From positions 21,699 through 85,698 of the IMG/VR virus record IMGVR_UViG_3300012351_000007: a DNA stretch of 64,000 nt; one strand, written 5' to 3'. Within the stretch, counting starts at the first letter, position 1. Each line of letters starts with the position of its first letter. This stretch comes from a virus. Below are positions 1-64,000 of the stretch, piece after piece. The position numbers and the translations under genes were made by a program. The notes under the pieces were generated by a model. That model searched no databases. It saw only the letters and a program-made list of their open reading frames with translations, and was not told the DNA's origin.

Positions 1-85
1 GACTGAACGACGAGACGGCCAGCGGCAACTCGTCCGAGATGACGCCGGTCAGGGCATCTGCGAACCAGTAGCGGTAGACAGCCAT
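1..85 (-). CDS. minor tail protein, N-terminal fragment
   Basis: Only the first 28 codons are inside the window; the gene runs off the left edge. The start ATG directly follows the TAG stop of the preceding gene, so the two are translationally adjacent. The visible residues (MAVYRYWFAD and onward) resemble the start of tail proteins found after the tape measure and distal tail genes of actinophages. The position at the 3' end of the tail operon supports a tail role; the exact function cannot be read from so short a piece. Confidence 0.6.
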   Translation of the reverse strand, partial: MAVYRYWFADALTGVISDELPLAVSSFS

Positions 86-415
86 CTATAGGTACGTGAC
101 ATGCGAGTCGGACCACTCGCCCGGCTGGTAGGTCACCAGCTGCGGCTGATTCGACGGCGACGCCGGCCTGCCGTACACGTAGGGCCGCTGAACCGCAACC
201 ACCCCACCGACGGGAACGGTCACCCTCTCACCGAACGGCGGGTTGAGCTGCTGCCACGAGACGGTCTGCCCGGTCGGATCCCACGTCGGCCGGGTGTTCC
301 AGCCCGTCGTGTCCATCGACGAGAACACGCCGTCGACATCGGCTTGGGTGGTGGTGGCGTCAACGGCCAACTTCGCCCACCGCGTCGGCTGGTACTGAAA
401 CTCCGCAACAGCCAC
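86..415 (-). CDS. small tail-region protein
   Basis: This 109-residue protein is not one I recognise. It has no Cys, signal peptide or membrane segment and looks like a small globular protein rich in Thr, Trp and Gln. It sits between the putative fibre-like protein and the next tail gene in the same operon, with its stop abutting the next start. A minor tail or baseplate-associated role is inferred from position only. Confidence 0.6.
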   Translation of the reverse strand: MAVAEFQYQPTRWAKLAVDATTTQADVDGVFSSMDTTGWNTRPTWDPTGQTVSWQQLNPPFGERVTVPVGGVVAVQRPYVYGRPASPSNQPQLVTYQPGEWSDSHVTYL

Positions 416-436
416 TGCGAGCCCCCCTCTTCGGTG

Positions 437-1546
437 TCAGGCAACTTGGCGGATGGTCAGCGTGGAGCCGCGCAGCGCCCACGAGGTGCCGCCCGCAACC
501 CCCTGCGCCGCCTGCAGCTTGAACGTCCCGGCGGTGCCGGCGGTTGAGACGACACCGGCGAAACGGGCCTGGGAGAAGTTGGACGGCCCGCTGCCGTAGG
601 CGCCGAGGCCGACCGTCGCCGCCCCGCCCTGCTGCCAGTTGTTGTAGACCGCCCCGGAGGCGTAGGCGAGCCCGTACTCGCCTACGTCGTTGCGGGAGCC
701 GGTCGGGGCAACTACCTGGGTGGCGAGACCTGCTGCGCTTGTGGCCAACACGCCCAGGTTGATCTCAAAGAGGTACTGGGAGTTGGCGTCCACGCCCGCG
801 GATAGGCCGGTCACGTCCCCTGGAGTGGTGGTGGTGAATCCCACGTCGGCGGCGACGGTCAGGGTGTGCGGGTTGCGCATCCACTTGTTGAGGCTGCCGG
901 TGCGGAACGTGTACGCCAGGGCGGTGTCGAGTTCCCAGCCGGGTTGGCCGTCCATCATCGACGACGGCCGAGCGGTGCTGACGAAGGGGAGCACCCCGCC
1001 GAGGGAGGCGCAGAAGGTCCGCTTGTCGGTGATGGTTCCCCCACCACCACCGCCGATGTTCGTCACCGTAGCCGGTACCGAAATTTGGGCAATGGTGAAG
1101 TACGACGCGTCGGTTGGCAGGGCCGGGGTTCCGGAACCGGCGGTGCCGGTGATGACGACCACGTTCCCGTCGCGCTGCCCCGACGTGTCCACGTTGGCGT
1201 CGCGGATCCGCACCACGATCAGGTCGGTGCGGGACAGGGTGGCGTGGGCCGCGGAGATGGTCAGGTTGGTCAGGGTGTCCAGCGCCCACGTGTAGGCGCC
1301 CTGCGTGGAGGAGATCGAACCCTGAGCAACGAAGACGCCCGTGTTGACCTTCACGGTCATGTTGGGGCTACTTTGCGCCTGCACCAACAGGTCAGTGCCG
1401 CTTCCCGACAGCCGCACCCCGGAGTAGACGCCGAGGGACGCGCCGGCCCCCGCGAAGTGCGGCAGGACCGTCGCCAACCGCAACTCCTGCCCGGAGTACG
1501 ACGGCAAGCCGGCCGCGTTATCTATCGCCCAAGGGTCAACGGCCAC
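437..1546 (-). CDS. minor tail or receptor-binding-like protein
   Basis: The 369-residue product is rich in Gly, Ser, Thr and Ala with long beta-type stretches and a glycine run around residues 165-170, the look of a phage tail-tip or fibre protein. A conserved-looking middle part (residues about 195-225, with a short segment on tail-end trimming) precedes a beta-rich C-terminal half typical of a head or binding domain. It is the second gene downstream of the distal tail protein, the usual place for tip and adsorption proteins of siphophages. The specific receptor role is inference. Confidence 0.65.
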   Translation of the reverse strand: MAVDPWAIDNAAGLPSYSGQELRLATVLPHFAGAGASLGVYSGVRLSGSGTDLLVQAQSSPNMTVKVNTGVFVAQGSISSTQGAYTWALDTLTNLTISAAHATLSRTDLIVVRIRDANVDTSGQRDGNVVVITGTAGSGTPALPTDASYFTIAQISVPATVTNIGGGGGGTITDKRTFCASLGGVLPFVSTARPSSMMDGQPGWELDTALAYTFRTGSLNKWMRNPHTLTVAADVGFTTTTPGDVTGLSAGVDANSQYLFEINLGVLATSAAGLATQVVAPTGSRNDVGEYGLAYASGAVYNNWQQGGAATVGLGAYGSGPSNFSQARFAGVVSTAGTAGTFKLQAAQGVAGGTSWALRGSTLTIRQVA

Positions 1547-1603
1547 GGGCCCTCCTCGGTGCTCGAAACGTCAAGGAGGGCTCAGACGGTCAGGGCTAGG
1601 GAG

Positions 1604-2494
1604 CTACAGCCACGCTGACCGGTAGCGGATCACCGCCGCTCCGGCACCACCGCCGGCCGTGTAGGCGATGTCGTTGCCGCCTGGGGCCAACTCCCACCAC
1701 GCCGCCGTTGAGGTCAGGGTGTTGGCTCGCGAAGCGGTGCCGTTGAGTAGCACCGTCCGGCGGTCGAAGTCGATGGCCAGGTAGTCACCCGACGCGATGG
1801 TGATCGTGAACGAGAGCGTTTTCATGGCCGTCACGTTGGCGATCTGCGGATCGACCAGAGGGCCGTTCAGGTACGCGATCGGCCGGGTGGCGACGGTGCC
1901 GGCGTTAGTCAGCGTCGCCGAGCTCGTCGACAGCCCAGATGTGGACAGGGTGAACGGCGCCGTCAACGGCACCTGCACCCCACCCGTGGCCCCGGTCGGC
2001 GGAAACAGGGTGACCACCGTCTCGGTGTCGGCGTAGCGGCGCGGATCCGGGCACTTGAGCTGGATCTGCCAGTCGAACGCCACCTCGGAAAGTCCGGACA
2101 CCTTCGTCGCCGCGTTCAGGCGCACGCCCGCGCGGCGTGTTGGTCGGCCCGGCTCCGTTACCTGCAGGGTGTACAGATGGGCGGGGTCGTAGCAGATCGA
2201 CGACACGATGTCCCGGGCGAGTAGTGCTGTGGTCTGGTCGAGGGCAATCGCGGACCCGGCGATGGTTATCATGCGGGTGCCCAGCCAGGTCGGCCCGTCG
2301 AACTGGCCGTGGTCCTGCGGTCGGTCCTGCCCGGTGAGTCGCACATCCGGGGAGCCGTTCCAGCCGTCGAGGGTGGACGCCCACCATTCGGTTCCCTGGC
2401 CGTCAACTGCGGGTACCGTCCAGTTGTCCAGGGTGATGTAGTACGGGGTGAGAGTGGCGTAGGAGACGGGCCGGTAAACGATCGGCAGGGTCAT
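1604..2494 (-). CDS. distal tail protein (Dit-like)
   Basis: The 296-residue protein lies directly after the tape measure gene, the standard place for the distal tail protein that forms the ring at the tail tip. The central part (about residues 60-150, with TWLGTRMITIAG and a CPDPRRYAD segment) is typical of siphophage tail proteins that build a Dit-type core, and the C-terminal half is beta-rich with a WWELAPGGND motif seen in this class. It ends in an RYRSAWL tail. The assignment rests on position plus these motifs. Confidence 0.75.
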   Translation of the reverse strand: MTLPIVYRPVSYATLTPYYITLDNWTVPAVDGQGTEWWASTLDGWNGSPDVRLTGQDRPQDHGQFDGPTWLGTRMITIAGSAIALDQTTALLARDIVSSICYDPAHLYTLQVTEPGRPTRRAGVRLNAATKVSGLSEVAFDWQIQLKCPDPRRYADTETVVTLFPPTGATGGVQVPLTAPFTLSTSGLSTSSATLTNAGTVATRPIAYLNGPLVDPQIANVTAMKTLSFTITIASGDYLAIDFDRRTVLLNGTASRANTLTSTAAWWELAPGGNDIAYTAGGGAGAAVIRYRSAWL

Positions 2495-2510
2495 CGCTCA
2501 CCCTCCGCCG

Positions 2511-5500
2511 CTAGTGGAACTGCCACGCCATCTCGTGACTGACCGCCGCCGCTATCTCCGCTGGGCTGTGATCGGGCTGCGGGTAGACGGGGATGGTGAT
2601 GTTCGGCCCGTCCGACCCGATCCGGCGGACCTGCTCGTCGGTGAGCACGAACTCGTTGCGGCCGGTGTCGTTGCGGGCGATCGTCAACCCGGGCGGCAGG
2701 ATGCCGCCCCCGTCGAAGTGGCCGACGTGGGCGAACGAGGAGACGGAGGTGACACCCCGACCGACAACGAACCCGTCACCGCCCCTGGACTCGAACGGCA
2801 GGCCCGCGAACACGCCCGCGGTGTGGCCCACCGAGCTGCCGCCCGGACCACGCTCGCCCGGGTTGGTCCAGCCAGCGGTGAAGATGCCGCCGAAGCCGCG
2901 CAGCGGGAAGTAGGGTGCCTCGTTCATGGTGGAGAACTGGTGTACGTACGGGGATTGACCATGCGCCAACCGCCATACAGCTGAGGTCGCACCGCTGCAG
3001 TCGTAGCCTCTTGGCCCCGCACTGGCCCAGATGTACGGCTTACCCGCCTGCGCCCGGATCCATGCCTGGATCCCGGCGATGTTGCCCGAGATGGGTCCGG
3101 TGAACGCTGGCCCGTAGAACACGGCCGCCCGCAGTTCGTCGGGGGTCGGCTTCCATAGGTTGGCAATGTTCACCGGGAACGGCCAAACGACAGGGCCGCC
3201 GCGCGCGAACGCGAGACCGCCGGACCCGTCGCCCGGGTAGCGGGTCTGCGGCGGCTTCAACATCCCGGCAAGCACCGCGTTGCGCAAGGCGGTGACCGCC
3301 GAATGCCCACCGGCCGCCTTCACCTCATCGGCGGTCCAGATGTGTTCGTCCAACGACAGCCGGTACCGCACGCCGGGGATCGGCCCGAGCGCCGGGATCG
3401 AATCGGAGGTGGTGGTGCCGGACCCGTAGACGGGTCCGCCTGTGGCGTGCCCGCCGACATCGGCCCGCCCGCCTGCGGTCGGGTTCTGCTCCCGCCAGAT
3501 CCTCGTGGCGGTGGGCACGTCGACACCTTGCCGTAGCGAGATCTGGGCGATCTCCAGGTTCTTCAACTGGTCCAGGGCACCCTGCACACCGGACACCTGA
3601 ACCTGGGTTGACACGTCGGTGGGTACCCGGCCGTAGGTGTCGATTAGGTGGTTGACCTGACCGGAGTCCAGGCCCAACTGCTTGGCCTGCTCCTTGATCG
3701 TCCTGATCTGGTTGTCGTGTTTGGCGGTGGCCTCTTCCACGGCGGTGCCGTTGCGGACCTGCGCGAAGTACTCGTCGTCGGCGGCCTTGAGTAGGTTCTT
3801 CACCGCGTCGTAGTTGTCCCGCGCCGACTGAGTGTTCAGGCCGATGTCGTGGGAGCCCTGCTGGACGGACTGGCTTAGCCGGTCCTGGGCGGCCTTGAAA
3901 TCCTCAGCGGCTTGGTCGGCGGAACGCATCGCACCGAACAGGGCGTCGTCGGCCTGCTTGAGCGCGTCGGCCTTTTGCGCGGCTGTCGATGTCCGGTCGG
4001 CGAGCACGTTGAGGGCGTTACCGAGGGCCGCCTGCGCGGCGGTCTGCTTGTACGCCGAGTCGGCCGCCTTGTCCTGCTGCCCGGCGAGGATGGCCTCCAC
4101 CTGGGCGTTGTCGTTGATCTGGCCGTAGGTGCTTTTCAACGCGTCGCGTAGTTGCCGTTCCCGGTTGAGCTGCTTGAGGCCAGCGTCGGACAGCGAGAAG
4201 TTGGAGAACTGCTCCTCGTCCTTCTTGATTTTCGCGTCGAGGGCGGCGGTCACCTCGTCCTGGGCGCCCTTCTCGCCCTTGAGTGCCCGCACCAGCGCGT
4301 CGCTGGTGATGCCGTAGTCGCCGGCCAGCCGGACTGCCCGGGAGAAGTCCTCATTCCCCTCGACGATTGACTTCACGGTGTCCTTGTTGGCGCCGCCGGC
4401 CGCATTGAGGGCGGTGTGCAGCGCGACCATGGCCCGGGTGAGTTCCTCGGTGCGTGCCCGCTGCGCGGCGAGGGCGGAACTGACGGCGGTGAACGCGATG
4501 AACGCGCCCGCCACGGCCAACCCGATGACGCCTCCGGTGCCGAGCCCCGACGCGAGTTGACTCAGCGCCCCACCGGCGCCCTGCGCCCCGCCCTTGATGC
4601 CTGCCAGGGCGGTGCCGAACGTGCCGAACGAACCGGAGGTGCCGGCCATCGCCGTACCGGCACCGGCGACCGACGCGTTGTAGATCCGCTGGGCGGCGGC
4701 CCAGATGGGCAGGAGGGTGACCTGGGCCGCTTGGATGGCCTGCCACGCCTTCATGGCCACCACAACACCGGAGATTGTCCCGACGAGGACGGTCAGCACC
4801 GGGATCGGCAGGACGTTGATGACATCGGCGAGCAGCCGGATCGTGGTGATGACGACCCCGCCGACCGGCTGCGCGGCCTCGGCGATTCGCCCGACGGCCA
4901 CCACCAGTTGGCCGAGGACGGCTATCACGATGGGGGTTTCGGTGCGGATGTAGCCGAGCAGGTTCTGGAAGCCGGTGTTGTGTTCCAGGCTGGTGCCCCA
5001 GTAGGCGAACCGTTCCGATAGGTACAGCAGGCCCTGGCCGAAGTTCTGCCCGATGGGTAGGACCGCCCGGACCAGCCCGGAAACCCCGACAGCGGCGTTG
5101 GCGGCGGCAGGCGCGAATATGATCAGCGCCGTGTTGGCCTCCCCCGCCATGAAGTGGAAGAACGACTGCCAGTAGGGGGCGGCGAGTGCCCTTCCCGCCT
5201 CGGCGGCAAGGTTGCCCATGGTGCGGGAAAGGGTGCCGACATCGCCGATGATCTGGGGCATGACCGGCAGCAGCGCCGAAATGCCGGTCTGCAACCCGGG
5301 CAGGAACCCGGCCTGCGCGGCGGCGGTCAGGTCCAGCCACACCGGCTTCAGCGAGTACAGGAAGGTGGCGAACGCCTGACCCTCCGGGGACAGAGCGGCC
5401 ATCTTCTGCCGCAGCGTGTCCATCGCCGACGACCCGGCGGTGCCGGCGGCGACGGTGGCCTGCTGCAGCGACCGTTGCGCCGACACCACACCCTGCGACG

Positions 5501-6863
5501 CCTGCGCGATGGCGAAAGCGTTCTGCCGAGCCGTGTTGCCTTCGGCGATGCGGGCATCCGACAGCGCCTGGGTGGCCTTACGCACCTGATCCTGCGACTG
5601 GGTGACCCGATCCTGGGCGGCCACCACCTGCTGGGAGCCGTTGACGCCCTGGCGCTGCGCGGTGGCCAGATCCTGCTGGGCCCGCTGCTGCCGGATACCC
5701 AGGTCGGTGATCTGCTGCTTGGCCTGGTCGTACTGGAGTTGCGCTTCCTGCCGGGCCAGCTGCGACGACGCCGGGTTCGCCCGGACCGCCTGCAGGTTCA
5801 GTTCGGCCTTCGTCAGGTCGATCTGCGCCTGCCGCTGCGACAGGGTCCCGTCGGCGACCTGGGTGGCGAGGTCTTCCATCGCCCGGCGGGCCGACTCCCG
5901 GGCCCGGGTCAGGTCCTGCTCGGCGAGCAACGCGGCATGTTCGGCCTGGGTCAGGGACTGCTGCGCGGTGGTGACCGCCTCCGCAGCGCGACGCTGCGAG
6001 TCGGCGGCGTTGGCGCGGGTGTTGGCCAGGGACCGTTCAGCGGATGCGACCGCATCCTGCGCGGAGGCGACCTGCACCTGCCGGGACGCCAGTTGCACGG
6101 CGTCCTTGGCGGCGGCCTGGTCGGCGGTACCCATCGCCTTGACCGCATCGCCGATGCCGTGGGTGGCGAGCAGCACCACACCGAGGCCGGCGACGGCGCC
6201 CAACGCCCCGGCACCGATCCCGGCCACGGCGGCGGCGCAGGCGGCGGCGACGGGGATGATGCCCGGCCCGAGGGCCAGCCCGGCGGCGAGGAGCGCACCC
6301 ATGCCGCCCGACGAGCGGTCCGCCGCGCCCTTCACCGACTCGACTTCGGCGGCAGCCGAAGCGGCGTTGGTGTCGATGTGGACGTTCGGGTTCAGTCGCC
6401 CGATCTCGTGGACCTTCTCGATGAACAGGTCCAGTTCGGCGGTGGCTCGGGCGGTGTCGGCGGTTATCTGCGCCGAGGATGTGCCGGTGGACAGGCGGTC
6501 CAGTTCGGTCCGCAGTCCGGCGAGTTTGCGGTCCGCCTCGGACGTGTCGGCGCCGATCTTCGCGTTGGGTAGCGACTTGAGGGCGGCCTCGACGCGGCGG
6601 CGGAACGTGTCGGCGAAGGATCCGCCGGCCTGCTCCCCCGCCCTAGCGGCTTTGCCGGTGGCGTCGCGGGCGCCCTTGGCCACCCCGTCGCCGACTCCGG
6701 ATGCGATCCGGTCGGCCATCGCCTTGGCGATGATGGCACCGAGGTCGCTGCCGACCTTCGCGGCCTGCCCGGAGGTCTGCGCCTGGAATTTCGCGAAGAA
6801 GCCCTCACTTGAGGGCAATACATCGACGTATACCGATCCGGTGGAGGCGCCTTCGCTGGGCAT
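2511..6863 (-). CDS. tape measure protein with NlpC/P60-like domain
   Basis: At 1450 residues this is the largest gene, and it follows the tail chaperones as tape measures do. The N-terminal 180 residues include a region of Asp/Ala-rich heptads; residues about 190-235 are a hydrophobic Ala/Gly stretch; about 250-480 is a long Gln/Ala-rich coiled coil; further hydrophobic segments lie around 590-780. Near the C-terminus a peptidoglycan hydrolase-like NlpC/P60 domain has Cys1289 in a YDCSGA motif and a candidate catalytic His1347 in VGHTAG. Such domains open the cell wall during DNA injection. Using about 0.15 nm per residue the tail would be near 200 nm (inference). Confidence 0.92.
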   Translation of the reverse strand: MPSEGASTGSVYVDVLPSSEGFFAKFQAQTSGQAAKVGSDLGAIIAKAMADRIASGVGDGVAKGARDATGKAARAGEQAGGSFADTFRRRVEAALKSLPNAKIGADTSEADRKLAGLRTELDRLSTGTSSAQITADTARATAELDLFIEKVHEIGRLNPNVHIDTNAASAAAEVESVKGAADRSSGGMGALLAAGLALGPGIIPVAAACAAAVAGIGAGALGAVAGLGVVLLATHGIGDAVKAMGTADQAAAKDAVQLASRQVQVASAQDAVASAERSLANTRANAADSQRRAAEAVTTAQQSLTQAEHAALLAEQDLTRARESARRAMEDLATQVADGTLSQRQAQIDLTKAELNLQAVRANPASSQLARQEAQLQYDQAKQQITDLGIRQQRAQQDLATAQRQGVNGSQQVVAAQDRVTQSQDQVRKATQALSDARIAEGNTARQNAFAIAQASQGVVSAQRSLQQATVAAGTAGSSAMDTLRQKMAALSPEGQAFATFLYSLKPVWLDLTAAAQAGFLPGLQTGISALLPVMPQIIGDVGTLSRTMGNLAAEAGRALAAPYWQSFFHFMAGEANTALIIFAPAAANAAVGVSGLVRAVLPIGQNFGQGLLYLSERFAYWGTSLEHNTGFQNLLGYIRTETPIVIAVLGQLVVAVGRIAEAAQPVGGVVITTIRLLADVINVLPIPVLTVLVGTISGVVVAMKAWQAIQAAQVTLLPIWAAAQRIYNASVAGAGTAMAGTSGSFGTFGTALAGIKGGAQGAGGALSQLASGLGTGGVIGLAVAGAFIAFTAVSSALAAQRARTEELTRAMVALHTALNAAGGANKDTVKSIVEGNEDFSRAVRLAGDYGITSDALVRALKGEKGAQDEVTAALDAKIKKDEEQFSNFSLSDAGLKQLNRERQLRDALKSTYGQINDNAQVEAILAGQQDKAADSAYKQTAAQAALGNALNVLADRTSTAAQKADALKQADDALFGAMRSADQAAEDFKAAQDRLSQSVQQGSHDIGLNTQSARDNYDAVKNLLKAADDEYFAQVRNGTAVEEATAKHDNQIRTIKEQAKQLGLDSGQVNHLIDTYGRVPTDVSTQVQVSGVQGALDQLKNLEIAQISLRQGVDVPTATRIWREQNPTAGGRADVGGHATGGPVYGSGTTTSDSIPALGPIPGVRYRLSLDEHIWTADEVKAAGGHSAVTALRNAVLAGMLKPPQTRYPGDGSGGLAFARGGPVVWPFPVNIANLWKPTPDELRAAVFYGPAFTGPISGNIAGIQAWIRAQAGKPYIWASAGPRGYDCSGATSAVWRLAHGQSPYVHQFSTMNEAPYFPLRGFGGIFTAGWTNPGERGPGGSSVGHTAGVFAGLPFESRGGDGFVVGRGVTSVSSFAHVGHFDGGGILPPGLTIARNDTGRNEFVLTDEQVRRIGSDGPNITIPVYPQPDHSPAEIAAAVSHEMAWQFH

Positions 6864-6866
6864 GAC

Positions 6867-7352
6867 TCACCCCGCCTCGGTGCCGTCCCCCAACGAGTAG
6901 CCGTGCAGTTCGGCGTGCTCGCGGCGGATTCGCGCCAGATAGGCGTGACCCTCCGGGGACAGCGCCCGCCGTCGCCGAGCCGGCAGGCCCGGCCGCGGCC
7001 ACGGCGCCGGTGGGTCCTTCAGTCGCATCCCCGACGCGACCACACCCAGCAGGTCGATGACCCGGGCAAGCAGCAGATCCGAATGCGACCAGCGGCCGTG
7101 CCCCTCCTGTGGCAGCCGGGCAATCTTCGCCAACTGCTCGTCGGGGATCTCGTCACGCTGCGCCGTCTTCGTCGCCGACTCACCCGGCAGGGCGTAGTCG
7201 ATGAGCACCTTCAACCGCCGATACGTCAGCCGCGCCGCGCCGCCGCCGGGGCGCCACAGGTCCCGCAGGTCGATGCCGCAGTAGCGTTGCAAGTCCGCTT
7301 CGACTTCGGCCACGTGGCTGGCGAGGACCGCCGTGACCGCGGCTATTCCCCC
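6867..7352 (-). CDS. tail assembly chaperone GT extension (frameshift product)
   Basis: This reading frame has no convincing start of its own and overlaps the end of the G gene in the -1 frame, beginning at the slippery site at 7346-7352. Translation after the shift gives about 160 residues fused to the first tail chaperone, as in lambda gpG-gpGT. The region contains a Trp/Arg-rich middle (DLRDLWRPGGG) and a proline-rich C-terminal linker. It lies directly before the tape measure, which the GT fusion is known to bind in siphophages. Confidence 0.8.
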   Translation of the reverse strand, partial: GGIAAVTAVLASHVAEVEADLQRYCGIDLRDLWRPGGGAARLTYRRLKVLIDYALPGESATKTAQRDEIPDEQLAKIARLPQEGHGRWSHSDLLLARVIDLLGVVASGMRLKDPPAPWPRPGLPARRRRALSPEGHAYLARIRREHAELHGYSLGDGTEAG

Positions 7353-7717
7353 AGCGACTGCCCGACGGTGTTGGCCCAGGCGGTGAAGAACGCCCGCTGC
7401 TCCTTCAGGGTCGGGTTCAACTGCATCCACCGCATCGCATCAGCCGGCGACAGAGTCTGCTGCGCCCACGTCAGGTCGTCCTCGCGGTTGATGGCATGCC
7501 GGGCAATCGAGGTCCACTCCTCAACGGGCGGTACCCGCATGTCGTGAAAGCCGAGCCGGGTCGTGAGAGTGACCAGGATGGCCCCGTTCTCGTCGACCAG
7601 CCGTTCGGCGCGGGTCTCTGCCTCGGCCGCGTCCAGCGGGGTGACCGCCGCCGCGTTGCGCTTGGATGCCAGGTCGGCTGGTGGCTGCTCGGCGCGCGCC
7701 CTGCGTGGTGCTGCCAT
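7343..7717 (-). CDS. tail assembly chaperone G
   Basis: The 124-residue protein lies between the major tail protein and the tape measure, the conserved site of the tail assembly chaperones. It starts with a basic, Ala-rich segment and has a central alpha-helical domain with DLTWAQQTLSPADAM. Its stop codon immediately follows a GGGGGAA heptamer, so a fraction of ribosomes would shift to the downstream frame and make the longer GT form. The stop/start overlap with the upstream tail protein gene suggests coupled translation. Confidence 0.85.
   Translation of the reverse strand: MAAPRRARAEQPPADLASKRNAAAVTPLDAAEAETRAERLVDENGAILVTLTTRLGFHDMRVPPVEEWTSIARHAINREDDLTWAQQTLSPADAMRWMQLNPTLKEQRAFFTAWANTVGQSLGE
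7346..7352 (-). promoter_or_regulatory. -1 ribosomal slippery site for tail chaperone
   Basis: On the minus strand the heptamer is GGGGGAA, read in the zero frame as G GGG GAA followed by the TAG stop. A -1 slip changes the reading to GGG GGA ATA and opens the downstream frame to 6867. Heptamers of this type just before the stop of the first chaperone gene are well known in long-tailed phages. Confidence 0.75.
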
Positions 7718-8295
7718 CAGCCCAGCGCCGGAACGATGTCGTATGCCTGCACCGCGACACCGCTGGAGTTCGGGTAGGCGGTGAACGTGACCCCGTACAT
7801 GGCGGCGTCGGTGGTGGCGTACTTGATGTCCTTGCGGTCGGTGACCTCAAGTTGCGGGCAGTAGATTCGGTGGTGTGTGGTGCCGTCGATGATGTCGAAC
7901 ACCCCGGCCACCAACTGGCGGGTGTAGATGCCGAAGGTGTAGGAGAACGCGCCGGTACCCACGCCAGCGGTGAGGGTGTTGAACGCGATGCCGTAATACA
8001 GCTCCATAACGCGGAGATTCTTTTCGAGGAAGGTAATGTCGAACGTCACCGACGCATCGGTGATGATCTTCCGCTGGATCTGCAGCGACCCGTACGCCTT
8101 CACGTCCTTGCTCGACGTGTTCAGCTTCTCGGTGAGTCCGTCCTCCGAGACAAGGCCAGCGTTCTTCCATGCGGCCGCGAGCGCTGTCGTCGCGTCGGTA
8201 GGCGCGGTGGAGCCGGTGATGCCGAACCACGACAGTCCAGTGCCGTCGGCACCAGCGCCACTAGTGCCGACAAGAATGTTCCTGTTGTCTCCCAC
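7717..8295 (-). CDS. major tail protein
   Basis: The 192-residue protein has the sequence character of siphophage tail tube subunits: a short N-terminal arm, a segment EDGLTEKLN-SKDVKAYGS, a central QIQRKIITDASVTFDITFLE strand set and a C-terminal half ending in YPNSSGVAVQ. It is placed directly before the tail chaperones. The start is a GTG at 8295 preceded by an AAAGG ribosome binding site. It assembles the hexameric rings of the tail tube. Confidence 0.9.
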   Translation of the reverse strand: MGDNRNILVGTSGAGADGTGLSWFGITGSTAPTDATTALAAAWKNAGLVSEDGLTEKLNTSSKDVKAYGSLQIQRKIITDASVTFDITFLEKNLRVMELYYGIAFNTLTAGVGTGAFSYTFGIYTRQLVAGVFDIIDGTTHHRIYCPQLEVTDRKDIKYATTDAAMYGVTFTAYPNSSGVAVQAYDIVPALG

Positions 8296-8321
8296 GGCCC
8301 TTTAGTCCTTTCTCGGGCATG

Positions 8322-8340
8322 AAAAAGGCCCCGGCCGTGG
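8322..8340 (-). terminator. terminator-like hairpin before major tail gene
   Basis: On the minus strand the sequence reads GGCC-GG-GGCC followed by five T residues, a short intrinsic terminator form. It lies just upstream of the major tail protein start, so it could also act as an attenuator lowering or separating transcription between connector and tail genes. Confidence 0.5.
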
Positions 8341-8376
8341 CGGCTCAGGGCAGATGGCTCGGGTGGGTGGTGTCGG

Positions 8377-8451
8377 TTAGCCGATGCCGAGGGCGGCGTT
8401 AACGGCGGCGCAGACGTGCACAGCGACGTTGAGTACCAGGTTCAGCAGCAT
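8377..8451 (-). CDS. 24-residue hydrophobic peptide
   Basis: A short frame encodes a 24-residue, almost wholly hydrophobic peptide (starting MLLNLVLNVAV). It has a good ribosome binding site, AAGGAACCCC ahead of the ATG, and is followed by a terminator-like hairpin. It lies in an otherwise empty gap between two structural genes. I do not recognise it; it might be a real micropeptide or a leader peptide controlling the downstream hairpin. Confidence 0.4.
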   Translation of the reverse strand: MLLNLVLNVAVHVCAAVNAALGIG

Positions 8452-8477
8452 GGGGTTCCTTCCGGTTCGGTTGGTTG

Positions 8478-8735
8478 TTACTCGGCAGCGGGCACTTCCA
8501 CGGCGCCCGCGTCGTCGGGCAGCGGCACATCCACGTAGCGCACCGCGGCGGCCGGCTCGTCGAGTTCCCGGGTGGCCTCCCAGTCGGCGCGTTCCTCGTC
8601 CGTGGGCTGCCGGGCTTCCCCGGTGCCGAGCATCACCCGGCCCAGCTCGTCGGGCACCTCCTCCAGATTCCCGATGCGGGTCAGGTCGGGGCCGAGTTTC
8701 GCGGCGTCCGGGACGTAGACGATGTGGACGAGCAT
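8478..8735 (-). CDS. small acidic protein, head-tail region
   Basis: The 85-residue protein is acidic with a MLVHIVYVPDAAK start and a Glu/Asp-rich second half. It is not recognised. It lies between the HK97 gp10-like gene and the major tail gene, where small completion or tail proteins are common. Confidence 0.6.
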   Translation of the reverse strand: MLVHIVYVPDAAKLGPDLTRIGNLEEVPDELGRVMLGTGEARQPTDEERADWEATRELDEPAAAVRYVDVPLPDDAGAVEVPAAE

Positions 8736-8763
8736 TCGCCCGGACTCCTTCGCTTCGGTGGGG

Positions 8764-9081
8764 TTAGATCTTCATGCTGTCGATGGCACGGCCAAGGATG
8801 CGGCGCCTGACGATGTACCGTGTGCCTCTTTCAAGGGCCAGGGGATATGGAAATCCGGTCTGCGGATTCCTGGCCGTGTTCGCCAGCCTCGCCCGCGCCT
8901 TCCCATCGACCACGCCGCCCGTGACAACCCAGGAGGCTTTCATCCGGCCGGTGTCCACCGGGGTGATCGCCTCGGCCCGTTCCTTGCCCTTCTCGGCGAC
9001 CTTCCGCAGCGCCTCGACCAACCACGGCGCGCGGAGCATCTCGGCTATCCCGGCGGGGGACTCTTGGTAGGAGACGGCCAT
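8764..9081 (-). CDS. HK97 gp10-like tail completion protein
   Basis: The 105-residue protein has the AITPVDTGRMKASW motif and an RRRILGRAI C-terminus characteristic of the HK97 gp10 family of head-tail joining or tail completion proteins. The ATG at 9081 is chosen because it precedes the conserved region closely and an upstream in-frame ATG would overlap the neighbour more. It lies in the usual order connector, gp10-like, tail terminator, major tail protein. Confidence 0.8.
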   Translation of the reverse strand: MAVSYQESPAGIAEMLRAPWLVEALRKVAEKGKERAEAITPVDTGRMKASWVVTGGVVDGKARARLANTARNPQTGFPYPLALERGTRYIVRRRILGRAIDSMKI

Positions 9082-9230
9082 ACCGCTGATCCCTCCTCCC
9101 ACAGCAATCCGGCGCAGTCGGCGACGAAGCAGTCGTGCTTGTTGGTGCTGCGGTGTGGCCGTTCACCTTCGGTGAGTGCGTGCCATGCGACCCAGACATC
9201 GGCCGCGGCAAGACGCTGTTCGGCCTCCAC
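9045..9230 (-). CDS. small hypothetical protein
   Basis: A GTG-started frame of 61 residues fills the space between the tail terminator and gp10-like genes, with a GGGGGCG ribosome binding stretch upstream. It contains a HDCFVADCAG segment with two Cys and overlaps the downstream gene by 37 bases. It is not recognised; gap filling and the fit of its start make it plausible. Confidence 0.5.
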   Translation of the reverse strand: MEAEQRLAAADVWVAWHALTEGERPHRSTNKHDCFVADCAGLLWEEGSAVWPSPTKSPPPG

Positions 9231-9239
9231 CGCGCCCCC

Positions 9240-9647
9240 TCAAAGGTTGAGGTTGTGGGCGTGCAAGCTGATCCGGTAGGCGGCGGTGGCCCGGCGCAGC
9301 TGCGAGTTGTCCCACGGGGCGATGCTCGGCGCCGAGATGGTCTGCACCCTCGACACGGTGACCGACCCCAACGTCACATCGGCGAACGTGGTCGCCGGCA
9401 GGGTCACCCGCAGCGCCTTGCGTACCTGCTCCGCGAGGGTCTTCGCCGCGGCCCGGGACACGTGGAACACGTCCACATCGACGTTGGCCTGATCCAAGGT
9501 GATCGTGTCGTCGGCGCCGCCGAAACGTTCCACGGCGATCGTCGGCAGTACAAACTCCAGGTTGTACGGCAGTTCCGGGATCACGCTGTCGACGTGGAGG
9601 GTGGTTTTCAGCCAGCCGCACAGCAGGGTTTCGACATCCCGGTACAC
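9240..9647 (-). CDS. tail terminator-like protein
   Basis: The 135-residue protein begins MYRDVETLLCGWLK and has an alternating beta/alpha pattern ending in SLHAHNLNL, like the gpU-type tail terminator or minor tail proteins of siphophages. Its position, between the connector proteins and the gp10-like gene, fits. The terminator caps the tail tube when the correct length is reached. Confidence 0.7.
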   Translation of the reverse strand: MYRDVETLLCGWLKTTLHVDSVIPELPYNLEFVLPTIAVERFGGADDTITLDQANVDVDVFHVSRAAAKTLAEQVRKALRVTLPATTFADVTLGSVTVSRVQTISAPSIAPWDNSQLRRATAAYRISLHAHNLNL

Positions 9648-9656
9648 CCGACCCCC

Positions 9657-10100
9657 TCAGACGCCGGTCGGCGAAATGTCCTTACACACCAGGTCCCGCT
9701 GCCAGATGAGGGTTCCGGCGAGCACATCCACCACCCGCAGCACCCGGGTTGTCAGCGACGGGTCGGCCGCGCACACGGTGAGCACCAGTTCGTCGTTGAT
9801 CCGGACGCCGGTCTGTTCGGCCGGGATCGCGATGTAGTAGCGGTGCAGCGGCGTCTGGCTGGGGGAGACGGTCAGCTCCTCCTCATGCCGTCGGTCCCGT
9901 GGGGTTTGCTGCGCCCGGCACGGCCCGGTGTAGACGGTTACCGCAGGCGGGTAGACGGTGCGGCCCAACGTGTTGTCCCACACGCCCGGGCCGGCGGGCC
10001 GGGTGATGGTGCACTGGTCGAGCATCTGCTGCTCGGCCGTGAGGCGATGATGTGACGCCCACCCGCTGCCGATCACCTGCGTGTTGGGTAGCGGAGACAT
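9657..10100 (-). CDS. head closure / connector protein
   Basis: The 147-residue product contains an ITRPAGPGVWDNTLG motif and a beta-rich core typical of the DUF6093-type head closure proteins of actinophages. The start ATG at 10100 overlaps the stop of the upstream connector gene. It should join the portal-adaptor ring to the tail. The family label is from memory of the motif, not from a search. Confidence 0.7.
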   Translation of the reverse strand: MSPLPNTQVIGSGWASHHRLTAEQQMLDQCTITRPAGPGVWDNTLGRTVYPPAVTVYTGPCRAQQTPRDRRHEEELTVSPSQTPLHRYYIAIPAEQTGVRINDELVLTVCAADPSLTTRVLRVVDVLAGTLIWQRDLVCKDISPTGV

Positions 10101-10747
10101 CAGGGCGCGACACCCAGTTCGCCGAACTCGGCCTCGATCCAGGAGTTCGGGTTGTAGTCCACGATGTCGAAGGCGAACAGGCTCCCGGCGGCGTCCCGGT
10201 CGGCGGCCTGGTCCCGCAGTGCCTGGGCCCGTGCCCGGAGTTCGGCGGCGACCTTCGCCCCGTCGGTTGCCAGATCCTGGGTCTTGATGACCTTGCTGAC
10301 GAGCACCTCGGACGAGGCGATGGTGTCCAGGGCCTGCGCGGCGGCCAGCCGCACATTGCCCTGCTCGATGGTGAGGAACGCGCCGATCTGCCCGTCGGTT
10401 AACAGCGGTGCCGTGTCGGACAGGTCGGTGGACAGCAGCCGCACCTGCCCGACGGGTGTGGTCGGGTCGGTGGTGATCGGCGGGCCGGGCAGCGGGTTCG
10501 CGGCGACGTACACCTGCTGCGGCTCGGCACCCGCCCCGGTGCCTGAGACGGTCCACAGGTACACCCACCAGCCGGCCTGGTTGAGGATGACACTGACCCC
10601 GGTCCAGGTGTGGCCGCCGTCGGCGGTGGTCGTGGCCGGGTGGGTGGTAGTGCCGTCGGGGGCCAGCACAGCGAGGGTTGCTGCGGTGGTGCCGTCGTAG
10701 GGGGTGACCGTCAACTGCGGGATGTCCACATCACCTATGCCGAGCAC
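10100..10747 (-). CDS. head-tail adaptor with Ig-like N-terminus
   Basis: The 215-residue protein has a beta-sandwich-like first part (residues about 10-85, TVTPYDGTT, TWTVSGTG) and an alpha-helical C-terminal part (about 105-190, QVRLLSTDLSDTAPLLTDGQI) of the head-tail adaptor type. The second part matches the usual length and look of gp6/gp15-like adaptors. It lies first in the connector cluster. The fusion of a beta domain to an adaptor is common among these phages. Confidence 0.75.
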   Translation of the reverse strand: MLGIGDVDIPQLTVTPYDGTTAATLAVLAPDGTTTHPATTTADGGHTWTGVSVILNQAGWWVYLWTVSGTGAGAEPQQVYVAANPLPGPPITTDPTTPVGQVRLLSTDLSDTAPLLTDGQIGAFLTIEQGNVRLAAAQALDTIASSEVLVSKVIKTQDLATDGAKVAAELRARAQALRDQAADRDAAGSLFAFDIVDYNPNSWIEAEFGELGVAP

Positions 10748-10759
10748 GGCCGCCCCCTG

Positions 10760-11938
10760 TCACGGTGAGAGGCGGCTGGCCGCGGCGAGTTCGGGCGGCG
10801 AACGCAGGGCGGTCAGGGTCGGCCGGGTGTCCGTGGCGGTGAGGGTGGAGTTCGGGCGGTCGGTGGCGGTCAGGACCAATGCGGGCGGCCCGACCGCCCC
10901 GGCGCGAACTGTCGCTTCGTAAGCGGCGCCGAGGGCTTGCGCGGCCTGAACAGCCGCCAGGACCGTGAGAGACGGCGCGCTGGCGGTACCCAGCCCGGTT
11001 GCCGTGGGTGCGGCGGTGGTGGCCGCCACGGCGGGCTGCCCGGCTGTTCCCGCGCCGGTCGCCGAGCCGGCCTGCGTGGTCACCGTGGCCGATGCTGTGC
11101 CGGCAGCGGCGGGCCCGGTGGCGGCGGCCGTGTAGGCGACAACGGACACCCCGGGGGCGTTGGCGCTACCGGTGCCCGAGGCGGGCTGCGCCGAGGCGAC
11201 TGTTTCGCTGCTCGACGAGCCGGTGACGTTGTAGGCGGCCCCGGTCCCGGTGCCCGCCTGCGGGTAGACGACGATCGTAGCCGCAGGGCCTGGTGCGGTG
11301 CCTGTCGAGTCGGCCGGGGCGGCGGACGGTGCCACTGCGGCGGATGTCCCGAGTGCACTGCCGGTGCCGGGCGCGACACCCGCAACTGGGGCGAGGGTGG
11401 CTGCGGGGGGGAACGCCGACCCGGTGCCGGTCGCCGACGCGGCGGGGGTCACCTGCGGGCTAGCGTTCGGGGCGGCGCCAACACCCGTAGCTGCGGTCGG
11501 GTTGGAGACGACCTGCGCTGACGCCGCGGCGCTCCCCGTACCGGACACCGCCGGGGCTGCCGGGGCCACCGTCGGGGCCACGTTGAACGCGGCACCCGTA
11601 CCACTGGACGCGCCCGCGTTGGGGGTGACAACTGCTGTTGCCGACGCGGACCCGACACCCGAGGCGTTCCCGACATTGGGGGAGACTGCGGCGGACGGGT
11701 TGTTCGCCGCACCCGTCCCGGTCGCCGCGACGGCGTAGGCGGTCACCAACGCGCCCGGGTTGGGCGCCGAGCCGGTCCCGGAGGCTACGGCAGCGTTCGG
11801 GGTGACCTGCGCGGCGACGGCGTTGGCTGTGCCCGTTCCGGTGGCGGTGGTCGCGTTCGCTGTTGTTGATGCGGCACCCGCCGAGGCGGGGAGGATGACG
11901 ATCGCCGAGACGGGCTGGGCGCGGCCGATGCGGGCCAC
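10760..11938 (-). CDS. Ala/Gly/Thr repeat structural protein
   Basis: This 392-residue protein consists largely of degenerate repeats around the pattern A-x-G-T-G-x-A with Pro/Val spacers every 15-18 residues, from about residue 15 to 350. There is almost no charged residue in the repeats. A short C-terminal part (about 355-392) is of normal composition. Its place among head and connector genes suggests a capsid fibre, spike or surface protein. I know of no specific function; the repeat DNA is likely prone to copy-number change. Confidence 0.6.
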   Translation of the reverse strand: MARIGRAQPVSAIVILPASAGAASTTANATTATGTGTANAVAAQVTPNAAVASGTGSAPNPGALVTAYAVAATGTGAANNPSAAVSPNVGNASGVGSASATAVVTPNAGASSGTGAAFNVAPTVAPAAPAVSGTGSAAASAQVVSNPTAATGVGAAPNASPQVTPAASATGTGSAFPPAATLAPVAGVAPGTGSALGTSAAVAPSAAPADSTGTAPGPAATIVVYPQAGTGTGAAYNVTGSSSSETVASAQPASGTGSANAPGVSVVAYTAAATGPAAAGTASATVTTQAGSATGAGTAGQPAVAATTAAPTATGLGTASAPSLTVLAAVQAAQALGAAYEATVRAGAVGPPALVLTATDRPNSTLTATDTRPTLTALRSPPELAAASRLSP

Positions 11939-11947
11939 CGGCGCCCC

Positions 11948-12715
11948 CTACCAGTTCGCGGCGCGGGTCACCGCCGCCGTCGGAACCACAACCGGCAGGA
12001 CTGGCCCCGCCGCTGCGGCAACCTTGACTTCCACCGCGACCGCCGCGACATTGAACAGCGCCCCACCGCCGGACCGCAGATCAGCCCAGTCGACGGTGGT
12101 CGATGTCGATCCGGTGCGGACTTCGCTTTCCAGGCCGCCCCAGTCGGTGTTCGTCAGGTCGTCGACCTCGGTCCACGTGCCAGCAGTACCGGGAGTGGCG
12201 CCGGCCGCGGACTTGTCCATACCGGCGACGGCGAACACTTCGTTCGTGGACGCCGGGGCGGCGGACAAGGTGATGCTGAACGGCGACGGTGGACCGGAGA
12301 AGCCGCCGTTCTGTGAGCCGGTGGCCGTCGCCCCGGTCGGCGCCCCAGTGTTGTATCCGGTGTAGGCGACGACGGACACGGCGTACTCGCCGATGGCGCG
12401 GCCACCGGTGCCGATCGTCAGCGTCATCGACGCCCCGGTGCCGACGGCGGCCGTGAAAATCTTCGTAGCGGTGGGGTACGAGGTCGGCGAGACCGACACG
12501 CCCGGGCCGCCGGTGTAGGTCCAGCCGCCGCCGCTGACCGTTATCGCGCTGAGTGGGTCGGTGGTGGTGCCGTTGTTCTCGATGATCGACACACCGACGA
12601 CGAGCAGCGAGTTGTCCGGCGGCGTGAACGCGTTGGTGACGAAGTTGCCGGTGCCGAAGTTGCCGGTGGGGGTTGGGCTGATCTGTCCGAGCAGGCTGGT
12701 GCGGGACAGCGCCAC
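11948..12715 (-). CDS. phage structural protein, beta-rich
   Basis: The 255-residue protein is rich in Gly, Thr, Ser and Ala and appears to be an all-beta (jelly-roll or lectin-like) domain; motifs such as VVGVSIIENNG and AVSVVAYTGYNTG are typical of the exposed virion proteins of actinobacterial phages. It lies between two other structural genes. The role, perhaps a head or neck decoration protein, is inferred. Confidence 0.6.
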   Translation of the reverse strand: MALSRTSLLGQISPTPTGNFGTGNFVTNAFTPPDNSLLVVGVSIIENNGTTTDPLSAITVSGGGWTYTGGPGVSVSPTSYPTATKIFTAAVGTGASMTLTIGTGGRAIGEYAVSVVAYTGYNTGAPTGATATGSQNGGFSGPPSPFSITLSAAPASTNEVFAVAGMDKSAAGATPGTAGTWTEVDDLTNTDWGGLESEVRTGSTSTTVDWADLRSGGGALFNVAAVAVEVKVAAAAGPVLPVVVPTAAVTRAANW

Positions 12716-12736
12716 GGCCTACCCCCCGGGGTCCGG

Positions 12737-12913
12737 TCAGGCGGGGGCGGGGACGATGGTGATGAGGATGTCGGTGACAGCGCCCTCCGTGGACACCTCC
12801 ACCTGCACGTCCTCCACCGTGTACGTGTTGCCCGCCCCGTCCCTGACGACCAGCGGGGTTTCCCGGCGGGCGGTGTTCGTGGCGTCAGTTAGATCGCCGA
12901 ACGTGTAGGACAT
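12737..12913 (-). CDS. 58-residue structural-region protein
   Basis: A small frame, MSYTFGDLTD to VPAPA, fills the gap between two structural genes. It has regular codon use, a start preceded by AAGGTGCTGACCTG, and a beta-strand pattern (TYTVEDVQVEV). It is not recognised but is probably a small virion or neck component. Confidence 0.6.
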   Translation of the reverse strand: MSYTFGDLTDATNTARRETPLVVRDGAGNTYTVEDVQVEVSTEGAVTDILITIVPAPA

Positions 12914-12917
12914 CAGG

Positions 12918-13370
12918 TCAGCACCTTTCGCACTTCATCACGGCGCGGGCGTTCGCCGCCGCGCCCCCGGTCAGCCGCAACGCGAAGCCGGTCGACACCG
13001 CACAGTCGTAGCTGTCACCCAACGGCACGTCGTAGACGAGGGTGCCGCCGGAGGTGAACTCCCATTCCTCAAGCACGGTCAGCACCGTTGGCTCGGCGGT
13101 CCAGTTGCGGGCGGCGGTGAACCCGACGGTGACGCTCCGGCCGTACACCTGCTGCATGGTGACGCTGGTCGAGTTCGTGCCGGGCGCGTTGGTGGCGAAC
13201 GTGGCCGCGCACAGTTCCACCAGCAGAGTCGTTGCCGTGTCGATGCCGACCCGCACCGCAATCAGGTCGCCGCCGAACGTGGACGGGGCCAGTACCCCGA
13301 GAACGGACTTGGCGGTCGTGGTGATTCCAACCGCAGCACCCGTGGTCGCGGTGTACCCGGCCTTCGCCAC
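12918..13370 (-). CDS. putative virion protein
   Basis: The 150-residue protein has an all-beta character with several Cys (residues near 56, 124 and the last CERC). The GTG at 13370 is preferred because a strong GGGAGGT ribosome binding site stands 5 bases before it. It belongs to the structural gene run; no family is recognised. Confidence 0.6.
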   Translation of the reverse strand: MAKAGYTATTGAAVGITTTAKSVLGVLAPSTFGGDLIAVRVGIDTATTLLVELCAATFATNAPGTNSTSVTMQQVYGRSVTVGFTAARNWTAEPTVLTVLEEWEFTSGGTLVYDVPLGDSYDCAVSTGFALRLTGGAAANARAVMKCERC

Positions 13371-13436
13371 GGCACCTCCCAACCTTGCGCGGTGGTTCGG
13401 GTGGGGGGGCGAACGGTCACAGCGAGAGGCCTTGCG

Positions 13437-13904
13437 TTACAGCGAAATCGACAGCACGCCCGACGCGGAATAGGCGACCGTAAATGTGCCTGCCGTTACG
13501 GAGTTGGTGCCTCCAAGTGATAGGAAGCAGATTCCTTGATCGGAAACAGGGGTTGTGAGAGTGGTGTCATGGATCAGGCACCCGTACACCGAGGCGAGCG
13601 TGGTCGTAGAGTTCGCGCTGACCGTGTTCGCCGCAGTCAGCTTCACCGTCGCCGAGGTGCCGGCGTCGATGACCACCGACCCGAGCGCCCGGCCAGCTGC
13701 GGGCCAGCCGGAGGCGTCGGCCACGCCACCCGATGCCCACACGCCAGCGCCGTAGGCCGAGTTCGCCGAGGTCGCGTCGCCGGTCGGCGTGATCGAGTTG
13801 TCAAAGAGCGAGTTCTTGAGCGTGTCCGAGTCGAGGTCGAACGCGGCGACGTTGCCGAACATGTCAGCGATCAGGGCGCGGAAGATCTTGGATGACCAGG
13901 CCAC
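13437..13904 (-). CDS. putative head protein
   Basis: The 155-residue protein starts MAWSSKIFRALIADMF and continues with a beta-rich body (ATVKLTAANTVSANSTT). Proteins with this start are seen in the head gene clusters of actinophages and prophages, usually of unknown role. It lies in the same transcription unit as the capsid genes. Confidence 0.65.
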   Translation of the reverse strand: MAWSSKIFRALIADMFGNVAAFDLDSDTLKNSLFDNSITPTGDATSANSAYGAGVWASGGVADASGWPAAGRALGSVVIDAGTSATVKLTAANTVSANSTTTLASVYGCLIHDTTLTTPVSDQGICFLSLGGTNSVTAGTFTVAYSASGVLSISL

Positions 13905-13907
13905 CGG

Positions 13908-14195
13908 TTACGCCCCCGTCCCACTCTGCTCGTCGTACCGGGCCTTGACCGCCTCGTGCGCCTGCGTCGCCGCTTCGGCCTCGGCCTCGTGCGCGGGCAG
14001 GGAGTCCTCGGCGCCGCGCAGGTGCTCCCGCAGGCGCTCGATCTTCCCCTTCAGGGCGTCCACCGCATCGGCAGCCCGGGACGCTTCGGTGGCATGCCGG
14101 CGTACCGTCTCCGCGTCCACCACGTCCGGCAGCGGCCCGGGTTCGGCTGTAGCCACGGCATCGTGCGCCGAACCGGCGCCGTCAGGTGTGGTCAA
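13908..14195 (-). CDS. coiled-coil hypothetical protein
   Basis: The 95-residue protein is mostly one long alpha helix from about residue 28 to 88, rich in Ala, Glu and Arg, which should form a coiled coil. The N-terminal 25 residues are disordered (Asp, Pro, Gly). Its start overlaps nothing and its stop lies near the next start. It could be an assembly factor for the neighbouring virion proteins. Confidence 0.6.
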   Translation of the reverse strand: MTTPDGAGSAHDAVATAEPGPLPDVVDAETVRRHATEASRAADAVDALKGKIERLREHLRGAEDSLPAHEAEAEAATQAHEAVKARYDEQSGTGA

Positions 14196-14512
14196 AGGAA
14201 GTCCCCCAAGCGTGCTTGTGCGGTCGGCGGGTAGACGGTGCAGTCCTCACCTTCGTCGCGCGTCGTATAGACGGCCATCACGGGCACCCCGCGGTTGTCG
14301 GTCTGCACCAGTTCCCCCGCCACGTAGTCCTCCCGTTCCACCGCGGTCACCTTGCAGCGGGTGCCGGCGGGGACCAGCGGGACCGACAGGCCGTGCATCC
14401 CGGGGCAGTTGTGCATCGGGATCCCCGACGACTGCCCGCGAGTGACGTGGGTGTGGTCGCATGCCCCGCACTCCCAGCGGCGTTCCGGGGCGAGCAGCAC
14501 TGGGCGGCTCAA
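14192..14512 (-). CDS. small zinc-ribbon protein
   Basis: The 106-residue protein has a C-x2-C pair (WECGACD) near residue 15 and an HNC element near 34, a likely zinc ribbon, followed by a beta-rich segment VPAGTRCKVTAVEREDYV. The TTG at 14512 overlaps the TGA stop of the upstream gene and gives a natural N-terminus; a GTG 12 bases later is an alternative. Proteins of this type recur beside capsid genes in actinophages with unknown role. Confidence 0.6.
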   Translation of the reverse strand: MSRPVLLAPERRWECGACDHTHVTRGQSSGIPMHNCPGMHGLSVPLVPAGTRCKVTAVEREDYVAGELVQTDNRGVPVMAVYTTRDEGEDCTVYPPTAQARLGDFL

Positions 14513-15060
14513 CCGAGCGCCACCCAGATCGATGCGGCAGCGGCGGTCATCGCCCCGACGGTGCCGGGGGCGGTGGTGGTCAGGCCGGTGTCGGCGGTGG
14601 CGAAGCGCAGGTTCGGCGCGGACAGGCCAGCGTTGACCAGCCCCGCCGCCAGGGATGTGCCGCACGCCAGGGTGGGCAGGGCGACCCCGTTGGCCCACAG
14701 CCCGACGAAGCAGTACCCGGCCGGCAGCGCCTGCGGGGTGACCGCGGCGGCTTTCAGCCCGGCGGTCGCCCACGCCGCCGACTGGTCGGCGGAGGTGGCC
14801 AGCAACACCCGGGACGCGTCGAACAGCGCCAGCCGGGACTGGCCGGACGTGAGCGTCGTCCCGCCGGTGGTGACATACACCGACACGGTGGAGACGGTCG
14901 CGGCGGCAGCGAGTTTCAGCCGGGCCACGTACATCAGCCCGTTGGTGAGGATCGGCGTCGCCACCGACGCGGACAGCGGATCCGTGGTCCACGCCGCATA
15001 GCCGTGGTCGGCGGCCGACGCCGGCAGCGGTATAGCGACGGTGGACCCGGAGCGGCCCAT
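14509..15060 (-). CDS. structural protein, beta-sandwich-like
   Basis: The 183-residue protein looks like an all-beta domain with short repeats of Ala/Thr strands (LMYVARLKLAAAATVSTVSVYVTT) and a segment LPAGYCFVGLWANG common in phage-attached carbohydrate-binding-like or fibre proteins. The start overlaps the stop of the next upstream gene. A surface role is inferred. Confidence 0.6.
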   Translation of the reverse strand: MGRSGSTVAIPLPASAADHGYAAWTTDPLSASVATPILTNGLMYVARLKLAAAATVSTVSVYVTTGGTTLTSGQSRLALFDASRVLLATSADQSAAWATAGLKAAAVTPQALPAGYCFVGLWANGVALPTLACGTSLAAGLVNAGLSAPNLRFATADTGLTTTAPGTVGAMTAAAASIWVALG

Positions 15061-15536
15061 CAGGGTCCGGTCCGCACGATGCCGGCGACGGTCCCGGACA
15101 CCACCTGGGCGTAGATGCCGTTGCTGGTCTTGATGCCGCCGTCGCCGTAGAACTCCCGCGCCGACTCGTTGGCCGCCAGGGTGATCTCCTCCACGACCGT
15201 GCCGGACGCTGCGGATGCGTTGTCCCACAGCCGCACCACCGCAGCCGCCCCGGCGGTTTCCCGCACCGCGAAGCCGCGGTAGTCCTTCGCCGTCGCGGCG
15301 ATCACCGCAGAGACGGTGAAATCGACGCTGACGGTGGAGGCGGCGGGTTCGGCCACTGACGCGGTGGAGGCGAGGGTGGCGGTACCGTCACCGTTGTCGG
15401 TGGCCTTCAGCAGGTTCCCGGACCCGTCGACCAGTACGACTGCGGCCACCTGCGGGGTTACGGTGCCGCCGGGTGGGGTGACCGCGGCGAGGCCGGCCAG
15501 GAGTTGGGTCGACACGATGCGGGTGTTGACGCCCAC
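15060..15536 (-). CDS. putative virion protein
   Basis: The 158-residue product has an all-beta pattern with a clear strand-rich core (DFTVSAVIAATAKDYRGFAVRET) ending in GIYAQVVSG. It closely follows the pattern of small surface proteins next to actinophage capsid genes. It is co-transcribed with the preceding and following structural genes. Confidence 0.6.
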   Translation of the reverse strand: MGVNTRIVSTQLLAGLAAVTPPGGTVTPQVAAVVLVDGSGNLLKATDNGDGTATLASTASVAEPAASTVSVDFTVSAVIAATAKDYRGFAVRETAGAAAVVRLWDNASAASGTVVEEITLAANESAREFYGDGGIKTSNGIYAQVVSGTVAGIVRTGP

Positions 15537-15539
15537 GTC

Positions 15540-15743
15540 TCAGCCGCCTTTCCTGGCCTGCCTGCGTCCCTGCTGTGGTCGTGCCGCCGGGGGCTGCTCG
15601 GGTTCGCGCAGGTGCACCTGGCCCGACCCCCGGTCCGCCTCCGGGGCGGGTTCCGGGAGCCGGGCCACGACCTGTGCCAGCAGGTCGTTGGTGCGTTGCG
15701 CCTGGGTGAGGATGGCGTCGAGGAACTCGTCCCCGGAGGTCAT
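15540..15743 (-). CDS. small basic-tailed protein by capsid gene
   Basis: The 67-residue protein begins with a helix (GDEFLDAILTQAQRTNDLLAQVVARL) and ends with a Pro/Gln/Arg/Lys-rich basic tail. It lies directly downstream of the major capsid gene. It is not recognised. The basic tail could contact DNA. Confidence 0.55.
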   Translation of the reverse strand: MTSGDEFLDAILTQAQRTNDLLAQVVARLPEPAPEADRGSGQVHLREPEQPPAARPQQGRRQARKGG

Positions 15744-15774
15744 CCGCTGGGGCCTATCGGACGGATCGGGCAAA

Positions 15775-16962
15775 CTAACCACCTGTGGACGCGACGCCCG
15801 ACTTCGGGTCAAATAGGGCACCCCCGAGGACGTGCCTGACCCGGTACCGGATCCCGTCGTTGGAGAAGTCGCCCTCCTCCGGGCCGACGATCCCCCCACC
15901 GACCCGCATCGCATCCGGGGCCTTCATCCACAGGTCCGGGGTCTCATGCCCGGTCAGGAAGCCGACCTCCATCGCCGGGCGCCCCTCGTTCGGGTTCGCG
16001 AACAGGTACCACGCGGTATTGCCCTTCGTGGTGTCGATCAGCGGCAGCCACGGGTTGACGACCGGCTTCACCTTGTTCTGCATCCAGTTCGCCACCCGCA
16101 GGGCGTCGTTGCTGGACAGGTTCCCGCCACCCGTAGGCCCGATGATCTCCGTCGCGTTGATGATGTTGTTGGCGACGACCTCCAGCGCCGGCGGAACCAC
16201 CAGGGTCACAGCGTTGATGTAGATCGGGCCGCCGTCGGAGTCGACCTGGCTCGCGAGGACAGTGAAGGCCGTCTGCAGACCGGCCACCGACAGCGTCGGG
16301 TTGCCGGTGACGATGTTCTTGTTGCCACTGGAGAAGAACGTCGCGTTGGGTCCGGTACTCGATGCGAACAGGGCGGTGGCGAACTGCTCCTCGGTGCGCC
16401 GCGCCGCCAACGCGAGGGCCTGCGGCAGTTCGGTGAACGCGCCCAGGTCGTCGTTGACGATCGACTCCCACGAGATGTCGATCTCGGCGCCGTACTTGTC
16501 CACCGAGTACTCGTACTTGCCGTCGGCCACCGGGCGGGCGGTGTACGGGGCGAGTTCCTTCACCTTGGCCAGCAGCGCCTTGCCGCCGTCCAGGGTGAAC
16601 CGGCGCACCAGGCGGAAGTCCCGGACCCGCCCCCGCTTCGCCCAGGCGTCCCACTGGATCGGCATCGTCGCGTACGCGGCGAGCAGCTGCCGGTCAATGA
16701 CGTCGGCGAACAGGTAGGAGAAGTCGGAGCGGGTCAACGCCTCCTGGAAGTCCAGGGCGGCCCGGCGGGAGCCGGACATGACCGACTCGTACATCCGCAT
16801 GACCTCCGACAGGCCCCGCTGGTAGGCGGGGTCCTGCCGGCGCTGAACGCGCCGGCCTTCCCCGGCGAAGATGCGTTCGGTGGCAGCGTCGTCGGTGCCG
16901 CCCTCGAACGTGGCCAGCCGGTTCAGGCCGGTACCGATGCCGGGCAGGGTTGCAGTCGTCAT
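15775..16962 (-). CDS. major capsid protein
   Basis: The 395-residue protein follows the capsid protease and decoration genes. After an N-terminal helical arm (about 1-90), the body has the features of an HK97-type fold: a spine-helix region near 165-185 (FTELPQALALAARRTEEQFATAL), and the P-domain/A-domain segments up to the VGFLTGHETPDLW and EEGDFSNDGIRYRVRH motifs near the C-terminus, both typical of actinophage major capsid proteins. It builds the icosahedral head. Confidence 0.9.
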   Translation of the reverse strand: MTTATLPGIGTGLNRLATFEGGTDDAATERIFAGEGRRVQRRQDPAYQRGLSEVMRMYESVMSGSRRAALDFQEALTRSDFSYLFADVIDRQLLAAYATMPIQWDAWAKRGRVRDFRLVRRFTLDGGKALLAKVKELAPYTARPVADGKYEYSVDKYGAEIDISWESIVNDDLGAFTELPQALALAARRTEEQFATALFASSTGPNATFFSSGNKNIVTGNPTLSVAGLQTAFTVLASQVDSDGGPIYINAVTLVVPPALEVVANNIINATEIIGPTGGGNLSSNDALRVANWMQNKVKPVVNPWLPLIDTTKGNTAWYLFANPNEGRPAMEVGFLTGHETPDLWMKAPDAMRVGGGIVGPEEGDFSNDGIRYRVRHVLGGALFDPKSGVASTGG

Positions 16963-16963
16963 G

Positions 16964-17320
16964 TCAGAACCCCACCTGGACTCGGATCGTGGCCGTTGCG
17001 GCGGAAGTGACAGCGGCGCGGGCGTAGCCGAACCGGACCCCGCCGGTGGCCTTCTTCGACAGTTTCGGGGTGTCGCCGGTCTGGTAGTAGATGATGTCGC
17101 CGTCGGCGACAGCCGAGTTACCGGCCGAGTCGATACCCTTCACCGACAGGTTGAAGTCGCCGTCCAACGCGACGGTGGTGTTGCCGGCGGCGTCCTCGGT
17201 GGTCAACGCCACCCCGGGGCACTGCCCGTTGATGACCGGATCCCCCGAGTTGGGGGTGGCCGGGTCGGAGCAGGCGAAGGAACGCGTCTTGGTCCACTTG
17301 ACGACCATGTTGGCTGACAT
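16964..17320 (-). CDS. capsid decoration protein (DUF2190-like)
   Basis: The 118-residue protein has the beta-rich pattern of the DUF2190 family (GDPVINGQCPGVALTTED, NLSVKGID, GDIIYYQ) and lies between the capsid protease/scaffold and major capsid genes. Decoration proteins of this class bind the outer shell and stabilise the expanded head. Its start overlaps the stop of the protease gene. Confidence 0.8.
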   Translation of the reverse strand: MSANMVVKWTKTRSFACSDPATPNSGDPVINGQCPGVALTTEDAAGNTTVALDGDFNLSVKGIDSAGNSAVADGDIIYYQTGDTPKLSKKATGGVRFGYARAAVTSAATATIRVQVGF

Positions 17321-19218
17321 CAGCGACGACCTCCCGCCGCGACGAGCGCCGCATCGCTGCTCATCCCAAGACGTTTGAACGACTCGGCGAGGCTGGTCTC
17401 GAACTGCTTCGTCGCGTCCGGGCCAGCGGTGCCGGCGCCCAGGCCGGCGCCCACTCCGGTTACCCGGCCGTCCCCGGCGGCCTCCCGCAGCGACGCCACG
17501 TAGGTTTCCTCCGCCTTCGCCGCCTCGGCGACCGCGGTGCGGAACGTCGCCTCGTCGAGGCGCAGCACCTTCACCGCCGCCCCGTCGCGCAACTCGTCGG
17601 CCTCCGCGAGCGGCACATCCCGCACCGCCGCGGCCAACACCCGGTCCCGGGCGGCCAACGGAAGGTTGGACTCGGAAAGGATGCTCGACGCGATCGGCCG
17701 GGCCGCCTCCACGGCGGTCAGCCGGGCCAGCGACTGGCGCATCTCCTGCGCCTCCCGCACAGCGGTGTCGCGTTCCTGCTCGGCCTTCACGCGAGCCTGC
17801 TCGGCTTCGGTGACAGCGGCCGGCACCACGGCGGTGGCCTCGGTTGCCCCCGCCGCACCCGGCGCCGGGCCGGTGTTGGTTCCAGACACGCTGGACTCCT
17901 TCTCGGGTGGGTTGGGTTCGGCCGGCGGGGCGCCGCCCGTGACATCAGTGAGGGGAGGGGGTTCGGTCATCGGCTCGTCGGCCTCGACAAGTCCGGCACC
18001 GGTACAGGCCGGCACAGCGGCCTCGCCCATGCCAGCCATCCGCAGCAGCGACGGCGGCGGGTCTTCTTTCAACTGGGACCGGTACAGGCCGACCAGTTTG
18101 CGGGCGGCGGCCTTCTTCGCATCCGCAGACGCGTTCACCCCGCCCCGGCCACCGGCCAGCGCCGACGCAGCTGCGTGCACCCCGTTGCGGTTGACGGTGC
18201 CGTCGGGCTGCTTGACGGGTAGCTTGTAGCGGTCTTTCGAATCCGGGGAGCCCTGCCCGGTGTCGAGCAGGCATGCCCGCCGGTACTGCTCCGGGGTGTA
18301 ATCCGAGGCCGAGAATTGCGACCACGGGGTGTCGCTGACCTCACTCAGCGACAGAGCGGCCTCGGACACGGCCGTGCCGTCCTCGGGCGGGCCATCGTAG
18401 AGATCCCTGGTGAAGAGCTGACCTGCATCTTTCTCGACCCGGGCCGTCCACGCCTGCAAGGCGTCGCCGACCGCGTTGGACAGGGTGATCCGCTCATCGC
18501 GGGTCAACTGGCCGTTGCCGTACATCTGGTCCGCGATGTCGGTCAGCGCGCTGTGCAGTTGGGCTTCGATCCAGGCGCCGATGTTGCGCGCCTCCCGGAT
18601 CTGCACCCCACCCTCGCGGGCCGCCTCCACCAGGGAGACGAGCTTCCCGCCGGCGCCGGCCTTCGTCACGAAATCCACGGAGTAACCGCGGTCGATGGAC
18701 TCGATGACGATCCCCGACCGGTCGCCGACCTTCCCGACCGTGCCGGACCCGTCGCCGCGCACCGACAGGCCGACCGCATCGGCCAGCGCCTCCACCAACG
18801 GCACGGCGTGGGGGAAGACTTCGATGTCGGCGTACAGGCCATCACCCTCGTAGACGGGGGTGGACACGACGCGGCCGGCGAGGTCGCGGACGGACCGCTC
18901 TGGCCGGTCCGCAGACTCGGCGATCGACGGGTGATCCAGAAAGACCTGCGTGGTCCCCGCGGGCCAGGCCGTAGGGCCATCCCGCTCGAGCACCTTCGCT
19001 GGCCAGTAACCCGACGTCCCCCACCGGTCCCCTTCGATCAGCCGCGCCCGGTACCGTCGCCCACCGGCCGGCGTGAGGCTGCCCATGGTGGCCTCGGCGA
19101 TGGCAACCCGCTCGACGGTGGCCGCCGACTCGCGCAGTTGCACCGGAACCGGGAACGCCTTGCCGGGGGGCACCACGGCACCCCAGCCGGGGCGGCGCAG
19201 CTTACGGCGGTTCGACAC
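17320..19218 (-). CDS. capsid maturation protease and scaffold
   Basis: The 632-residue protein has a protease-like N-terminal part with candidate catalytic residues His96 (VFLDHP) and Ser152 (VGLSVRG), as in HK97-type prohead proteases. A middle region (about 330-400) has a short domain around KDRYKLPVKQPDG and ADAKKAAARKLVGLYR, seen in similar phage proteins. From about 430 to 480 it is Pro/Ala-rich, then about 485-560 is a coiled coil, which should act as the scaffold removed after assembly. It immediately precedes the decoration and capsid genes. Confidence 0.85.
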   Translation of the reverse strand: MSNRRKLRRPGWGAVVPPGKAFPVPVQLRESAATVERVAIAEATMGSLTPAGGRRYRARLIEGDRWGTSGYWPAKVLERDGPTAWPAGTTQVFLDHPSIAESADRPERSVRDLAGRVVSTPVYEGDGLYADIEVFPHAVPLVEALADAVGLSVRGDGSGTVGKVGDRSGIVIESIDRGYSVDFVTKAGAGGKLVSLVEAAREGGVQIREARNIGAWIEAQLHSALTDIADQMYGNGQLTRDERITLSNAVGDALQAWTARVEKDAGQLFTRDLYDGPPEDGTAVSEAALSLSEVSDTPWSQFSASDYTPEQYRRACLLDTGQGSPDSKDRYKLPVKQPDGTVNRNGVHAAASALAGGRGGVNASADAKKAAARKLVGLYRSQLKEDPPPSLLRMAGMGEAAVPACTGAGLVEADEPMTEPPPLTDVTGGAPPAEPNPPEKESSVSGTNTGPAPGAAGATEATAVVPAAVTEAEQARVKAEQERDTAVREAQEMRQSLARLTAVEAARPIASSILSESNLPLAARDRVLAAAVRDVPLAEADELRDGAAVKVLRLDEATFRTAVAEAAKAEETYVASLREAAGDGRVTGVGAGLGAGTAGPDATKQFETSLAESFKRLGMSSDAALVAAGGRR

Positions 19219-19243
19219 GACAGCGGCTCCCTCGGACGTGAAA

Positions 19244-19273
19244 GAGCCCCGACACGGGCTTGTGTCGGGGCTC
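19244..19273 (-). terminator. strong intrinsic terminator after HNH cassette
   Basis: Twelve perfectly paired bases (GAGCCCCGACAC with GTGTCGGGGCTC) around a 6-base loop are followed on the minus strand by TTT. It separates the HNH gene from the capsid protease gene, so the HNH gene seems to have its own transcription end. Confidence 0.75.
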
Positions 19274-19286
19274 AGGTGGGTGACCG

Positions 19287-20087
19287 CTAGGCGGCTAGAT
19301 CGGGGGTCAGAAGAGCAGGGCCTGATGAGTCAGCGCAGGGCGAGCGCCCTTGCTGCTGTTGCAGTGCCTGCACGCTGGGACGATCGGCCTTCCGGCGCAG
19401 ATAGTCGACAGCGGCGAGTAGCCGCTCAGGACTGTCCGCGAACATCCCGATCCCAACATTGCATTGAGGACATAGGAGTCCTCGGACCTGTCCACCAGCA
19501 TGGCAGTGGTCGACTACAAGGTAGGCTTCGGTGCTTCCGCAGGCTTCGCAGCCGTTTGCCTCGTCGAGCATCTTCCTGAACTCCGGCACAGAAAGGCCGT
19601 ACGTCCAGGCGCGGCGGGCGATGCCCTTGCACCTCATCGAGCAGTACATGGACCCCAGCGTGAACTCTTCACCTAAAGGGGCATCGCACATTACGCACGA
19701 GAGGATGCGGCCAGGGACGCCCATCCGAGATCTGCGACGACAGAGGCCGTCGCAGAAGATCTGCTTCCGACGCACGGCCACGCCGCAATGATGGCAGGAG
19801 CCGCTGGGTTTCCGAACCATCGTTACCGTTGGGCTTCCGTGCCTGTAGTTGCGCATGTAATGGCGTTCGCACCACGGACCCTTGGTCGAACGCTTGAACC
19901 TGTCACATCCGGCTATCTCGCACTGCCCAGCGGCTAGGAGCCGATCTCTGCGCCGCTCAGTTATTTCGGCCCGCTTGCACTGCACGGAACAGTGGACCGG
20001 CGGCCTGCCCTGCGTCTTCCGCGCGAACTCACTACCGCAGCGGCGGCAAGTCCCTCGCCTCGGTGCGGTAGGCGTAAGCTTCCGCAT
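19287..20087 (-). CDS. HNH / endonuclease VII-type homing-like nuclease
   Basis: The 266-residue protein has several Cys pairs (CRRCGSEF, CSVQCK, CEIAGC, CHHCGV, CVMCDA) in successive zinc ribbons, then a C-terminal endonuclease VII/HNH domain: CEACG, then LVVDHCH-GG-VRGLLCPQCN with the DHCH metal site. The ATG at 20087 has a TTGGAGTCGAAC ribosome binding site. It lies alone between the MuF-like and protease genes with a terminator after it, which fits a free-standing homing endonuclease or moron. Packaging-linked nicking is an alternative role. Confidence 0.85.
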   Translation of the reverse strand: MRKLTPTAPRRGTCRRCGSEFARKTQGRPPVHCSVQCKRAEITERRRDRLLAAGQCEIAGCDRFKRSTKGPWCERHYMRNYRHGSPTVTMVRKPSGSCHHCGVAVRRKQIFCDGLCRRRSRMGVPGRILSCVMCDAPLGEEFTLGSMYCSMRCKGIARRAWTYGLSVPEFRKMLDEANGCEACGSTEAYLVVDHCHAGGQVRGLLCPQCNVGIGMFADSPERLLAAVDYLRRKADRPSVQALQQQQGRSPCADSSGPALLTPDLAA

Positions 20088-20218
20088 GTTCGACTCCAAC
20101 TAGTCGGACCACAGCCCGGGAGCGTCACCAGCGCTCGCCGGGCCCTTACGTGCCCATTATGCCGTACACATGTGCCATCCGACGGCCAACACCCTTGCGG
20201 CCCAACGACTTCTCTCGG

Positions 20219-21307
20219 TCAGGCGGCGAGACGGGAGCGCTGGTTGGCGAGGCGTTGCAGGTCCCGCAGCGGCGTCGGCACGTAGGACGGTCGCCATGCG
20301 CTGGACTCGCGGCGGGTGGCCAGGTCGTCCCACGTGATCCGGCCAGCGCGGAGAAGATCCAATCTGGCCGCGCCGAGGATGCCTACCTGGACCTCTTCGG
20401 ACTGGGCGTCGAACCAGGCACGTGCGTCGGGGAACTGGTCGGGTGGTTCGTCGTCGCCGAGGCCCAGTTCGCGCCACGACTTGAGGGTGGGCACCCGCTG
20501 ACAGCGGCCCTGCTGGTGGTCGATCGGACCGGCCTCGGACAGGGCGTGCTGCGATCCATCCATCGACAGGCATGAGGCACAGACCCGGCTGTCGATCTTT
20601 GCCGACCAGCGCCACCCGGCGAGCACGTCGGCGTTGGCCATGTCCACGTACTGCCCCGCGACACGGTGCGAGTCGAGGATCTCGGTACGCGAGATGATCA
20701 ACGCCCGGGTGAGACCGCCACCCTCGAAGGCGCCCTGTACCCGGTCCACCATCGCCTTCGCCACGGTCTCCGGGTCGTCGCCCAACGCCACCCCGCGGAC
20801 CAGTTCCCGGCGCATCGCCTCACCGGCCTGCGCCGACAGGGGGCGGGCGGCCGATTCGATCTGCTGCCCGCAGCGAGCGACCATCACATCCACGGCGCGC
20901 GGCGGGATCTTGCCGGCGACCCGGGCCGCTGCATCGGCGCGCTGCGCGGCGGGTAGTTGGGAGGCGATCAGCCGGGCCTCGCCCTGTACCGTCGCCTCAA
21001 CAGCCCTCGCTGCGGCGTCCTTCACCGATGTAGCGGTGCGCAACCCCAACCGGTCCAGCGCATCCGATGCGGCGGCGAGAACCGTCTGCACGCCGGGGAT
21101 GCGGGCCAGTTCCCACCGGCCCGGCCAGCGTCCCGCACGTACCGCCGTCACGGCGACCGAAGTTGCGGCAGCGAGCATCGGCGGGGTTAGCAGCGCCCAG
21201 GCGGCCACCCATGCGGCGGTCAGGTCCCGGGTGGTGCCGTCGGCTTCGGTGCCCACGTCGTTGCGTAGTTGCGCCGAGTCCTGAAGCGTGGCGGCGGTGA
21301 CCGGCAC
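20219..21307 (-). CDS. MuF-like minor head protein
   Basis: The 362-residue protein lies directly after the portal gene. Its C-terminal half has the MuF-type signature: ALIISRTEILDSHR followed by WSAKIDSRVCASCLSMDG and a DHQQGRCQR segment, which includes C-x2-C and H-x5-C positions as in the SPP1 gp7/Mu F family. MuF proteins are attached to the portal and enter the head in small numbers. The N-terminal half is alpha-helical. Confidence 0.88.
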   Translation of the reverse strand: MPVTAATLQDSAQLRNDVGTEADGTTRDLTAAWVAAWALLTPPMLAAATSVAVTAVRAGRWPGRWELARIPGVQTVLAAASDALDRLGLRTATSVKDAAARAVEATVQGEARLIASQLPAAQRADAAARVAGKIPPRAVDVMVARCGQQIESAARPLSAQAGEAMRRELVRGVALGDDPETVAKAMVDRVQGAFEGGGLTRALIISRTEILDSHRVAGQYVDMANADVLAGWRWSAKIDSRVCASCLSMDGSQHALSEAGPIDHQQGRCQRVPTLKSWRELGLGDDEPPDQFPDARAWFDAQSEEVQVGILGAARLDLLRAGRITWDDLATRRESSAWRPSYVPTPLRDLQRLANQRSRLAA

Positions 21308-22987
21308 CTACGTGCTCGCTGGCTGGGTCACGGCGCCGTCCGGGTTCCCGTCGGCGGTGGTTCCGTCCCCCGGTGGGGTGTCGGCCCCCGACATTGGCCC
21401 TGTTCCGGCCGTAGCGGGGTCCTGCCCGGTGCGGGCCAGCCCTGCGGCCGTCTGCCCGAGACTGGTAGGCGCGGACGGCCAGATGAAGTTCCCGTCCTCG
21501 TCGACCTGCGCGGCCACCAGCTCATCGGTTCTGGCCACCCCCATCGCCGTCAAAAGCAGCCGCAGGATCTCCTCGGGCCGGACGGTGCCGGTCGAGTCGG
21601 CCTGCACGATCGCCTGCACCAGCGACAGCGGATCCACCGTCGCCAACTCCGGCCAGGTGATGTCGATCGTGTCGGGGGTGTCCCCGTCCAGGATCACCGT
21701 TTCCCGGTCGTTCTCATCCCGCGTGATCCTGCCCTTGAGGGCGCCCTTCGGCGCGCGCACCGACTCGGCGATCACATGGTCGAGGATCGAGCGCAGGAAC
21801 TCCGACCACAGGGTTTGGCGTTGCGCCATCTCCAGTTCGGTCGGCTGGTCCAGGGTTTCCGCGGTTGCCCGCGCGCCGGTCTGGCCGGGGTCGGCCAGCA
21901 GCATCGTCACCGGCACACCCAACGCCGCAGCGACCATCATTGCCAGGGGCCGGCCGGATTCGGCGTCGATGGTGGCACCGGACTTGGGGATGGCCTCCAG
22001 TGACGCATCGGCCGGCATGATCGCCGTCGCCCCCGACGACAGCGGCAGCCCGGTCGCCGGGTCGATCGACGGCGCAGCGGCTATCTTCGCCCTGGCCTGA
22101 CCTGCGGCCTGACCCTTCGCGGTCAACCTCCACGCAAACCGCGACAGCGACTTGACCAGCCTCGCCCAGTCCTCCAGGAACTCCTTGTACGCCTTCGCCC
22201 AGTCGATCGCGGCATACACGTCCGGTACCCCACGGCGCCAGCCCAGCGGCACGTTGACGGCGAGGTGCACGATCGGGGAGTCCCACGCGATGGGGATCCC
22301 GCCGAACGCCGCCGGCCGCTGCGTGGGCCGGTAGCCGACCGCGGGGTAGAACCGTTCCCGCAGCGTCGGGTTCACGGTCCCCGTCTGGTTGTCGAGGGCC
22401 ATCTCGTTCCAGCGGCGGTGGTAGTACCACGGTTCGGTGGCGTCGTCCGGGTTGCAGATCACGTCGGCGATCTCGTCGGCAACCACCGTCCGTGCCTGCA
22501 CGGTGCCCGTCAGGGGCTTCGTGAACAGGACCACGAAGATTTCCCCGTCGTGGCCAAGTGCCCGCTCCAACTGCTCCCGCGCGGCCGGACCCGTCACGGC
22601 ACGCCGGTTGCCCCGGTCGTCGAGGAAGGCTTGGATGACCGCGTTGACGTCCTGCTCACCGCTGTTGCGCCCATCGGCGCGGGCGGCGAGCTCGACCCCC
22701 TGGCCATGGACATATGCGACCTTAAGGGACAACCCCCGGCGCACCAATGGGCTCTTCAGGGCGTATATCCGGCATATCGCCCGAAGTTGGCGCAGACCCT
22801 CGGGGCGGAACTCGACCTCGGCCAGCGCTGTGAGTCGCACCCAGCCTGGGTCAAAGAGCTGGCGCTCAAGGTCAACTAGACTTTCCTGGAGCAATTCCAC
22901 TGTGGACCGTTCGCGGTCCAGATCCTCCCGCAGTTCCGCCTCGCGCATCTTGCGCTTCGACGGGGCAGCGAGGGCAGGGGTGGACAC
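21308..22987 (-). CDS. portal protein
   Basis: The 559-residue protein lies between terminase and MuF genes in the standard order. Its N-terminal 60 residues are a coiled coil; the body carries the portal-like features AICRIYALKSPLVRRGLSLK, EIFVVLFTKPLTGTV and a wing/stem/crown arrangement, ending with a Pro/Gly/Thr-rich tail. It forms the dodecameric DNA channel at one head vertex and is the docking site for terminase. Confidence 0.9.
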   Translation of the reverse strand: MSTPALAAPSKRKMREAELREDLDRERSTVELLQESLVDLERQLFDPGWVRLTALAEVEFRPEGLRQLRAICRIYALKSPLVRRGLSLKVAYVHGQGVELAARADGRNSGEQDVNAVIQAFLDDRGNRRAVTGPAAREQLERALGHDGEIFVVLFTKPLTGTVQARTVVADEIADVICNPDDATEPWYYHRRWNEMALDNQTGTVNPTLRERFYPAVGYRPTQRPAAFGGIPIAWDSPIVHLAVNVPLGWRRGVPDVYAAIDWAKAYKEFLEDWARLVKSLSRFAWRLTAKGQAAGQARAKIAAAPSIDPATGLPLSSGATAIMPADASLEAIPKSGATIDAESGRPLAMMVAAALGVPVTMLLADPGQTGARATAETLDQPTELEMAQRQTLWSEFLRSILDHVIAESVRAPKGALKGRITRDENDRETVILDGDTPDTIDITWPELATVDPLSLVQAIVQADSTGTVRPEEILRLLLTAMGVARTDELVAAQVDEDGNFIWPSAPTSLGQTAAGLARTGQDPATAGTGPMSGADTPPGDGTTADGNPDGAVTQPAST

Positions 22988-23002
22988 TCGGCACCCCCAG
23001 CG

Positions 23003-23182
23003 TCAGTCGAACAGGTCCGGATCGCAGCGGGTACAGCCACCGAAGGCGCCGAGGGGCTGCGGGCCGCTGTCCATCAGGGCGTACACGTCAACGACGAGGC
23101 GGGCCGACGTGAGGCAGCGGTCGCACCACTCCCGACGCGGCTCACCCGTAGCCGTGTGGATGTAGACCACCTGCTCGGCCAC
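23003..23182 (-). CDS. small zinc-ribbon protein
   Basis: The 59-residue product has two CxxC-like pairs, WCDRCL and GGCTRCD, that should form one zinc ribbon. A GTG at 23182 is preferred because it begins the conserved part. It lies between the portal gene and the disrupted gene. It is not recognised beyond this. Confidence 0.6.
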   Translation of the reverse strand: MAEQVVYIHTATGEPRREWCDRCLTSARLVVDVYALMDSGPQPLGAFGGCTRCDPDLFD

Positions 23183-23198
23183 GCCCACCCCTTGCCGC

Positions 23199-23856
23199 TC
23201 AGACCCGCTCCGGCCAGTGCCACGTGCCGCCGTGGAGTTTGGCCTCGCGCCATCCGCAGGAGCATTGACTTCCTCCACCGCCGTGAACGGCGGGGATTCC
23301 CTCCGTGCTGCGCGTGGAACGCACAACGCCCGGGTGGGTTCCTGGTTCATCGCAGTCCGCCCGGGCAAGCCCAGGTCTTACGTCTACTCCGCAGGCGTTT
23401 TCCGTCTCCGCAAGCCCTGCGGCGACGTTTGGTGCGTCGGGCTCCAGCTTGGTTATCGCTGGAGCCCGGCCGGACGGTACCACAGTCAAGGGCACTGCTC
23501 GGGCCTTGGCGGCCCTCCCAGCGCGGGCCTTCACCCCCGCCCTCAAGGGCGGAGCACTGGCCCGCATCCCGGTAGCGCATGGGGTTGCCGTGGATCTCCG
23601 GGTTCAGGCAGTCGGGTGATTCGGGCTCCTCTGCACCCTCGTCGTACCGGCAGCCACCGGCCGCGAGCGAATGCAGGAAGATGCCCGTCGGGTTCAGTAC
23701 CGCCAGGACAACGCGCTCGCCGCCGAGACTGCGCGGCACGCCAAGCTCGACCTCGGTCACGATGGCTGCGCGGCACTCTGACCTGAACTCGCCACCCGGG
23801 GTTCCGAACGAGACATAGTGCACGACGCGGCCGACCGACGGCTGCTGGTCAACCAC
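23199..23856 (-). pseudogene. hypothetical gene split by a mini-IS insertion
   Basis: The 5' part (from 23856, MVDQQPSVGRVVHYVSFGTPGG onward to RYRDAGQCS) and the 3' part (CGWREAKL-HGGTWHWPERV, ending at 23199) fit together into one protein of about 120 residues if the 292 bp at 23265-23556 is removed. The joined product starts with a GRVVHYVSFG motif and ends in GTWHWPERV, a combination I recall from small hypothetical proteins of actinomycetes and their phages. Both junctions carry the same TGCTCC hexamer on the minus strand. The function is unknown. Confidence 0.7.
23265..23556 (-). mobile_element. miniature IS200/IS605-family element with TnpB 3' remnant
   Basis: About 290 bp split a phage gene and are flanked by the hexamer GGAGCA (plus strand 23259-23264 and 23551-23556). 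Read on the minus strand, one end has the hairpin CCGCCC-TTGA-GGGCGG and the other ends with CCGCCGTTCACGGCGG, GGAGG and AAGTCAA, the palindrome-plus-tail form of IS605-type right ends. Between them a frame on the minus strand (LAETENACGVDVRPG, then EPGTHP) looks like the C-terminal remnant of a TnpB protein. The omega-RNA of such elements overlaps the end of tnpB and the right end, so this piece may keep an omega-RNA-like sequence; that is inference. Confidence 0.7.
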
Positions 23857-23867
23857 AGGCGCTCCGT

Positions 23868-25360
23868 TCAGTACAGGCTGATCAGCGCCTCGTCCTCGGT
23901 GTCTTCCTCTTCGAGGACCCGGTCGTCGAGCAGCAGCGGGTTGAGTAGCAGCCGGTTCAACGCCTGCGACATGGCGTCCACCCGGTCATCGTTCGCCGAG
24001 AAGGGGAAACCTGCGCATTCCTCCACAACCTCGCCGACCCACGGGGCCAGTTCGGGGGCCGGCAAGAACACGTTGCCGGCCTGGACGAACGGCGACACGG
24101 CTGCGGCACGGGCCTTCTTCGACCCGTCCGGCTCGACCGGGATCAGCCCGGCGACGGTGCGCCGCAGGGCGTTGACGACGGCTGGGCCGTTGGCCTTGTC
24201 CTCAACGAGTTTCGCGGCAGCCTGCGGCCAGCGGGCCGAAAGCGTACGGACCTTCAGGCAGGTGGTGACGAAGTCCATCCGGTCGTGCACCTGGTCAAGC
24301 AGGTACGCCTGCACGCCACGGCGGCCCCACACCTGCCCGCACACGAAGTCTGTCCCGGCAGAGTCCTTGAAGGTCATATCCCACGAGGCGATCAGCTCAT
24401 CGAAACCGACCGCGATCCGGGTACCCTCGTCGCGTTCCGTCCACTGCGGTGTGTCGTAGTAGCGCCACCACTCGCGTTGGAAGATGTTGCCGGCGACCGG
24501 GTTGGGCTTGCCCTGAAACAGGGCCGTCCACGACTCGGCGCCGACTTCCTTCTTCTTCTTCTCCCAGTCGACGACGGTACGGCCGCGGGTGGACTGCATG
24601 TACTCGCCGGGCTGCCGGCCCAGCGGGTCCGTCTCGCCCTTCTCGGGGCGGTGGTCGGCCTGGGCCGGGATGTTGATGACCCGCCAATGGTCGGGGCCGT
24701 CTTCCTTCAGCCGCCAGCCGGTCAGGTCGTCATGCGTCCAGCGCGTCTGGATGATCACCACGGCGACACCGGGGCCGAGTCGGGGGATCGCCACATCGGT
24801 GTAGAAGTCCTCGACGGTTTCCCGCCACGCCGGGGATTCGGCCGCCTCACGGTCCTTGTACGGGTCGTCGATGATCAGCAGGTCGACGGGGCGGGACGTG
24901 AGCGAGCCACGGATCCCGACGCAGTACACGCCACCCTGACGGCTGGCGATCTCCCACTCGTTCGCCGCCGCCGAGTCGGGGTTGACCGACAGGCCGAGAC
25001 GGTCGCCGTGCAGCATGATGTCGTCGCGGATGAACCGGCCCCACCGGCGGGCGACGGTGTGGGCGTAGGACACGATCGCGATGCGGGTGTCCGGGTTGCG
25101 GTGCAGCACCCACTCCGGGAAACGCCGGGAGGTGCGCTGGCTTTTCCCTCCTGAGGCGCCAGGGAGATCATTAACCGTTCGCAGCGGCCCTCGGCCACGT
25201 CAATCAGCGCCGCATCGATCAGGCCAAGGGCTGGCGTCTGGACGGTACGCGGGTCGAGCGCCCTGGCAAGGTCACCCGGTGTCGGCCACTGCGACACCCG
25301 GGGGCCAGTCGGCTCGAATAGGCGTGCCGCAGCCTCCCACGCGGACAACGTCCCGGTCAT
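23868..25360 (-). CDS. terL: terminase large subunit, read across a -1 frame change
   Basis: Two frames together encode one terminase of about 497 residues. The first frame starts at the ATG 25360 (overlapping the small subunit stop as ATGA) and covers residues 1-73; the second covers the rest to 23868. A -1 shift at GGGAAAA (25142-25148) joins them to give the Walker A motif LAPQEGKS (residues 67-74) and then QRTSRRFPEWV. Walker B is LLIIDDP (about 161-167). The nuclease domain begins near SWDMTFKD (about residue 325) and has later acidic motifs. The enzyme cuts and packages phage DNA using ATP. Without a frameshift the first frame gives a 161-residue dead product. Confidence 0.85.
25142..25148 (-). 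promoter_or_regulatory. GGGAAAA slippery heptamer inside terminase Walker A
   Basis: In the zero frame the heptamer is G GGA AAA, a canonical X XXY YYZ slippery site; a -1 slip reads GGG AAA AGC and restores Gly-Lys-Ser. A possible stem follows within a few bases (CAGCGC pairing with GTGCTG, enclosing CTCC with GGAG). A single missing A in a sequencing homopolymer would produce the same picture, so programmed use is not proven. Confidence 0.5.
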
Positions 25361-25962
25361 GCCGCCACCGCCCTCAGGTGCCGAGGGACCACCGTCGCAA
25401 CCTTCGCCTGCTGCTCCGCAGACAGGCCGAGGTCGTCGAGGATGGCCCGGATCACCGAGGCGAGTAGTTGGCCCTGTTGCTCGGCCAGCCGCACCCGGCG
25501 TTCCTCCACGCCAGCCTGGATGGCCGCCTTGCACACGTCGAGCAGGTGCCGGCGTTCTTTGTAGTACAGGTCCAGCCACACGTTCGGCGCCGCAGCATGG
25601 GTCACGTCAACCCCGACGAACTCCCCGGCGCCCTTGTCGACCTCTTCCGTCTTCCCCCAGACCAGCGCATCACGTTCGATGGCCTGGACCTGCTGGCGTA
25701 GCCACGCCACATGCCCGGCGGTCCACTTCACCTCGTCGAGAAGAGCCTCCGTAGGGGACACATCGACGGGAAGGCCGTAGGTCTGTACCGCCTGCTCCGC
25801 CGCCTCGTCCTGAAGCCGCCGTTCGGCGGCAGCCAGGGCGCGAGGCGAGTTGCCGCCGTGAGACTCGCACACCTGCTGGCCGTGGCGGGGCCACTTGCCG
25901 CACGGCTGGCCGTTGCGCTTCCTGGCCTTGCACTTCGACCTAGGTCCGATGGGTTCGCTCAT
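25357..25962 (-). CDS. terminase small subunit-like protein
   Basis: The 201-residue protein (ATG at 25962) opens with a basic zinc-knuckle-like segment CKARKRNGQPC...VCESHGG (residues about 10-40), followed by long helices and an EALLDEVKWTAGHVAWLRQQ core. It lies directly before the large subunit with a 4-base ATGA overlap. Small terminase subunits with this kind of N-terminal Cys/His segment are frequent in actinophages; they recognise the packaging site. Confidence 0.75.
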   Translation of the reverse strand: MSEPIGPRSKCKARKRNGQPCGKWPRHGQQVCESHGGNSPRALAAAERRLQDEAAEQAVQTYGLPVDVSPTEALLDEVKWTAGHVAWLRQQVQAIERDALVWGKTEEVDKGAGEFVGVDVTHAAAPNVWLDLYYKERRHLLDVCKAAIQAGVEERRVRLAEQQGQLLASVIRAILDDLGLSAEQQAKVATVVPRHLRAVAA

Positions 25963-26192
25963 GCCGCTGGGTCCGATGGGTTGACGGAACGGGGAGCGCC
26001 GTCCCGGGCCTCGACGTGCGTCACGTAGGCGTCCCGCCACCTGCGGGCGGCGTCCTGCCACTCGGGGGTCTGCGACTCCCAGCCGCCGTCAACGGAGGTG
26101 ATCAGCCCACAGGCGGTGTCCAGCAGCCACTCGGCGGCAGCGTAGGAAACGGTCACATCCGGGCCGGGTGGCCGTCCCCTGCGACGCGACAT
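25959..26192 (-). CDS. small hypothetical protein before terminase
   Basis: The 77-residue protein starts MSRRRGRPPGPDVTVSY and has an amphipathic helical core (DAARRWRDAYVTHVEA). Its stop overlaps the start of the small terminase gene by the ATGA type. It is not recognised. The basic N-terminus suggests DNA or RNA contact (inference). Confidence 0.6.
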   Translation of the reverse strand: MSRRRGRPPGPDVTVSYAAAEWLLDTACGLITSVDGGWESQTPEWQDAARRWRDAYVTHVEARDGAPRSVNPSDPAA

Positions 26193-26199
26193 GGCCCGT

Positions 26200-26325
26200 T
26201 CAGGCCCGGACGGTGATGGCGTAGCCGATGACGGTCGGGTCGTCGTCGGAGCGGGTGATCCGGCCGACATCGACGAACGCCTCGAAGTGCTCGTGGGGGC
26301 AGGCGCGGTCAAGGTCGGCGGTCAC
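26200..26325 (-). CDS. 41-residue hypothetical protein
   Basis: The frame starts with a GTG overlapping the stop of the nuclease-like gene (GTGA) and encodes a small acidic protein with a CPHEHFEAFVDVGRITR segment. It probably belongs to the packaging-region operon. No function can be assigned. Confidence 0.5.
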   Translation of the reverse strand: MTADLDRACPHEHFEAFVDVGRITRSDDDPTVIGYAITVRA

Positions 26326-26735
26326 AGCGCGGTCCCTTCCGGTCGTGGCCACGGCGGTACCGGCTTCGGCCCGCTCCCGCTCCACGGTGCCAGCCACTGC
26401 TCGGCGATCAGCCGCGCCACCAGGTCGGTCCCGTCGGGCAGGGTGATCCGGGCGTCGCGGCGCGGGTCGTACTTGTCGGCGTGCAGCACCGTCACCGTCA
26501 CCGCAGTCCCGGCAGGGAGTAGGGCTGCGAGGTTGTCGCGGGCCTCCGGACCACCCGGCTGGGCGAGCTCGCGGGCGTTGCAGCCGGCCAGCCGGATCGG
26601 TACGTCATGCGCCCACAGCGCCACGCCGAGCAGCGGCTTCGTTGCCAGGTCGAGGGAGACGGCCAGGGAGTCGCCGTCGTGGACGTGGGAGACGACGGCG
26701 GAGGTTGGGGCAGACAGGAGGGCGTCGAGCACCAC
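26322..26735 (-). CDS. staphylococcal nuclease-like domain protein
   Basis: The 137-residue product (GTG at 26735) has the SNase fold signature: SHVHDGDSLAVSLDL, then VPIRLAGCNARE (where the family has LxGIDAPE) and LPAGTAVTVTVLHADKYDPR with RDARITLPDGTDLVARLIAEQW. The Asp of the DGD motif is present; the Asp-Ala-Pro-Glu loop is altered to Asn-Ala-Arg-Glu, which keeps the Glu. It should be a thermonuclease-type phosphodiesterase, possibly with changed activity. It lies before the small terminase genes. Confidence 0.75.
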   Translation of the reverse strand: MVLDALLSAPTSAVVSHVHDGDSLAVSLDLATKPLLGVALWAHDVPIRLAGCNARELAQPGGPEARDNLAALLPAGTAVTVTVLHADKYDPRRDARITLPDGTDLVARLIAEQWLAPWSGSGPKPVPPWPRPEGTAL

Positions 26736-26772
26736 GCACCCCCGGCTTTCACCCGTCTCGGGTATGGCATTC

Positions 26773-26806
26773 AGCCGGTATCCGGCCGGATAATAGCCGG
26801 TATCCG
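26773..26806 (+). promoter_or_regulatory. palindromic operator of the ribbon-helix-helix gene
   Basis: Two direct copies of AGCCGGTATCCG (26773-26784 and 26795-26806) stand 22 bp apart, two helical turns. Between them is a perfect 14-bp palindrome, TATCCGGCCGGATA (26779-26792). The site lies in the short divergent gap between the nuclease-like gene and the ribbon-helix-helix gene, so autoregulation is likely. Confidence 0.65.
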
Positions 26807-26829
26807 CACCCTTGGAAGGGACGCCCCTC

Positions 26830-27036
26830 ATGCCCGTCAAGCTCACCGTCAGCCTGTCCGAGCAGGTCGTCGACGCCCTGAAGGAACTCGCCGACGAGCA
26901 GGGGACCTCGGTCACCGAACAGTTGCGGCGGGCCGTGGCGCTGCAGAAGTGGGTCAGCGACACCCGCAGCCAGGGTGGGCGGGTGCTGGTCGAGGATCCG
27001 ACCGGGGGCACCCGGGAGTTGGTGTTCCTCGGCTAG
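26830..27036 (+). CDS. ribbon-helix-helix (CopG/Arc-type) regulator
   Basis: The 68-residue protein has the ribbon-helix-helix pattern: a short N-terminal strand (KLTVSLSE), then two helices (VVDALKELADEQGTSVTEQLRRAVAL), and a C-terminal beta tail. It is one of the few plus-strand genes and faces away from the nuclease-like gene. The palindrome at 26779-26792 just upstream is probably its operator. Its last bases overlap the end of the papain-like gene. Confidence 0.8.
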   Translation: MPVKLTVSLSEQVVDALKELADEQGTSVTEQLRRAVALQKWVSDTRSQGGRVLVEDPTGGTRELVFLG

Positions 27037-27761
27037 ACCTTCGGGACCGTCACGTCGGCCTGCTGGGCGCGTAGCGTCTCCCAGTCTGACAGGCGCAGCC
27101 GGAATGATCCACTCACGCCCCACCGGTCCGACCACGAGTTATCCGCAGTCAGGTAGCCCTCCTGGCCGCCGACCCCCGGCTCGTAGCCGCGCACCAGGTA
27201 CTCATGCCCACCTCGGATGTCCCCGTCGGGGTGGACGTAGCCGTCCCGGTCGGGATGGTCCATCGATGATGTCCACACGCTGCCGACCAGAACCGGCGAC
27301 GCTTGTAGGGCGTGCAGCAGCCCCCAGGTCGTGAACGCCCACCCGTAGGAGGAGATGAGCCCGGTCCGCTTCGCCGCCTTCGCGACCGCGACGCCCGTGC
27401 TGCCGGAATCGACGGACGCCGGATCGCCGGGAAGGTAGTAGCCGGGGATCCGGTCGTACCTCGTGGCCAACTCGTACAGCTTGACCGCCATCGCCTCGTC
27501 GTAGCGGGGCGCGTCGGTGGTGCTCTGGCAGTGCGGGGCGCAGCCAAGCCAGCCCGCCATGGCATTCCCGGTGCAGCTGCCGACCGACCCCTGGTCCAGA
27601 ATCGGCGAGTAGCGGGGCCAGAGGATCGGGCCGGGGACGTAGGCAGGTACGGCCGCCTCGACCGCGAACGCGCGGGAACGGGGGTCGTGTTCGACGTGCC
27701 GCCCCAAGCGACCGGCGCCGGGAAGTTCGTCGGCGTAGATCACCGTTGTGATCGCCACCAC
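27033..27761 (-). CDS. papain-like (C1-type) cysteine peptidase
   Basis: The 242-residue protein carries the C1 peptidase triad in order: Gln57 and Cys63 in DQGSVGSCTGN, His186 in GGHEYLVRGY, and Asn208 in ADNSWSDRWG. No signal peptide or cell-wall binding domain is visible. It lies near the probable holin and after the packaging genes, so it may process virion proteins or act in lysis; both are inference. The C-terminus is well conserved in such proteins. Confidence 0.8.
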   Translation of the reverse strand: MVAITTVIYADELPGAGRLGRHVEHDPRSRAFAVEAAVPAYVPGPILWPRYSPILDQGSVGSCTGNAMAGWLGCAPHCQSTTDAPRYDEAMAVKLYELATRYDRIPGYYLPGDPASVDSGSTGVAVAKAAKRTGLISSYGWAFTTWGLLHALQASPVLVGSVWTSSMDHPDRDGYVHPDGDIRGGHEYLVRGYEPGVGGQEGYLTADNSWSDRWGVSGSFRLRLSDWETLRAQQADVTVPKV

Positions 27762-27796
27762 GGAGCCCCCCGATCAGCGGTTCAAGCGAAGGCGGG

Positions 27797-28042
27797 TCAG
27801 TGCTTCCGGTAGCGGTAGAAGAGCTCGTTGGGCAGCGCCTCAAGGCTAAACGCCTCGGCGTCCGGGTCGAGCGTTGCCGGGTGCACCAACTCCCGGGTCT
27901 GGCCGACCGTGAACGTCACCGCGTTGACCGAGTGGTACTTGGCCAGTTCCTCCACGAAGCCCTTCAGCATCGCGTCGGCGTCGTCCGGCCGTCCGTTGTC
28001 GTGGATGCCGCCGCCCTCGATGTGCATCGACCACTGGCCCAT
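27797..28042 (-). CDS. small hypothetical protein
   Basis: The 81-residue protein starts MGQWSMHIEGGGIHDNG and has a central helix (ADAMLKGFVEELAKY) followed by strands TFTVGQ. Proteins with this small alpha/beta make-up occur next to holin-like genes of actinophages. No function is known to me. It lies in the operon upstream of the papain-like peptidase. Confidence 0.6.
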   Translation of the reverse strand: MGQWSMHIEGGGIHDNGRPDDADAMLKGFVEELAKYHSVNAVTFTVGQTRELVHPATLDPDAEAFSLEALPNELFYRYRKH

Positions 28043-28153
28043 GCCCGGTCACGTCCTCTCGCGTGCGGTTGGGGATCACCCGCCGGCCGGTCGATGCCCC
28101 TCAACACGGCCGACCGGCGGGCGACCTCATCCCCCCTGCGGATGCCCTTCGGC

Positions 28154-28483
28154 TCAGACCACCAGCATCGCGGTGACGCTGGTCGTCGCCGAGTAGTTGA
28201 CGGTGACCTTGTTCGTCGAGTCGACGAAGTTGCCGAGTTTGCCGAACGCGCGGGACGTGTTCGCCCCGACGGTCACGCCGGTCTGGGCGGCGGCCAAGGT
28301 CCCAGCGGGTGTATGCCCCGGATCGACGATCGTCACCGTGGTCGGCGTCGCGGCCGCAGTCACGATCAGGACCGCGCCGTTGGCGACATCGTTGGCGTTG
28401 ATGGTGTCCCCCGAAGCGACGGCGACGCCCGTGCAGACGGGGCCGGTCGGGTCGCCGGTGACGGCCGTGTACAGGGTGGTCAT
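28154..28483 (-). CDS. small beta-rich virion-like protein
   Basis: The 109-residue protein, started at the ATG 28483 after a GAGGAGGCCC ribosome binding site, is rich in Thr, Val, Ala and Gly with a repeating strand pattern like Ig-like or head fibre proteins. It has no Cys. A virion surface role is inferred from composition only. Confidence 0.6.
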   Translation of the reverse strand: MTTLYTAVTGDPTGPVCTGVAVASGDTINANDVANGAVLIVTAAATPTTVTIVDPGHTPAGTLAAAQTGVTVGANTSRAFGKLGNFVDSTNKVTVNYSATTSVTAMLVV

Positions 28484-28570
28484 GGCGAAGGGCCTCCTCG
28501 GCGGTCGGGGGTCGGTGACCGCCAAGGAGGCGGCAGGGGGTCAGGTCAGCGATTGCGGCAGCCACCCGAC

Positions 28571-28795
28571 CTAGAGAGGGTCAGAGGAGTCGGCCTTGCG
28601 GCCACCCAGGGCCGCGACAGCCCCGACGGCATGCTCCAGCACGATCGCGTACAAGGAGACAAAAACCAAAAACGGCACCGAGGAACGCCACGCGGTCATT
28701 CCCGGTATGCACAGTCCGGCCCAGACGACGGCGCCGATGGCATGCACCCAGAACCAGACCCGGGGGCTGGTCAGCGGGTGGCGGACCCGGGGCAT
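28571..28795 (-). CDS. putative holin, two membrane segments
   Basis: The 74-residue protein has two hydrophobic segments, about residues 12-30 (VWFWVHAIGAVVWAGL) and 38-60 (VPFLVFVSLYAIVLEHAVGAV), and a short charged C-terminus, the topology of a small phage holin. It lies between the lysis-region genes. A hairpin (28818-28852) stands upstream. Holin function is inferred from topology and place. Confidence 0.65.
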   Translation of the reverse strand: MPRVRHPLTSPRVWFWVHAIGAVVWAGLCIPGMTAWRSSVPFLVFVSLYAIVLEHAVGAVAALGGRKADSSDPL

Positions 28796-28817
28796 CCGCC
28801 CTCCCGGGGGGTTGTGG

Positions 28818-28852
28818 GTGCGCGGCCGGACGGCGAGGTTCCAGCCGCGCAC
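28818..28852 (-). other. hairpin upstream of holin-like gene
   Basis: GTGCGCGGC and GCCGCGCAC pair perfectly around a 17-base loop. On the minus strand it lies 20-55 bases before the holin-like start, so it could be a leader structure or an attenuator. The rest of 28796-29023 has no gene I can support. Confidence 0.4.
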
Positions 28853-29023
28853 GTTGGGAGGGTCCGGGCCAGCCAGGGGGGCTCGCGGCGAGCATGGGTA
28901 CAAGACGCGAGAACTACGCCAGCCAGCTAGCCCGGACCATCCGGGAGGTGTGAACCGGCGCATTCGATGCCAGCGGGCGCAGAACGGTCCACGCTAGGCA
29001 GCCTTGCTCATCTGGGGTCAGGG

Positions 29024-29272
29024 TCAAGCGACACGCCGGTCCCTCTTGCCCAGTTTTTTCCCGGTTCGGTAGGGCCTCGCCTGAATCCCGGCCAGGAGGT
29101 CCAGGGCGAGCAGGTTGTCGTACAGCGGCCGCCCCGTCGCCCGGTCGTACTCGGCGGCCGGGCAGTAGCGGCGGACCGTGGCTTCGGACACCGCCAGGTC
29201 GTGGTAGCGCAGCAGCGCTTCGGCGTCCATCAGCGCGTAGTTGCGGGCGGGGTCGATCGGCAGCACGATCAT
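29024..29272 (-). CDS. putative helix-turn-helix DNA-binding protein
   Basis: The 82-residue protein has a segment (LMDAEALLRYHDLAVSEATVRRY) that looks like a winged-helix or excisionase-type recognition unit and ends in a strongly basic tail (KKLGKRDRR). It is in a group of small regulators. DNA binding is inferred from these patterns. Confidence 0.55.
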   Translation of the reverse strand: MIVLPIDPARNYALMDAEALLRYHDLAVSEATVRRYCPAAEYDRATGRPLYDNLLALDLLAGIQARPYRTGKKLGKRDRRVA

Positions 29273-29311
29273 CTTCCGATCGTGGCACCGACTGGAGCCG
29301 GGCGCAGGCGG

Positions 29312-29482
29312 TCAGGCTGACTTCCAGCCCTTCGGCATGTTCCGCTGCGCGTAGGCGAGCATCCGTCGGATCATCTCCGAGCGGTTCACGTCCTCAGTCG
29401 TGGCGCGCTGGTCGATCCAGTCGATGCCGTCCTGGGCGAGTTTGATGGCAACGAGGGGGCGCCGAGGCCCCGGGCGGGGCAT
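29312..29482 (-). CDS. 56-residue ribbon-helix-helix-like protein
   Basis: The frame MPRPGPRRPLVAIKLAQDG to WKSA starts where the previous gene stops (one-base overlap). It has a basic N-terminal strand and a helix pair (DWIDQRATTEDVNRSEMIRRMLAYAQRN), the shape of CopG-type DNA-binding proteins. It would be the second such regulator in this region. Confidence 0.65.
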   Translation of the reverse strand: MPRPGPRRPLVAIKLAQDGIDWIDQRATTEDVNRSEMIRRMLAYAQRNMPKGWKSA

Positions 29483-29739
29483 CAGGTGCCCCGCCCGACC
29501 TTGTCACGAATCCGGCCAGCCACCGACGCGGCGTACTCCCGCACCTGCTCGTCCGCATCAGCGGCGTCATCCACGATCCACTGAGCAAGTTCAGTCATTG
29601 GGCTTGCGCGCCCGACATCGACACCAGCACAGAACGCCTCGCGGATCGCGTACATGACGGCCTTGGAACTCCGGTCGCCCTCACGTACCCATCGGCTGTA
29701 GATCCGATGCGCCTCAGGACTGAACGGTGCCGCGCTCAT
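29482..29739 (-). CDS. small helical hypothetical protein
   Basis: The 85-residue protein is alpha-helical throughout, with DDAADADEQVREYAASVAGRIRD near the end. It belongs to the same translation-coupled set as its neighbours (ATGA overlap with the previous gene). No function is recognised. Confidence 0.6.
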   Translation of the reverse strand: MSAAPFSPEAHRIYSRWVREGDRSSKAVMYAIREAFCAGVDVGRASPMTELAQWIVDDAADADEQVREYAASVAGRIRDKVGRGT

Positions 29740-29906
29740 CGTGCGGCCCCCTGGCAGTCAGCGCAGTTGGAGGGCCGGGCCGAAGGCCGGATCTTGCCGT
29801 GGATGAGCGCACCACAGAGCGCGGTGTTGGAGAACGTCGGCACGATGTGAATGGTGCCGGTGTGGACGATCTGAATGTTGTCGGTGGTGGCCCAGGTCTT
29901 CGTCAT
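29736..29906 (-). CDS. 56-residue protein at the head of an operon
   Basis: The frame starts 7 bases after the -10 box of the promoter described at 29907-29950, so its mRNA is likely leaderless. The product has a CGALIHGKIR and NCADCQ arrangement that may bind zinc. Its stop overlaps the next start. It is not otherwise recognised. Confidence 0.65.
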   Translation of the reverse strand: MTKTWATTDNIQIVHTGTIHIVPTFSNTALCGALIHGKIRPSARPSNCADCQGAAR

Positions 29907-29950
29907 GTGTATAACACTACACCCGCTAGGCGGATAGTGTCAAACACTAT
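29907..29950 (-). promoter_or_regulatory. promoter with two palindromic operators
   Basis: On the minus strand there is a -35 TTGACA (plus 29938-29943), an 18-base spacer and a -10 TAGTGT (plus 29914-29919). Two palindromes of the form GTGT-N3-ACAC overlap these elements: ATAGTGT-N3-ACACTAT at 29934-29950 over the -35, and GTGTATAACAC at 29907-29917 over the -10. Their centres are 30 bp apart. The ATG follows the -10 by 7 bases, so the transcript is probably leaderless and repressor-controlled. Confidence 0.7.
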
Positions 29951-30255
29951 GAGACGGCGGGGTCCGGCATCGCCAGCCCCAGCGCGGGCACGCCCAGGAT
30001 CTCATCGGCCCGGTACGTCTGCCCGTACAGGACCGTCCCCGGGGCGACGTGCACGTCCAGCAGCCACAAGCCACCGGGAGCCGGCAGGAACGGACCACCC
30101 TCGGGGGCCCGACCCACCACCTCGGCAAGGCAGATCACCGACGGGGAGTCGTCCTCCACCGCCGCAGCGCGACCTACCGCCACCATGACGGCCAGGCCAG
30201 GCTTCAACATGCCCGGGGGAACCCCGAGCCCTTCCCAACGGTCGGTATCTGCCAC
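29947..30255 (-). CDS. small hypothetical protein
   Basis: The 102-residue protein has a beta-rich body (AVMVAVGRAAAVEDD, GLWLLDVHVAPGTVLYGQTYRAD) and no Cys-based motif. Its stop lies inside the upstream edge of the promoter for the next operon. Not recognised. Confidence 0.6.
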   Translation of the reverse strand: MADTDRWEGLGVPPGMLKPGLAVMVAVGRAAAVEDDSPSVICLAEVVGRAPEGGPFLPAPGGLWLLDVHVAPGTVLYGQTYRADEILGVPALGLAMPDPAVS

Positions 30256-30344
30256 GGGATCAGGCTAGCGGGCGGCGGCGGAGAACCAGGGAAGGCGCCG
30301 CGGCGGCCAGCGGACTACGCCGACCGCCGCAGGCTCTACAGTGA

Positions 30345-30473
30345 TCAGATGCGCGTCGCCACGATGTAGACGGACACAGCCACAACGACGATGACGCAGA
30401 GTCGGACGGTCCGGGAGTTGCCAGCCAGCGCGTACCGGATCGTCCGACCCACCTCCCCGAAGAGGGTCTTCAC
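30345..30473 (-). CDS. 42-residue membrane protein
   Basis: A GTG start follows an almost perfect ribosome binding site, GGAGGTGAAAC. The product has a basic N-terminal half (GEVGRTIRYALAGNSRTVRL) and one membrane helix (CVIVVVAVSVYIVAT), with a short C-terminal tail. The site overlaps one arm of the hairpin at 30483-30507, so translation may be structure-controlled. A role in lysis or exclusion is possible but unproven. Confidence 0.65.
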   Translation of the reverse strand: MKTLFGEVGRTIRYALAGNSRTVRLCVIVVVAVSVYIVATRI

Positions 30474-30482
30474 GTTTCACCT

Positions 30483-30507
30483 CCCCTCACGCTAGATGCG
30501 TGAGGGG
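30483..30507 (-). promoter_or_regulatory. perfect hairpin adjoining a Shine-Dalgarno site
   Basis: CCCCTCACGC and GCGTGAGGGG pair over ten bases with a 5-base loop (TAGAT). On the minus strand the second arm runs straight into GGAGGTGA of the 42-residue membrane protein, so folding could hide part of the ribosome binding site. It could also act as a terminator for the upstream gene, but there is no T-tract. Confidence 0.5.
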
Positions 30508-30511
30508 CACC

Positions 30512-30727
30512 CTAACCCCGCCCCGTTCCGTCCCCATATGTCCCGATCTTCCGGAGCTCGTCGGAGGCCAGCCGACCAACGGGTCGCCGCTGAGCCGCCA
30601 GAACGGCTCGGGGGTATACCGGGGCACCGTCCGGCGAGGCGGCCGCGGCAGAGGCTCTGGCGTGGATCAAGGCGTCTGACGAGCGGGAATGCGGCCACTC
30701 CGGGAGCCAGGTTCTACCGTCTGACAC
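30512..30727 (-). CDS. 71-residue hypothetical protein
   Basis: A GTG-started frame gives a protein with normal codon use, starting (V)SDGRTWLPEWPHSRSSDALIHARA and ending in a Lys-Ile-Gly-rich tail. It lies divergently to the plus-strand gene at 30737 with only 9 bases between the starts. Not recognised. The short gap makes one of the two starts doubtful. Confidence 0.45.
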   Translation of the reverse strand: MSDGRTWLPEWPHSRSSDALIHARASAAAASPDGAPVYPRAVLAAQRRPVGRLASDELRKIGTYGDGTGRG

Positions 30728-30736
30728 AATGACCAG

Positions 30737-31006
30737 GTGACGCGCATGTTCTACTTCGGCCTCGGCTGCTTCGTTGCCGGATGGGTTTTGGCTGGCTGGC
30801 TGGAACACAACCACATCGCCATCGGATGGGACGCGCTCATCCTCGTCGCGTCGCTGCTCGTCATGGCTGCGGTTCACGACCGGTTGGTCCGACGTCCGAC
30901 TCGTCGCGATCGTGAGCAAACAGGCCAGCGAGAGCATTCGCCGCCAGAGACGCCGCCTGGAAACTGTCACCCATCCAACGCAAACAGATCTCGTCGGTTG
31001 ACCTGA
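30737..31006 (+). CDS. small plus-strand membrane protein
   Basis: The 89-residue product has two hydrophobic segments (about 5-20 and 30-48: GLGCFVAGWVLAGW, ALILVASLLVMAAV) and a basic, Pro-rich tail. It is on the opposite strand to nearly all neighbours. The last 146 bases overlap a minus-strand gene, so either the C-terminus is unimportant or one of the two calls is wrong. It may be a lysogenic-conversion or exclusion gene (inference). Confidence 0.5.
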   Translation: MTRMFYFGLGCFVAGWVLAGWLEHNHIAIGWDALILVASLLVMAAVHDRLVRRPTRRDREQTGQREHSPPETPPGNCHPSNANRSRRLT

Positions 31007-31235
31007 TTAGGATGTCCCGGACGAACCGAGCCTCGGGCGTCGTGACGCCTCCGCAATAGTCAAGCGCGGTATATCCGGGCCGCTCGTGCCCCAGGAGTGC
31101 GGACACCGCGACCATTTGAATCAGTGTGGCCGCCAGGCGGTTGCCGTCGAGGTCGCAGACAGGTGGACGACCCCCGTTGGGTATTGATCCACCATCGCTG
31201 GATGCTGTCCGCACCTCGCCAAAGGCTGTTGTCAC
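30861..31235 (-). CDS. hypothetical protein
   Basis: The 124-residue protein has an alpha-helical body with RLAATLIQMVAVSALLGHERPGY and a later RSTDEICLRWMGDSFQAASLAANALAGL helix. The GTG at 31235 lies just inside the next gene's 3' end. No family is recognised. It overlaps the plus-strand gene 30737-31006 at its 3' end. Confidence 0.6.
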   Translation of the reverse strand: MTTAFGEVRTASSDGGSIPNGGRPPVCDLDGNRLAATLIQMVAVSALLGHERPGYTALDYCGGVTTPEARFVRDILIRSTDEICLRWMGDSFQAASLAANALAGLFAHDRDESDVGPTGREPQP

Positions 31236-31639
31236 AGTCCGATTCCTCTCATGGGGTTGTCGCGCCACATGTCGTACTCCACCGGGGGCGTCGGCTCAGC
31301 CCACCCGGTTAGCGGCGACCAGTACCGCGCCACGATCCCGAGAATCACCGCCGGTGAGCGCTCGCGGTACTCCTGGAAGACGCCAGTCCGCCACCGCCAC
31401 TCTCGGTTGTTACATGAGCGACACAGCCACCCTCGGATACTGCCCGTCTGGTGGTCGTGGTCAAGGACCTCCAAGGTGTCCGCGCACACTGCACATCGGC
31501 CGGCTTGCCATTCGGCGAGGACGGAGTCTCCCGTGAAGTCGGTGGCGGCTGCGGCTGCGGCACGGACGCCATCGCTGATTGGCCACTCCCAGCATGCCGG
31601 ATGCTCCGGGGCGGGCCGCCAGTAAAATACGTCAGTCAC
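31232..31639 (-). CDS. endonuclease VII-type HNH nuclease
   Basis: The 135-residue protein has the recombination endonuclease VII core: CAVCADTLEVLDHDHQTGSIRGWLCRSCNN, with two CxxC pairs holding zinc and a DHDH metal site. The GTG at 31639 overlaps the stop of the integrase. The family resolves or nicks branched DNA; in phages it often helps replication and packaging. The N-terminal 60 residues are Trp-rich and not recognised. Confidence 0.85.
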   Translation of the reverse strand: MTDVFYWRPAPEHPACWEWPISDGVRAAAAAATDFTGDSVLAEWQAGRCAVCADTLEVLDHDHQTGSIRGWLCRSCNNREWRWRTGVFQEYRERSPAVILGIVARYWSPLTGWAEPTPPVEYDMWRDNPMRGIGL

Positions 31640-32636
31640 GATCCACCCCGGCGGTGGCGGCAGCCACGAGGTAGGACGGGTCGCGGTCGAGGGATGCGCG
31701 GGCACGGTCGTAGCGCTGGGTGGTGCGCGGGTCGGCATGGCCTAGGGCGTACTGCCGCTCCTCCAGCGGCGCGCCGCGTTCCCGGGCGATGGTTGCCCAG
31801 GCATGCCGGAACGAGTGCGGGGTGATCCTCGCCCAGGAGTTGATGCCAGCCGCTTTCGCCGAGCGGCGCACGAAGGCGGCCACCTGGAAGCGGTTGATCC
31901 GTCGCCCGTCCTCGTCAAGGAACAGCGGACCGGTCGTCCGGTCGCCGACGTATGCGGCCAGCGCGGCGGCCAAATCCGGGGGAACCGCCCGGGTACGGAC
32001 CTTCCCGCCTTTCATCTGAAGAGCGGCCGTGCGGTGCCCCGAGTCGTGGCCAAGGTGCTCAACATCGAGGGCGCAGATCTCCGACACCCGGGCGCCGATC
32101 TCGACGAGGAACCCGGCAAGAGCCGCCCCGCAGGCCGGGCCGAGGAAACGGTCCTTCCTCGCCGCTTCCCGCAGCGCGGTTGCTTCGTCGGCGTTCAGCC
32201 CGATGGTGGTCGTGTGGTCCTTATCCACTCGCGGGCGCCGGACTCGCCCGCACGGGTTCGCGGTGACCTTCCCCGCGTCGAGCAGGTAGCCGTACCACGA
32301 CGAGACGACCGACAGGCGCCGCGCAAGACTCGCCGGGGAGAGCGGGCGGCCGGTTCGGGGGTTGGGGAGGTTGGCGAGCATCGCGGCGAACGCATCGACG
32401 TGGGGGCGCCGGGCGGTGAGCGGGTCCAGTGGCGGTTGGCGTTCGGCGCACCAGGCGAGCCACGCGGTGATGTCGCGGCGGTAGGCGCCACGGGTGTCGG
32501 CTGATTCCCGGAATGACAGGAGCCACGCGGCGGTGAGCGACTGGAGGTCATCGCCCTCGACCGCGGCGACCGGGTCAACGATCTCCCCGTGGATGACTGG
32601 AGCTAGCGCGGTTCTCCCGAGATCGAGATCGGTCAT
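31632..32636 (-). CDS. int: tyrosine integrase 1
   Basis: The 334-residue recombinase (ATG at 32636) has an N-terminal core-binding domain and a catalytic domain with all usual residues: Arg183 (GARVSE), Lys212 (GGKVRTR), His274-x2-Arg277 (HSFRHAW), His300 (LGHADP) and Tyr309 (TQRYDRA). It lies in the middle of the genome between lysis-region and early genes, as in many actinophages. No tRNA piece is next to it. A second integrase is at 60479-61384. Confidence 0.88.
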   Translation of the reverse strand: MTDLDLGRTALAPVIHGEIVDPVAAVEGDDLQSLTAAWLLSFRESADTRGAYRRDITAWLAWCAERQPPLDPLTARRPHVDAFAAMLANLPNPRTGRPLSPASLARRLSVVSSWYGYLLDAGKVTANPCGRVRRPRVDKDHTTTIGLNADEATALREAARKDRFLGPACGAALAGFLVEIGARVSEICALDVEHLGHDSGHRTAALQMKGGKVRTRAVPPDLAAALAAYVGDRTTGPLFLDEDGRRINRFQVAAFVRRSAKAAGINSWARITPHSFRHAWATIARERGAPLEERQYALGHADPRTTQRYDRARASLDRDPSYLVAAATAGVDRD

Positions 32637-32687
32637 AGGCCCGAGGGTAGGCGTCGAGTGGCGTCCGTCGATTGTGCCGCGCCGCAC

Positions 32688-32707
32688 ACATAAGGGGAAT
32701 TATGTGA
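32688..32707. promoter_or_regulatory. AT-rich inverted repeat upstream of integrase 1
   Basis: CACATAA and TTATGTG form a perfect 7-bp inverted repeat around GGGGAA, an AT-rich patch in a GC-rich sequence. It lies about 55 bp upstream of integrase 1 and on the minus strand includes CATAAT, a good -10 candidate. It may be an operator or promoter of the integrase gene. The remainder of 32637-32837 shows no gene. Confidence 0.5.
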
Positions 32708-32837
32708 GGCTCGGGGTGGCGGATCGATCACCGTAACCAGCTAGATCGACAGCCGTTCACCGGATCACCCTTGCGTAGGACATCGCCTACCTGTCACCAT
32801 CGATTTCAACGGCCAGCGAAATCCGGGGAGGAGGACC

Positions 32838-33065
32838 ATGGCGATCCGCCTCGTGCGTGGCGTCCTCACCGACGGCGCCGTGGACATCAAGATCTGGAAC
32901 GCACTCGTCGCCGCCGGGGTGTCCGTCGCCGAATGCTCGTGCGGGGAGAGCGCCGACGGGGACCCGATCACCGAAGGGCGGGGGCTGACGTTCGCCGCCG
33001 TGAAGTGCCGGGGCTGTGGGGTAGAGGCGTGCCGGCCCGTCAGCCCGAGGACGGTTGCGGCCTGA
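32838..33065 (+). CDS. small plus-strand zinc-binding-like protein
   Basis: The 75-residue protein has a strong ribosome binding site (GGGGAGGAGG) before its ATG. It contains CSCGESADG and KCRGCGVEAC, four or more Cys likely to bind one zinc. It is on the opposite strand to the integrase. Not recognised. Confidence 0.65.
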   Translation: MAIRLVRGVLTDGAVDIKIWNALVAAGVSVAECSCGESADGDPITEGRGLTFAAVKCRGCGVEACRPVSPRTVAA

Positions 33066-33134
33066 CGACTCCGACCGCGCGGAGGTTGTACAGCCTCAAC
33101 CTCTTGTCGTGGGCTCATCGGTCAGCTCCCAGGA

Positions 33135-33168
33135 GACCCCCGGCTTTAGCCGTGGGGAGGAAGTCAAA
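33135..33168 (+). mobile_element. IS200/IS605-like right-end hairpin remnant
   Basis: ACCCC-CGGC-TTTA-GCCG-TGGGG followed by AGGAAGTCAA has the same hairpin-plus-GGAGGAAGTCAA tail as the right end of the insertion at 23265-23556. No tnpA or tnpB is next to it and no left end is seen, so it may be a solo end or a very short derivative. Confidence 0.5.
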
Positions 33169-33198
33169 AGTGCACCCACACCCCCTTCCCCCCGCGAC

Positions 33199-33214
33199 TG
33201 TGATCGGCGTCACA
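33199..33214. promoter_or_regulatory. perfect CRP/GlxR-type palindrome
   Basis: TGTGATCGGCGTCACA matches the CRP-family consensus TGTGA-N6-TCACA exactly. In actinobacteria GlxR/Crp regulators bind this form. It lies in the gap between two convergent genes, so its target is unclear; chance occurrence is possible. The rest of 33066-33303 has no supported gene. Confidence 0.4.
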
Positions 33215-33303
33215 GAGAAAGATTGTCGGTGCGGGCTGATCAGGCGCCTAAGGAGTGGGGTATCCGCACGGCCGTCGTGCCGGGTGCCGCTTCGCCGGGA
33301 AGC

Positions 33304-33504
33304 TCAACGTCCCATCTGTTCGCGAATCTCGTCCCGGATCACCGCGAGCACCCTGAGCGCAGCGTCATCGGCACCCTTGCCGCACCGGCAACCCTCGACG
33401 CAGCAGGTGGGGATCGGGTCGTCCCAGTCGGCGATGTCGTGGACCACGCCAACGTGCGGGCAGGGCGGGTCGTTCGGGCACAGCCACCAGCCGGACTCGC
33501 TCAC
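33304..33504 (-). CDS. small Cys-rich protein
   Basis: The 66-residue product has CPNDPPCPHVG, CCVEGCRCG, six Cys and several His, a probable zinc-binding unit, and a C-terminal helix. The GTG at 33504 overlaps the upstream stop (GTGA). The first of a long series of similar early genes; not recognised. Confidence 0.65.
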   Translation of the reverse strand: MSESGWWLCPNDPPCPHVGVVHDIADWDDPIPTCCVEGCRCGKGADDAALRVLAVIRDEIREQMGR

Positions 33505-33689
33505 GCCGGGCGCCACTCTGCCCATTCGCGAAGCTGGCGCTGCGCCTCGGGGCTGGCCATCACGCCATCCACATAGTGCCGGCGCAGGTGGTCGATGCCC
33601 TCGTCTGGCATCCCGTCGCTTCGTAGGCCCGGCTCGTCGTTCTCGGCGAAGTAGCGCGCCGCGAGTGCCCGCATCTCGTCGTCGCTCAC
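33501..33689 (-). CDS. small helical hypothetical protein
   Basis: The 62-residue product from the GTG 33689 is mostly helical (DEMRALAARYFAEND, IDHLRRHYVDGVMASPEAQRQLREW). It is coupled to the next gene by a GTGA overlap. No function recognised. Confidence 0.6.
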   Translation of the reverse strand: MSDDEMRALAARYFAENDEPGLRSDGMPDEGIDHLRRHYVDGVMASPEAQRQLREWAEWRPA

Positions 33690-33693
33690 CGGC

Positions 33694-34395
33694 TCACCGT
33701 ACCTTCCGGGGTTCCCACGTTCCATTGCCTTCGTCGCCCCCCAGCCGGACCTGCTTCGCCGAGTCGGCCAGATCGCCCCAGGGGATGCGGACCGGCAGTT
33801 TGTCCGCCTCGGTGTGCGCCTTGTCGTAGTCGGCTTCGCTGAGGTACCACAGCCGGCAGCCCTTGCCGTCGTCGCGGAACCGGATGCCCTCGCCGCGCTC
33901 GAAGGTGAACGACCAGCCGATCGCCCTCGGGGCGCCGCCGTAGTCGAGGCGATCGGCGAGACGACGCAGCCGTTCCCCCAGCCAGCGCCTCACGGTTCTG
34001 CCCAGTAGAGCATGCCGACCAAGCAGTGGGTCCCCACCCTCGGCGAGGTGCGCCAGGGCCTTGTCAACGCCCGTGCGGCACGTCGTACAGTCGGGGCGGC
34101 CGTGCATCCCCCGCTCCTCCACGATCGCCGGATCGTCGGTGATCACCCATTCGGCGTGGTGCAGGATCTCCCCCAGGTTGGTCGACAGCTTCTCGCTGAC
34201 CTTCCGGAGCAGCCGGCCGAGGACGGCCACGTTCACCGCCGGCGGACCGTCACCCAACTGGACGTAGATCCCGTCCGGGACCGACGCGATGCACGAGTCC
34301 CCACCGGCGACGGACCGGTGCTCGTTGGTGGTACGGATGGAGTACACCGGCAGGGCTGCGCCGACCTCCAAGACTGCGCCGTCGTCGGGATCCAT
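33694..34395 (-). CDS. hypothetical early protein with CxxC
   Basis: The 233-residue protein has an AAGGAGTGCGGC ribosome binding site. A CTTCRTG motif near residue 105 could bind metal, and the middle (HALLGRTVRRWLGERLRRLADRL) is a basic helix. It begins a transcription unit after the terminator-like hairpin at 34461-34489. Not recognised. Confidence 0.6.
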   Translation of the reverse strand: MDPDDGAVLEVGAALPVYSIRTTNEHRSVAGGDSCIASVPDGIYVQLGDGPPAVNVAVLGRLLRKVSEKLSTNLGEILHHAEWVITDDPAIVEERGMHGRPDCTTCRTGVDKALAHLAEGGDPLLGRHALLGRTVRRWLGERLRRLADRLDYGGAPRAIGWSFTFERGEGIRFRDDGKGCRLWYLSEADYDKAHTEADKLPVRIPWGDLADSAKQVRLGGDEGNGTWEPRKVR

Positions 34396-34460
34396 GCCGC
34401 ACTCCTTGCGTGGGGGGACAGGAGGTTAACGACCGAAAGCGGCGCAGGAATCGGACGGCC

Positions 34461-34489
34461 GTGGCCCGCGTCGACGGGACGCGGGCCAC
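34461..34489 (-). terminator. strong hairpin, probable terminator
   Basis: GTGGCCCGCGTC and GACGCGGGCCAC form a perfect 12-bp stem with a 5-base loop. It lies between the early genes at 34575-35003 and 33694-34395. There is no T-tract, as in many actinobacterial terminators. The rest of 34396-34574 is non-coding. Confidence 0.6.
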
Positions 34490-34574
34490 TTGGCCGAGTG
34501 CCAGAAGCCGACTCTTCCTGGCCGGGGTTCCGGCGCTCAAGGGTCAAGTTACCGACGACGGGCACGGCGGTCAG

Positions 34575-35003
34575 TCACCCGTCCGGGGGACGCGGGTCGG
34601 TGGCCACGTCGGGCTCCGGGTCGTCCACGTACGTTCCCTCAGCCATCCGGCGGGTGTCGCACGGCCACGGTTCGCGGCACTCGTTGCAGTAGTCGTCGAA
34701 CATGCCGCCCGGCGCGGACATCCGGGAGTGCCAGTCGGCGATCCGCTCCAAGCGCTCCTGAAGGTCACTGATCAGGGTGATGGCCCGCCAGGTGCGGGCG
34801 TCGAGATCCCGCTCATACCCTTTGCCGTGCGGGATGCCGGCCATGTCGAGGAGGTGGTGGGAGTTGCGGGCCTCCTGGAACACCTCGCCGGTCCACGCGA
34901 TCGGGATGCCGCAGATCTGGGCCTCGAAGTCCTCGGCGATGTGCAGCAGCGGATGCGGTTTGGTGCTCAACTCGGCCAGAAGTTGGAAGTTGACCTCGCT
35001 CAC
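34575..35003 (-). CDS. hypothetical early protein
   Basis: The 142-residue product is started at the GTG 35003, which has GGGAGGCGG 6-7 bases upstream; an in-frame ATG at 35027 overlaps the upstream stop. The protein is helical (ARTWRAITLISDLQERLERIADWH) with a CNECREPWPC segment near the end that may bind zinc. It has the look of the MazG-like or nucleotide-handling helical proteins but lacks their motifs, so no function is given. Confidence 0.6.
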   Translation of the reverse strand: MSEVNFQLLAELSTKPHPLLHIAEDFEAQICGIPIAWTGEVFQEARNSHHLLDMAGIPHGKGYERDLDARTWRAITLISDLQERLERIADWHSRMSAPGGMFDDYCNECREPWPCDTRRMAEGTYVDDPEPDVATDPRPPDG

Positions 35004-35026
35004 GCCGCCGCCTCCCATGTCTGCCA

Positions 35027-36250
35027 TCACACCACCCACGCCGGAACGTCGACATAGGGCCGCTCAACCTGCGCCGCTGGCCGTGGCGGGCGAGGCAGCG
35101 ACGAACGGCGCAGACGCGGCCGGACCAACTCCTCCTCCGACCAGATCTCCAACTGGGCGGCCCGCAGCGGCAGGAACTGGTTGCGGTGCACATCGGTACG
35201 GTGGCAGCGCCGGCAGTAGATCCTCGACACGGACTCGTCGGCGTCCTTCCACAGGTCCGCCCCGCACGGCGACTCGACTTCCCGGCCCTCGTCGTCGAGC
35301 GTCTTCAGCGTTGCCGGGCAGCGTCCGCAGTACCAGTCGCCCCGGTCCGCCTCGCCGAGCACGGCGCGGGCAGCACCACCCAGGCACCGCAGGCCGTCGA
35401 TGAAGCCCCCGATGTCCGGGTGGCGTTCGTCGTCGTCGCAGGCCCGATCAAACCAGACGGCGAGGTAGCCGCAGCCGGTACCCAGCGCGAACCCCTCCAG
35501 GGCCTGCCCGTAGCGGTGGGTGAGGCGCTGCTCCTGCGGGTCGTCGGGACGGTCGGCGGGTTTCGGGGCGGCACCGAGGCCGAGGACCACCCGGCCGCCT
35601 TCCGCCGCCGCCCGCTCGCGGGCCGCCTGCCACTCCCGCAGGGCCGCCTCGTGCCGCTCCCGGGCCGCTCGGATCTCCGGCCACGGGAGAGGCTTGCCCT
35701 GCCCGTCGCGGACGCTCGGGCGCTGCGGCGCCGGCGGCAACTCCGGCACCACACCCGGATGCGCGTCGACCAGCGACGGCCGATGGTGGGCATGCCGCCG
35801 ACGCCACGCCCCCGCCCAGCCGCCCACCCACTCGGGGATGCTCAGGTCCGCCTCCTCCGGGGTCCAGTCAGGGCGGCGGCGCCAGCCCGGCTGGGCCAAC
35901 CGTTGGGAGGTTCCCCGCAGCGACAGGGCCGCCAGAGTCGCTGCGGTCCGGGAACCCGGGGAGGATGTGCTGACCTTCTCCCCCGCACCCTGCCCGGGCA
36001 CCAGTTCCACATCCAGCCGCCGGTACAGGGACGGCACGTCGGCGATCCACTCCTGGACCCGCTGCCGGCACGTCGCGCACACCCGGTCCGGGACCGGGCG
36101 TTTCCGGCCGCATAGGAGGCAGGTCAGTGGTGGGCCGTCGCCGGCCAGGTTGCCGTACCCGTCGCACCCGTGGCTCCCGCAGCCGCCGTTCATCGTGCAG
36201 GCTGGCCGAAACGCACCCCCCACGTGACACCCACAGTTGCAACCCGGCAT
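35027..36250 (-). CDS. zinc-ribbon-rich early protein
   Basis: The 407-residue protein starts with a Cys/Gly-rich segment (MPGCNCGCHVGGAF, CGSHGCDG) followed by a clear zinc ribbon CLLCGRK...CATCRQR (about residues 44-62). The middle is Pro/Arg/Ala-rich and helical, and a second ribbon set lies near the C-terminus (YCGRCP...CGADLW and YCRRCH). Proteins like this are frequent in actinophage early regions. A role in replication or transcription is possible; none is known to me. Confidence 0.65.
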   Translation of the reverse strand: MPGCNCGCHVGGAFRPACTMNGGCGSHGCDGYGNLAGDGPPLTCLLCGRKRPVPDRVCATCRQRVQEWIADVPSLYRRLDVELVPGQGAGEKVSTSSPGSRTAATLAALSLRGTSQRLAQPGWRRRPDWTPEEADLSIPEWVGGWAGAWRRRHAHHRPSLVDAHPGVVPELPPAPQRPSVRDGQGKPLPWPEIRAARERHEAALREWQAARERAAAEGGRVVLGLGAAPKPADRPDDPQEQRLTHRYGQALEGFALGTGCGYLAVWFDRACDDDERHPDIGGFIDGLRCLGGAARAVLGEADRGDWYCGRCPATLKTLDDEGREVESPCGADLWKDADESVSRIYCRRCHRTDVHRNQFLPLRAAQLEIWSEEELVRPRLRRSSLPRPPRPAAQVERPYVDVPAWVV

Positions 36251-36307
36251 GTCGTGATCCCCCCGCGTCCCATATGTCCTATGCTGGTCGGCGCTGGAAG
36301 CGGTGAG

Positions 36308-36341
36308 ACGGCCCGGGGGTCGAGGGGTGGCCCCGGGCCGT
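36308..36341 (-). terminator. perfect stem-loop, probable terminator
   Basis: ACGGCCCGGGG and CCCCGGGCCGT pair over 11 bp with a 12-base loop. It lies just after the stop of the upstream gene (36370) and before the next gene start (36250), so it probably ends one transcript. No T-tract follows. Confidence 0.6.
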
Positions 36342-36369
36342 TGCCGTACCCCGGACGATGGCCTAACGA

Positions 36370-36930
36370 TCAAGCGTCGGATCGGTCGCCGTCCCCGGGC
36401 GGGTCGGCTGCCTCGCCGCTCATGCAGGCGGCGGTGGCGTACGGGTGCTCCTCGATGAGCGCCCCGGCCCGGCGGGCGATCTCCACGTGCTCGTCGCAGG
36501 ACGCAAGCCCAACCAGCCCGTAGTGCGCGCTGTCGGTGACGACGTGCCGGGTGGCCGGTTCACCGCAGGCAGGCTGCCCGTGGCGTTGACTGTAGGCGCA
36601 GACCGGCCGGGTTTCGTCGGCCTCGGGGCCGACCGTCGCCGGTAGCCGGCGCTTGGTGCTCACGTCCCCCTCCTCGATCGGCTGAGCGGGCAGCCGGATC
36701 ACCACCTGCGAGTGAGTGGCGTACTCGCTGTCTGGTGCGACATCGAACGTGAAGCCCGACGTGGCGACGGCTTGGCGCTGCTCGCTGACCTCGACGCCAG
36801 GCGCGGACAGGATCGCGTCGGCGACACAGCGCGAGCAGGCCAACATCGGTACGTGGCCACAGGGGTCGATTGCGCGAACCAGCTCGGCGAGCCGGGTGCG
36901 GGCGGCGGCGTGGGCGTCGCTGGTCACCAT
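36370..36930 (-). CDS. hypothetical early protein, Cys-containing
   Basis: The 186-residue protein has CGHVPMLACSRC near residue 24-35 and later CAYSQRHGQPACGEPATRHVV and SCDEHVEIARRAGALIE. The last two look like a zinc-binding finger followed by a helix (Cys-Cys, then Cys-x2-His), a pattern often seen in actinophage early proteins of unknown role. Confidence 0.6.
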   Translation of the reverse strand: MVTSDAHAAARTRLAELVRAIDPCGHVPMLACSRCVADAILSAPGVEVSEQRQAVATSGFTFDVAPDSEYATHSQVVIRLPAQPIEEGDVSTKRRLPATVGPEADETRPVCAYSQRHGQPACGEPATRHVVTDSAHYGLVGLASCDEHVEIARRAGALIEEHPYATAACMSGEAADPPGDGDRSDA

Positions 36931-37727
36931 GACTCCCGGTCGCCGTCATCAGGGGCGGCGGCAAATCGCGTGGGCACGCCGTCTACGTCCTGCCCGCCGG
37001 CCGGCGTGGCGTCGGTGAGCGGGCGGCCACCCCATACCGAGCCAGCACCGATGCCGTACGCCTGCACCCATTCCATCGGCTCTCCGGTGCGGCCACGCAT
37101 GACGATGCGCCACCCGGTGTTGTCCGGTTCCCGGTCGAGCCAGATCGAGTTGTCTCCCGGGTACCGCTCGACGGGACGCAGGCGGCGAACCTCCGGTCCG
37201 GGTTCGTCGGGTAGCGCCCAGGTGCGCGGCACGTCCGGCACGGCCTCGGCCTCCTCGTGGCAACGGCAGATGCAGGCCCGGTCGTCGCAGCCATCCATAC
37301 CATTGAGGCAACAAGGCGACATGTAGCCGCTCATGAATTCGGCGACGTGACGGACTTCCCGTGCAACCGCGTCGGCGGCGATCAGTAGTTCCTGTGGCGT
37401 CCAAGAACACAGGCAGTCGGGCCGGTGGCAGCCGGGCTGGCCTCGCTCGTCGTCTGGCCAGTGCGCCTTCGTCGGGTGAGTGCAGCGCGGGCAGGGCACG
37501 TCGTAGCGGGTCGCGGTGTTGACGGCGACCTTGAACCAGAAGTCGGCCCAGTCCGGTGCGGCGGCCTGCCCGGCGCGGTACGCCGACTCGACAGCGGCGC
37601 GGAAGCCGAGGCGCTTCGACTGCTTCAGGGTGGCGTCGGACAAGAGCGGTCGGTGCGAGAACAGCACCTCGACGTGGGCCTTCGCCGCATCGAGGAACAC
37701 CTGCTCGGGGATCTGGTCACTGCTCAT
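36924..37727 (-). CDS. hypothetical early protein with zinc motifs
   Basis: The 267-residue protein has an N-terminal helical domain (LDAAKAHVEVLFSHRPLLSDATLKQSKRLGFRAAVESAYRAGQ) and CPRCTHPTKAHW, CHRPDCLCSW and CCLNGMDGCDDRACICRCHEE, three probable zinc sites. The C-terminal part has SIWLDREPDNTGWRIV. It overlaps the previous gene by 7 bases. Function unknown. Confidence 0.6.
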   Translation of the reverse strand: MSSDQIPEQVFLDAAKAHVEVLFSHRPLLSDATLKQSKRLGFRAAVESAYRAGQAAAPDWADFWFKVAVNTATRYDVPCPRCTHPTKAHWPDDERGQPGCHRPDCLCSWTPQELLIAADAVAREVRHVAEFMSGYMSPCCLNGMDGCDDRACICRCHEEAEAVPDVPRTWALPDEPGPEVRRLRPVERYPGDNSIWLDREPDNTGWRIVMRGRTGEPMEWVQAYGIGAGSVWGGRPLTDATPAGGQDVDGVPTRFAAAPDDGDRESW

Positions 37728-37905
37728 CGCTGGCCTCCGTGACGAGCTGGAGTTCCACGAGTTTGCCTGCGACGGGCTGGTTGCTCGTCGGTTGGCTCGC
37801 GGCCCGGTACCCGGCGGCGTAGCCGTTCCGGCAGCCGCGCCCGTAGTCGCTGTCCTGGTCATCTGGGTCGTCACAGATCTCGGCGAGGTGGTCGATGTCA
37901 CCCAT
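37717..37905 (-). CDS. small acidic hypothetical protein
   Basis: The 62-residue product from the ATG 37905 is acidic at the start (MGDIDHLAEICDDPDDQDSDYGRG) and has a Gly/Ala-rich CRNGYAAGYRA stretch. It overlaps both neighbours slightly. Not recognised. Confidence 0.55.
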   Translation of the reverse strand: MGDIDHLAEICDDPDDQDSDYGRGCRNGYAAGYRAASQPTSNQPVAGKLVELQLVTEASDEQ

Positions 37906-38233
37906 GCCCGTTCCTCTCGTCGGCACCCTGCGGCACGGTGGGGAACCACTCGGCGAGGTAGTCGGCCAGGTGGTGCCGGACCGTGGACGACGGGTACTCG
38001 GGGCGCGGCCCGGTCAGCGCCCGGCGCCAACTGGGGAATGCCTCCTCGTCGCGTAGGGCGTCCAGCACCTCGGCCAGCGGCACCCAGCCGGCGGCGCGCA
38101 TGAACCGCACCACCTCGACCGCCATGCCGGCACAGTCCTCGGTGTCCACCGGATCGACCACGCTCGGGCACCCGAGGTAGCGGAAGTGTTCGTACAGCGC
38201 CAACTCGACGCCGGTCAGCGACTCGTCAGCCAT
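37898..38233 (-). CDS. hypothetical early protein
   Basis: The 111-residue protein (ATG 38233) is helical with VELALYEHFRYLGCP, VVRFMRAAGWVPLAEVLDALRDEEAFP. No zinc or other motif is seen. Not recognised. Confidence 0.6.
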   Translation of the reverse strand: MADESLTGVELALYEHFRYLGCPSVVDPVDTEDCAGMAVEVVRFMRAAGWVPLAEVLDALRDEEAFPSWRRALTGPRPEYPSSTVRHHLADYLAEWFPTVPQGADERNGHG

Positions 38234-39653
38234 TGTCGCCTGCCTTTGGGCCGGTGTTTGGGGGAAGTGACACAGCGTCGGCAGCCTCAACGTCGGGGGT
38301 ACGTTCGGCCGACTTGGCGTCACTCGGTGTCGCCGACGGCTGCAACCCGGCGTCCAACTGGACGGTGGCCGCATCCAGGATCTCGTCGAGCGCGTCGGCG
38401 TTCTCGGTGTGGCCGGGTCGGTGATACCACAGGTCGCGCAGCCACCTCAACCGGGTCATCACCTCGGCCAACTCCTCCACACGGGCGAGGGCGCGGTTCA
38501 GCGCAGCGCCCGTGCGGGCCAATTCATCGAGGGCGGTCCGGGTTCCGGCACGCGCGGCCTCCACCTCGGCGGCCGGCACGTACCCCAGCCGGGCCGCCAG
38601 CGCGTCGGTGTCGTCGGCCTGCCCGTCGGGGCCACGCTCGGCCAGCCGCTGCTCAGCACCGGCGAGCATCGCCCGGACCTCGGTGCAGTACCGGTGCTCG
38701 GCGACCACCTGGGCGGCCAACTCCGGGGAGAGCATTGATCCGATCGGGATCTCATGTTCGCCGTGCCGCCGGAACAGGTGAACCGGGGGCTCGGTCGGAC
38801 GGAGATGACCGGCAACCCACGGCGCCTCGTCGGGCCGGGGCGCGAACGCATCTGACGTGAACTGTTCTCCGGCGCCCTCGGGTGTGTGCCGGCAGCCTTC
38901 GTCGCCGTACCGGTAGCCGGGGCCACAGTGGCGGCACTGAGCCCGTCCCTCCCGCTTCGGTGCCTCCCGTCCTACCGCCGGGGCGGGTTCGGCTGGCACG
39001 CGAGCGCTCAGGGCGGTCGGTGGGGTGGTGGTTGCGGCGTGATGACCGGCAATCTCGGCCGCGCGCTCGATCAGCAGATATCCGCCGGGCAGCGGTACCG
39101 ACGAGTCCGGTCCAACCGCCAGTTGTGGCCGCGCTCCTGCGATGTCCCAAGCGATCTCTTCGGCGACCTGCCGGCGGTGGGCGGGCAGCACGGCGGCGAG
39201 GACGGCGTCGGCGATGGCAAACTGGTCCTCGCGTCGAGCAAGCTCACCCGGCGGACGAACCCTGCCGTGGCGGATCGCCTCGGCGGCCAGGGTGCGCAGG
39301 TCCGGGGTGTCGGTCACGTCGCCTCCTGGGGCGGGGACGTGCTTGTGGTCAGGCAGCTTCACCCGTTCGGGGTGGCGCGCCTGCCATTCGGCCATCTCAC
39401 GGAAGGCGAGTTCGACCTGAGCCGCCTGCTCGTCGAGTCCATGCCGGACGCATTCGCGGCGGTAGGCGTCGACGATGCCCGGGGCGAGCACGTCCTGGCC
39501 CTTGAGGACGAACACCGGCTTCGGGTCGCCCGGCTCGCGGACCTCGACGTGCCACAAGTCCTGACAACGGATCGGCTCATTGCCGCCGAGGGTCCTGTCG
39601 ACGATCCGGGGTTCCCCGATCGAGCGGCACGACGGGCAGGAACGGGGCTTCAT
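38226..39653 (-). CDS. large hypothetical early protein with zinc ribbon
   Basis: The 475-residue protein starts with a MKPRSCPSCRS zinc-ribbon-type head, has a helical middle (IAWDIAGARPQ, LLIERAAEIAG), a further CRHCGPGYRYGDEGC segment near 230 and ends in a coiled-coil-like region (RTALDELARTGAALNRALARVEELAEV). It overlaps the next gene by an ATGA. Function unknown; the long helical parts suggest self-association. Confidence 0.6.
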   Translation of the reverse strand: MKPRSCPSCRSIGEPRIVDRTLGGNEPIRCQDLWHVEVREPGDPKPVFVLKGQDVLAPGIVDAYRRECVRHGLDEQAAQVELAFREMAEWQARHPERVKLPDHKHVPAPGGDVTDTPDLRTLAAEAIRHGRVRPPGELARREDQFAIADAVLAAVLPAHRRQVAEEIAWDIAGARPQLAVGPDSSVPLPGGYLLIERAAEIAGHHAATTTPPTALSARVPAEPAPAVGREAPKREGRAQCRHCGPGYRYGDEGCRHTPEGAGEQFTSDAFAPRPDEAPWVAGHLRPTEPPVHLFRRHGEHEIPIGSMLSPELAAQVVAEHRYCTEVRAMLAGAEQRLAERGPDGQADDTDALAARLGYVPAAEVEAARAGTRTALDELARTGAALNRALARVEELAEVMTRLRWLRDLWYHRPGHTENADALDEILDAATVQLDAGLQPSATPSDAKSAERTPDVEAADAVSLPPNTGPKAGDNG

Positions 39654-39898
39654 GCGGCACCACCGGAGCGCTCCTGCAGATTGCGGAGGTACTCGCCCGT
39701 CGCGCGACCGGCGTCGAACGCCCACTGCGCGTGCTCGGTGCGTTCCCGCTCCAAGGTGGCACGCAGCCGCTCGACCTCGGCAACCAGCGCCGGAACGTCG
39801 GCGATGACCTCCCATGGGTCGCTGGACACCCAGTCCACGGCGGCGCTGGACTCGATGTACCGAGCCTTGATCGGCGCCAGGTCCAGCGGTTCGGCCAT
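39650..39898 (-). CDS. small coiled-coil protein
   Basis: The 82-residue protein (ATG 39898) has DLAPIKARYIE and a coiled coil (VAEVERLRATLERERTEHAQW). It is translationally coupled to both neighbours. Small proteins of this kind (I-KARY-E start) occur in many actinophage early regions; function unknown. Confidence 0.6.
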   Translation of the reverse strand: MAEPLDLAPIKARYIESSAAVDWVSSDPWEVIADVPALVAEVERLRATLERERTEHAQWAFDAGRATGEYLRNLQERSGGAA

Positions 39899-40188
39899 CA
39901 CTGCGCCTCCTCGGGAACGGCTGGGATCGCACCCAACGCCCGCAGCACCGGCAACACCCGGGCCACGGCAACAGTCCACTTGCCGCCCGGTCCGGTCAGG
40001 GTGTACCCGGACGCGAGGAAACCGTCGAGATGGACCGACCAGACACCCGCCGGGGTGCTCCACGTCCACGTCGCCTGCCCCATGCCGAGCAGCGGCATGG
40101 AGACGTGGGTATGCTCGGGTAGGGCCTCGGCGAGGATGCGCGCGAAGGACCTCGGCTCCGTCTCAGCGGTCTTCTCTTCGGTGCTCAT
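39898..40188 (-). CDS. hypothetical early protein
   Basis: The 96-residue protein starts at the ATG 40188 and has SFARILAEALPEH, then a beta-rich region (QATWTWSTPAGVWSVHLDGFLASGYTLTGPGGKWTV). Overlaps the previous gene by one base. Not recognised. Confidence 0.6.
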   Translation of the reverse strand: MSTEEKTAETEPRSFARILAEALPEHTHVSMPLLGMGQATWTWSTPAGVWSVHLDGFLASGYTLTGPGGKWTVAVARVLPVLRALGAIPAVPEEAQ

Positions 40189-40562
40189 CAGGCCCTCCAT
40201 ACGGTGACCGGGAACGAGTAGTAGTCGTGCTGTGGGGCATCCCAGCGGATCAGCCAGTCCTCCGGGTCGGCGTGGGGAACCTCCCAGTACACCCACGCCC
40301 AACGGCGTTCCAACTCGTCGGCGACAACCACGCCCGGTTTCCGCTGCCCGTCGTAGATGTCCTCGAAGCCGCAGTGGCGGGCGGCCTTGTTGAAGGCGGC
40401 GATCACCCGGCGCGGCTCGTGATGGCCAAGCGCGAGTAGGAACTCCGCGTCGTCACCGACGTAGCACACCTTGACGCTGTAGAAGGTTCCGAAGCCGGGC
40501 AGGTTCTTCGGGTCGCGGTAGTGGCTGCGGGGTAGGTCGAGAGACAGGGTTCCGGTGGTCAT
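40188..40562 (-). CDS. hypothetical early protein
   Basis: The 124-residue product has LPRSHYRDPKNLPGFGTFYSVKVCYVGDDAEF, an alpha/beta composition and a Trp/Asp-rich end (EDWLIRWDAPQHDYYSFP). The ATG is preceded by TAGGAGCACC, a ribosome binding segment also seen before the gene at 42750-43166 (TAGGAGCGCC). Not recognised. Confidence 0.6.
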   Translation of the reverse strand: MTTGTLSLDLPRSHYRDPKNLPGFGTFYSVKVCYVGDDAEFLLALGHHEPRRVIAAFNKAARHCGFEDIYDGQRKPGVVVADELERRWAWVYWEVPHADPEDWLIRWDAPQHDYYSFPVTVWRA

Positions 40563-40571
40563 GCGGTGCTC

Positions 40572-40628
40572 CTAGCGAGGGGTCGGGAAGGTAACGGTTC
40601 GGGTAGGGATGTGGAATCGGGAGGTCAC
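40572..40628 (-). CDS. 18-codon frame, possible micropeptide
   Basis: A GTG overlapping the stop of the previous gene (GTGA) opens an 18-residue frame ending just before the next ribosome binding site. It could be a coupling peptide that carries ribosomes to the next gene. Low confidence because of its size. Confidence 0.25.
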   Translation of the reverse strand: MTSRFHIPTRTVTFPTPR

Positions 40629-41347
40629 GCCGGCACCTCTGCGACATCGAACTCCGTAGCCATGGCCAGCAGCACCGAGCATGGCGCCGAGAGGATGCGT
40701 TCGTACTGGCCCTGCCACTCGCCCGCCCACGACCCGGCCTGAAGCGAGCAGGCGGAACAGGCCACCGTAAACGAGGCGGTGAGGCACTCCACCTCGTCGC
40801 CGTGGTCGCAGCCACCCTCCGCGCAGTCCTCCGAGACCAGCATTTCCGGCTGGTGCGCGCAGATGTAGCCGAGCAGCTGTGCCCAGCGGGGGCTGTCCGC
40901 GTCGTAGTCCTTCTCCTGTCGCCGCTGGTCGAGGATCACGCGGCAGATGCGCAGGAGCAGCGTCGGATCTGCCCCGAGTCGCCGGTAGGCCGTTTCCTCG
41001 GTGGGGGTTGGCGCGAGCGCCGCCAGTTCCTCGTCGGTGCGGTCCTGGTCGAGTGCCACTACCCAGGCGCAGCGGGGACACACCCGATGTGTGGCCAGGT
41101 GCTCGTTGCCGCGCCGGAACTCGCCCCACTTCCGGGCGACGATCACAGCGAGGCCGCACTCTGCGCCGACGTACGGCCAAGGGGAGTCGTCGCCCGCCTG
41201 TCCGGCCGCTCGGACGGCATGGTCGCGGGGAACCGCATGCAGCCCGCCAAGGTCGCGGGCGATGCCGATGACGTAGGGCACGTCGGGGACTGCGGTGACC
41301 GGGAAAGCGCCCGTCAGGTCCCGGGCCTCGGTGGACGGGTCAGACAT
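40625..41347 (-). CDS. Cys/His-rich hypothetical protein
   Basis: The 240-residue protein has a VCPRCAWVVALDQDR zinc-ribbon half and a later EDCAEGGCDHGDEVECLTASFTVACSACS segment, together providing several possible metal ligands. The middle (PTLLLRICRVILDQRRQE) is helical. It starts at the ATG 41347 inside the next gene's end. Function unknown. Confidence 0.6.
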   Translation of the reverse strand: MSDPSTEARDLTGAFPVTAVPDVPYVIGIARDLGGLHAVPRDHAVRAAGQAGDDSPWPYVGAECGLAVIVARKWGEFRRGNEHLATHRVCPRCAWVVALDQDRTDEELAALAPTPTEETAYRRLGADPTLLLRICRVILDQRRQEKDYDADSPRWAQLLGYICAHQPEMLVSEDCAEGGCDHGDEVECLTASFTVACSACSLQAGSWAGEWQGQYERILSAPCSVLLAMATEFDVAEVPA

Positions 41348-42140
41348 CGATGCCGCTCCCGTCCACGGGCGCCTCGGCTGCCTCGTCCGTCTCGCCTGCG
41401 CCGGGCTGGACCTCCACCGCAACCTCGGGCAGGCCGTACTCGCGCGCCCAGTCGTACGTCAGTTCGTGCACCGTGTCGCCAGCCTCCCAGGCCAGCCAGA
41501 TCTGCCGGGCGGCGTGATCGGCGGCCTGCGGGTCGGCCTTGGCGAAGGCGCGCAGCACCGACGCCAGTCCCCATTCGGCGACCAGCGCCGCCGAGTTCTG
41601 GAAGTAGATGGCGCGGCCGTCGTCGTCCTCCCGTTTGATGAGTTTCCAGACTTCGGCGCACCGGTGCTGGACTGAGCGGACGAGGCCCCGGGCGATGGCG
41701 TCGGCAGTGGCCTGCGCTTCCGTGTTGGGGTAGGGTGCCGGGCCTTCGCCGGGGACGGCGTCGTCGCGGTCGGGTACCGCAGGCGGGTACTCGGCGGTGC
41801 GGCGGGCTGCGGTGACGGCCTCCTGGTGCTCCGCGACCTGCATCCGGATCGAGTCGACATCGCCGGTCCAGTCGACTGGCGTCGCACCGAGCGCATCGGC
41901 GGTGCGGCGGGCCAGGTCGATGTCGTCGGCGTCCCAGCCCAGCGGGATCGCAAGCCCGCTCGCGGCGTGGGTCAGCGCCCACGAACCGGACAGGCCGCCG
42001 TTGCGCAGCATCGGGGTGACAACCAGCCCCGGGGTTCGGGTCGGCTCGGCAACCACCGCCACCTTGCGCCAGCCGGTGTCCGATGCCTCGTCACGGACGG
42101 CGACCTCACACGTTGCTGGGTAGTCCTGGTCTTCGGTCAT
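41340..42140 (-). CDS. hypothetical early protein
   Basis: The 266-residue protein begins with a beta-rich region (ATCEVAVRDEASDTGWRKVAVVAE) and has a helical centre (DAIARGLVRSVQHRCAEVWKLIKRED). Its ATG is preceded by a leader with AACCCCTCACCGAAAGGA, nearly repeated before the gene at 52945-53178. Not recognised. Confidence 0.6.
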   Translation of the reverse strand: MTEDQDYPATCEVAVRDEASDTGWRKVAVVAEPTRTPGLVVTPMLRNGGLSGSWALTHAASGLAIPLGWDADDIDLARRTADALGATPVDWTGDVDSIRMQVAEHQEAVTAARRTAEYPPAVPDRDDAVPGEGPAPYPNTEAQATADAIARGLVRSVQHRCAEVWKLIKREDDDGRAIYFQNSAALVAEWGLASVLRAFAKADPQAADHAARQIWLAWEAGDTVHELTYDWAREYGLPEVAVEVQPGAGETDEAAEAPVDGSGIDV

Positions 42141-42197
42141 CTCGGGTTCCTTTCGGTGAGGGGTTTGTAGGGCAACGACGGAAAGGGGGGTGGAGGT

Positions 42198-42359
42198 TCA
42201 GGGATCGTCGGGGAGTCCGAGGCGTCTTCGCTCCCGCCGGTCGGCGCGGGCTTGCCACCAGTCCAGGAGGCGGAAGCCGAAGAACGTGTAGGCGATGCCA
42301 AGGGCGGCGGAAGCGAGGGCGACCGTCATCCAGATCGTGTTAGCCACGCCCGCCACCAT
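42198..42359 (-). CDS. small membrane protein
   Basis: The 53-residue product has one membrane helix (TIWMTVALASAALGIAYTFFGFRLL) and a basic C-terminal tail (RADRRERRRLG). A GTG at 42347 is an alternative start. It overlaps the previous gene's stop. It may be a membrane-anchored inhibitor or exclusion protein (inference). Confidence 0.6.
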   Translation of the reverse strand: MVAGVANTIWMTVALASAALGIAYTFFGFRLLDWWQARADRRERRRLGLPDDP

Positions 42360-42633
42360 TCGCCGCCTCGGCCCAAATACCCCGGCAAAGCACCTCAGCG
42401 AGCGTTGGGCCCTTGATCCCGGCTCCGTCGTCGCTCGGGCCGTCCGGCAGACGCAGGGACTCCAGAAGCGACCACAGGGCGATGTCGTGATCCTCCGGTT
42501 CCAGCCCGGCGGCGACACACGCCAGACGGTGGACGTTGACCCCCTGCGCCAGTTGACGGACCAGGTCGGCGTACCGGTCGGCACGAGACGGGGGAAGGGG
42601 GACGTGAGCGAAAGGATCGGCGAAGGAAATCAT
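42340..42633 (-). CDS. hypothetical early protein
   Basis: The 97-residue product from the ATG 42633 (CGGAGTGCTGC ribosome binding site) is helical (ADRYADLVRQLAQGVNVHRLACVAAGL). The ATG overlaps the stop of the small TTG-started frame at 42630-42731. Not recognised. Confidence 0.6.
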   Translation of the reverse strand: MISFADPFAHVPLPPSRADRYADLVRQLAQGVNVHRLACVAAGLEPEDHDIALWSLLESLRLPDGPSDDGAGIKGPTLAEVLCRGIWAEAANGGGRG

Positions 42634-42731
42634 GCAGCACTCCGGTCGTAGTCGAAGAGGGTGTTGTGGTCGTCGGCCTGCGGACGGGCGGAACCTTCGG
42701 GGCGGAGGAACGGTGGCGGCCGGATCGTCAA
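42630..42731 (-). CDS. 33-residue protein, TTG start
   Basis: A short frame opens at a TTG just after the stop of the preceding gene and encodes a 33-residue protein ending DHNTLFDYDRSAA, whose TGA overlaps the next ATG as ATGA. Its composition is normal for a real protein. Small proteins of this kind are easily missed; real use of TTG here is inferred. Confidence 0.45.
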   Translation of the reverse strand: MTIRPPPFLRPEGSARPQADDHNTLFDYDRSAA

Positions 42732-42749
42732 CGGTCGCGCCGACCCGGG

Positions 42750-43166
42750 TCATGCGGCCACGTCCTCGGTGCGAAGGCACTCGCACTCGCGGCACGCCGG
42801 GAGCAGGCCGTACAGGTGGGCCACGGCAACCTCGAACGCCCGCGACGACCGCAGGGTCTCCTCCGCCACCGTCGACACTGGGCGGGTCCACCGGTGCTCC
42901 CCCTCCAACACTCCCAGGGCGCCGCGCACGTCCAGGAACGTCCAGGGATCGGCGTGAAGCTCCGGTGGGTCGGCCGCATTCTCCGGGGCCTTCCCCCGCT
43001 CCCAGCCGACCAGCGGCAGCAACAGGGGCTTCACTGTGGACGCCCAGAACGCGGCGGCGCACCAGTTGCGGTCGTCGGGGCGGATGTTCTCGGCTGCGAT
43101 GGTGACCAGCCGGGCGAGGGCGGTAAGACGCGGCTCCCGGTCGGCGAGGAAGGTGAACGTGGTCAT
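42750..43166 (-). CDS. hypothetical early protein
   Basis: The 138-residue protein is helical with RLTALARLVTIAAENIRPDDRNWCAAAFWASTVKP and ends in a CRECECLRTED segment with three Cys. It lies just downstream of the DnaB helicase gene. The ATG has a TAGGAGCGCC ribosome binding site. Function unknown. Confidence 0.6.
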   Translation of the reverse strand: MTTFTFLADREPRLTALARLVTIAAENIRPDDRNWCAAAFWASTVKPLLLPLVGWERGKAPENAADPPELHADPWTFLDVRGALGVLEGEHRWTRPVSTVAEETLRSSRAFEVAVAHLYGLLPACRECECLRTEDVAA

Positions 43167-43175
43167 GCGGCGCTC

Positions 43176-44609
43176 CTAAACGATGGCCATGTCAACGAAG
43201 CGGGACAGGTGCAGTTGGGCGGCCACGGTGATCGTGTCGGTCGCCCCGTTGCGGTGCTTCTCCACCAGGAAATCCGCCTCCCCCGCCCGGGGGGATTCCT
43301 TGTCGTAGTAGTCGTCTCGGTGCAGCAGGATCACAATGTCGGCGTCCTGCTCCAACGCTCCCGAACCGCGAAGGTCCGCCAGCGATGGCCGCTTGTCGGC
43401 GCGCTGCTCCGGGCCGCGGTTCAACTGGCAGACGGCCACCATCACCACGTCGAGTTCTTTCGCCAGCAACTTGAGCGACCGGCTGATCTGCCCGGTCTGC
43501 TCCTGGGTCGTCTCCCGGCCGGTGCCCTTCGCTGCGGTCACCAGTTGGAGGTAGTCGACCACCACCAACTTCAGGCCGTGCTGGCGTTTGATCCGCCGGC
43601 AGCGTGCCCGGATGTCAGCCACCGTCAACCCGGGGGCGGTGTCGATCCACAGCGGGGCGTCCTCGGTGTCGCCGGCCATCCGCGCGATGCGGGACCAGTC
43701 CTGATCGTCGAGGTTTCCGGTGCGGACCGAGTCGAGCGGCACCCGGGCGCCGGCCGAGATCAGCCGCCGGGCGATTTCGTCCTGGGCCATCTCCAGGGAG
43801 AACGCCACGGTCGGTTGCCTGCCGCTCCCGCGGAAGCTGAACGCGGTTGCGGCCACGAGGTCGCCGGAGGCTGCCACACTTTTTCCCATGCCAGGTCGTC
43901 CGGCCACCAGCACCAATTGGCTGGTCCGCAGACCGCCACCGAGGAGCCGGTCCAGGTCGGCGAAGCCGGTCGGCAGCACATCCGTCGAGGTCTCCCCATC
44001 GCCGTCGCGCTCGATGGCGTTCAACGTCACCGGCAGGATGTCCCGCCACGCCACCGGCCCGTCCTCGGTTGCGGGGGCGTCGATGTCGGCCAGCAGCGCC
44101 CGCGCCGCGTCCAACGCCGAAGCGGCCTCGTCGTGCGGGCAGCCGGCAGCGATCTGCCGAATCCGGTTCGACGCGGCCAGCAGGTGCCGCAGGATCGCCT
44201 TCCCCGCCACGATCCGGGCGTAGTGGGTGGCCTGCAACGCCACCGGCACCGACTCCGTGAGGGTGTGCAGGTAGGGGCCGCCACCCACCCGCGACAACTC
44301 CCCCCGGTCCGCGAGGAACGATGCCACAGCCACCGGGTCGGTGGGTTGCCGGCGGGACTCCAGGTCCAACACCGCCGTGTAGATCGTCGCGTGGGCCGGG
44401 CGGAAGAAGTCCCCGGGGCGCAGCAGCCGGGCCACATCCACCGACACCGACGGATCCAGCATCAGTGACCCCAGCACCACCTGCTCGGCGCCCTGGTCGT
44501 ACAGCGCCTCCCGCTCAGGGGCCGCGGGCTCGGCGTGCTCGTCGGCGGGTTCGGCGCCGAGGTCCACCCACGCCGGGTGCAGATCCGTGGTCACGTCTGT
44601 GATCGTCAT
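43176..44609 (-). CDS. dnaB: DnaB-like replicative helicase
   Basis: The 477-residue protein has the two DnaB domains: an N-terminal helical domain (about 35-170, AEQVVLGSLMLDPSV, the DnaB-N hallmark) and a RecA-like ATPase with Walker A GRPGMGKS (237-244), Walker B LVVVDYLQLV (348-357) and an arginine-finger region near HRNGATDTI. It should unwind phage DNA at the fork. It is followed by small genes and preceded by the loader gene with a 4-base overlap. Confidence 0.92.
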   Translation of the reverse strand: MTITDVTTDLHPAWVDLGAEPADEHAEPAAPEREALYDQGAEQVVLGSLMLDPSVSVDVARLLRPGDFFRPAHATIYTAVLDLESRRQPTDPVAVASFLADRGELSRVGGGPYLHTLTESVPVALQATHYARIVAGKAILRHLLAASNRIRQIAAGCPHDEAASALDAARALLADIDAPATEDGPVAWRDILPVTLNAIERDGDGETSTDVLPTGFADLDRLLGGGLRTSQLVLVAGRPGMGKSVAASGDLVAATAFSFRGSGRQPTVAFSLEMAQDEIARRLISAGARVPLDSVRTGNLDDQDWSRIARMAGDTEDAPLWIDTAPGLTVADIRARCRRIKRQHGLKLVVVDYLQLVTAAKGTGRETTQEQTGQISRSLKLLAKELDVVMVAVCQLNRGPEQRADKRPSLADLRGSGALEQDADIVILLHRDDYYDKESPRAGEADFLVEKHRNGATDTITVAAQLHLSRFVDMAIV

Positions 44610-45322
44610 CGGGGTCCCCCCGTCCGGGTCGGCGCATCCGCCTTGCGCCGGTCCGGCCCGACGAGCACCACCACCGCGGCGTCCAGCAGCCGCGACTCCA
44701 CCCGGGCACCCACCGCCACCTCCAACGGAGACGGCCGACCCGGTGCCGGGCGCACCGTCGGCAGGTTCGTCACCACCACCGTTGCCCGCCGCGCCCGCCA
44801 CCGCCGCTGCACCAGCCGGTACAGGGTTTCCTCGGTCCAGTCGGTCGCCCGGGTCGCCGCGAGGTCGTCCAGCACCAGCAGGTCCGCCGAGTCGTACCGC
44901 TCGAACACCGTCAGGTGCGCCTCATCCGGACGGGGCCGGGTTTCCTCGTTCAGGTCCGCGTGGTCGACCATCCAGCACAGGCATCCCCGGCCCTGCTCGG
45001 CCCGGCCCAGTTTGATCGCCCGCAGCACCGCCCACGCCAGGTACGACTTGCCCGACCCGGTGTTCCCCGACACCAGCAGCGTCGGCTTCACCTCCGGGTC
45101 GTCCGCGAGCACCCGCCGCACCCAGTCGGCCGCCACCGGATGCCCCACCTCCGCGTCGCCGTGCTGCGTCCGGCACCAGTGGCCCCGCAGGTACCCCCGT
45201 GCCTGCTCCCGGCGCATCGCCACCAGGTCGAACGTGTCGGGTTCCGGCGGCGGCAAGTCGGCGCCGACGGCGGTCAGCCGTTCGGCGAGGTGGCCCAGAC
45301 CGGCCCGTTGGAGGATGTTCAT
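44606..45322 (-). CDS. DnaC-like helicase loader ATPase
   Basis: The 238-residue protein has the AAA+ core of DnaC/IstB-type proteins: Walker A GNTGSGKS (86-93), Walker B LLVLDDL (148-154) and a sensor-type VVVTNLP segment near 180. It lies between the initiator and DnaB genes and probably loads DnaB at the origin. A ribosome-coupled overlap with both neighbours supports co-expression. Confidence 0.88.
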   Translation of the reverse strand: MNILQRAGLGHLAERLTAVGADLPPPEPDTFDLVAMRREQARGYLRGHWCRTQHGDAEVGHPVAADWVRRVLADDPEVKPTLLVSGNTGSGKSYLAWAVLRAIKLGRAEQGRGCLCWMVDHADLNEETRPRPDEAHLTVFERYDSADLLVLDDLAATRATDWTEETLYRLVQRRWRARRATVVVTNLPTVRPAPGRPSPLEVAVGARVESRLLDAAVVVLVGPDRRKADAPTRTGGPR

Positions 45323-46269
45323 TGCAGAGGGGTCCCTTCGCCGTACGCCTCGGGTGGGAAGTTCTGCTGCTGGTAGTTGCTGCCAGCGCCCGGGGTTCCG
45401 CGCCGTTGCGCAAACTGGCTCGGTGGGACGCCGTAGATCGCGTATCGGAGCGAATCGACGGTGACCGCCCGCCCGTCGTCGGCGAGTTTGTTCAGGCCGT
45501 GCGTGATCCGTTCGTCGGTGACGCCGGCGTGGACTGCCTTCTTGACAACCCCAGCGACGGCGTTGAAGTTGGAGAGCTTGACCCGATCGCAGTAGACCCG
45601 GGCGAGACGGTTGATCCGCTGGTTCTCGGTCTCCCCTTCGCTGCCGTCCTCCGCTGCTGGTGCAGCGCGCTTGCGCGCTGGTCTCTTGCTGGAGTTCTTT
45701 GCTGGTAGTTCTTTGCTAGAAGCGTGTCCTTGGGAAGGACTACTGCCACCTGCGCAGTGGTCCTTGGGAAGGACTACTGGTGGTCCTTGGGAAGGACTAC
45801 TGGCGTCGCCCGAGTGGTCCTTGGGAGGTACTAGTCCTTGGGAAGGACTACTCAGCGGTTCTTGGGGAGGACTACTGGACGCCTCTCCTGAACCGGCTTC
45901 TGCGGCTTGGTCCGGCGCCTCGTTGGCGGGGTCGGCCTTGCGATTGCGGTTCGGCCGCGGGGGCTTCCACTCCGGGTCAGCGCCGGGTGCCAGCGCATAG
46001 TTGGTGCGGTCGTACTTCGTCTTCCTCGCCGGCTGAGAGCGCTTGACCCATCCCAGCGACTCAAGCTCACTCAGGTACTTCGCGACCATCGACCGAGAGA
46101 GCCCCGTGGCGGCCTCCAGTGTCGTGAGCGACGGCGAGAACTCGGGGGGTATCACGGCCGTCTCGTTGTCTGCCTTCACGAGCAGCATCAGCACGATCAG
46201 CCGTGATTGCGGCGGCAGCTTCGAGCGCAGCACCGCCTGTTCCACCTCCCACCTCGTCGTCACCGACAT
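45319..46269 (-). CDS. replication initiator with helix-turn-helix and repeat linker
   Basis: The 316-residue protein has a winged-helix N-terminal domain (LPPQSRLIVLMLLVKADN, TTLEAATGLSRSMVAKYLSELESLGWVKR), a Ser/Pro/Lys-rich repeat linker about 130-200, and a C-terminal alpha-helical domain (RLARVYCDRVKLSNFNAVAGVVKKAVHAG). Combined with DnaB and the loader in one operon, it should be the phage initiator protein, as lambda O is. The repeats in its gene (45726-45876) are a candidate origin. Confidence 0.75.
   Translation of the reverse strand: MSVTTRWEVEQAVLRSKLPPQSRLIVLMLLVKADNETAVIPPEFSPSLTTLEAATGLSRSMVAKYLSELESLGWVKRSQPARKTKYDRTNYALAPGADPEWKPPRPNRNRKADPANEAPDQAAEAGSGEASSSPPQEPLSSPSQGLVPPKDHSGDASSPSQGPPVVLPKDHCAGGSSPSQGHASSKELPAKNSSKRPARKRAAPAAEDGSEGETENQRINRLARVYCDRVKLSNFNAVAGVVKKAVHAGVTDERITHGLNKLADDGRAVTVDSLRYAIYGVPPSQFAQRRGTPGAGSNYQQQNFPPEAYGEGTPLQ
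45726..45876. repeat. six iteron-like repeats, candidate origin
   Basis: Six copies of a 19-bp unit, consensus GTCCTTGGGAAGGACTACT, begin at 45726, 45760, 45783, 45817, 45834 and 45858. Copies 1, 2, 3 and 5 are identical; 4 and 6 have changes. The first 15 bases are a dyad, GTCCTT-GGG-AAGGAC. They lie inside the initiator gene, where they encode the repeated SSPSQG linker. A less GC-rich stretch with repeated TTCTTTGCTGG adjoins at 45678-45722. This matches the lambda O type of origin. Confidence 0.75.
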
Positions 46270-46284
46270 GGCCCCCCTCGCGTG

Positions 46285-46413
46285 CTAGCGACCTCGCTTC
46301 ATGTGCTTCGCCTGGTAGTGCCGTTCAAACCCGGCCCAGGCGTCGTCCTCGTTGGCCCCGTCCCCGGTTTCTGGGCAGAGCCAGCAGCGCCGGCGGCGGC
46401 GGAGGGAGGTCAT
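46285..46413 (-). CDS. 42-residue zinc-finger-like protein
   Basis: The frame begins with a basic stretch (MTSLRRRRRCWLCPETG) and ends QAKHMKRGR; CWLC and two later His (about residues 32 and 37) could form one zinc finger. The ATG overlaps the methyltransferase stop (ATGA). Missed easily because of its size. Confidence 0.6.
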   Translation of the reverse strand: MTSLRRRRRCWLCPETGDGANEDDAWAGFERHYQAKHMKRGR

Positions 46414-47207
46414 GCGGCGGCCTCGGCGACAGCGGGCCGGTCAAGCCACAGCACCCAGGTCTGGACGCCGCCGAAGGCGTTGCTCGGAAGCTCTCGCGCC
46501 TCGCCGTATTCGGCGACGAGGGACCGCGTGGCGCTGTGCCGCCGGTCGCTCCGGTGGATGTATCCGGCCGGCACGATGGCGACGAGACGACCACCGGGCG
46601 CGAGTAGCTCCCAAGCGAGGCGAACGTGGTCGATCCAGATGGTGGGCTGGCCGGGTACCGCGAACGGCGGGTTCATGACCACCGCGTCGAACCGCTGGGC
46701 CGTGGCTCCGGCGAAGTTCTCAAGCGTGTCGACGACTAGCGTGATCTCGCCACTTCCGTCGCTGATGCGGGCTGCCCGCTCGGCGTGGGGCTCGACCGCC
46801 CACACCGTCACGTCGGGGTTGGCGTTCCGGATGGCGAACACGAACGCGCCGTCGCCGGCAGAAGGTTCGAGGACCGACGAGCCTTCAGGCAGGTGTGGCA
46901 CTCGGCTGAAGTCGCGGACGATGGCTGCGGCCAGGCCGGCGGGGGTCGGTACGTACCCCTCGGCTGCTCGGGCGGCGAGCGGCGCTACGCCGTCCCCGAG
47001 CGCCGCCGCGAGGGCCGTGCCGGGGTCGCTGGAGAAGACGTGGGTTCCTGTCCTGCGGTCCCACTTCCCGCCGAGGGCTTCCAGCACCTTGTTGACCCGG
47101 ACGTATTCGTCGCGGGCGAGTTGGCCAGGTGGCAGGGTCAGTCGGGCGCCGTCGAGGGTGGATGCGGCGAGAATCTCGCGGGTGCGGTCGTCGATCTGGC
47201 GGCTCAT
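46410..47207 (-). CDS. N6-adenine DNA methyltransferase-like protein
   Basis: The 265-residue protein has the AdoMet motif I VLEPSAGDGAF (112-122) and the catalytic motif IV NPPF (179-182) of N6-adenine methyltransferases. The N-terminal 80 residues, with a KVLEALGGKWDRRTGTHVF block, are commonly fused in phage enzymes. No restriction gene is near, so it should be a solitary methyltransferase guarding phage DNA or modifying the origin. The target site is unknown. Confidence 0.85.
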   Translation of the reverse strand: MSRQIDDRTREILAASTLDGARLTLPPGQLARDEYVRVNKVLEALGGKWDRRTGTHVFSSDPGTALAAALGDGVAPLAARAAEGYVPTPAGLAAAIVRDFSRVPHLPEGSSVLEPSAGDGAFVFAIRNANPDVTVWAVEPHAERAARISDGSGEITLVVDTLENFAGATAQRFDAVVMNPPFAVPGQPTIWIDHVRLAWELLAPGGRLVAIVPAGYIHRSDRRHSATRSLVAEYGEARELPSNAFGGVQTWVLWLDRPAVAEAAA

Positions 47208-47289
47208 GCGGTGGCCCCGCCGATCTGGTGTTGAGCGCTACGATCGGCACATGCATGTCCTGATATCACGATCCCGAGCGTACGGCACA

Positions 47290-47319
47290 TAGACATCCGG
47301 ACGCAAGTGCCCCTAGAAT
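47290..47319 (+). promoter_or_regulatory. promoter of the plus-strand helix-turn-helix gene
   Basis: TAGACA (47290-47295) and TAGAAT (47314-47319) are separated by 18 bases, and the ATG starts 7 bases after the -10, so the mRNA is probably leaderless. This is the same geometry as the promoter at 29907-29950. The -10 lies in a small hairpin (CCCC-tagaata-CGGGG). Confidence 0.6.
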
Positions 47320-47326
47320 ACGGGGT

Positions 47327-47650
47327 ATGACAGTAGGGACCTTCGCGTGTGAGACCATCGACCCCGTGGCGAGGCGAGTTGACCCGGAGGCGGAGCGCCT
47401 GGAGGCGCGTCTGGTTGGTGCTCTGCGAGCCCTTCAGGCTGCCGAGCGGGCAGTAGAACGCAAGCGCGGGGACCTGGCTGACGAGATCGCGGACGTATTC
47501 CGGACGGGCAAGTTCAGGGCGGCGACGATTGCGCGGATCGTCGACTACACACCGGAGCACGTGCGTCGGATCCTGCGTGCGCATGGCATCGAAGGCGACG
47601 CCTCGCGGCTGTCGCCAACACAGCGCCAACGTGCCGCTGAGGAATCCTGA
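47327..47650 (+). CDS. plus-strand helix-turn-helix protein
   Basis: The 107-residue protein has a helical, Arg/Ala/Glu-rich first part (PEAERLEARLVGALRALQAAERAVERK) and a C-terminal helix-turn-helix (AATIARIVDYTPEHVRRILRAHG). It is transcribed opposite to the early operon, from its own promoter. It may regulate the methyltransferase gene that faces it or other early genes (inference). Confidence 0.7.
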   Translation: MTVGTFACETIDPVARRVDPEAERLEARLVGALRALQAAERAVERKRGDLADEIADVFRTGKFRAATIARIVDYTPEHVRRILRAHGIEGDASRLSPTQRQRAAEES

Positions 47651-47655
47651 CCGCC

Positions 47656-47850
47656 TCATCTGACGATCACCACCAGGAACAGCTCCATCTGCCCGTCGTC
47701 GACCTCCGGTGACACCCGGGAAGGCAGCGAAGGCCGGCGGGGGGTGGGGATGTAGCCGCCGCACACCGGCCCCCGCTGGCGCGAGCGGTAGGGCTCCCGC
47801 CAGATCGGGTGATGGCAGTCCCGGCAAGGTACGGGCGTTGGGCGGGTCAT
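47656..47850 (-). CDS. small zinc-knuckle protein
   Basis: The 64-residue protein starts with CRDCHHPIWREPYRSRQRGPVCGGY, a likely zinc knuckle, and ends with a hydrophobic MELFLVVIV tail. Coupled to the next gene by an ATGA overlap. Not recognised. Confidence 0.6.
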   Translation of the reverse strand: MTRPTPVPCRDCHHPIWREPYRSRQRGPVCGGYIPTPRRPSLPSRVSPEVDDGQMELFLVVIVR

Positions 47851-48044
47851 AGCTGCCTGCCGATCTTCCGCAGGCAGCGCATGCACGGCCGCAGGCTCTC
47901 GGCGGTTTCGTACTCCCGCTGGTTCCCGGTGCCGCGCCAGTCGGAGGCGGGCAGGGTGTAGATCCCGCAGGCCGCCTCGGCGTCGTCGGCGCGGGCCAGG
48001 GCGTGCTTGACGGAGCCGCGGGGGAGGTAACGCCACTCGGTCAT
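47847..48044 (-). CDS. small hypothetical protein
   Basis: The 65-residue product has CGIYTLPASDWRGTG and a CMRCLRKIG end, four Cys in a pattern that could bind one zinc. Coupled to both neighbours. Not recognised. Confidence 0.6.
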   Translation of the reverse strand: MTEWRYLPRGSVKHALARADDAEAACGIYTLPASDWRGTGNQREYETAESLRPCMRCLRKIGRQL

Positions 48045-48457
48045 CCCGCGTCTCCCGCCCGCTCAAGCCACCGGCCGAGGTAGGCGTGGACCTGTTCCAC
48101 CTGGTCCCGGTCGAGCAGCACCGGGCAGCCGGTGAACAGCCCTTCGCCGCCGCTTTGCCGCCCGTCCCACACCCACAGCCGCAGGTAGGGCCACACCCGG
48201 TCGCAGCACTGGTCAAGCGGCTTGTCGCACTCCGCCTCGGGTGGGCATAGCCGCCGGTCGCCGTCGCTGACGAAGGCGGAGATCTCGTCGAGGGACACGA
48301 ACCCGGCCCTCGGCCCGGACGGGTCGGGCAGGATGTGGCTGGCCTCGTACACGAGCGGCCCGGTGGGGCAGTTGCGGGGCTTGCCCTTGTGGCCCTGCCG
48401 GCAGCCGTCGAGGTGGTCGTCAGAGTCCAGCGACAGGGCGGTGGCAAAGATGGACAT
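48041..48457 (-). CDS. hypothetical early protein
   Basis: The 138-residue protein (ATG 48457) has DDHLDGCRQGHKG, an alpha/beta body with FVSLDEISAFVSDGDRRLCPPEAECDKPLDQCC, and a C-terminal helix (DQVEQVHAYLGRWLERA). Several Cys may bind metal. Not recognised. Confidence 0.6.
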   Translation of the reverse strand: MSIFATALSLDSDDHLDGCRQGHKGKPRNCPTGPLVYEASHILPDPSGPRAGFVSLDEISAFVSDGDRRLCPPEAECDKPLDQCCDRVWPYLRLWVWDGRQSGGEGLFTGCPVLLDRDQVEQVHAYLGRWLERAGDAG

Positions 48458-49113
48458 CAGCCCACCGCCTCGCCGACCTCGGCCACAGTCAGACGCCGCC
48501 ATACCCGGCCCTCACCCGGCGCCGACACCAGAACCACCTTCAGTGGCTCGCCGGACAGGAACGCCCCGTTGATGAGCAGCCGCCGGTGCAGGTCAGTGCA
48601 GCCGCCGTCGGAGCACCGGACCCGCACCTCGTTGCCGGTCAGTTGCCATGCGCCGGGCTCGACGTACACCGCATACCAGGGGTGGGCGGGTTCACCGGGG
48701 GCGCCGGTAGCGTCCGGGTCGGACGGGACGAACCCGCCGCAGGGGCAGTCGGCGTCGGGGCACACGTGACCCCTGCGACCCCCCGAGAGGCGTTCGCGGG
48801 CGGCGTAGTGCGGCATACGCCCGGCGACCATCGGGCACGCCTGCGAGGCGTACACGGCGCAGGGTGCGCACAGCGGCGGCTCGTCGAAGTGCCGGTTGCG
48901 GAGCTGGTTGGGTCCGCCGAACAGGACCGCGGGTCGGGTCAGCGGGGCGCCGCAGGTTTGGCACACCTGCTCGGTCCAGCACTGCTGGTACGTGGCCTGG
49001 TGTGGGGTGCGGAAGTCAACCCCGCCGTCGGCGAGGCGGATGTTGACGTACGGGGCGACCAAGCCGCCGACGGTGGGCCGGTCAGCGCACGAGGCGGGAA
49101 TCGGCGGGATCAT
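48457..49113 (-). CDS. hypothetical early protein, many zinc ligands
   Basis: The 218-residue product has CQTCGAPLTRP, CAPCAVYASQAC, CPDADCPCGG and a later CSDGGCTDLHRRLL, enough for two or three zinc sites. The C-terminal part (LKVVLVSAPGEGRVWRRLTVAEV) is beta-rich. Overlaps the previous gene stop by ATGA. Not recognised. Confidence 0.6.
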   Translation of the reverse strand: MIPPIPASCADRPTVGGLVAPYVNIRLADGGVDFRTPHQATYQQCWTEQVCQTCGAPLTRPAVLFGGPNQLRNRHFDEPPLCAPCAVYASQACPMVAGRMPHYAARERLSGGRRGHVCPDADCPCGGFVPSDPDATGAPGEPAHPWYAVYVEPGAWQLTGNEVRVRCSDGGCTDLHRRLLINGAFLSGEPLKVVLVSAPGEGRVWRRLTVAEVGEAVG

Positions 49114-49508
49114 ACCGTTGTCGCCTTCACGGCCTCGTGGACGCAGGGAAACCGCCCACCCACATACAGCCCCAGGGCCTGGCCGGATCGGAACGCTGAC
49201 GAGAACGCAACGGGCAGGATGCGCAACGCCGCGAGGACGTCAACGGCCTGGGTGACCGATTCGGCGACGAGACGATGCGGCTCGGTCCAGCCGCAGCCGT
49301 CCGACGAGGGGGCGCGGACGAACAGGGTTCCGCTGCGGTCGACGTAGACCTGCCGGGCTTCACGGGCGAGCGGCAGCGGCCGGGGCCGGTGAACGTTCGT
49401 CCAGTGCCAATCGGCCGGCCTCTGGCTCCCGCGGTAGACGGGCCGCCAGCCTTGTGTCCGTGCCCAGCGCAGCACCTCGGCGAGCAAACGCCTGTCCTTC
49501 GGCGTCAT
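49110..49508 (-). CDS. hypothetical early protein
   Basis: The 132-residue protein starts MTPKDRRLLAEVLRWARTQGW and has an alpha/beta pattern (RQVYVDRSGTLFVRAP). It has no zinc motif. Not recognised. Confidence 0.6.
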   Translation of the reverse strand: MTPKDRRLLAEVLRWARTQGWRPVYRGSQRPADWHWTNVHRPRPLPLAREARQVYVDRSGTLFVRAPSSDGCGWTEPHRLVAESVTQAVDVLAALRILPVAFSSAFRSGQALGLYVGGRFPCVHEAVKATTV

Positions 49509-49861
49509 CGGCCGACCTCGGACTCAACCGAAACCACGTTCGGGAACGCCGACAGCAGCGGCAGGCGCCAGCCGACGATCCGCAGCCGGTACGTGTGCCC
49601 GACCTGCAATTGCCCCTGGATGTCGGCGGAGGCGGTCTTCCCAACCAGCCACTGGTCGTAGTTGCCGAGGACCCCGCATTCCTTGGTGTAGATGCGGTAG
49701 TTGGAACTGCCGTGTCCGCTGTAGCCGCGGTCCTTGTCCTCGACGGTGCAGGTGGCCACGTGGTTGTGGTAGTTGGCGCGCAGCAGCACGGCACCGCCGC
49801 AGCAGCCGGCGACCAGCACGAGGCCGGCGAGGCTGGCACCGAGGGACGTGTTGTTCGGCAT
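49505..49861 (-). CDS. membrane-anchored extracellular-type protein
   Basis: The 118-residue protein has an N-terminal hydrophobic helix (SLAGLVLVAGCCGGAVLL, about residues 9-27) that could anchor it or serve as a signal, with two Cys at its end resembling a lipobox. The rest is a polar beta domain (TCTVEDKDRGYSG, YRIYTKECGVLGNYDQW). It may face outside the cell, e.g. in superinfection exclusion; this is inference. Confidence 0.65.
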   Translation of the reverse strand: MPNNTSLGASLAGLVLVAGCCGGAVLLRANYHNHVATCTVEDKDRGYSGHGSSNYRIYTKECGVLGNYDQWLVGKTASADIQGQLQVGHTYRLRIVGWRLPLLSAFPNVVSVESEVGR

Positions 49862-49876
49862 CGGGTTCCTTCAGGT

Positions 49877-50257
49877 CTAGGCGGCCAGTTGGCCGGCGGG
49901 TGGGGGACGTAGCGCCGTTACGTCGGCGACGATGTTGCGCCTGTACCGGCTGGGCCTTCCCGGGCGCCGCAGCCGGATGTGGACGGCGGGCGGTTCGCAG
50001 GTTCGGCAGTACCCTTCCTTCGCGGACTGGCCGATGACGGGACGCCCACAGGGGCACACGGTCAACACGCGGCCGGTGTCGGCGTACGCGGTCCCGGCAC
50101 GGACCACACCCGCCTCGTCGCAGGCGTGGGCGGCGCAGTCGGTGAGGACGGGGCAGGCGATCCGGCACAGCGTCATAGCGAGCCGGTTCCCGTCGTCGCC
50201 CGTCTCCCACCAGTCGCTCGGGCGGGTGCGGCAGATGGCCTTGTCGCGCCACATCAT
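49877..50257 (-). CDS. WhiB-like protein 1 with extra zinc ribbon
   Basis: The 126-residue protein has the WhiB Cys set, Cys9, Cys31, Cys35 and Cys41 (C-x21-C-x3-C-x5-C), and a WWETGDDGNR segment between them, then VVRAGTAYAD where WhiB proteins have the G-rich turn. A second cluster (VCPCGRP, EGYCRTCEP) may hold zinc. WhiB-family proteins bind an iron-sulphur cluster and act on sigma factor region 4. The spacing is not typical, so it may be a divergent phage version. Confidence 0.75.
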   Translation of the reverse strand: MMWRDKAICRTRPSDWWETGDDGNRLAMTLCRIACPVLTDCAAHACDEAGVVRAGTAYADTGRVLTVCPCGRPVIGQSAKEGYCRTCEPPAVHIRLRRPGRPSRYRRNIVADVTALRPPPAGQLAA

Positions 50258-50607
50258 GCCGCCGCCTGCCGGTGGTTGCCGCGTGCCATCGGCGGCTGCC
50301 ACTCCTGGTACGGGACCGGCCTGCCGTACTCTTCCCTGGCCCTGCGGTGGGTGTTGGTGCCGGGCCAGATCAGGCCGCCCTGCACGCAGTGGTGCAGGGG
50401 CGGATCGTTGACGGCCTTCCGGGCGCACCACGTCAGCGCCGGGCAGCCGGCGCAGTCGCGGAGGGCGTTGAGGACCCGGTGCCGGACCCTTCCCGCCTCG
50501 TAGTGGCCATCGGAGATGGGGATGTCCCACCGGTCGGGGTCCGCCGCGCAGGGCGTCGGCGCGTTCGGGTCGTCCCGCAGGCCGCGGTCGGGGAGGGTGG
50601 TGGTCAC
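50254..50607 (-). CDS. WhiB-like protein 2
   Basis: The 117-residue product (GTG 50607) has Cys20, Cys52, Cys55 and Cys61, the C-x31-C-x2-C-x5-C arrangement of WhiB proteins, and GGLIWPG (77-83) as the G-I/V-W-x-G turn. A Pro/Arg-rich C-terminus follows. It lies directly upstream of WhiB-like protein 1 with overlapping stop and start, so both are expressed together. It probably modifies host transcription. Confidence 0.85.
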   Translation of the reverse strand: MTTTLPDRGLRDDPNAPTPCAADPDRWDIPISDGHYEAGRVRHRVLNALRDCAGCPALTWCARKAVNDPPLHHCVQGGLIWPGTNTHRRAREEYGRPVPYQEWQPPMARGNHRQAAA

Positions 50608-50906
50608 GGGTTGACTCCGAGGTGTTCGGCGATGGCTTGGCAGACTGCGGCGGCGGAGGCGGCCGGGGTGCGGTGAACGGGGTCGAGGGTCAGCGCGTTC
50701 TCGGCAACGGCGAGGGCTTCGGGGCTGCCCAGCCATGCGGCGATAGCGTCCACGACCCGCTCGGCGTTGTCCCTGCCCATTTCGCACGTCCAGCTGGCCT
50801 CGGCGTGATGGTCAGCGCAGGCGGCCTGGTGGGCCAGGCGACGAACCGGTACCGGCCTCTCGGCAGGTCTGGCTGTGATAGCGGCGAAGTACAGGGGCTC
50901 AGACAT
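50604..50906 (-). CDS. hypothetical early protein
   Basis: The 100-residue product (ATG 50906) has LAHQAACADHHAEASWTCEMG and a helical C-terminus (DAIAAWLGSPEALAVAENALTL). The Cys and His may bind zinc. It overlaps the WhiB-like gene by GTGA. Not recognised. Confidence 0.6.
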   Translation of the reverse strand: MSEPLYFAAITARPAERPVPVRRLAHQAACADHHAEASWTCEMGRDNAERVVDAIAAWLGSPEALAVAENALTLDPVHRTPAASAAAVCQAIAEHLGVNP

Positions 50907-51268
50907 CACTGTCCACCTCCGGGCTGGTCGGGCAGGTAGCACCACTCGACACGGGTGATCTCCGAGGACGGGTGGCAGCGCATGTGCTGGCAGAAGAAGG
51001 CGACGAACTCGGCCGGGGTCAGGTCGCGGAACCCCTCCGCTGCCACGTCATCGGAATAGATCGCGTCGAGTGGTTCGCGCCGCACGCTGACGATCTCGAC
51101 ATCGCAAATCCGCACCAGCGGCTCGCCCTTGCGGCGTCCCATGACCTTCCTGCAGAGGGTGAGCCGGTCGCCGGCCGTGAGGAACTTCCAGCCGAGCCGC
51201 CTGGTGACCGTCTTTCGCCGCTCGCGCACCGCCATCTCGGTGAGGGACACGGACATCAACCGGCTCAT
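50906..51268 (-). CDS. ASCH-domain protein
   Basis: The 120-residue protein has the ASCH pattern: MSVSLTEMAVRERRKTVTRRLGWKFLTAGDRLTLCRK, then GEPLVRICDVEIVSVRREPLD and EFVAFFCQHMRCHPS. ASCH proteins bind RNA or modified nucleotides; some are nucleases or amidohydrolases. In phages they are common but their target is unclear. Confidence 0.8.
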   Translation of the reverse strand: MSRLMSVSLTEMAVRERRKTVTRRLGWKFLTAGDRLTLCRKVMGRRKGEPLVRICDVEIVSVRREPLDAIYSDDVAAEGFRDLTPAEFVAFFCQHMRCHPSSEITRVEWCYLPDQPGGGQ

Positions 51269-51756
51269 GAGCGCACCGCCTCGATCCGCTGCAGCAACTG
51301 CCGCAGGTCCCGGGTGGCGGCGATCAGCGACGCCAACACCTGCCCCCGTAGCCGGTCGGCCTCACCCTCAGGCAGGGTTTGCCAGCCGCGCAGGTCGTAC
51401 ATCAGCCGTGTGAACGTTCCCGACAGTCGGTTGGTGTCCCACACCGCCAGCCCGCTGACGGCGACGATGTACCGGTGTGGCCACGCATCCCGGGCAACTT
51501 CCCGCCACGTGCATTCCACGATCGGGGCGCCGGTGTAGTAGTCGGCAGGCTTCCACCCGCCCGAGTTGTCGGTGCCGAAGTACGCCACCCCGCCCCGGTG
51601 GGTGTGCCACACCGACGGGTGGTTGAGCCGGCCGTGGGAGGTATGCCCGTGCGTCCAGAGGGTGATGTCGGCGGCGTCACCGAGGGCGTCGTCAACGGCC
51701 GGGATGATGCGGGGCAGGTCCATGTCGAAGTCGTCGGACCAGAACCGCTCGCCCAT
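51265..51756 (-). CDS. hypothetical early protein
   Basis: The 163-residue protein (ATG 51756) has FDMDLPRIIPAVDDALGDAADITLWTHG, WHTHRGGVAYFGTDNSGGW and a C-terminal coiled coil (ADRLRGQVLASLIAATRDLRQLLQRI). It has several His but no clear metal motif. Not recognised. Confidence 0.6.
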   Translation of the reverse strand: MGERFWSDDFDMDLPRIIPAVDDALGDAADITLWTHGHTSHGRLNHPSVWHTHRGGVAYFGTDNSGGWKPADYYTGAPIVECTWREVARDAWPHRYIVAVSGLAVWDTNRLSGTFTRLMYDLRGWQTLPEGEADRLRGQVLASLIAATRDLRQLLQRIEAVRS

Positions 51757-52070
51757 CACGCCACCACCTCGACAACGGTGATGCCGAGCAGGTGCCGCAG
51801 CCCGTCGTCGCGGGTCGCCACCCGCACCGGGCCTGTCCCGTCCCGGTAGGCGAACCAGTGACCTTCCACGGCCGGACCCCAAACGGCACCGACCTTCACG
51901 CCGTCCCGGTAGGCGATGACCTCGTCGTCGCTGTCGTCGACCACCAGCCCGGCCGCCTCGAACAGCGGCAGGAAGTCGTCGGGGATCGGGTCGGACCAGC
52001 GCCGCACGGCGACGGCGACAACCGTGGCCGAGTGGGCGTGGCCGCGCTGGACCTTCGTCGGATCGGCCAT
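51756..52070 (-). CDS. hypothetical early protein
   Basis: The 104-residue protein from the ATG 52070 has RRWSDPIPDDFLPLFEAAGLVVDDSDDEVIAYRDG, an acidic middle, then a beta-rich half (VGAVWGPAVEGHWFAYRDG). A GTG at 52073 overlaps the upstream stop and could also be used. Not recognised. Confidence 0.55.
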   Translation of the reverse strand: MADPTKVQRGHAHSATVVAVAVRRWSDPIPDDFLPLFEAAGLVVDDSDDEVIAYRDGVKVGAVWGPAVEGHWFAYRDGTGPVRVATRDDGLRHLLGITVVEVVA

Positions 52071-52945
52071 CACGCCGCCACCGCCTGTCCGGTCTTCGGG
52101 TACTCCCGGATCCGGAGATCAGCGGGCCAGGCGTCCCACTTGCCGCCCTTCCCGCTGCCAGCCCACACCTTCCCGAGCTGCTTGACGAAGACGGCCGTGT
52201 CGGCTTCGCGGGCGAGGCGGATCAGGTCGTACACCCAGTCCAGCGCCATCGGACGCGAGCCGTGTCCACTCTCGCCACCGATGATCAGCCAGTCGATGCC
52301 GGTCAGGTCCAGCGACGGCAGCGGCCCGAGTAGCGGCTCAGCGGAGACGAACCGGACGGCCGCGGGGGTGGCGTGCAGGTGGTCGGCGCGGGCAACGTGC
52401 TCGTCGGACTCAATGCTGGTGCCGAGCCACGTGTTAGGAAGCGGCCAGACAGCCGGTACCGCGAACCGGTCGGCGTCATAGCGCCAGCCGTGCCAGCCAG
52501 CGCGCACCATGGCAATCCCGACGGACCGACGGAACTCCTCCTCGGCCAGCATCCGGGCCATCCGCTCGGGTCGCTTGGTCAAGATCTGGTAGGTGTGCTG
52601 CGGCGTTGCCGCCATCACCGCCCAGACCTCCGCCAGGAACTCGCGCGGCACCCTGGCGTGCCCGAGGTCGCTCATGCTGTTTACGAAGACGGTCCGAGGG
52701 TCGCGCCACTTCAGCGGGGTGCTTAGCGTGCCTGGGTGGACGGTCAGCCCGAAGCCGGGGCCGGACGTGCGCGGGTCGCCGTCGTTCTGGTACTTCGCCG
52801 AGCCCATACCCTTGAGCCGCTTCGCCATCGTTAGCGCATAGCAGTTCGTGCATCCGTCGCTGATCTTGTCGCAACCCGTGGTCGGATTCCAGGTGACGCC
52901 TTGGGTGCCGTCCCGCTGGGTCCACTCGATGCTCGTTTCGGCCAT
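52070..52945 (-). CDS. DUF5131 (phage Gp37/Gp68-type) protein
   Basis: The 291-residue protein has the family start SIEWT, then GVTWNPTTGCDKISDGCTNCYA, where Cys25, Cys32 and Cys35 form a C-x6-C-x2-C set like a cluster-binding motif of radical SAM-type enzymes. NSMSDLGHARVP, TKRPERM, WLGTSIE and FVSAEPLLG are further family signatures. It is common in phages and some bacterial elements, yet its substrate is unknown. A relation to DNA or RNA modification has been suggested by context only. Confidence 0.85.
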   Translation of the reverse strand: MAETSIEWTQRDGTQGVTWNPTTGCDKISDGCTNCYALTMAKRLKGMGSAKYQNDGDPRTSGPGFGLTVHPGTLSTPLKWRDPRTVFVNSMSDLGHARVPREFLAEVWAVMAATPQHTYQILTKRPERMARMLAEEEFRRSVGIAMVRAGWHGWRYDADRFAVPAVWPLPNTWLGTSIESDEHVARADHLHATPAAVRFVSAEPLLGPLPSLDLTGIDWLIIGGESGHGSRPMALDWVYDLIRLAREADTAVFVKQLGKVWAGSGKGGKWDAWPADLRIREYPKTGQAVAA

Positions 52946-53178
52946 CAGGCGGCCCTCCTGCCCTGGTAGACCTCGGCGGCGGTCAGCAGCCCGTGCTGGG
53001 TGGCCTGCGGCAGCCGGCCGAGGTGCCAGGTGTCGCCGGTAGGGCAGCGGTAGGCGCGCAGCCAGCGCCACTCGGGCGTGCGACGGCGGGCTTTCCGGGC
53101 GTGGGATCGGCTGAGATAGGACCGTTTGCCGCAGTGCTCGCACTCTGCGACGGGCAGTGAGGGGCGGGTCAGGTGCAC
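52945..53178 (-). CDS. small zinc-binding protein
   Basis: The 77-residue product (GTG 53178) has CEHCGKRSYLSRSHARKARRR, with CxxC and two basic residues runs, then a further Cys at YRCPTG. It ends in a helical QHGLLTAAEVYQGRR. A leader with AACCCCTCACCGAACGGA precedes the start. It may be an RNA- or DNA-binding zinc protein. Confidence 0.6.
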   Translation of the reverse strand: MHLTRPSLPVAECEHCGKRSYLSRSHARKARRRTPEWRWLRAYRCPTGDTWHLGRLPQATQHGLLTAAEVYQGRRAA

Positions 53179-53681
53179 GAGGGGGCCTCCGTTCGGTGAG
53201 GGGTTGTGTCGTCGCAGCGGGACAGGATTCGCTGCCGCATCGCCTCGGCCGCAGCCGAACGCAGCCGGTGCTCCGCCTCCCGGTCCTTCCACGAAAAGTC
53301 CCGGTCTGTCCGGTACAGGTCGGCGCACTGCTCCGCGTAGCTGACCTCCTGCTCCCGTAGCCGGGTCAACTCCCGGTCGGCAACCTCAGCCGTCAGCCAG
53401 TCGTCGAGGACGGGTTCGGTGCCGGCGAGCAGGCAGTTACGTAGGTGCGCGTAAGGCGAGGCCAGATCCCGGGACGGCGCCGGGGGAAGCGGCGGCTCCG
53501 GTTCGGCAGGCGTCTCGTCGGCGACCCCTACCCGCAGCCCCCACCTTGCGGCCACGATCTCGGCGAGACACCACACGTCATCCAGATGCGGGCCTTCGAT
53601 GGTGGCCGAGTTGTCGCAGCCCGGCGGCATGGTGGCCCGCCAGCCCTGGTCGGAGCGTTCGATGCGGATCGGGTCATTCAC
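53169..53681 (-). CDS. hypothetical early protein
   Basis: The 170-residue product (GTG 53681) has an N-terminal alpha/beta part (PIRIERSDQGWRATMPPGC, LAEIVAARWGLRVGV), a Pro-rich linker near 70-85, and a helical C-terminus with many Arg and Glu. Not recognised. Confidence 0.6.
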   Translation of the reverse strand: MNDPIRIERSDQGWRATMPPGCDNSATIEGPHLDDVWCLAEIVAARWGLRVGVADETPAEPEPPLPPAPSRDLASPYAHLRNCLLAGTEPVLDDWLTAEVADRELTRLREQEVSYAEQCADLYRTDRDFSWKDREAEHRLRSAAAEAMRQRILSRCDDTTPHRTEAPSCT

Positions 53682-53931
53682 CGCCGGCCTCCCACGCCTC
53701 GCCGGGTCCGAGGACGTAACGGCCGGCACCGATGAGAACCGCACCTAGGCCGGTGAGGAACAGCACCGTCGCCGGGCGGGTCTCGGCGGGGGATGACGCG
53801 ACGACAACGAGGACCAGCACCCCGCTGACGGTCAACGCCCCCGCTGCGATGCGCCGCAGGAACACCCACAGCGGGTTGGGTACCGGGACGGCCCGGTGCC
53901 GGCCCCATCGGCTGCGGCGGTACGTGGTCAT
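53674..53931 (-). CDS. small two-helix membrane protein
   Basis: The 85-residue product (ATG 53931) has a basic N-terminus (TTYRRSRWGRHR) and two hydrophobic helices, about 30-47 (GALTVSGVLVLVVVAS) and 54-70 (ATVLFLTGLGAVLIGA). Membrane location is clear; role unknown. Confidence 0.65.
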   Translation of the reverse strand: MTTYRRSRWGRHRAVPVPNPLWVFLRRIAAGALTVSGVLVLVVVASSPAETRPATVLFLTGLGAVLIGAGRYVLGPGEAWEAGGE

Positions 53932-54128
53932 GCCTGCCTCCCCACGTACGACGTGTCCGCCGCGAGTAGCGCCCGAACTTCGGCCTCCCGGTACCGGCGG
54001 TGCCCGCCGAGGGTCCGGACGGCAGACAGCCGGCCTTCCTCCGCCCACCGGGCCACCGTCTGCGAGGTGACCCGGAACAGTTCCGCGACCTCGCTGGGCT
54101 GCATCAGGGCGTCGTCGTCAAGCGGCAT
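53928..54128 (-). CDS. BldC/excisionase-like MerR-type regulator
   Basis: The 66-residue protein has LMQPSEVAELFRVTSQTVARWAEEGRLSAVRTLGGHRRYREAEVRALL, the signature of BldC/MerR-family single-domain DNA-binding proteins, also used by phage excisionases. Its position in the early region with a directionality factor gene nearby allows a role in excision or in early gene control. A zinc or effector domain is absent. Confidence 0.85.
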   Translation of the reverse strand: MPLDDDALMQPSEVAELFRVTSQTVARWAEEGRLSAVRTLGGHRRYREAEVRALLAADTSYVGRQA

Positions 54129-54345
54129 CGGATCCCCCCGCCTCATAGCTCTTGCACGGGCACTTGTCGGGGTTGGACGCCGAGCACGCCTTGCGCTTTT
54201 TCGTCGCCTCCGAGATGGCATGGACCTCGGGCAGATGCCTGCAGACGCAGCGGGGCAGCAGCACGTACCCGTCGGTGGTTCCACATGCCCGACCCGGGTC
54301 GCTGGCATTCGGCGTCGGGACCGTCCATGGGTTGCGGCGGCTCAC
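54118..54345 (-). CDS. small Cys-rich protein
   Basis: The 75-residue protein has CGTTDGYVLLPRCVCRHLPEVHAIS and CSASNPDKCPCKSYE, six Cys and a His that may bind zinc. It overlaps the BldC-like gene start. Not recognised. Confidence 0.55.
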   Translation of the reverse strand: MSRRNPWTVPTPNASDPGRACGTTDGYVLLPRCVCRHLPEVHAISEATKKRKACSASNPDKCPCKSYEAGGSDAA

Positions 54346-54470
54346 CGGACGTACCTCATCAGCGACAGGGCCGGTTGGCGCTTACGTAGCCGGCGTCGGT
54401 GGCGTTCGGCGTAGGTCTGCAGGATCAGATCCCGGTCGTGGCGCTCGGCCTCGGTGAGGATGCGGGTCAT
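54342..54470 (-). CDS. 42-residue basic helical protein
   Basis: The product starts MTRILTEAERHDRDLILQT and is a highly basic helix (AERHRRRLRKRQPALSL). Its start overlaps the stop of the upstream gene (ATGA). Too small for assignment; basic charge suggests nucleic-acid contact. Confidence 0.55.
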   Translation of the reverse strand: MTRILTEAERHDRDLILQTYAERHRRRLRKRQPALSLMRYVR

Positions 54471-54709
54471 GCCGCCACCATCCGTTCGGTTGCCTGGGAG
54501 AGCGCAACCAAAGCCGCAGCGCACTGCCTCGGGATGCCGGCCGCGCTGAGCACGTCACGAAGCCTGAACAGGTGCTCGTAGACCCGCTTCGGCTCCCAGC
54601 CTGTGTCGGCGAAAACCGCGCCATCGACCTTGGGTAGCGTCCCATCAGCCGACATCAGGGCGAGGACGGTTGACTGCACGCCGGCACCAAGCGAGAGAAG
54701 CCGCATCAT
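54467..54709 (-). CDS. truncated PP-loop (PAPS reductase-like) protein
   Basis: The 80-residue product matches only the N-terminal part of phosphoadenosine-phosphosulphate reductase-like proteins: LLSLGAGVQSTVLALM (PP-loop SGGxxS-type) and VFADTGWEPKRVYEHL. Full family members have 200-350 residues and further motifs. It stops in a normal helix (AAALVALSQATERMVAA). It may be a remnant or a minimal nucleotide-binding protein; sequencing error is a third option. Confidence 0.65.
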   Translation of the reverse strand: MMRLLSLGAGVQSTVLALMSADGTLPKVDGAVFADTGWEPKRVYEHLFRLRDVLSAAGIPRQCAAALVALSQATERMVAA

Positions 54710-54954
54710 CCCGCCACCCCAGCTACGGGTACACCGACACCTGCGCGGTCCTCGGGGAACGTTCCGACCGGCTTCGGCTCGTACCGGGTGACGATGGTGT
54801 GGCAGTCGACCGTCGCCCACTGATCCGCCTGTCCTGCGACGGGTTCCAACTCCTCGCCGACGACGGACGCGACCTCAGGGGGCAGTTCGGATCCGCCACT
54901 GAGGATGCCGAAGGAGTCGGTGTCGGTCCGCTCGACGATGAACGCGTAGATCAC
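54706..54954 (-). CDS. hypothetical early protein
   Basis: The 82-residue protein has MIYAFIVERTDTDSFGILSGGSELPPEV and later WATVDCHTIVTRYEP, an alpha/beta composition. It overlaps the PP-loop gene by ATGATG. Not recognised. Confidence 0.6.
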   Translation of the reverse strand: MIYAFIVERTDTDSFGILSGGSELPPEVASVVGEELEPVAGQADQWATVDCHTIVTRYEPKPVGTFPEDRAGVGVPVAGVAG

Positions 54955-55721
54955 GGCGCCACCTCCGCCCCTACCCGCCGCGCCTCATACGGGCGGTACG
55001 GCCACGCGTCGTCCAGGTCGGCGATGCGGCCCATTAGTTCGTCGGCCTCCTGCTCCAACACGCAACGGCCTTCGCTGCCCTCGTCGAACTGCTCGGCGTC
55101 GTAGGACTTCTGTTCCAGTTCGCGCATCAGGTAGCGGCGGAACGAAGCCGTCTGGTCGGCCCGCCACTGGGCTTGCGCCTCGTGCAGGTCGAACAGGTCC
55201 GCGGACCGGATGTGGTGGTGCCGTTCGGCCTGCCGCCACGCCACCCGGGCCGCCGCCAACGCGTCGTGGGCCGAGTCGTGGGCACCGTCGATCCGCACCC
55301 CGTAGGTGGCGCACAGGTCCGGCAGCCGCCGCTTCCCCCGCCGGTACGGGTCCACCGCCTTCAACGTGGGTAGGCCGTTGCGGCGTAGCTCCCGGTCCAG
55401 GATGGTCAGGTCGAACGCGATGTTCATGCCGACGACGGGGACCTTGGCCAGCAGCGCGAACGCCAGGTCGGCGGCGACCACGTCCAGCACGTCGACCGCG
55501 GGGCGCCCGTTCGCTTGGGCGTGTTCGGTGGTGATGCCGTGGATCGCTGTCGCCTCGGCCGGGATGTCCACGTCCACCTTGACCAGATGGGAGCGGACAT
55601 CGGTCGGCTCACCTGGGCGGATCAGCGCGACCGTGGCGGTAACGATGCGGTCCTGCTCAACGTCAACGCCTGTTGTCTCGGTGTCGTACCCCGCCATCGG
55701 ACCCTTGTGCCAGGCCATCAC
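54951..55721 (-). CDS. DEDDh-type 3'-5' exonuclease
   Basis: The 256-residue protein has the DnaQ-like motifs: Asp13 and Glu15 in GYDTETTG, Asp104 in NIAFDLTIL and the H-x4-D pair (His148, Asp153) in AHDSAHDALAA. It is a proofreading or nucleic-acid trimming exonuclease. In actinophages it usually works with replication and recombination genes. No polymerase is visible in the window. The Cas1-Cas2 systems of some bacteria use DnaQ-like enzymes for spacer trimming; a link here is only speculation. Confidence 0.85.
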   Translation of the reverse strand: MMAWHKGPMAGYDTETTGVDVEQDRIVTATVALIRPGEPTDVRSHLVKVDVDIPAEATAIHGITTEHAQANGRPAVDVLDVVAADLAFALLAKVPVVGMNIAFDLTILDRELRRNGLPTLKAVDPYRRGKRRLPDLCATYGVRIDGAHDSAHDALAAARVAWRQAERHHHIRSADLFDLHEAQAQWRADQTASFRRYLMRELEQKSYDAEQFDEGSEGRCVLEQEADELMGRIADLDDAWPYRPYEARRVGAEVAP

Positions 55722-56788
55722 GCCGCGTCCTTCCGTGCCGTGTTCAGTGCGTCCAGGAACCTGCGCATGTCCGCCTCGCTCGCCTCGTCCGACGAGTGGC
55801 CGACCAGTTCACAGAAGTGCTTCTCCAGCACGTCGATGTCGTCCCACGGCGCGGCGGCGAGAATGTCCGACCACAGCGACTCCAGATCGGACGGTTCGGT
55901 CACCTCCGCGTCGATGACGGTCCGCTGCGCGGGGACTGCGGTGGCGCGCAGGGCAGCAGCTCGGGCCTCGAACAGCCGCAGCAATTCAGGGGTGTCCTTG
56001 CCTTCGGCCTTCGCCTGCTTGTGTAGGTCGAACAGCGCCTCCACCGTCTTGGCTGCGTCGACCAGCGACGGGTAGTCCACGTTTGCCTCGATCGCGGCCC
56101 GCACCTGCCCGTCAATCGCCGAGGCGCGGCGGGCGGCGATGAGTTCCTGCACCCGCCCCGACAGCAGTTGGCCAGAGGTCCAGTCGTCGGTGTCGAGCAC
56201 CGGCACGACGAAGTTCATGGTTTTGCCGGCACGGGTGACGGTGCGCTGGTCCAGGATCAGTTTCGCCGGGATGATGCCCTGCGCCTGGGCGAGCAGGGCG
56301 GCGATGCCGGGCAGCTCGACGGCGGCGTAGAACGAGCCGGTGTCCACCCGCCAGCAGCCCAGCCCGGGAACGTCCTCCAGCATCACCCGCAGCCGGGTGT
56401 GCATGGAACACTCGCGGGCCTGCGGGTCGCACAGGCACGCCTGCCGGGTGATCTTCTCCATCTGCCCGTCGCAGCGGCGCTGACATCCGCCAGCCGACCA
56501 CATCTCGTACCACTGCGACTCGGCCGGGTCCTGCGGCGGCACCAGCACCGGAACCTGGGTGGCGTTGGTGACGACCTGCCACTGCTGGTTGCCCCGTGGC
56601 GGCTGCCACGCCTCCACGGTGCCGCCGTACAGTTCGGCGATCCGGTCGATGAGGGTGCGGCGGGGGGAGGTGAACCGCAGCCGGTCCAGTTTCGCCGGCC
56701 GCTCTTTGCCGTTGGCGGCCTTCACTTTCACGCCGAGCCGGATCCGGCCCACTTCTGTTTGCGCCTGTTGCAAGCCCAAGATGGCCAC
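55718..56788 (-). CDS. Gp3-like recombination directionality factor
   Basis: The 356-residue protein has family features: VAILGLQQAQTEVGRIRLG, RRTLIDRIAELYGGTVEAW, SQWYEMWSAGGCQRRCDG with C-x3-C, and CLCDPQARECSMHTRL, LILDQRTVTRAGKTMNFVVPVLD. This corresponds to the phiC31 Gp3-like proteins that switch integrases toward excision; some members serve other roles in actinophages. The window's integrases are tyrosine-type, so an excision role is uncertain. Starts at the GTG overlapping the upstream TAG. Confidence 0.75.
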   Translation of the reverse strand: MAILGLQQAQTEVGRIRLGVKVKAANGKERPAKLDRLRFTSPRRTLIDRIAELYGGTVEAWQPPRGNQQWQVVTNATQVPVLVPPQDPAESQWYEMWSAGGCQRRCDGQMEKITRQACLCDPQARECSMHTRLRVMLEDVPGLGCWRVDTGSFYAAVELPGIAALLAQAQGIIPAKLILDQRTVTRAGKTMNFVVPVLDTDDWTSGQLLSGRVQELIAARRASAIDGQVRAAIEANVDYPSLVDAAKTVEALFDLHKQAKAEGKDTPELLRLFEARAAALRATAVPAQRTVIDAEVTEPSDLESLWSDILAAAPWDDIDVLEKHFCELVGHSSDEASEADMRRFLDALNTARKDAA

Positions 56789-57657
56789 TACTTGTCCTTG
56801 AGGGTGAGGGGTCGGGAGAGCACCGTGTTGAGGCCCGCGTCGAGTCCTTCGGCGAGGCGCAGCGCGTGGATGAAGTAGGCGAGGTTCGCGTCGGTCAGGT
56901 AGACCTCGCGTGTCTGGACCTTGTCCGGGCGGATGTGCACGACCAAGCCGCCCTTGATTTCGGGCATCGGTTCCTCGGACCCGTCGGGCAGCAGTACCGC
57001 GTCGGCGTTGGCGTAGGCGACGACCTGCCAGCCCTTGGGGATGTCGAGGTTCTTCGAGGTCTTGTAGTCGCCGACCAGGGGGAGGTCGGCGAGGTGCGCG
57101 AACTCCTTCGGCAGGGTGGGTCCGGCGGGGAGCCGGATGATTTTGTCGAGGGTGCCGGCGTACCCCCACTTGCGGGAGATGACGGTCATCTCGGTGGCGA
57201 GGTATTCGGGTTGGAACGCCTCGCGCCACCGCAGGTACTGGTCAACGAACGGCTGGACCTCTTCATCGATCTGGGCGCCTTCGCCGAACAGGGAGATCTG
57301 TTCGGCGGCCTCGTGGAGGCGGGTGCCGATGGATCCGGCTTCGTCGCGGACGTCGTTGCCTCGGTTCGACAGCCACAAGATGGCGCACGGCCGGCACTGT
57401 CCACAGGCGTTGTCGGTCTTGGTGGCGTTGCAATCAGGGTTGCGAGAGCAGCGGATCACCCAGGGCAGCCGGTCGAATGCGGCCTCGGAGGCGAGGCGGG
57501 CTGCCCAGTCGGCGAGGCCGAACTTGGCGATGCGGGACAGCGCTGTGGTGACGGACCTGAACCGTTCGCCGGTTATCGGGTGCGGGTACCAGCGGGACCC
57601 GTCGGCCGATGTTTCGGCGTGGATCGGCTCGCGCTTGGTTGTGGTCGGCGCGCTCAT
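56788..57657 (-). CDS. Cas4/RecB-like PD-(D/E)xK nuclease
   Basis: The 289-residue protein has the nuclease motifs His115 (GTRLHEAAE), Asp171 (YAGTLDKII), Asp197-x-Lys199 (LVGDYKTS) and Gln211 with Tyr215 (WQVVAYA), the Cas4/RecB order. Five Cys (70, 76, 85, 88, 91) lie before the nuclease core and may hold an iron-sulphur or zinc site. In phages such proteins are recombination exonucleases working with an annealing partner; this gene is directly upstream of the Gp3-like gene. Confidence 0.85.
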   Translation of the reverse strand: MSAPTTTKREPIHAETSADGSRWYPHPITGERFRSVTTALSRIAKFGLADWAARLASEAAFDRLPWVIRCSRNPDCNATKTDNACGQCRPCAILWLSNRGNDVRDEAGSIGTRLHEAAEQISLFGEGAQIDEEVQPFVDQYLRWREAFQPEYLATEMTVISRKWGYAGTLDKIIRLPAGPTLPKEFAHLADLPLVGDYKTSKNLDIPKGWQVVAYANADAVLLPDGSEEPMPEIKGGLVVHIRPDKVQTREVYLTDANLAYFIHALRLAEGLDAGLNTVLSRPLTLKDK

Positions 57658-57965
57658 GCCGCGTTGTCCAGTCGGCGTTCACGGTCGTGTTCGTCGGTCC
57701 TGCACCGCCGGCACAGCACGTCATCCCCCGAGGGGAAGCCACAGGCGTGGCAGCGGTGTCCCGGCCAGCAGCGGTCACACCACGACGGCCGGTGCGCGAG
57801 GGCCTTCAAGGTGTCCACCGCGCGTCGCCCACCGTCGGGGCAGTCCGGCACGCGGTGCAGGGTGGCGTCGGCGTTGACCAGCGTCGGGCCGTACACCACC
57901 TCGGGGAAGGGGGGCACGTGGAGGCGTCGGGTGCGGTGGGGAAGGTGCAGCGGAAGGAGGGTCAT
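57654..57965 (-). CDS. zinc-ribbon early protein
   Basis: The 103-residue protein has a beta-rich N-terminus (PFPEVVYGPTLVNAD) and a zinc ribbon region CDRCWPGHRCHACGFPSGDDVLCRRCR with four CxxC-type pairs. Not recognised beyond this. Confidence 0.6.
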   Translation of the reverse strand: MTLLPLHLPHRTRRLHVPPFPEVVYGPTLVNADATLHRVPDCPDGGRRAVDTLKALAHRPSWCDRCWPGHRCHACGFPSGDDVLCRRCRTDEHDRERRLDNAA

Positions 57966-58288
57966 GCCGGCGCCCCTGCCCTCGCGGGCCGCCGGACGTG
58001 CCGGTTGCGGACCAGCCCGTTGCCGTCTTCGGGCGCGTCGGCGTAGTCATCCGCGGGGCCACCGGGCACCCACGGGCCGGGCTCCACGAACCGCAGCCCC
58101 TCAACGGAGGCGACGTAGCGGGCGTACCTGTCCAGCGTCATCGCCTTCGTCGCTGCGGTGCTCGGCACGTGGTAGCGGTAGTGCCGCCCGCCTTCCATCT
58201 CCACGACGGCCCACGCGACGCCTTCCAGCGGCCCGGTCCGGTCAGCGGGGTACACCACGGCCACCGTCACCGTGTGCTCGGCGCTCAC
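57962..58288 (-). CDS. hypothetical early protein
   Basis: The 108-residue product (GTG 58288) has a beta-rich start (EHTVTVAVVYPADRTG, VAWAVVEMEGGRHYRYHV) and a short basic tail. It is coupled to the next gene by GTGA-type overlap. Not recognised. Confidence 0.55.
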   Translation of the reverse strand: MSAEHTVTVAVVYPADRTGPLEGVAWAVVEMEGGRHYRYHVPSTAATKAMTLDRYARYVASVEGLRFVEPGPWVPGGPADDYADAPEDGNGLVRNRHVRRPARAGAPA

Positions 58289-58692
58289 CACGCACCAGCC
58301 TTCGTCTCGTTCCACAGTTCGGCCGCCTCGAGCGCGGCAGCCCCGCGGCTGTGCCACATCTCGGCGAGGACCACCGCACCCCGGGCGGTGATCAGCCAGT
58401 CGCGGCGCTGCCTACCGGTCGGCCCGTACAGGTCACCGGCGACGACGCAGCCCTCGGCCTGCAGGCGGTCGATCTCGGCGCTAACCTCGGTGACGACACC
58501 GCGGAGGTCCACGGTGTACGACCGGTACGTTTCGGCGTCCTCGTAGACGACACCGGAGGCTTCGTCGACCGCGTCGAGCACGTCCAGCACCCGGTACGGC
58601 AGCAGCCCGGCGGCGGGGCGGGTGAACACGCCCCGGATGACATCTACGGCGGCCGTTGCCCACGAACGGGGGATAAGCGTTAGGGTGTGCAT
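58285..58692 (-). CDS. hypothetical early protein
   Basis: The 135-residue product (ATG 58692) has helices VRDVLDAVDEASGVVYEDAETYRSY and DLRGVVTEVSAEIDRLQAEG, then WLITARGAVVLAEMWHSRG. A gap of about 60 bases separates it from the next gene. Not recognised. Confidence 0.6.
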   Translation of the reverse strand: MHTLTLIPRSWATAAVDVIRGVFTRPAAGLLPYRVLDVLDAVDEASGVVYEDAETYRSYTVDLRGVVTEVSAEIDRLQAEGCVVAGDLYGPTGRQRRDWLITARGAVVLAEMWHSRGAAALEAAELWNETKAGAW

Positions 58693-58754
58693 AGTTTCCC
58701 CTCGGAAACGTTCGGGAGGCGGTTCGCCGGTCAGGGCGGGCCGCTTCCGGCTTT

Positions 58755-59012
58755 TCAGGGTCGGGAAGTCGGAGTTGCCCGACGCTTCAGCGCCGACAGG
58801 CGGGCGAGGCGCAGGAAGTAGGCCGTCTTCGCCGACTCTGCTCGCCGAGCCCGCTCCTCGGGTGGCAGAACCCCGTCCGGGTCCACCTCCCGCTCCCAGC
58901 GCGACGCGAACGCCGCCCGGGCGGGTGCCGTTGCGGCTTGGCGGTCCGGCTCCTTGGACCAGCGCAGGTGCGCGCCGATCCGGCCGTTCAGGGAGTGGTC
59001 GGAGGCGGTCAC
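58755..59012 (-). CDS. small basic hypothetical protein
   Basis: The 85-residue protein has NGRIGAHLRWSKEPDRQAATAPARAAFASRWER and a basic Leu-rich C-terminus (LRLARLSALKRR). Small proteins of this type occur in many actinophages with unknown function. It overlaps the XRE regulator gene by ATGA or similar. Confidence 0.6.
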   Translation of the reverse strand: MTASDHSLNGRIGAHLRWSKEPDRQAATAPARAAFASRWEREVDPDGVLPPEERARRAESAKTAYFLRLARLSALKRRATPTSRP

Positions 59013-59281
59013 GCCGCACGTCCCGCGAGTACGGCTTCGGGGGTGCGTGGGGCCGGGATCAGACCCGACAGCGTCGCCGCCTCGATCCGGTCGATGCCGA
59101 GGGCGTCGGCTAGCGCGTGGATGGTCCGCGGACGCGGGAGGCTCCCGGTTCGCAGGCTGTGGATCGTCTTGCGGGTCAGGCCCGTGCGCTGGGCCAGGTC
59201 GGTCCAGGTCAGTTCCTGGCGGGCGCGTTCCTGTGCGACCCGCTCCCAGAACGGGTACGTCACGCTGGTCGTGTGCTCCAC
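59009..59281 (-). CDS. XRE-family regulator (Cro-like)
   Basis: The 90-residue protein has a helix-turn-helix ELTWTDLAQRTGLTRKTIHSLRTG and a following helix (TIHALADALGIDRIEAATLSG). It is the first gene of the leftward early operon, transcribed from the promoter at 59344-59372, and faces the plus-strand regulator at 59470. This is the classic arrangement of a Cro-like repressor. Confidence 0.8.
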   Translation of the reverse strand: MEHTTSVTYPFWERVAQERARQELTWTDLAQRTGLTRKTIHSLRTGSLPRPRTIHALADALGIDRIEAATLSGLIPAPRTPEAVLAGRAA

Positions 59282-59329
59282 GAATGACCTCGCTTGGTGG
59301 GCAGGCAGCGCATCGGCGTGTGTGGCGCT

Positions 59330-59372
59330 GTGTCTACAACTACACGCTACGGAACGCTGCGGCGCACGGCAA
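59330..59372 (-). promoter_or_regulatory. leftward early promoter with operator-like repeat
   Basis: On the minus strand, TTGCCG (plus 59367-59372), a 17-base spacer and TAGCGT (plus 59344-59349) form a promoter for the XRE gene. Overlapping its -10 and start is a partly palindromic GTGT-N8-ACAC element (59330-59345). It may be the operator for one or both of the divergent regulators. Confidence 0.6.
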
Positions 59373-59405
59373 GCCCCTCCGGGGCGTTTCGGAGGGTTGG
59401 CACAC

Positions 59406-59444
59406 TTGACCGGTCCGTTCGGACTACGGGCCGCTACATAATGT
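59406..59444. promoter_or_regulatory. operator/promoter region of the plus-strand repressor
   Basis: TTGACC (59406-59411) resembles a -35 element. A perfect 12-bp palindrome, GTCCGTTCGGAC (59413-59424), and a smaller ACATAATGT (59436-59444) follow; the latter is the only AT-rich patch. The exact promoter is uncertain because no -10 has ideal spacing from TTGACC. Confidence 0.45.
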
Positions 59445-59469
59445 GGCCCATGGGCGCGTTTAGCGAGCT

Positions 59470-59958
59470 ATGCCGATGCGTGTGACCTGGCTCCGTGCTA
59501 CAAAACCGCCTGTGGCTGGCGAGGGAGTGCCGTACCGGTTCTGGTTACGGGTCAACAGGGAACGCAGCGAGCGGCGGTGGTCGTGGGATCGGGTGTCGGA
59601 GGAGACTGCCCGGTACACGCCGGACGGGAAGGCGATCCCACGCAGCACCATCGCCAACTGGCGGACCTCCACCCGCCGGCCGAGCCTGCGTCTCGTCTAC
59701 GCCGTCGCGGACGCTCTCGGGATCGACCGGGTCGAGGCGCGGGAGATTGCCGGCCATCCGCCCGACGCGCAGGCGTCGGATGCCGCGGTGGCCCCCCGGC
59801 TCGCCTCCGCGATCCAGGAGCTGATGGACGCTGACGACATCAGCCTTGAAGCGAAGATCCTGCTCCTGGGGACGATGGGGCGGACCGAGAAGTTCCTTGC
59901 CAGCCTGCGCGTGCAACGCGAACCCGATCAGACGCCCGGCGAACGCCAAGCGGGATGA
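59470..59958 (+). CDS. helix-turn-helix repressor-like protein
   Basis: The 162-residue protein has a DNA-binding N-terminal part with WSWDRVSEETARYTPDGKAIPRSTIANWRTSTRRPS and a LVYAVADALGIDRVEAREIAG segment similar to the XRE protein it faces, then a helical C-terminus. It is transcribed away from the early operon. A phage repressor or immunity role is inferred from this divergent layout. ATGs at 59470 and 59476 and a GTG at 59482 are possible starts. Confidence 0.7.
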   Translation: MPMRVTWLRATKPPVAGEGVPYRFWLRVNRERSERRWSWDRVSEETARYTPDGKAIPRSTIANWRTSTRRPSLRLVYAVADALGIDRVEAREIAGHPPDAQASDAAVAPRLASAIQELMDADDISLEAKILLLGTMGRTEKFLASLRVQREPDQTPGERQAG

Positions 59959-60080
59959 TCCGACACCCCTCGAACGGACAGAATCGCACAATTCATCTGT
60001 CACGATGACGACAGAGGCATAACCTGGCACGCACCGGCCTCGGGGGAGGCCGACGATGCACGAGCTTGCGGGGGGATGCG

Positions 60081-60482
60081 TTGAACGCGAAACGTCGGGG
60101 GCGGCGAATCCACGCCGACATGGTTGCCCGTTGGGGCGGCTTCACTACAGGTGCCCTACTCGTCGCCTACGACCTGGTGACCGTCGTCGCCCAGTTGCCG
60201 AGCCTCCCTGTTGGCCCGCACATCGACCTGTTCGCGGTCGCCCTGGTCCTCGCCGTGTGGGGGTCCATCCGCCGCTTCGAGCGCATCACCATCACCCCGC
60301 AACGGGAGATCTGGCTGCATGGCGTCCAGTACGGCCGGGAAGCCGCCTACGAGGAATGCGGTGCCCAGGGCAGCGTGGTGCCGTTGCCGCTGAACCTGTT
60401 CGCCAGCGACCTCGTACCGGACCGCTCGACGGGGCGGCCAGCCAGCCACCGGCCCAGCCCGCGGCGCCGACGGGCGAACTAG
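60081..60482 (+). CDS. plus-strand membrane-type hypothetical protein
   Basis: The 133-residue product starts at a TTG (60081) with a GGGGGGA ribosome binding stretch. It has a basic start (NAKRRGRRIHAD), two hydrophobic helices (GGFTTGALLVAYDLVTVVAQL and IDLFAVALVLAVWGSI), and a Pro/Arg-rich tail. It ends convergently with the integrase, overlapping it by four bases. It may be expressed from the prophage (lysogenic conversion). Confidence 0.6.
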   Translation: MNAKRRGRRIHADMVARWGGFTTGALLVAYDLVTVVAQLPSLPVGPHIDLFAVALVLAVWGSIRRFERITITPQREIWLHGVQYGREAAYEECGAQGSVVPLPLNLFASDLVPDRSTGRPASHRPSPRRRRAN

Positions 60483-61384
60483 AGCCGGTCGCCGAGGGAC
60501 AGCCGCCGGGATGCCCGCTGCGCCCGCTCCACCTGCGCCGAGCGGCCGTACCGACGTGGCATCTCCGCCGACGACCAGCCGAACAGCGCCATCGCGTCGC
60601 CCTCCGAACCGCCCTGATCGGCCCAGACATGGGCCGAAGTGTGCCGCAACTGGTGGGGGTGGACGTGCCCGATCCCAGCAACCCTCGACCGACGGCGCAA
60701 CATCTGCGTGATCCCGGAGACGGTCAGCGGACCACCCCGGCCACCCAGCCACAGTTCGGGCAGCGACGCCAGCTTGTGCCGGGCGCGCACCCGCAGATAC
60801 CGGTCCAATGATTGCCCTGTGCGGGCGCCGAACGGAATCACCCGGATCTTGTCGCCCTTCCCGTGGATCCGCACGGTGTCGTGGCGCATGTCCAGGTCGG
60901 GTGCCTCCTTCGGTCCGCGGTCCAGCAGCAGACCAGCCATCTCGGCGACCCGGGGTGAACCCGGCTCGCAGAACAGCCGGATGATCGCGGTGTCCCGCCG
61001 GTCCTCGAAGCCCTTCCCCTCGCACACCTTCAGCAGCCGCCGCAACTGGTCGTCGGTCAGGACCGCCACCGGCTCGTCGGTAACGGTCGGCTGGCGCATC
61101 CGAGCCATCGGCGACACGTCGATGATCTCTTCCCGGACGGCCCAGTTGTAGAACGCCCGCAGCGCGCGGAACCGCACTGCCGCAGTCGTTGATGCGTGCT
61201 GGTCGAGGATGTGCGTGATGTACTCCTGCACCTCGGCCTTGGTCAAGCCGAGCACGTCGGCGTCGTTGTGGAGGGCCGCCAGTTGAAGGATCGTCTCGAC
61301 GTAGTTCTGGATGGTGCGGGGCGAGCTGTTGCGGGAGCGCAGGTCGCGGCCGTAGGCGTCGAGGTGGGCGGCGTTGATGTCCAT
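60479..61384 (-). CDS. int: tyrosine integrase 2
   Basis: The 301-residue recombinase has an N-terminal SAM-like domain (about 1-95) and a catalytic domain with Arg145 (SPRVAEMAG), Lys179 (GKGDKIRVIPFG), His244-x2-Arg247 (HQLRHTS), Trp270 in place of the second His (LFGWSS), and Tyr279 (RRYGRS). The Trp variant is known in active enzymes. The tRNA-Arg fragment at 61496-61538 lies 110 bp upstream, so this integrase most likely acts at that attachment site. Confidence 0.88.
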   Translation of the reverse strand: MDINAAHLDAYGRDLRSRNSSPRTIQNYVETILQLAALHNDADVLGLTKAEVQEYITHILDQHASTTAAVRFRALRAFYNWAVREEIIDVSPMARMRQPTVTDEPVAVLTDDQLRRLLKVCEGKGFEDRRDTAIIRLFCEPGSPRVAEMAGLLLDRGPKEAPDLDMRHDTVRIHGKGDKIRVIPFGARTGQSLDRYLRVRARHKLASLPELWLGGRGGPLTVSGITQMLRRRSRVAGIGHVHPHQLRHTSAHVWADQGGSEGDAMALFGWSSAEMPRRYGRSAQVERAQRASRRLSLGDRL

Positions 61385-61461
61385 GGGGCTACAGCGTACG
61401 GCACGATCAAGGCCCAGTAAGATGCTTCGTGAGCGGTGTGGCCGATTCTTGCCAACAAGAA

Positions 61462-61490
61462 GGCCACCTGAACTTCCTGCTCAGGTGGCC
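61462..61490 (-). terminator. intrinsic terminator following the tRNA-Arg fragment
   Basis: GGCCACCTGA and TCAGGTGGCC form a perfect 10-bp stem with a 9-base loop and are followed on the minus strand by TTCTTGTT. Directly downstream of the tRNA piece, it looks like the native terminator of the tRNA gene carried along in the attachment region. Confidence 0.75.
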
Positions 61491-61495
61491 TGCTG

Positions 61496-61538
61496 CGCGC
61501 CCGAAGGGACTCGAACCCCCAACCTTCTGATCCGTAGT
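61496..61538 (-). other. 3' half of tRNA-Arg(ACG), probable att site
   Basis: The minus strand reads CTACGGA (anticodon loop, ACG), the 3' anticodon stem, variable loop, T-arm with TTCGAGT and the acceptor strand CGGGCGC plus discriminator G. No D-arm or 5' acceptor half precedes it; the upstream bases are unrelated. Integrases of temperate phages use such 3' halves as attachment cores. The gap between 61385 and 61606 otherwise contains only the terminator. Confidence 0.85.
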
Positions 61539-61606
61539 ATGCGGCCTGTAAGCGCTGTGGCGCACCGTGTCTGACCTCGTACTGGTCGGGAGCGTGGAAA
61601 CGCAGA

Positions 61607-61825
61607 TCAGATGCTATTGGCTACAGCGCTTCGTGCACCGCTCGCGGCCGTGGCGACCCACTCCCCGTCGACCTGCGCCACGTAGCTGCGGAGCAGACCA
61701 CGGTCGGCCTCCCGGATCGGCTCGTTGCATCCGAAGCAGACCTCGCCGACCGGTGTCGGTACCTGCTCGGCGTTCTCATCCAGCAGAGGGGCGTCCCAGC
61801 GGGGACCGAAGTAGAAGGTAGTCAC
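61607..61825 (-). pseudogene. broken zinc-type protein next to att site
   Basis: The 72-residue frame (GTG 61825) starts TTFYFGPRWDAPLLDENAEQVPTPVGEVCFGCNEPI, which I recall as a common actinomycete small protein whose second half has an H-x-E-C zinc half-site. Here the frame ends soon after EWVATAA; a neighbouring frame still shows AVHEAL, so a frameshift or truncation has removed the C-terminus. It lies just beyond the attachment site. Confidence 0.55.
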
Positions 61826-62172
61826 GGGGGTATCAACGAGCGCGAGCCGGACATGCCTCAGCCCCGGCTGATCCGGACTCCCCCGGGCCGGGGCTGAGCG
61901 CAGAGCCGTCCTCCACTTGACGCGGACCCGGACGGTCGTTCCGCGCTGCGGACCGGAGCTGCCTACCGATCGCGAGCTTTCACTACTCCGCCGCCCGGTG
62001 TCAGTCCGGAGGGGCGTCCCCGGATACGGCACCGCACAGCCGTTTCGCTACGCCGGGGGTCTAGGTCGGTAGGTACCCGCCCCGGTTCGGCCTTATCACT
62101 ACCCGATCCGGGTCAGCGTAGCGCCGGGGTACGACACGAATCCACGAACGCCGCACGGGTACCGTCCGGATC
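61826..62172. other. non-coding gap with a long hairpin
   Basis: No gene is supported in this 347-bp gap. CTCAGCCCCGGC (61857-61868) and GCCGGGGCTGAG (61887-61898) form a perfect 12-bp stem around an 18-base loop, close to the start of the broken gene. It could be a terminator for either strand or a 5' leader structure. I see no CRISPR repeat here. Confidence 0.5.
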
Positions 62173-62415
62173 GTGCAATACCGCTTCCTCGGCGCCTACC
62201 AGACCCCGGACGGACGGTGGCGGATCGAGGTCTGGGCAGGACGTGGGGCGCAGTGGTACACCGTGCTCCACGACGGGCAGGTTTACGACCGGGACGGCTT
62301 CCTGTGCGAGCGGGTGCCCCTCGGCACCGTCGAGGCGGTGCTGCGCGCCAACGGGGTCAGCATGGCCGACCTGCGGCCGGAGACTGCGGACGGGCCGGAC
62401 GACGGACCAGCGTGA
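62173..62415 (+). CDS. small hypothetical protein convergent with cas2
   Basis: The 80-residue protein has an alpha/beta pattern (MQYRFLGAYQTPDGRWRIEV, GQVYDRDGFLCERVPLGTVEAVLRANG). It starts at a GTG and ends 59 bases inside the 3' end of cas2, on the opposite strand. Not recognised; no known link to CRISPR function. Confidence 0.65.
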   Translation: MQYRFLGAYQTPDGRWRIEVWAGRGAQWYTVLHDGQVYDRDGFLCERVPLGTVEAVLRANGVSMADLRPETADGPDDGPA

Positions 62416-62665
62416 GCCCGTCCAGGTCAACTGGCATCCACCGGTCCACGCCTGCGGTTTGCGCCGCCCACCGCTGCTCGTTCGCCATGCGGCGGATCAG
62501 CACCGCCTGCCCCTTCCCTACCCGGCCGCACACCACCGACCACACCTTGTCCCGCACCCGGGCACTGGGAGTGCCGACGAACACGCCCGGGGCGATCTCC
62601 ACCATCCACCGGGTCAGATGCCCGCGCAGCCCGGACGGTGCGGCGATAAGCACGATGACCGTCAT
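62357..62665 (-). CDS. cas2: CRISPR-associated Cas2, type I-E
   Basis: The 102-residue protein has type I-E Cas2 features in order: a first strand (VIVLIAAP), then SGLRGHLTRWMVEIAPGVFVG, ARVRDKVWSVVCGRVGKG and PVDLDGLTLVR, matching the E. coli family layout. Cas2 dimerises and bridges two Cas1 dimers in the spacer integrase. Its ATG overlaps the cas1 stop by four bases, so both are co-translated. The length is normal for I-E. Confidence 0.93.
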   Translation of the reverse strand: MTVIVLIAAPSGLRGHLTRWMVEIAPGVFVGTPSARVRDKVWSVVCGRVGKGQAVLIRRMANEQRWAAQTAGVDRWMPVDLDGLTLVRRPARPQSPAAGRPC

Positions 62666-63663
62666 TGCTCGTCCAGCTCCGACCAGTCCACCTTGCCTAG
62701 GTCGACCGCCTCCTGCTCATCGGCCCAGTTCCGTCCCGCCGGCACGGCACCGTTGGTGTCCCACAACTGGGCGCGATGTACGTCCGCCTCGTCGTCGAGC
62801 CCGTCTGGCTCCTCTTCCCCGGCGGTGGCCTTGTCCTCGCCGAGCAGCAGGGCTTGGATGTCCCGTACCACCCGGGCCATCAGCCCCTGCTCCACCACCA
62901 GATCCCGGAATCGGGTCCGCGCCGCCGACTCCTCCGTGGCGCCTTCGGACATCAGATCGAATGCGGCCGGGATCGTCGTCATGGCTTTGTACAGGTCGGC
63001 GATGTCGAGCACGAACGAGATGGCCGACCCGGTGTGGACGAAGCCGAGTGCTGGGCTGGCACCCAGGCCGACGGTGGCGGCGTGGCACACCCCGTAGAGG
63101 CAGGCGTTGAGCGCCGACAGTACCCGGTTGATGTCGTCACCGGCTGCGAACGGCTTCCCGGCCACATACTTGCGCCCGGACCACGCAACCCCGGTGCGGG
63201 AGGCGTGCAGCCGGTAGGAGCGGCGCACCCGGGCACCCTCCCGGCCCCGCAGTTGCTGCATCGACAGTTTGGAAACGTTCTCGCCAGGGAACCGCATCTG
63301 GTACATCTGCCGGGCAACACCGAGGCGCCGCTTGTTGTCCGACACCAGCCAGGCTTGGCGCTGCAGGTAGCGGGATGTGTGGGCGGTGGACACGCCGTGG
63401 GCATACATCCGGACGCCGTTCTCCCCGACCCAACAGACGGTGGTCCCGGAATCGGCCAACAGCCGCACCGCGCTGTGGGTCACCTTCGTGCCCGGTCCGA
63501 GTAGCAACGCGGACACCATTGCGGCCGGCAGGTGGGTTTCGCCCTCGGCGTCCAGGAGGGTGACCGCGTTGTCTTCGCGGCCGATCACGGCCCGATCAAC
63601 GTAGACCGTTGAGATTCGCTCCCCGATCCGGGTGAGCATTCCTGTCTCTGCTTTCCACCACAT
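62662..63663 (-). CDS. cas1: CRISPR-associated Cas1, type I-E
   Basis: The 333-residue protein aligns in pattern with E. coli Cas1 and keeps the metal site: Glu142 (GREGARV), His210 (LGFVHTG), Asp220 and Asp223 (VLDIADLYK). The start may be the ATG at 63663 or that at 63639 (MLTRIGERIS), which begins the conserved part. The C-terminal 60 residues are an acidic extension beyond the usual I-E length of about 305. It is the spacer integrase that cuts and joins DNA at the array. The gene immediately upstream is a repeat array, not cas6e. Confidence 0.95.
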   Translation of the reverse strand: MWWKAETGMLTRIGERISTVYVDRAVIGREDNAVTLLDAEGETHLPAAMVSALLLGPGTKVTHSAVRLLADSGTTVCWVGENGVRMYAHGVSTAHTSRYLQRQAWLVSDNKRRLGVARQMYQMRFPGENVSKLSMQQLRGREGARVRRSYRLHASRTGVAWSGRKYVAGKPFAAGDDINRVLSALNACLYGVCHAATVGLGASPALGFVHTGSAISFVLDIADLYKAMTTIPAAFDLMSEGATEESAARTRFRDLVVEQGLMARVVRDIQALLLGEDKATAGEEEPDGLDDEADVHRAQLWDTNGAVPAGRNWADEQEAVDLGKVDWSELDEQ

Positions 63664-63784
63664 GCCGGAAGATGCTGCCGCCCGGGCGTCGGGCCGGGCA
63701 ACGTTCCGAACGGGTGAACCGATGCGGCCGGGCCGCTACCCAGCGGCTGGTAGCCCAATCGGAGCTATTTTTGGAGTCCTTCTT

Positions 63785-63992
63785 GACACGCTCATGCGCG
63801 CCCGGGCCGGCCTGCCGTACCGGCGGGTCCGACACAACGCGACTCCGCCATCCCCGCGCGCCCGGACCGGACGGCGGCGGCCCGGTCACCGAGACGCAGG
63901 GCCAGCCGCCACCCCCGCGCGCCCGGACCGGACGCACCGCACGCACCGCCCTCGACTGGGCCTGCACCGCCACCCCCGCGCGCCCGGACCGG
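63785..63992 (-). CRISPR. type I-E-like CRISPR array, partial
   Basis: Three copies of a repeat (core CCGCCA-C/T-CCCCGCGCGCCCGGACCGG on the plus strand) end at 63870, 63931 and 63992, and a degenerate copy ends at 63810, so the period is 60-61 bp. With a 29-bp repeat the spacers are 31-32 bp, the type I-E geometry. Read on the minus strand the repeat resembles actinobacterial I-E repeats (GCGCGGGG-x-TGG core), so the leader should lie to the right, outside the window, and the degenerate copy is the trailer end next to cas1. The stem of the repeat is weak compared with usual I-E repeats. Confidence 0.65.
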
Positions 63993-64000
63993 CCCACCAC

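What the first reader, a model, noticed from the sequence alone, without database searches (positions are those of the whole stretch)
61496..63992. Type I-E cas1-cas2 plus array beside a phage integrase and attachment site
Intact cas1 and cas2 with conserved catalytic residues lie next to a tRNA attachment site and integrase of a phage. No interference gene is seen, and the array, not cas6e, is immediately upstream of cas1. If this belongs to the phage it would be a mobile adaptation module without its own interference machinery, perhaps capturing spacers from rival phages or supplying spacers to host Cascade. If it is host DNA, the juxtaposition is just the insertion site.
Basis: partly seen in the sequence, partly recalled or inferred. 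Interest (0 to 1): 0.8.

Follow-up and report, generated by a model that had tools for sequence, protein, structure and literature searches.

The report
Phage-borne CRISPR adaptation module without interference genes
A temperate phage of a soil-type actinobacterium appears to carry the two genes that write new memories into a CRISPR array, plus the array itself, but none of the genes that use those memories; several other phages carry the same odd module, so phages may be running the 'memory' half of bacterial immunity on their own DNA.

Summary
Observation confirmed: intact type I-E cas1 (62662-63663, -) and cas2 (62357-62665, -), a real CRISPR array (63785-63994) directly upstream of cas1, an integrase and a 45-bp tRNA-Arg(ACG) 3' fragment. 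The record ends 6 bases past the last repeat, so 'no interference genes' holds only for the 85.7 kb present. The tRNA fragment is an attP, not a host attB/attL: the tRNA's 5' half is absent and integrase arm-type sites flank the core on both sides, as in a related phage. So the DNA right of 61.5 kb starts as phage DNA. Three other tailed-phage contigs carry the same solo order array-cas1-cas2, the array's degenerate end facing cas1. Cellular and plasmid relatives examined (over 30) have cas6e directly upstream of cas1 instead. The phage repeats form their own family (window versus G424 repeat 24/28; versus host I-E repeats 15-18/28) and share a broken Cas6e hairpin. Two further phage contigs keep the array while cas1-cas2 has decayed. 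Best reading: a phage-borne adaptation module that writes spacers into the phage's own array. How the spacers are used (host Cascade, decoy, other effector) is unresolved. Published surveys report the opposite: phage CRISPR systems lacking Cas1/Cas2.

The parts
60479..61384 (-). tyrosine integrase (int 1), starting next to the att core
   Evidence: PF00589 plus SAM-like N domain; 60% identical to the integrase of IMGVR_UViG_3300037193_001772, which has the same attP
61497..61541 (-). attP core: 3' part of tRNA-Arg(ACG), from anticodon loop to acceptor end; no 5' half present
   Evidence: sequence; no tRNA found; aligned with an intact tRNA-Arg attL and an attR in L044 and an attP in L039
61542..61660 (.). 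second attP arm (P') with arm-type site (GCATCTGATC on the - strand); matching site on the int side around 61420-61450
   Evidence: alignment to L039 attP and L044 attR
62173..62415 (+). 80-aa ORF of unknown function, convergent with and overlapping the end of cas2
   Evidence: ORF with coding score; no Pfam or NCBIfam match
62357..62665 (-). cas2 (type I-E, Cas2e, 102 aa)
   Evidence: PF09707 108 bits; TIGR01873 61.7 bits, over cut-off; matches solved I-E Cas2
62662..63663 (-). cas1 (type I-E, Cas1e, 333 aa), catalytic residues intact
   Evidence: TIGR03638 340 bits; alignments
63785..63994 (-). CRISPR array, trailer end towards cas1: repeats at 63967-63994, 63906-63933, 63845-63872, degenerate repeat 63785-63812; consensus GTCCGGTCCGGGCGCGCGGGGGTGGCGG
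   Evidence: first and third repeats one mismatch each, fourth degenerate; contig ends at 64000

Best explanation
This is a CRISPR adaptation module carried by a temperate tailed phage of an actinobacterium, placed on the P' side of its attP. Inferred mechanism: in the lysogen or during infection, phage Cas1-Cas2 catches short fragments of DNA in the cell and inserts them as 33-nt spacers at the leader end of the phage's own array, which has its own repeat family. The array reads from the far leader towards cas1-cas2. The phage has no interference genes in the DNA seen, so the guides would have to be used by a host-encoded effector (most likely a type I-E Cascade/Cas3) against competing phages and plasmids, giving the lysogen a growing, phage-specific superinfection immunity. 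Shown: anatomy, phage-type att site, recurrence on unrelated phages, distinct repeats, no shared spacers, purifying selection on cas1. Inferred: acquisition activity. Weakly supported: the effector used. The anatomical part (phage-borne adaptation-only module) I hold at about 0.75; the whole chain including use by a host effector at the figure given.
For: attP anatomy: the tRNA 3' fragment faces int, the tRNA 5' half is absent on the cas side, and both arms align with a related phage's attP and a related element's attR. Three phage contigs (G021, G022, G023) with tape-measure, portal, and in G022 terminase and capsid genes have solo array-cas1-cas2 in the same order; of the 8 I-E reference proteins only cas1 and cas2 hit those contigs or the window's record. 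The 32 cellular loci fetched, two plasmids and 7 more top Actinomycetes hits have cas6e upstream of cas1. The repeat family is phage-specific: found in 5 viral contigs and 0 of 397 Actinomycetota genomes; the window repeat is 24/28 to G424's and 15-18/28 to 21 host repeats. 38 spacers in 6 arrays, none shared even among three arrays with an identical repeat, which suggests turnover. dN/dS about 0.3 between phage cas1 genes. A conserved stretch precedes the first repeat in G424 and G425.
Against: The module and the structural genes are not joined on the array side in the window's contig; a boundary between 61.66 and 62.36 kb, or a tandem second element, cannot be excluded. The window Cas1 does not fall inside the phage Cas1 clade but is sister to the actinobacterial host clade. 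The canonical Cas6e stem is broken in all four phage repeat types (outer two pairs; folding no better than shuffles) while host repeats keep it, which speaks against routine processing by host Cas6e. No spacer has a convincing target.
Confidence: 0.45

Rival explanations
1. Spacer sink (decoy): phage Cas1-Cas2 and its array divert fragments of phage DNA away from the host's CRISPR arrays into an array whose altered repeats are not processed, so the host fails to become immune.
For: All phage repeats have lost the outer stem pairs of the I-E hairpin, yet keep an I-E-like 3' half and the 28/33 spacing. No interference genes are present. Precedent in kind: phages encoding a Cas4-like protein are associated with host-derived spacer acquisition in Campylobacter (PMC4804229, abstract).
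Against: A decoy should hold spacers from the phage itself; none of the spacers matches its own contig, apart from themselves, or the other fetched phages. Contigs are incomplete, so the test is weak.
Confidence: 0.2
2. The right-hand side belongs to a second element (tandem prophage, integrative element or host island with a type I-E locus) sitting next to the phage, with the rest of a cas operon beyond the contig end.
For: The record stops in the array; the window Cas1 groups with cellular Cas1; the left end of the record carries conjugation-like genes, so the record may be composite.
Against: The right arm is an attP arm of the same integrase family. Array-upstream order and repeat match the phage modules, not host operons. 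In host operons cas6e, not the array, is upstream of cas1.
Confidence: 0.18
3. A decaying remnant of a host or plasmid I-E locus picked up by phages, without function.
For: In G424 and G425 cas1-cas2 is mostly deleted while the array persists.
Against: Intact catalytic residues and frames in four separate phages, dN/dS about 0.3, no shared spacers, same unusual order each time.
Confidence: 0.1
4. The array works with a phage-encoded non-type-I effector, such as the TnpB-like protein that lies just upstream of the array in G424 and G425 and has lost the third RuvC aspartate.
For: Two separate contigs have a 54%-identical, about 505-aa TnpB-like protein with DRDxNAA changed to RRxNTA directly before the pre-array stretch, same strand.
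Against: Both of these lack intact cas1-cas2; G021, which has them, has no such protein at that place. The TnpB may simply be an inserted element.
Confidence: 0.07

Closest known systems
Type I-E CRISPR-Cas loci of actinobacteria and Streptomyces plasmids (e.g. pSM17A)
   Same: Cas1e and Cas2e, 28-nt repeats, 33-nt spacers, overlapping cas1-cas2 genes
   Different: no cas3/Cascade/cas6e in the record; array upstream of cas1 instead of downstream of cas2; repeat sequence and hairpin differ
Virus-borne mini-CRISPR arrays of archaeal viruses (PMC6858448)
   Same: array on a virus, no interference genes, expected to rely on host effectors; leader-like stretch in relatives
   Different: the archaeal arrays have 1-2 spacers, no cas genes and host-like repeats; here cas1-cas2 are included and the repeats are unlike any host repeat examined
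Phage-encoded CRISPR-Cas systems (ICP1 type I-F; huge-phage systems, PMC7162821)
   Same: CRISPR array and cas genes on a phage
   Different: ICP1 carries a working system including interference; [quoted passage not shown] the mirror image of this module
Provirus-encoded incomplete type I-B systems in Haloferax (PMC12596717)
   Same: split of CRISPR functions between virus and another replicon
   Different: there the provirus has interference but no adaptation genes

Membership tests
Type I-E CRISPR-Cas system | Cas1e and Cas2e proteins | tested here: met
   TIGR03638 and TIGR01873 over cut-off
Type I-E CRISPR-Cas system | Cascade (cas8e/cse2/cas7/cas5/cas6e) and cas3 | tested here: not met
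   no tblastn hit at E 0.01 in the 85.7-kb record nor at E 0.05 in the record and three phage relatives; DNA beyond the array end is not available
Type I-E CRISPR-Cas system | 28-29-nt repeats, 32-33-nt spacers | tested here: met
   start-to-start spacing 61
Type I-E CRISPR-Cas system | repeat with stable 7-bp Cas6e hairpin | tested here: not met
   outer two stem pairs broken in window and three other phage repeats; 21 host repeats keep 6-7 of 7
Temperate-phage cargo module | lies on DNA with phage attachment arms and phage structural genes | tested here: met
   attP with both arms; structural genes in the same record and in G021-G023; physical link on the array side not shown for the window
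Virus-borne mini-CRISPR array | array without cas genes, host-like repeats | tested here: not met
   cas1-cas2 present; no host with this repeat among 397 genomes
Functional adaptation module | leader at the growing end of the array | tested here: inconclusive
   beyond the contig in the window; conserved roughly 150-bp stretch before the first repeat in G424/G425 but not G021
Functional adaptation module | spacer acquisition | not testable with these tools
   only indirect: no shared spacers among 38

The most novel reading that the evidence does not exclude
A family of actinobacterial phages carries self-contained, actively writing adaptation modules with their own repeat class, whose altered hairpin uncouples them from host Cascade. 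Their purpose would be either a spacer sink that blocks host adaptation (an anti-CRISPR acting at the memory step) or guides for a non-type-I phage effector.
Probability: 0.25. Interest if true: 0.92.

Novelty: new variant of a known kind. Interest (0 to 1): 0.75.

Why it matters
Phage CRISPR systems are described as almost always lacking Cas1-Cas2 (PMC7162821, PMC12607003). An adaptation-only module with its own repeat family, recurring on unrelated phages, is the mirror image. It makes testable whether phages record rivals, sabotage host memory, or borrow host effectors. It would also give small, mobile Cas1-Cas2-array recorders.

Tried and rejected
Single-sequence search of viral contigs with the window Cas1 found nothing; the profile search found the family. 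A TcpF-like left-end protein gave no viral relative. Spacers against the phage collection: best E 0.4; an exact scan with one G021 spacer found only itself; spacer 3 of G425 matches L052/L076 22/24 at E 0.008, judged chance given 38 spacers. A stem-pair count used a wrong register and was redone; only one search is used. In one search the fourth repeat was compared one base out of register; the hand count from the printed sequence is used. Simple 'host DNA right of the insertion site' was rejected because the 5' half of the tRNA is missing and a P' arm is present. IMG/VR hits L089 and L091 were set aside as loci with interference genes.

Full report
What is there. The window is the right 64,000 bases of an 85,698-bp IMG/VR record. 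cas1 (62662-63663, -) and cas2 (62357-62665, -) are intact type I-E genes. Upstream of cas1 is a CRISPR array: three 28-nt repeats spaced 61 bases apart, unrelated spacers, and a degenerate fourth repeat at 63785-63812 (read from the sequence). The degenerate end faces cas1, so the array reads in the same direction as cas1 and its leader lies beyond the contig, which ends 6 bases after the last repeat. No other type I-E gene is detectable in the whole record.

Which side of the attachment site it is on. There is no tRNA gene, but 61497-61541 is the 3' part of a tRNA-Arg(ACG) with its 3' end towards the integrase. In an integrated phage of this layout the int side carries the full tRNA; the related element L044 shows this (intact tRNA-Arg next to int, and a second core copy at its other end). 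In the window the tRNA's 5' half is missing. What follows the core on the cas side aligns instead with the P' arm of the attP of phage contig L039 and with the attR of L044, including an arm-type CATCTGAT-like site. So this is an attP: either unintegrated phage DNA or a tandem. The cas side therefore starts as phage-type DNA, not as the host DNA upstream of the tRNA. The arm is established to about 61660; the near end of cas2 is at 62357. A boundary in the 700 bases between cannot be excluded.

Recurrence. A profile of Cas1 found three viral contigs with solo array-cas1-cas2: G021 (IMGVR_UViG_3300043787_000046, 68.8 kb), G022 (3300018482_000003, 29.5 kb), G023 (3300036790_000293, 32.7 kb). G022 and G023 end in the array, as the window does; G021 is open on both sides and shows no other cas genes there. 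All three carry tailed-phage genes (tape measure and portal in each; terminase and capsid in G022). A scan for the repeat class added G424 (3300021420_000016, 154 kb) and G425 (3300040759_000032, 132 kb). There the array persists but cas1-cas2 is broken: a fusion of the cas1 start to the cas2 end in G424, only the first codons of cas1 in G425. Both have a conserved stretch directly before the first repeat and an integrase nearby.

Contrast with cellular loci. The 32 loci from the collection of 84,980 species' genomes, two Streptomyces plasmids and the seven best hits among 395 Actinomycetes genomes have cas6e just upstream of cas1; where an array is seen beside cas2 it lies downstream of it. 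The repeat class is absent from 397 Actinomycetota genomes. The window repeat is 24/28 identical to G424's and 20/28 to the other two phage repeats, but 15-18/28 to 21 host repeats. In all four phage repeats the two outer pairs of the I-E hairpin are broken and the RNA folds no better than shuffles; host repeats keep 6-7 of 7 pairs and the four folded gave -12.9 to -15.5 kcal/mol.

Signs of use. 38 spacers in six arrays, mostly 33 nt, none shared, even among three arrays with an identical repeat. dN/dS about 0.3 among the phage cas1 genes. The Cas1 tree puts G021-G023 in one clade (100/100) and the window's Cas1 as sister of actinobacterial host Cas1 (100/99). The module has therefore either been taken up more than once or exchanged genes; the shared repeat class and order argue for a common module. 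No target was found for any spacer.

Mechanism. Most likely the phage's Cas1-Cas2 writes spacers into the phage's own array, and host effectors use them against competitors. This is the virus-borne array idea of PMC6858448 with the writing enzymes added. The weak hairpin is the main argument against, and the main argument for a decoy or another effector. In G424 and G425 a TnpB-like protein lies directly upstream of the array; alignment to a solved TnpB shows its third RuvC aspartate position is R. Nuclease-dead TnpB-like regulators are known on phages (TldR, PMC13418256), so this is a lead, not a finding.

Novelty. [quoted passage not shown] I found no description of adaptation-only type I-E modules on phages in the held literature, which does not cover most subscription journals.

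Noticed in passing
record 1.9-14 kb (left of the window; L002:1920-4445, 6699-7799, 10561-12687): Conjugation-like module: TcpF/VirB4-like ATPase, M23 peptidase, DUF2637 protein, FtsK-like translocase. The record may be a phage-plasmid or a composite of phage and integrative element.
   Followed up: partly
window 31632-32636 (-): A second tyrosine recombinase in the middle of the phage genes.
   Followed up: no
window 33241-33413: 173 bp present here but absent in a second, 99.9-100% identical contig of the same phage (IMGVR_UViG_3300012349_000015); a nearby 49-bp stretch (33114-33162) is repeated at record 16332, beside a TnpB gene.
   Followed up: partly
L117:18463-19983 (+) and L122:4315-5826 (-): TnpB-like proteins (54% identical to each other) with the third RuvC aspartate replaced by arginine, directly upstream of phage-type CRISPR arrays.
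   Followed up: partly
L103:8142-11882 (IMGVR_UViG_3300043595_000035): 572-aa protein with a TnpB/Cas12-like zinc-ribbon end, a cas1, a 100-aa ORF and an array in one row on a 21-kb viral contig; possible type V locus.
   Followed up: no
L044:136-9473: About 9.2-kb element bounded by an intact tRNA-Arg(ACG) and a second core copy, with an integrase 55% identical to the window's; looks like a small integrative element or phage satellite.
   Followed up: partly
window 23639-23850 and record 18105-18316: 212-bp direct repeat, 86% identical, within the phage; function unknown.
   Followed up: no
L086 (Streptomyces plasmid pSM17A): A full I-E operon sits near a dnaB gene that is 46% identical to this phage's dnaB.
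   Followed up: no
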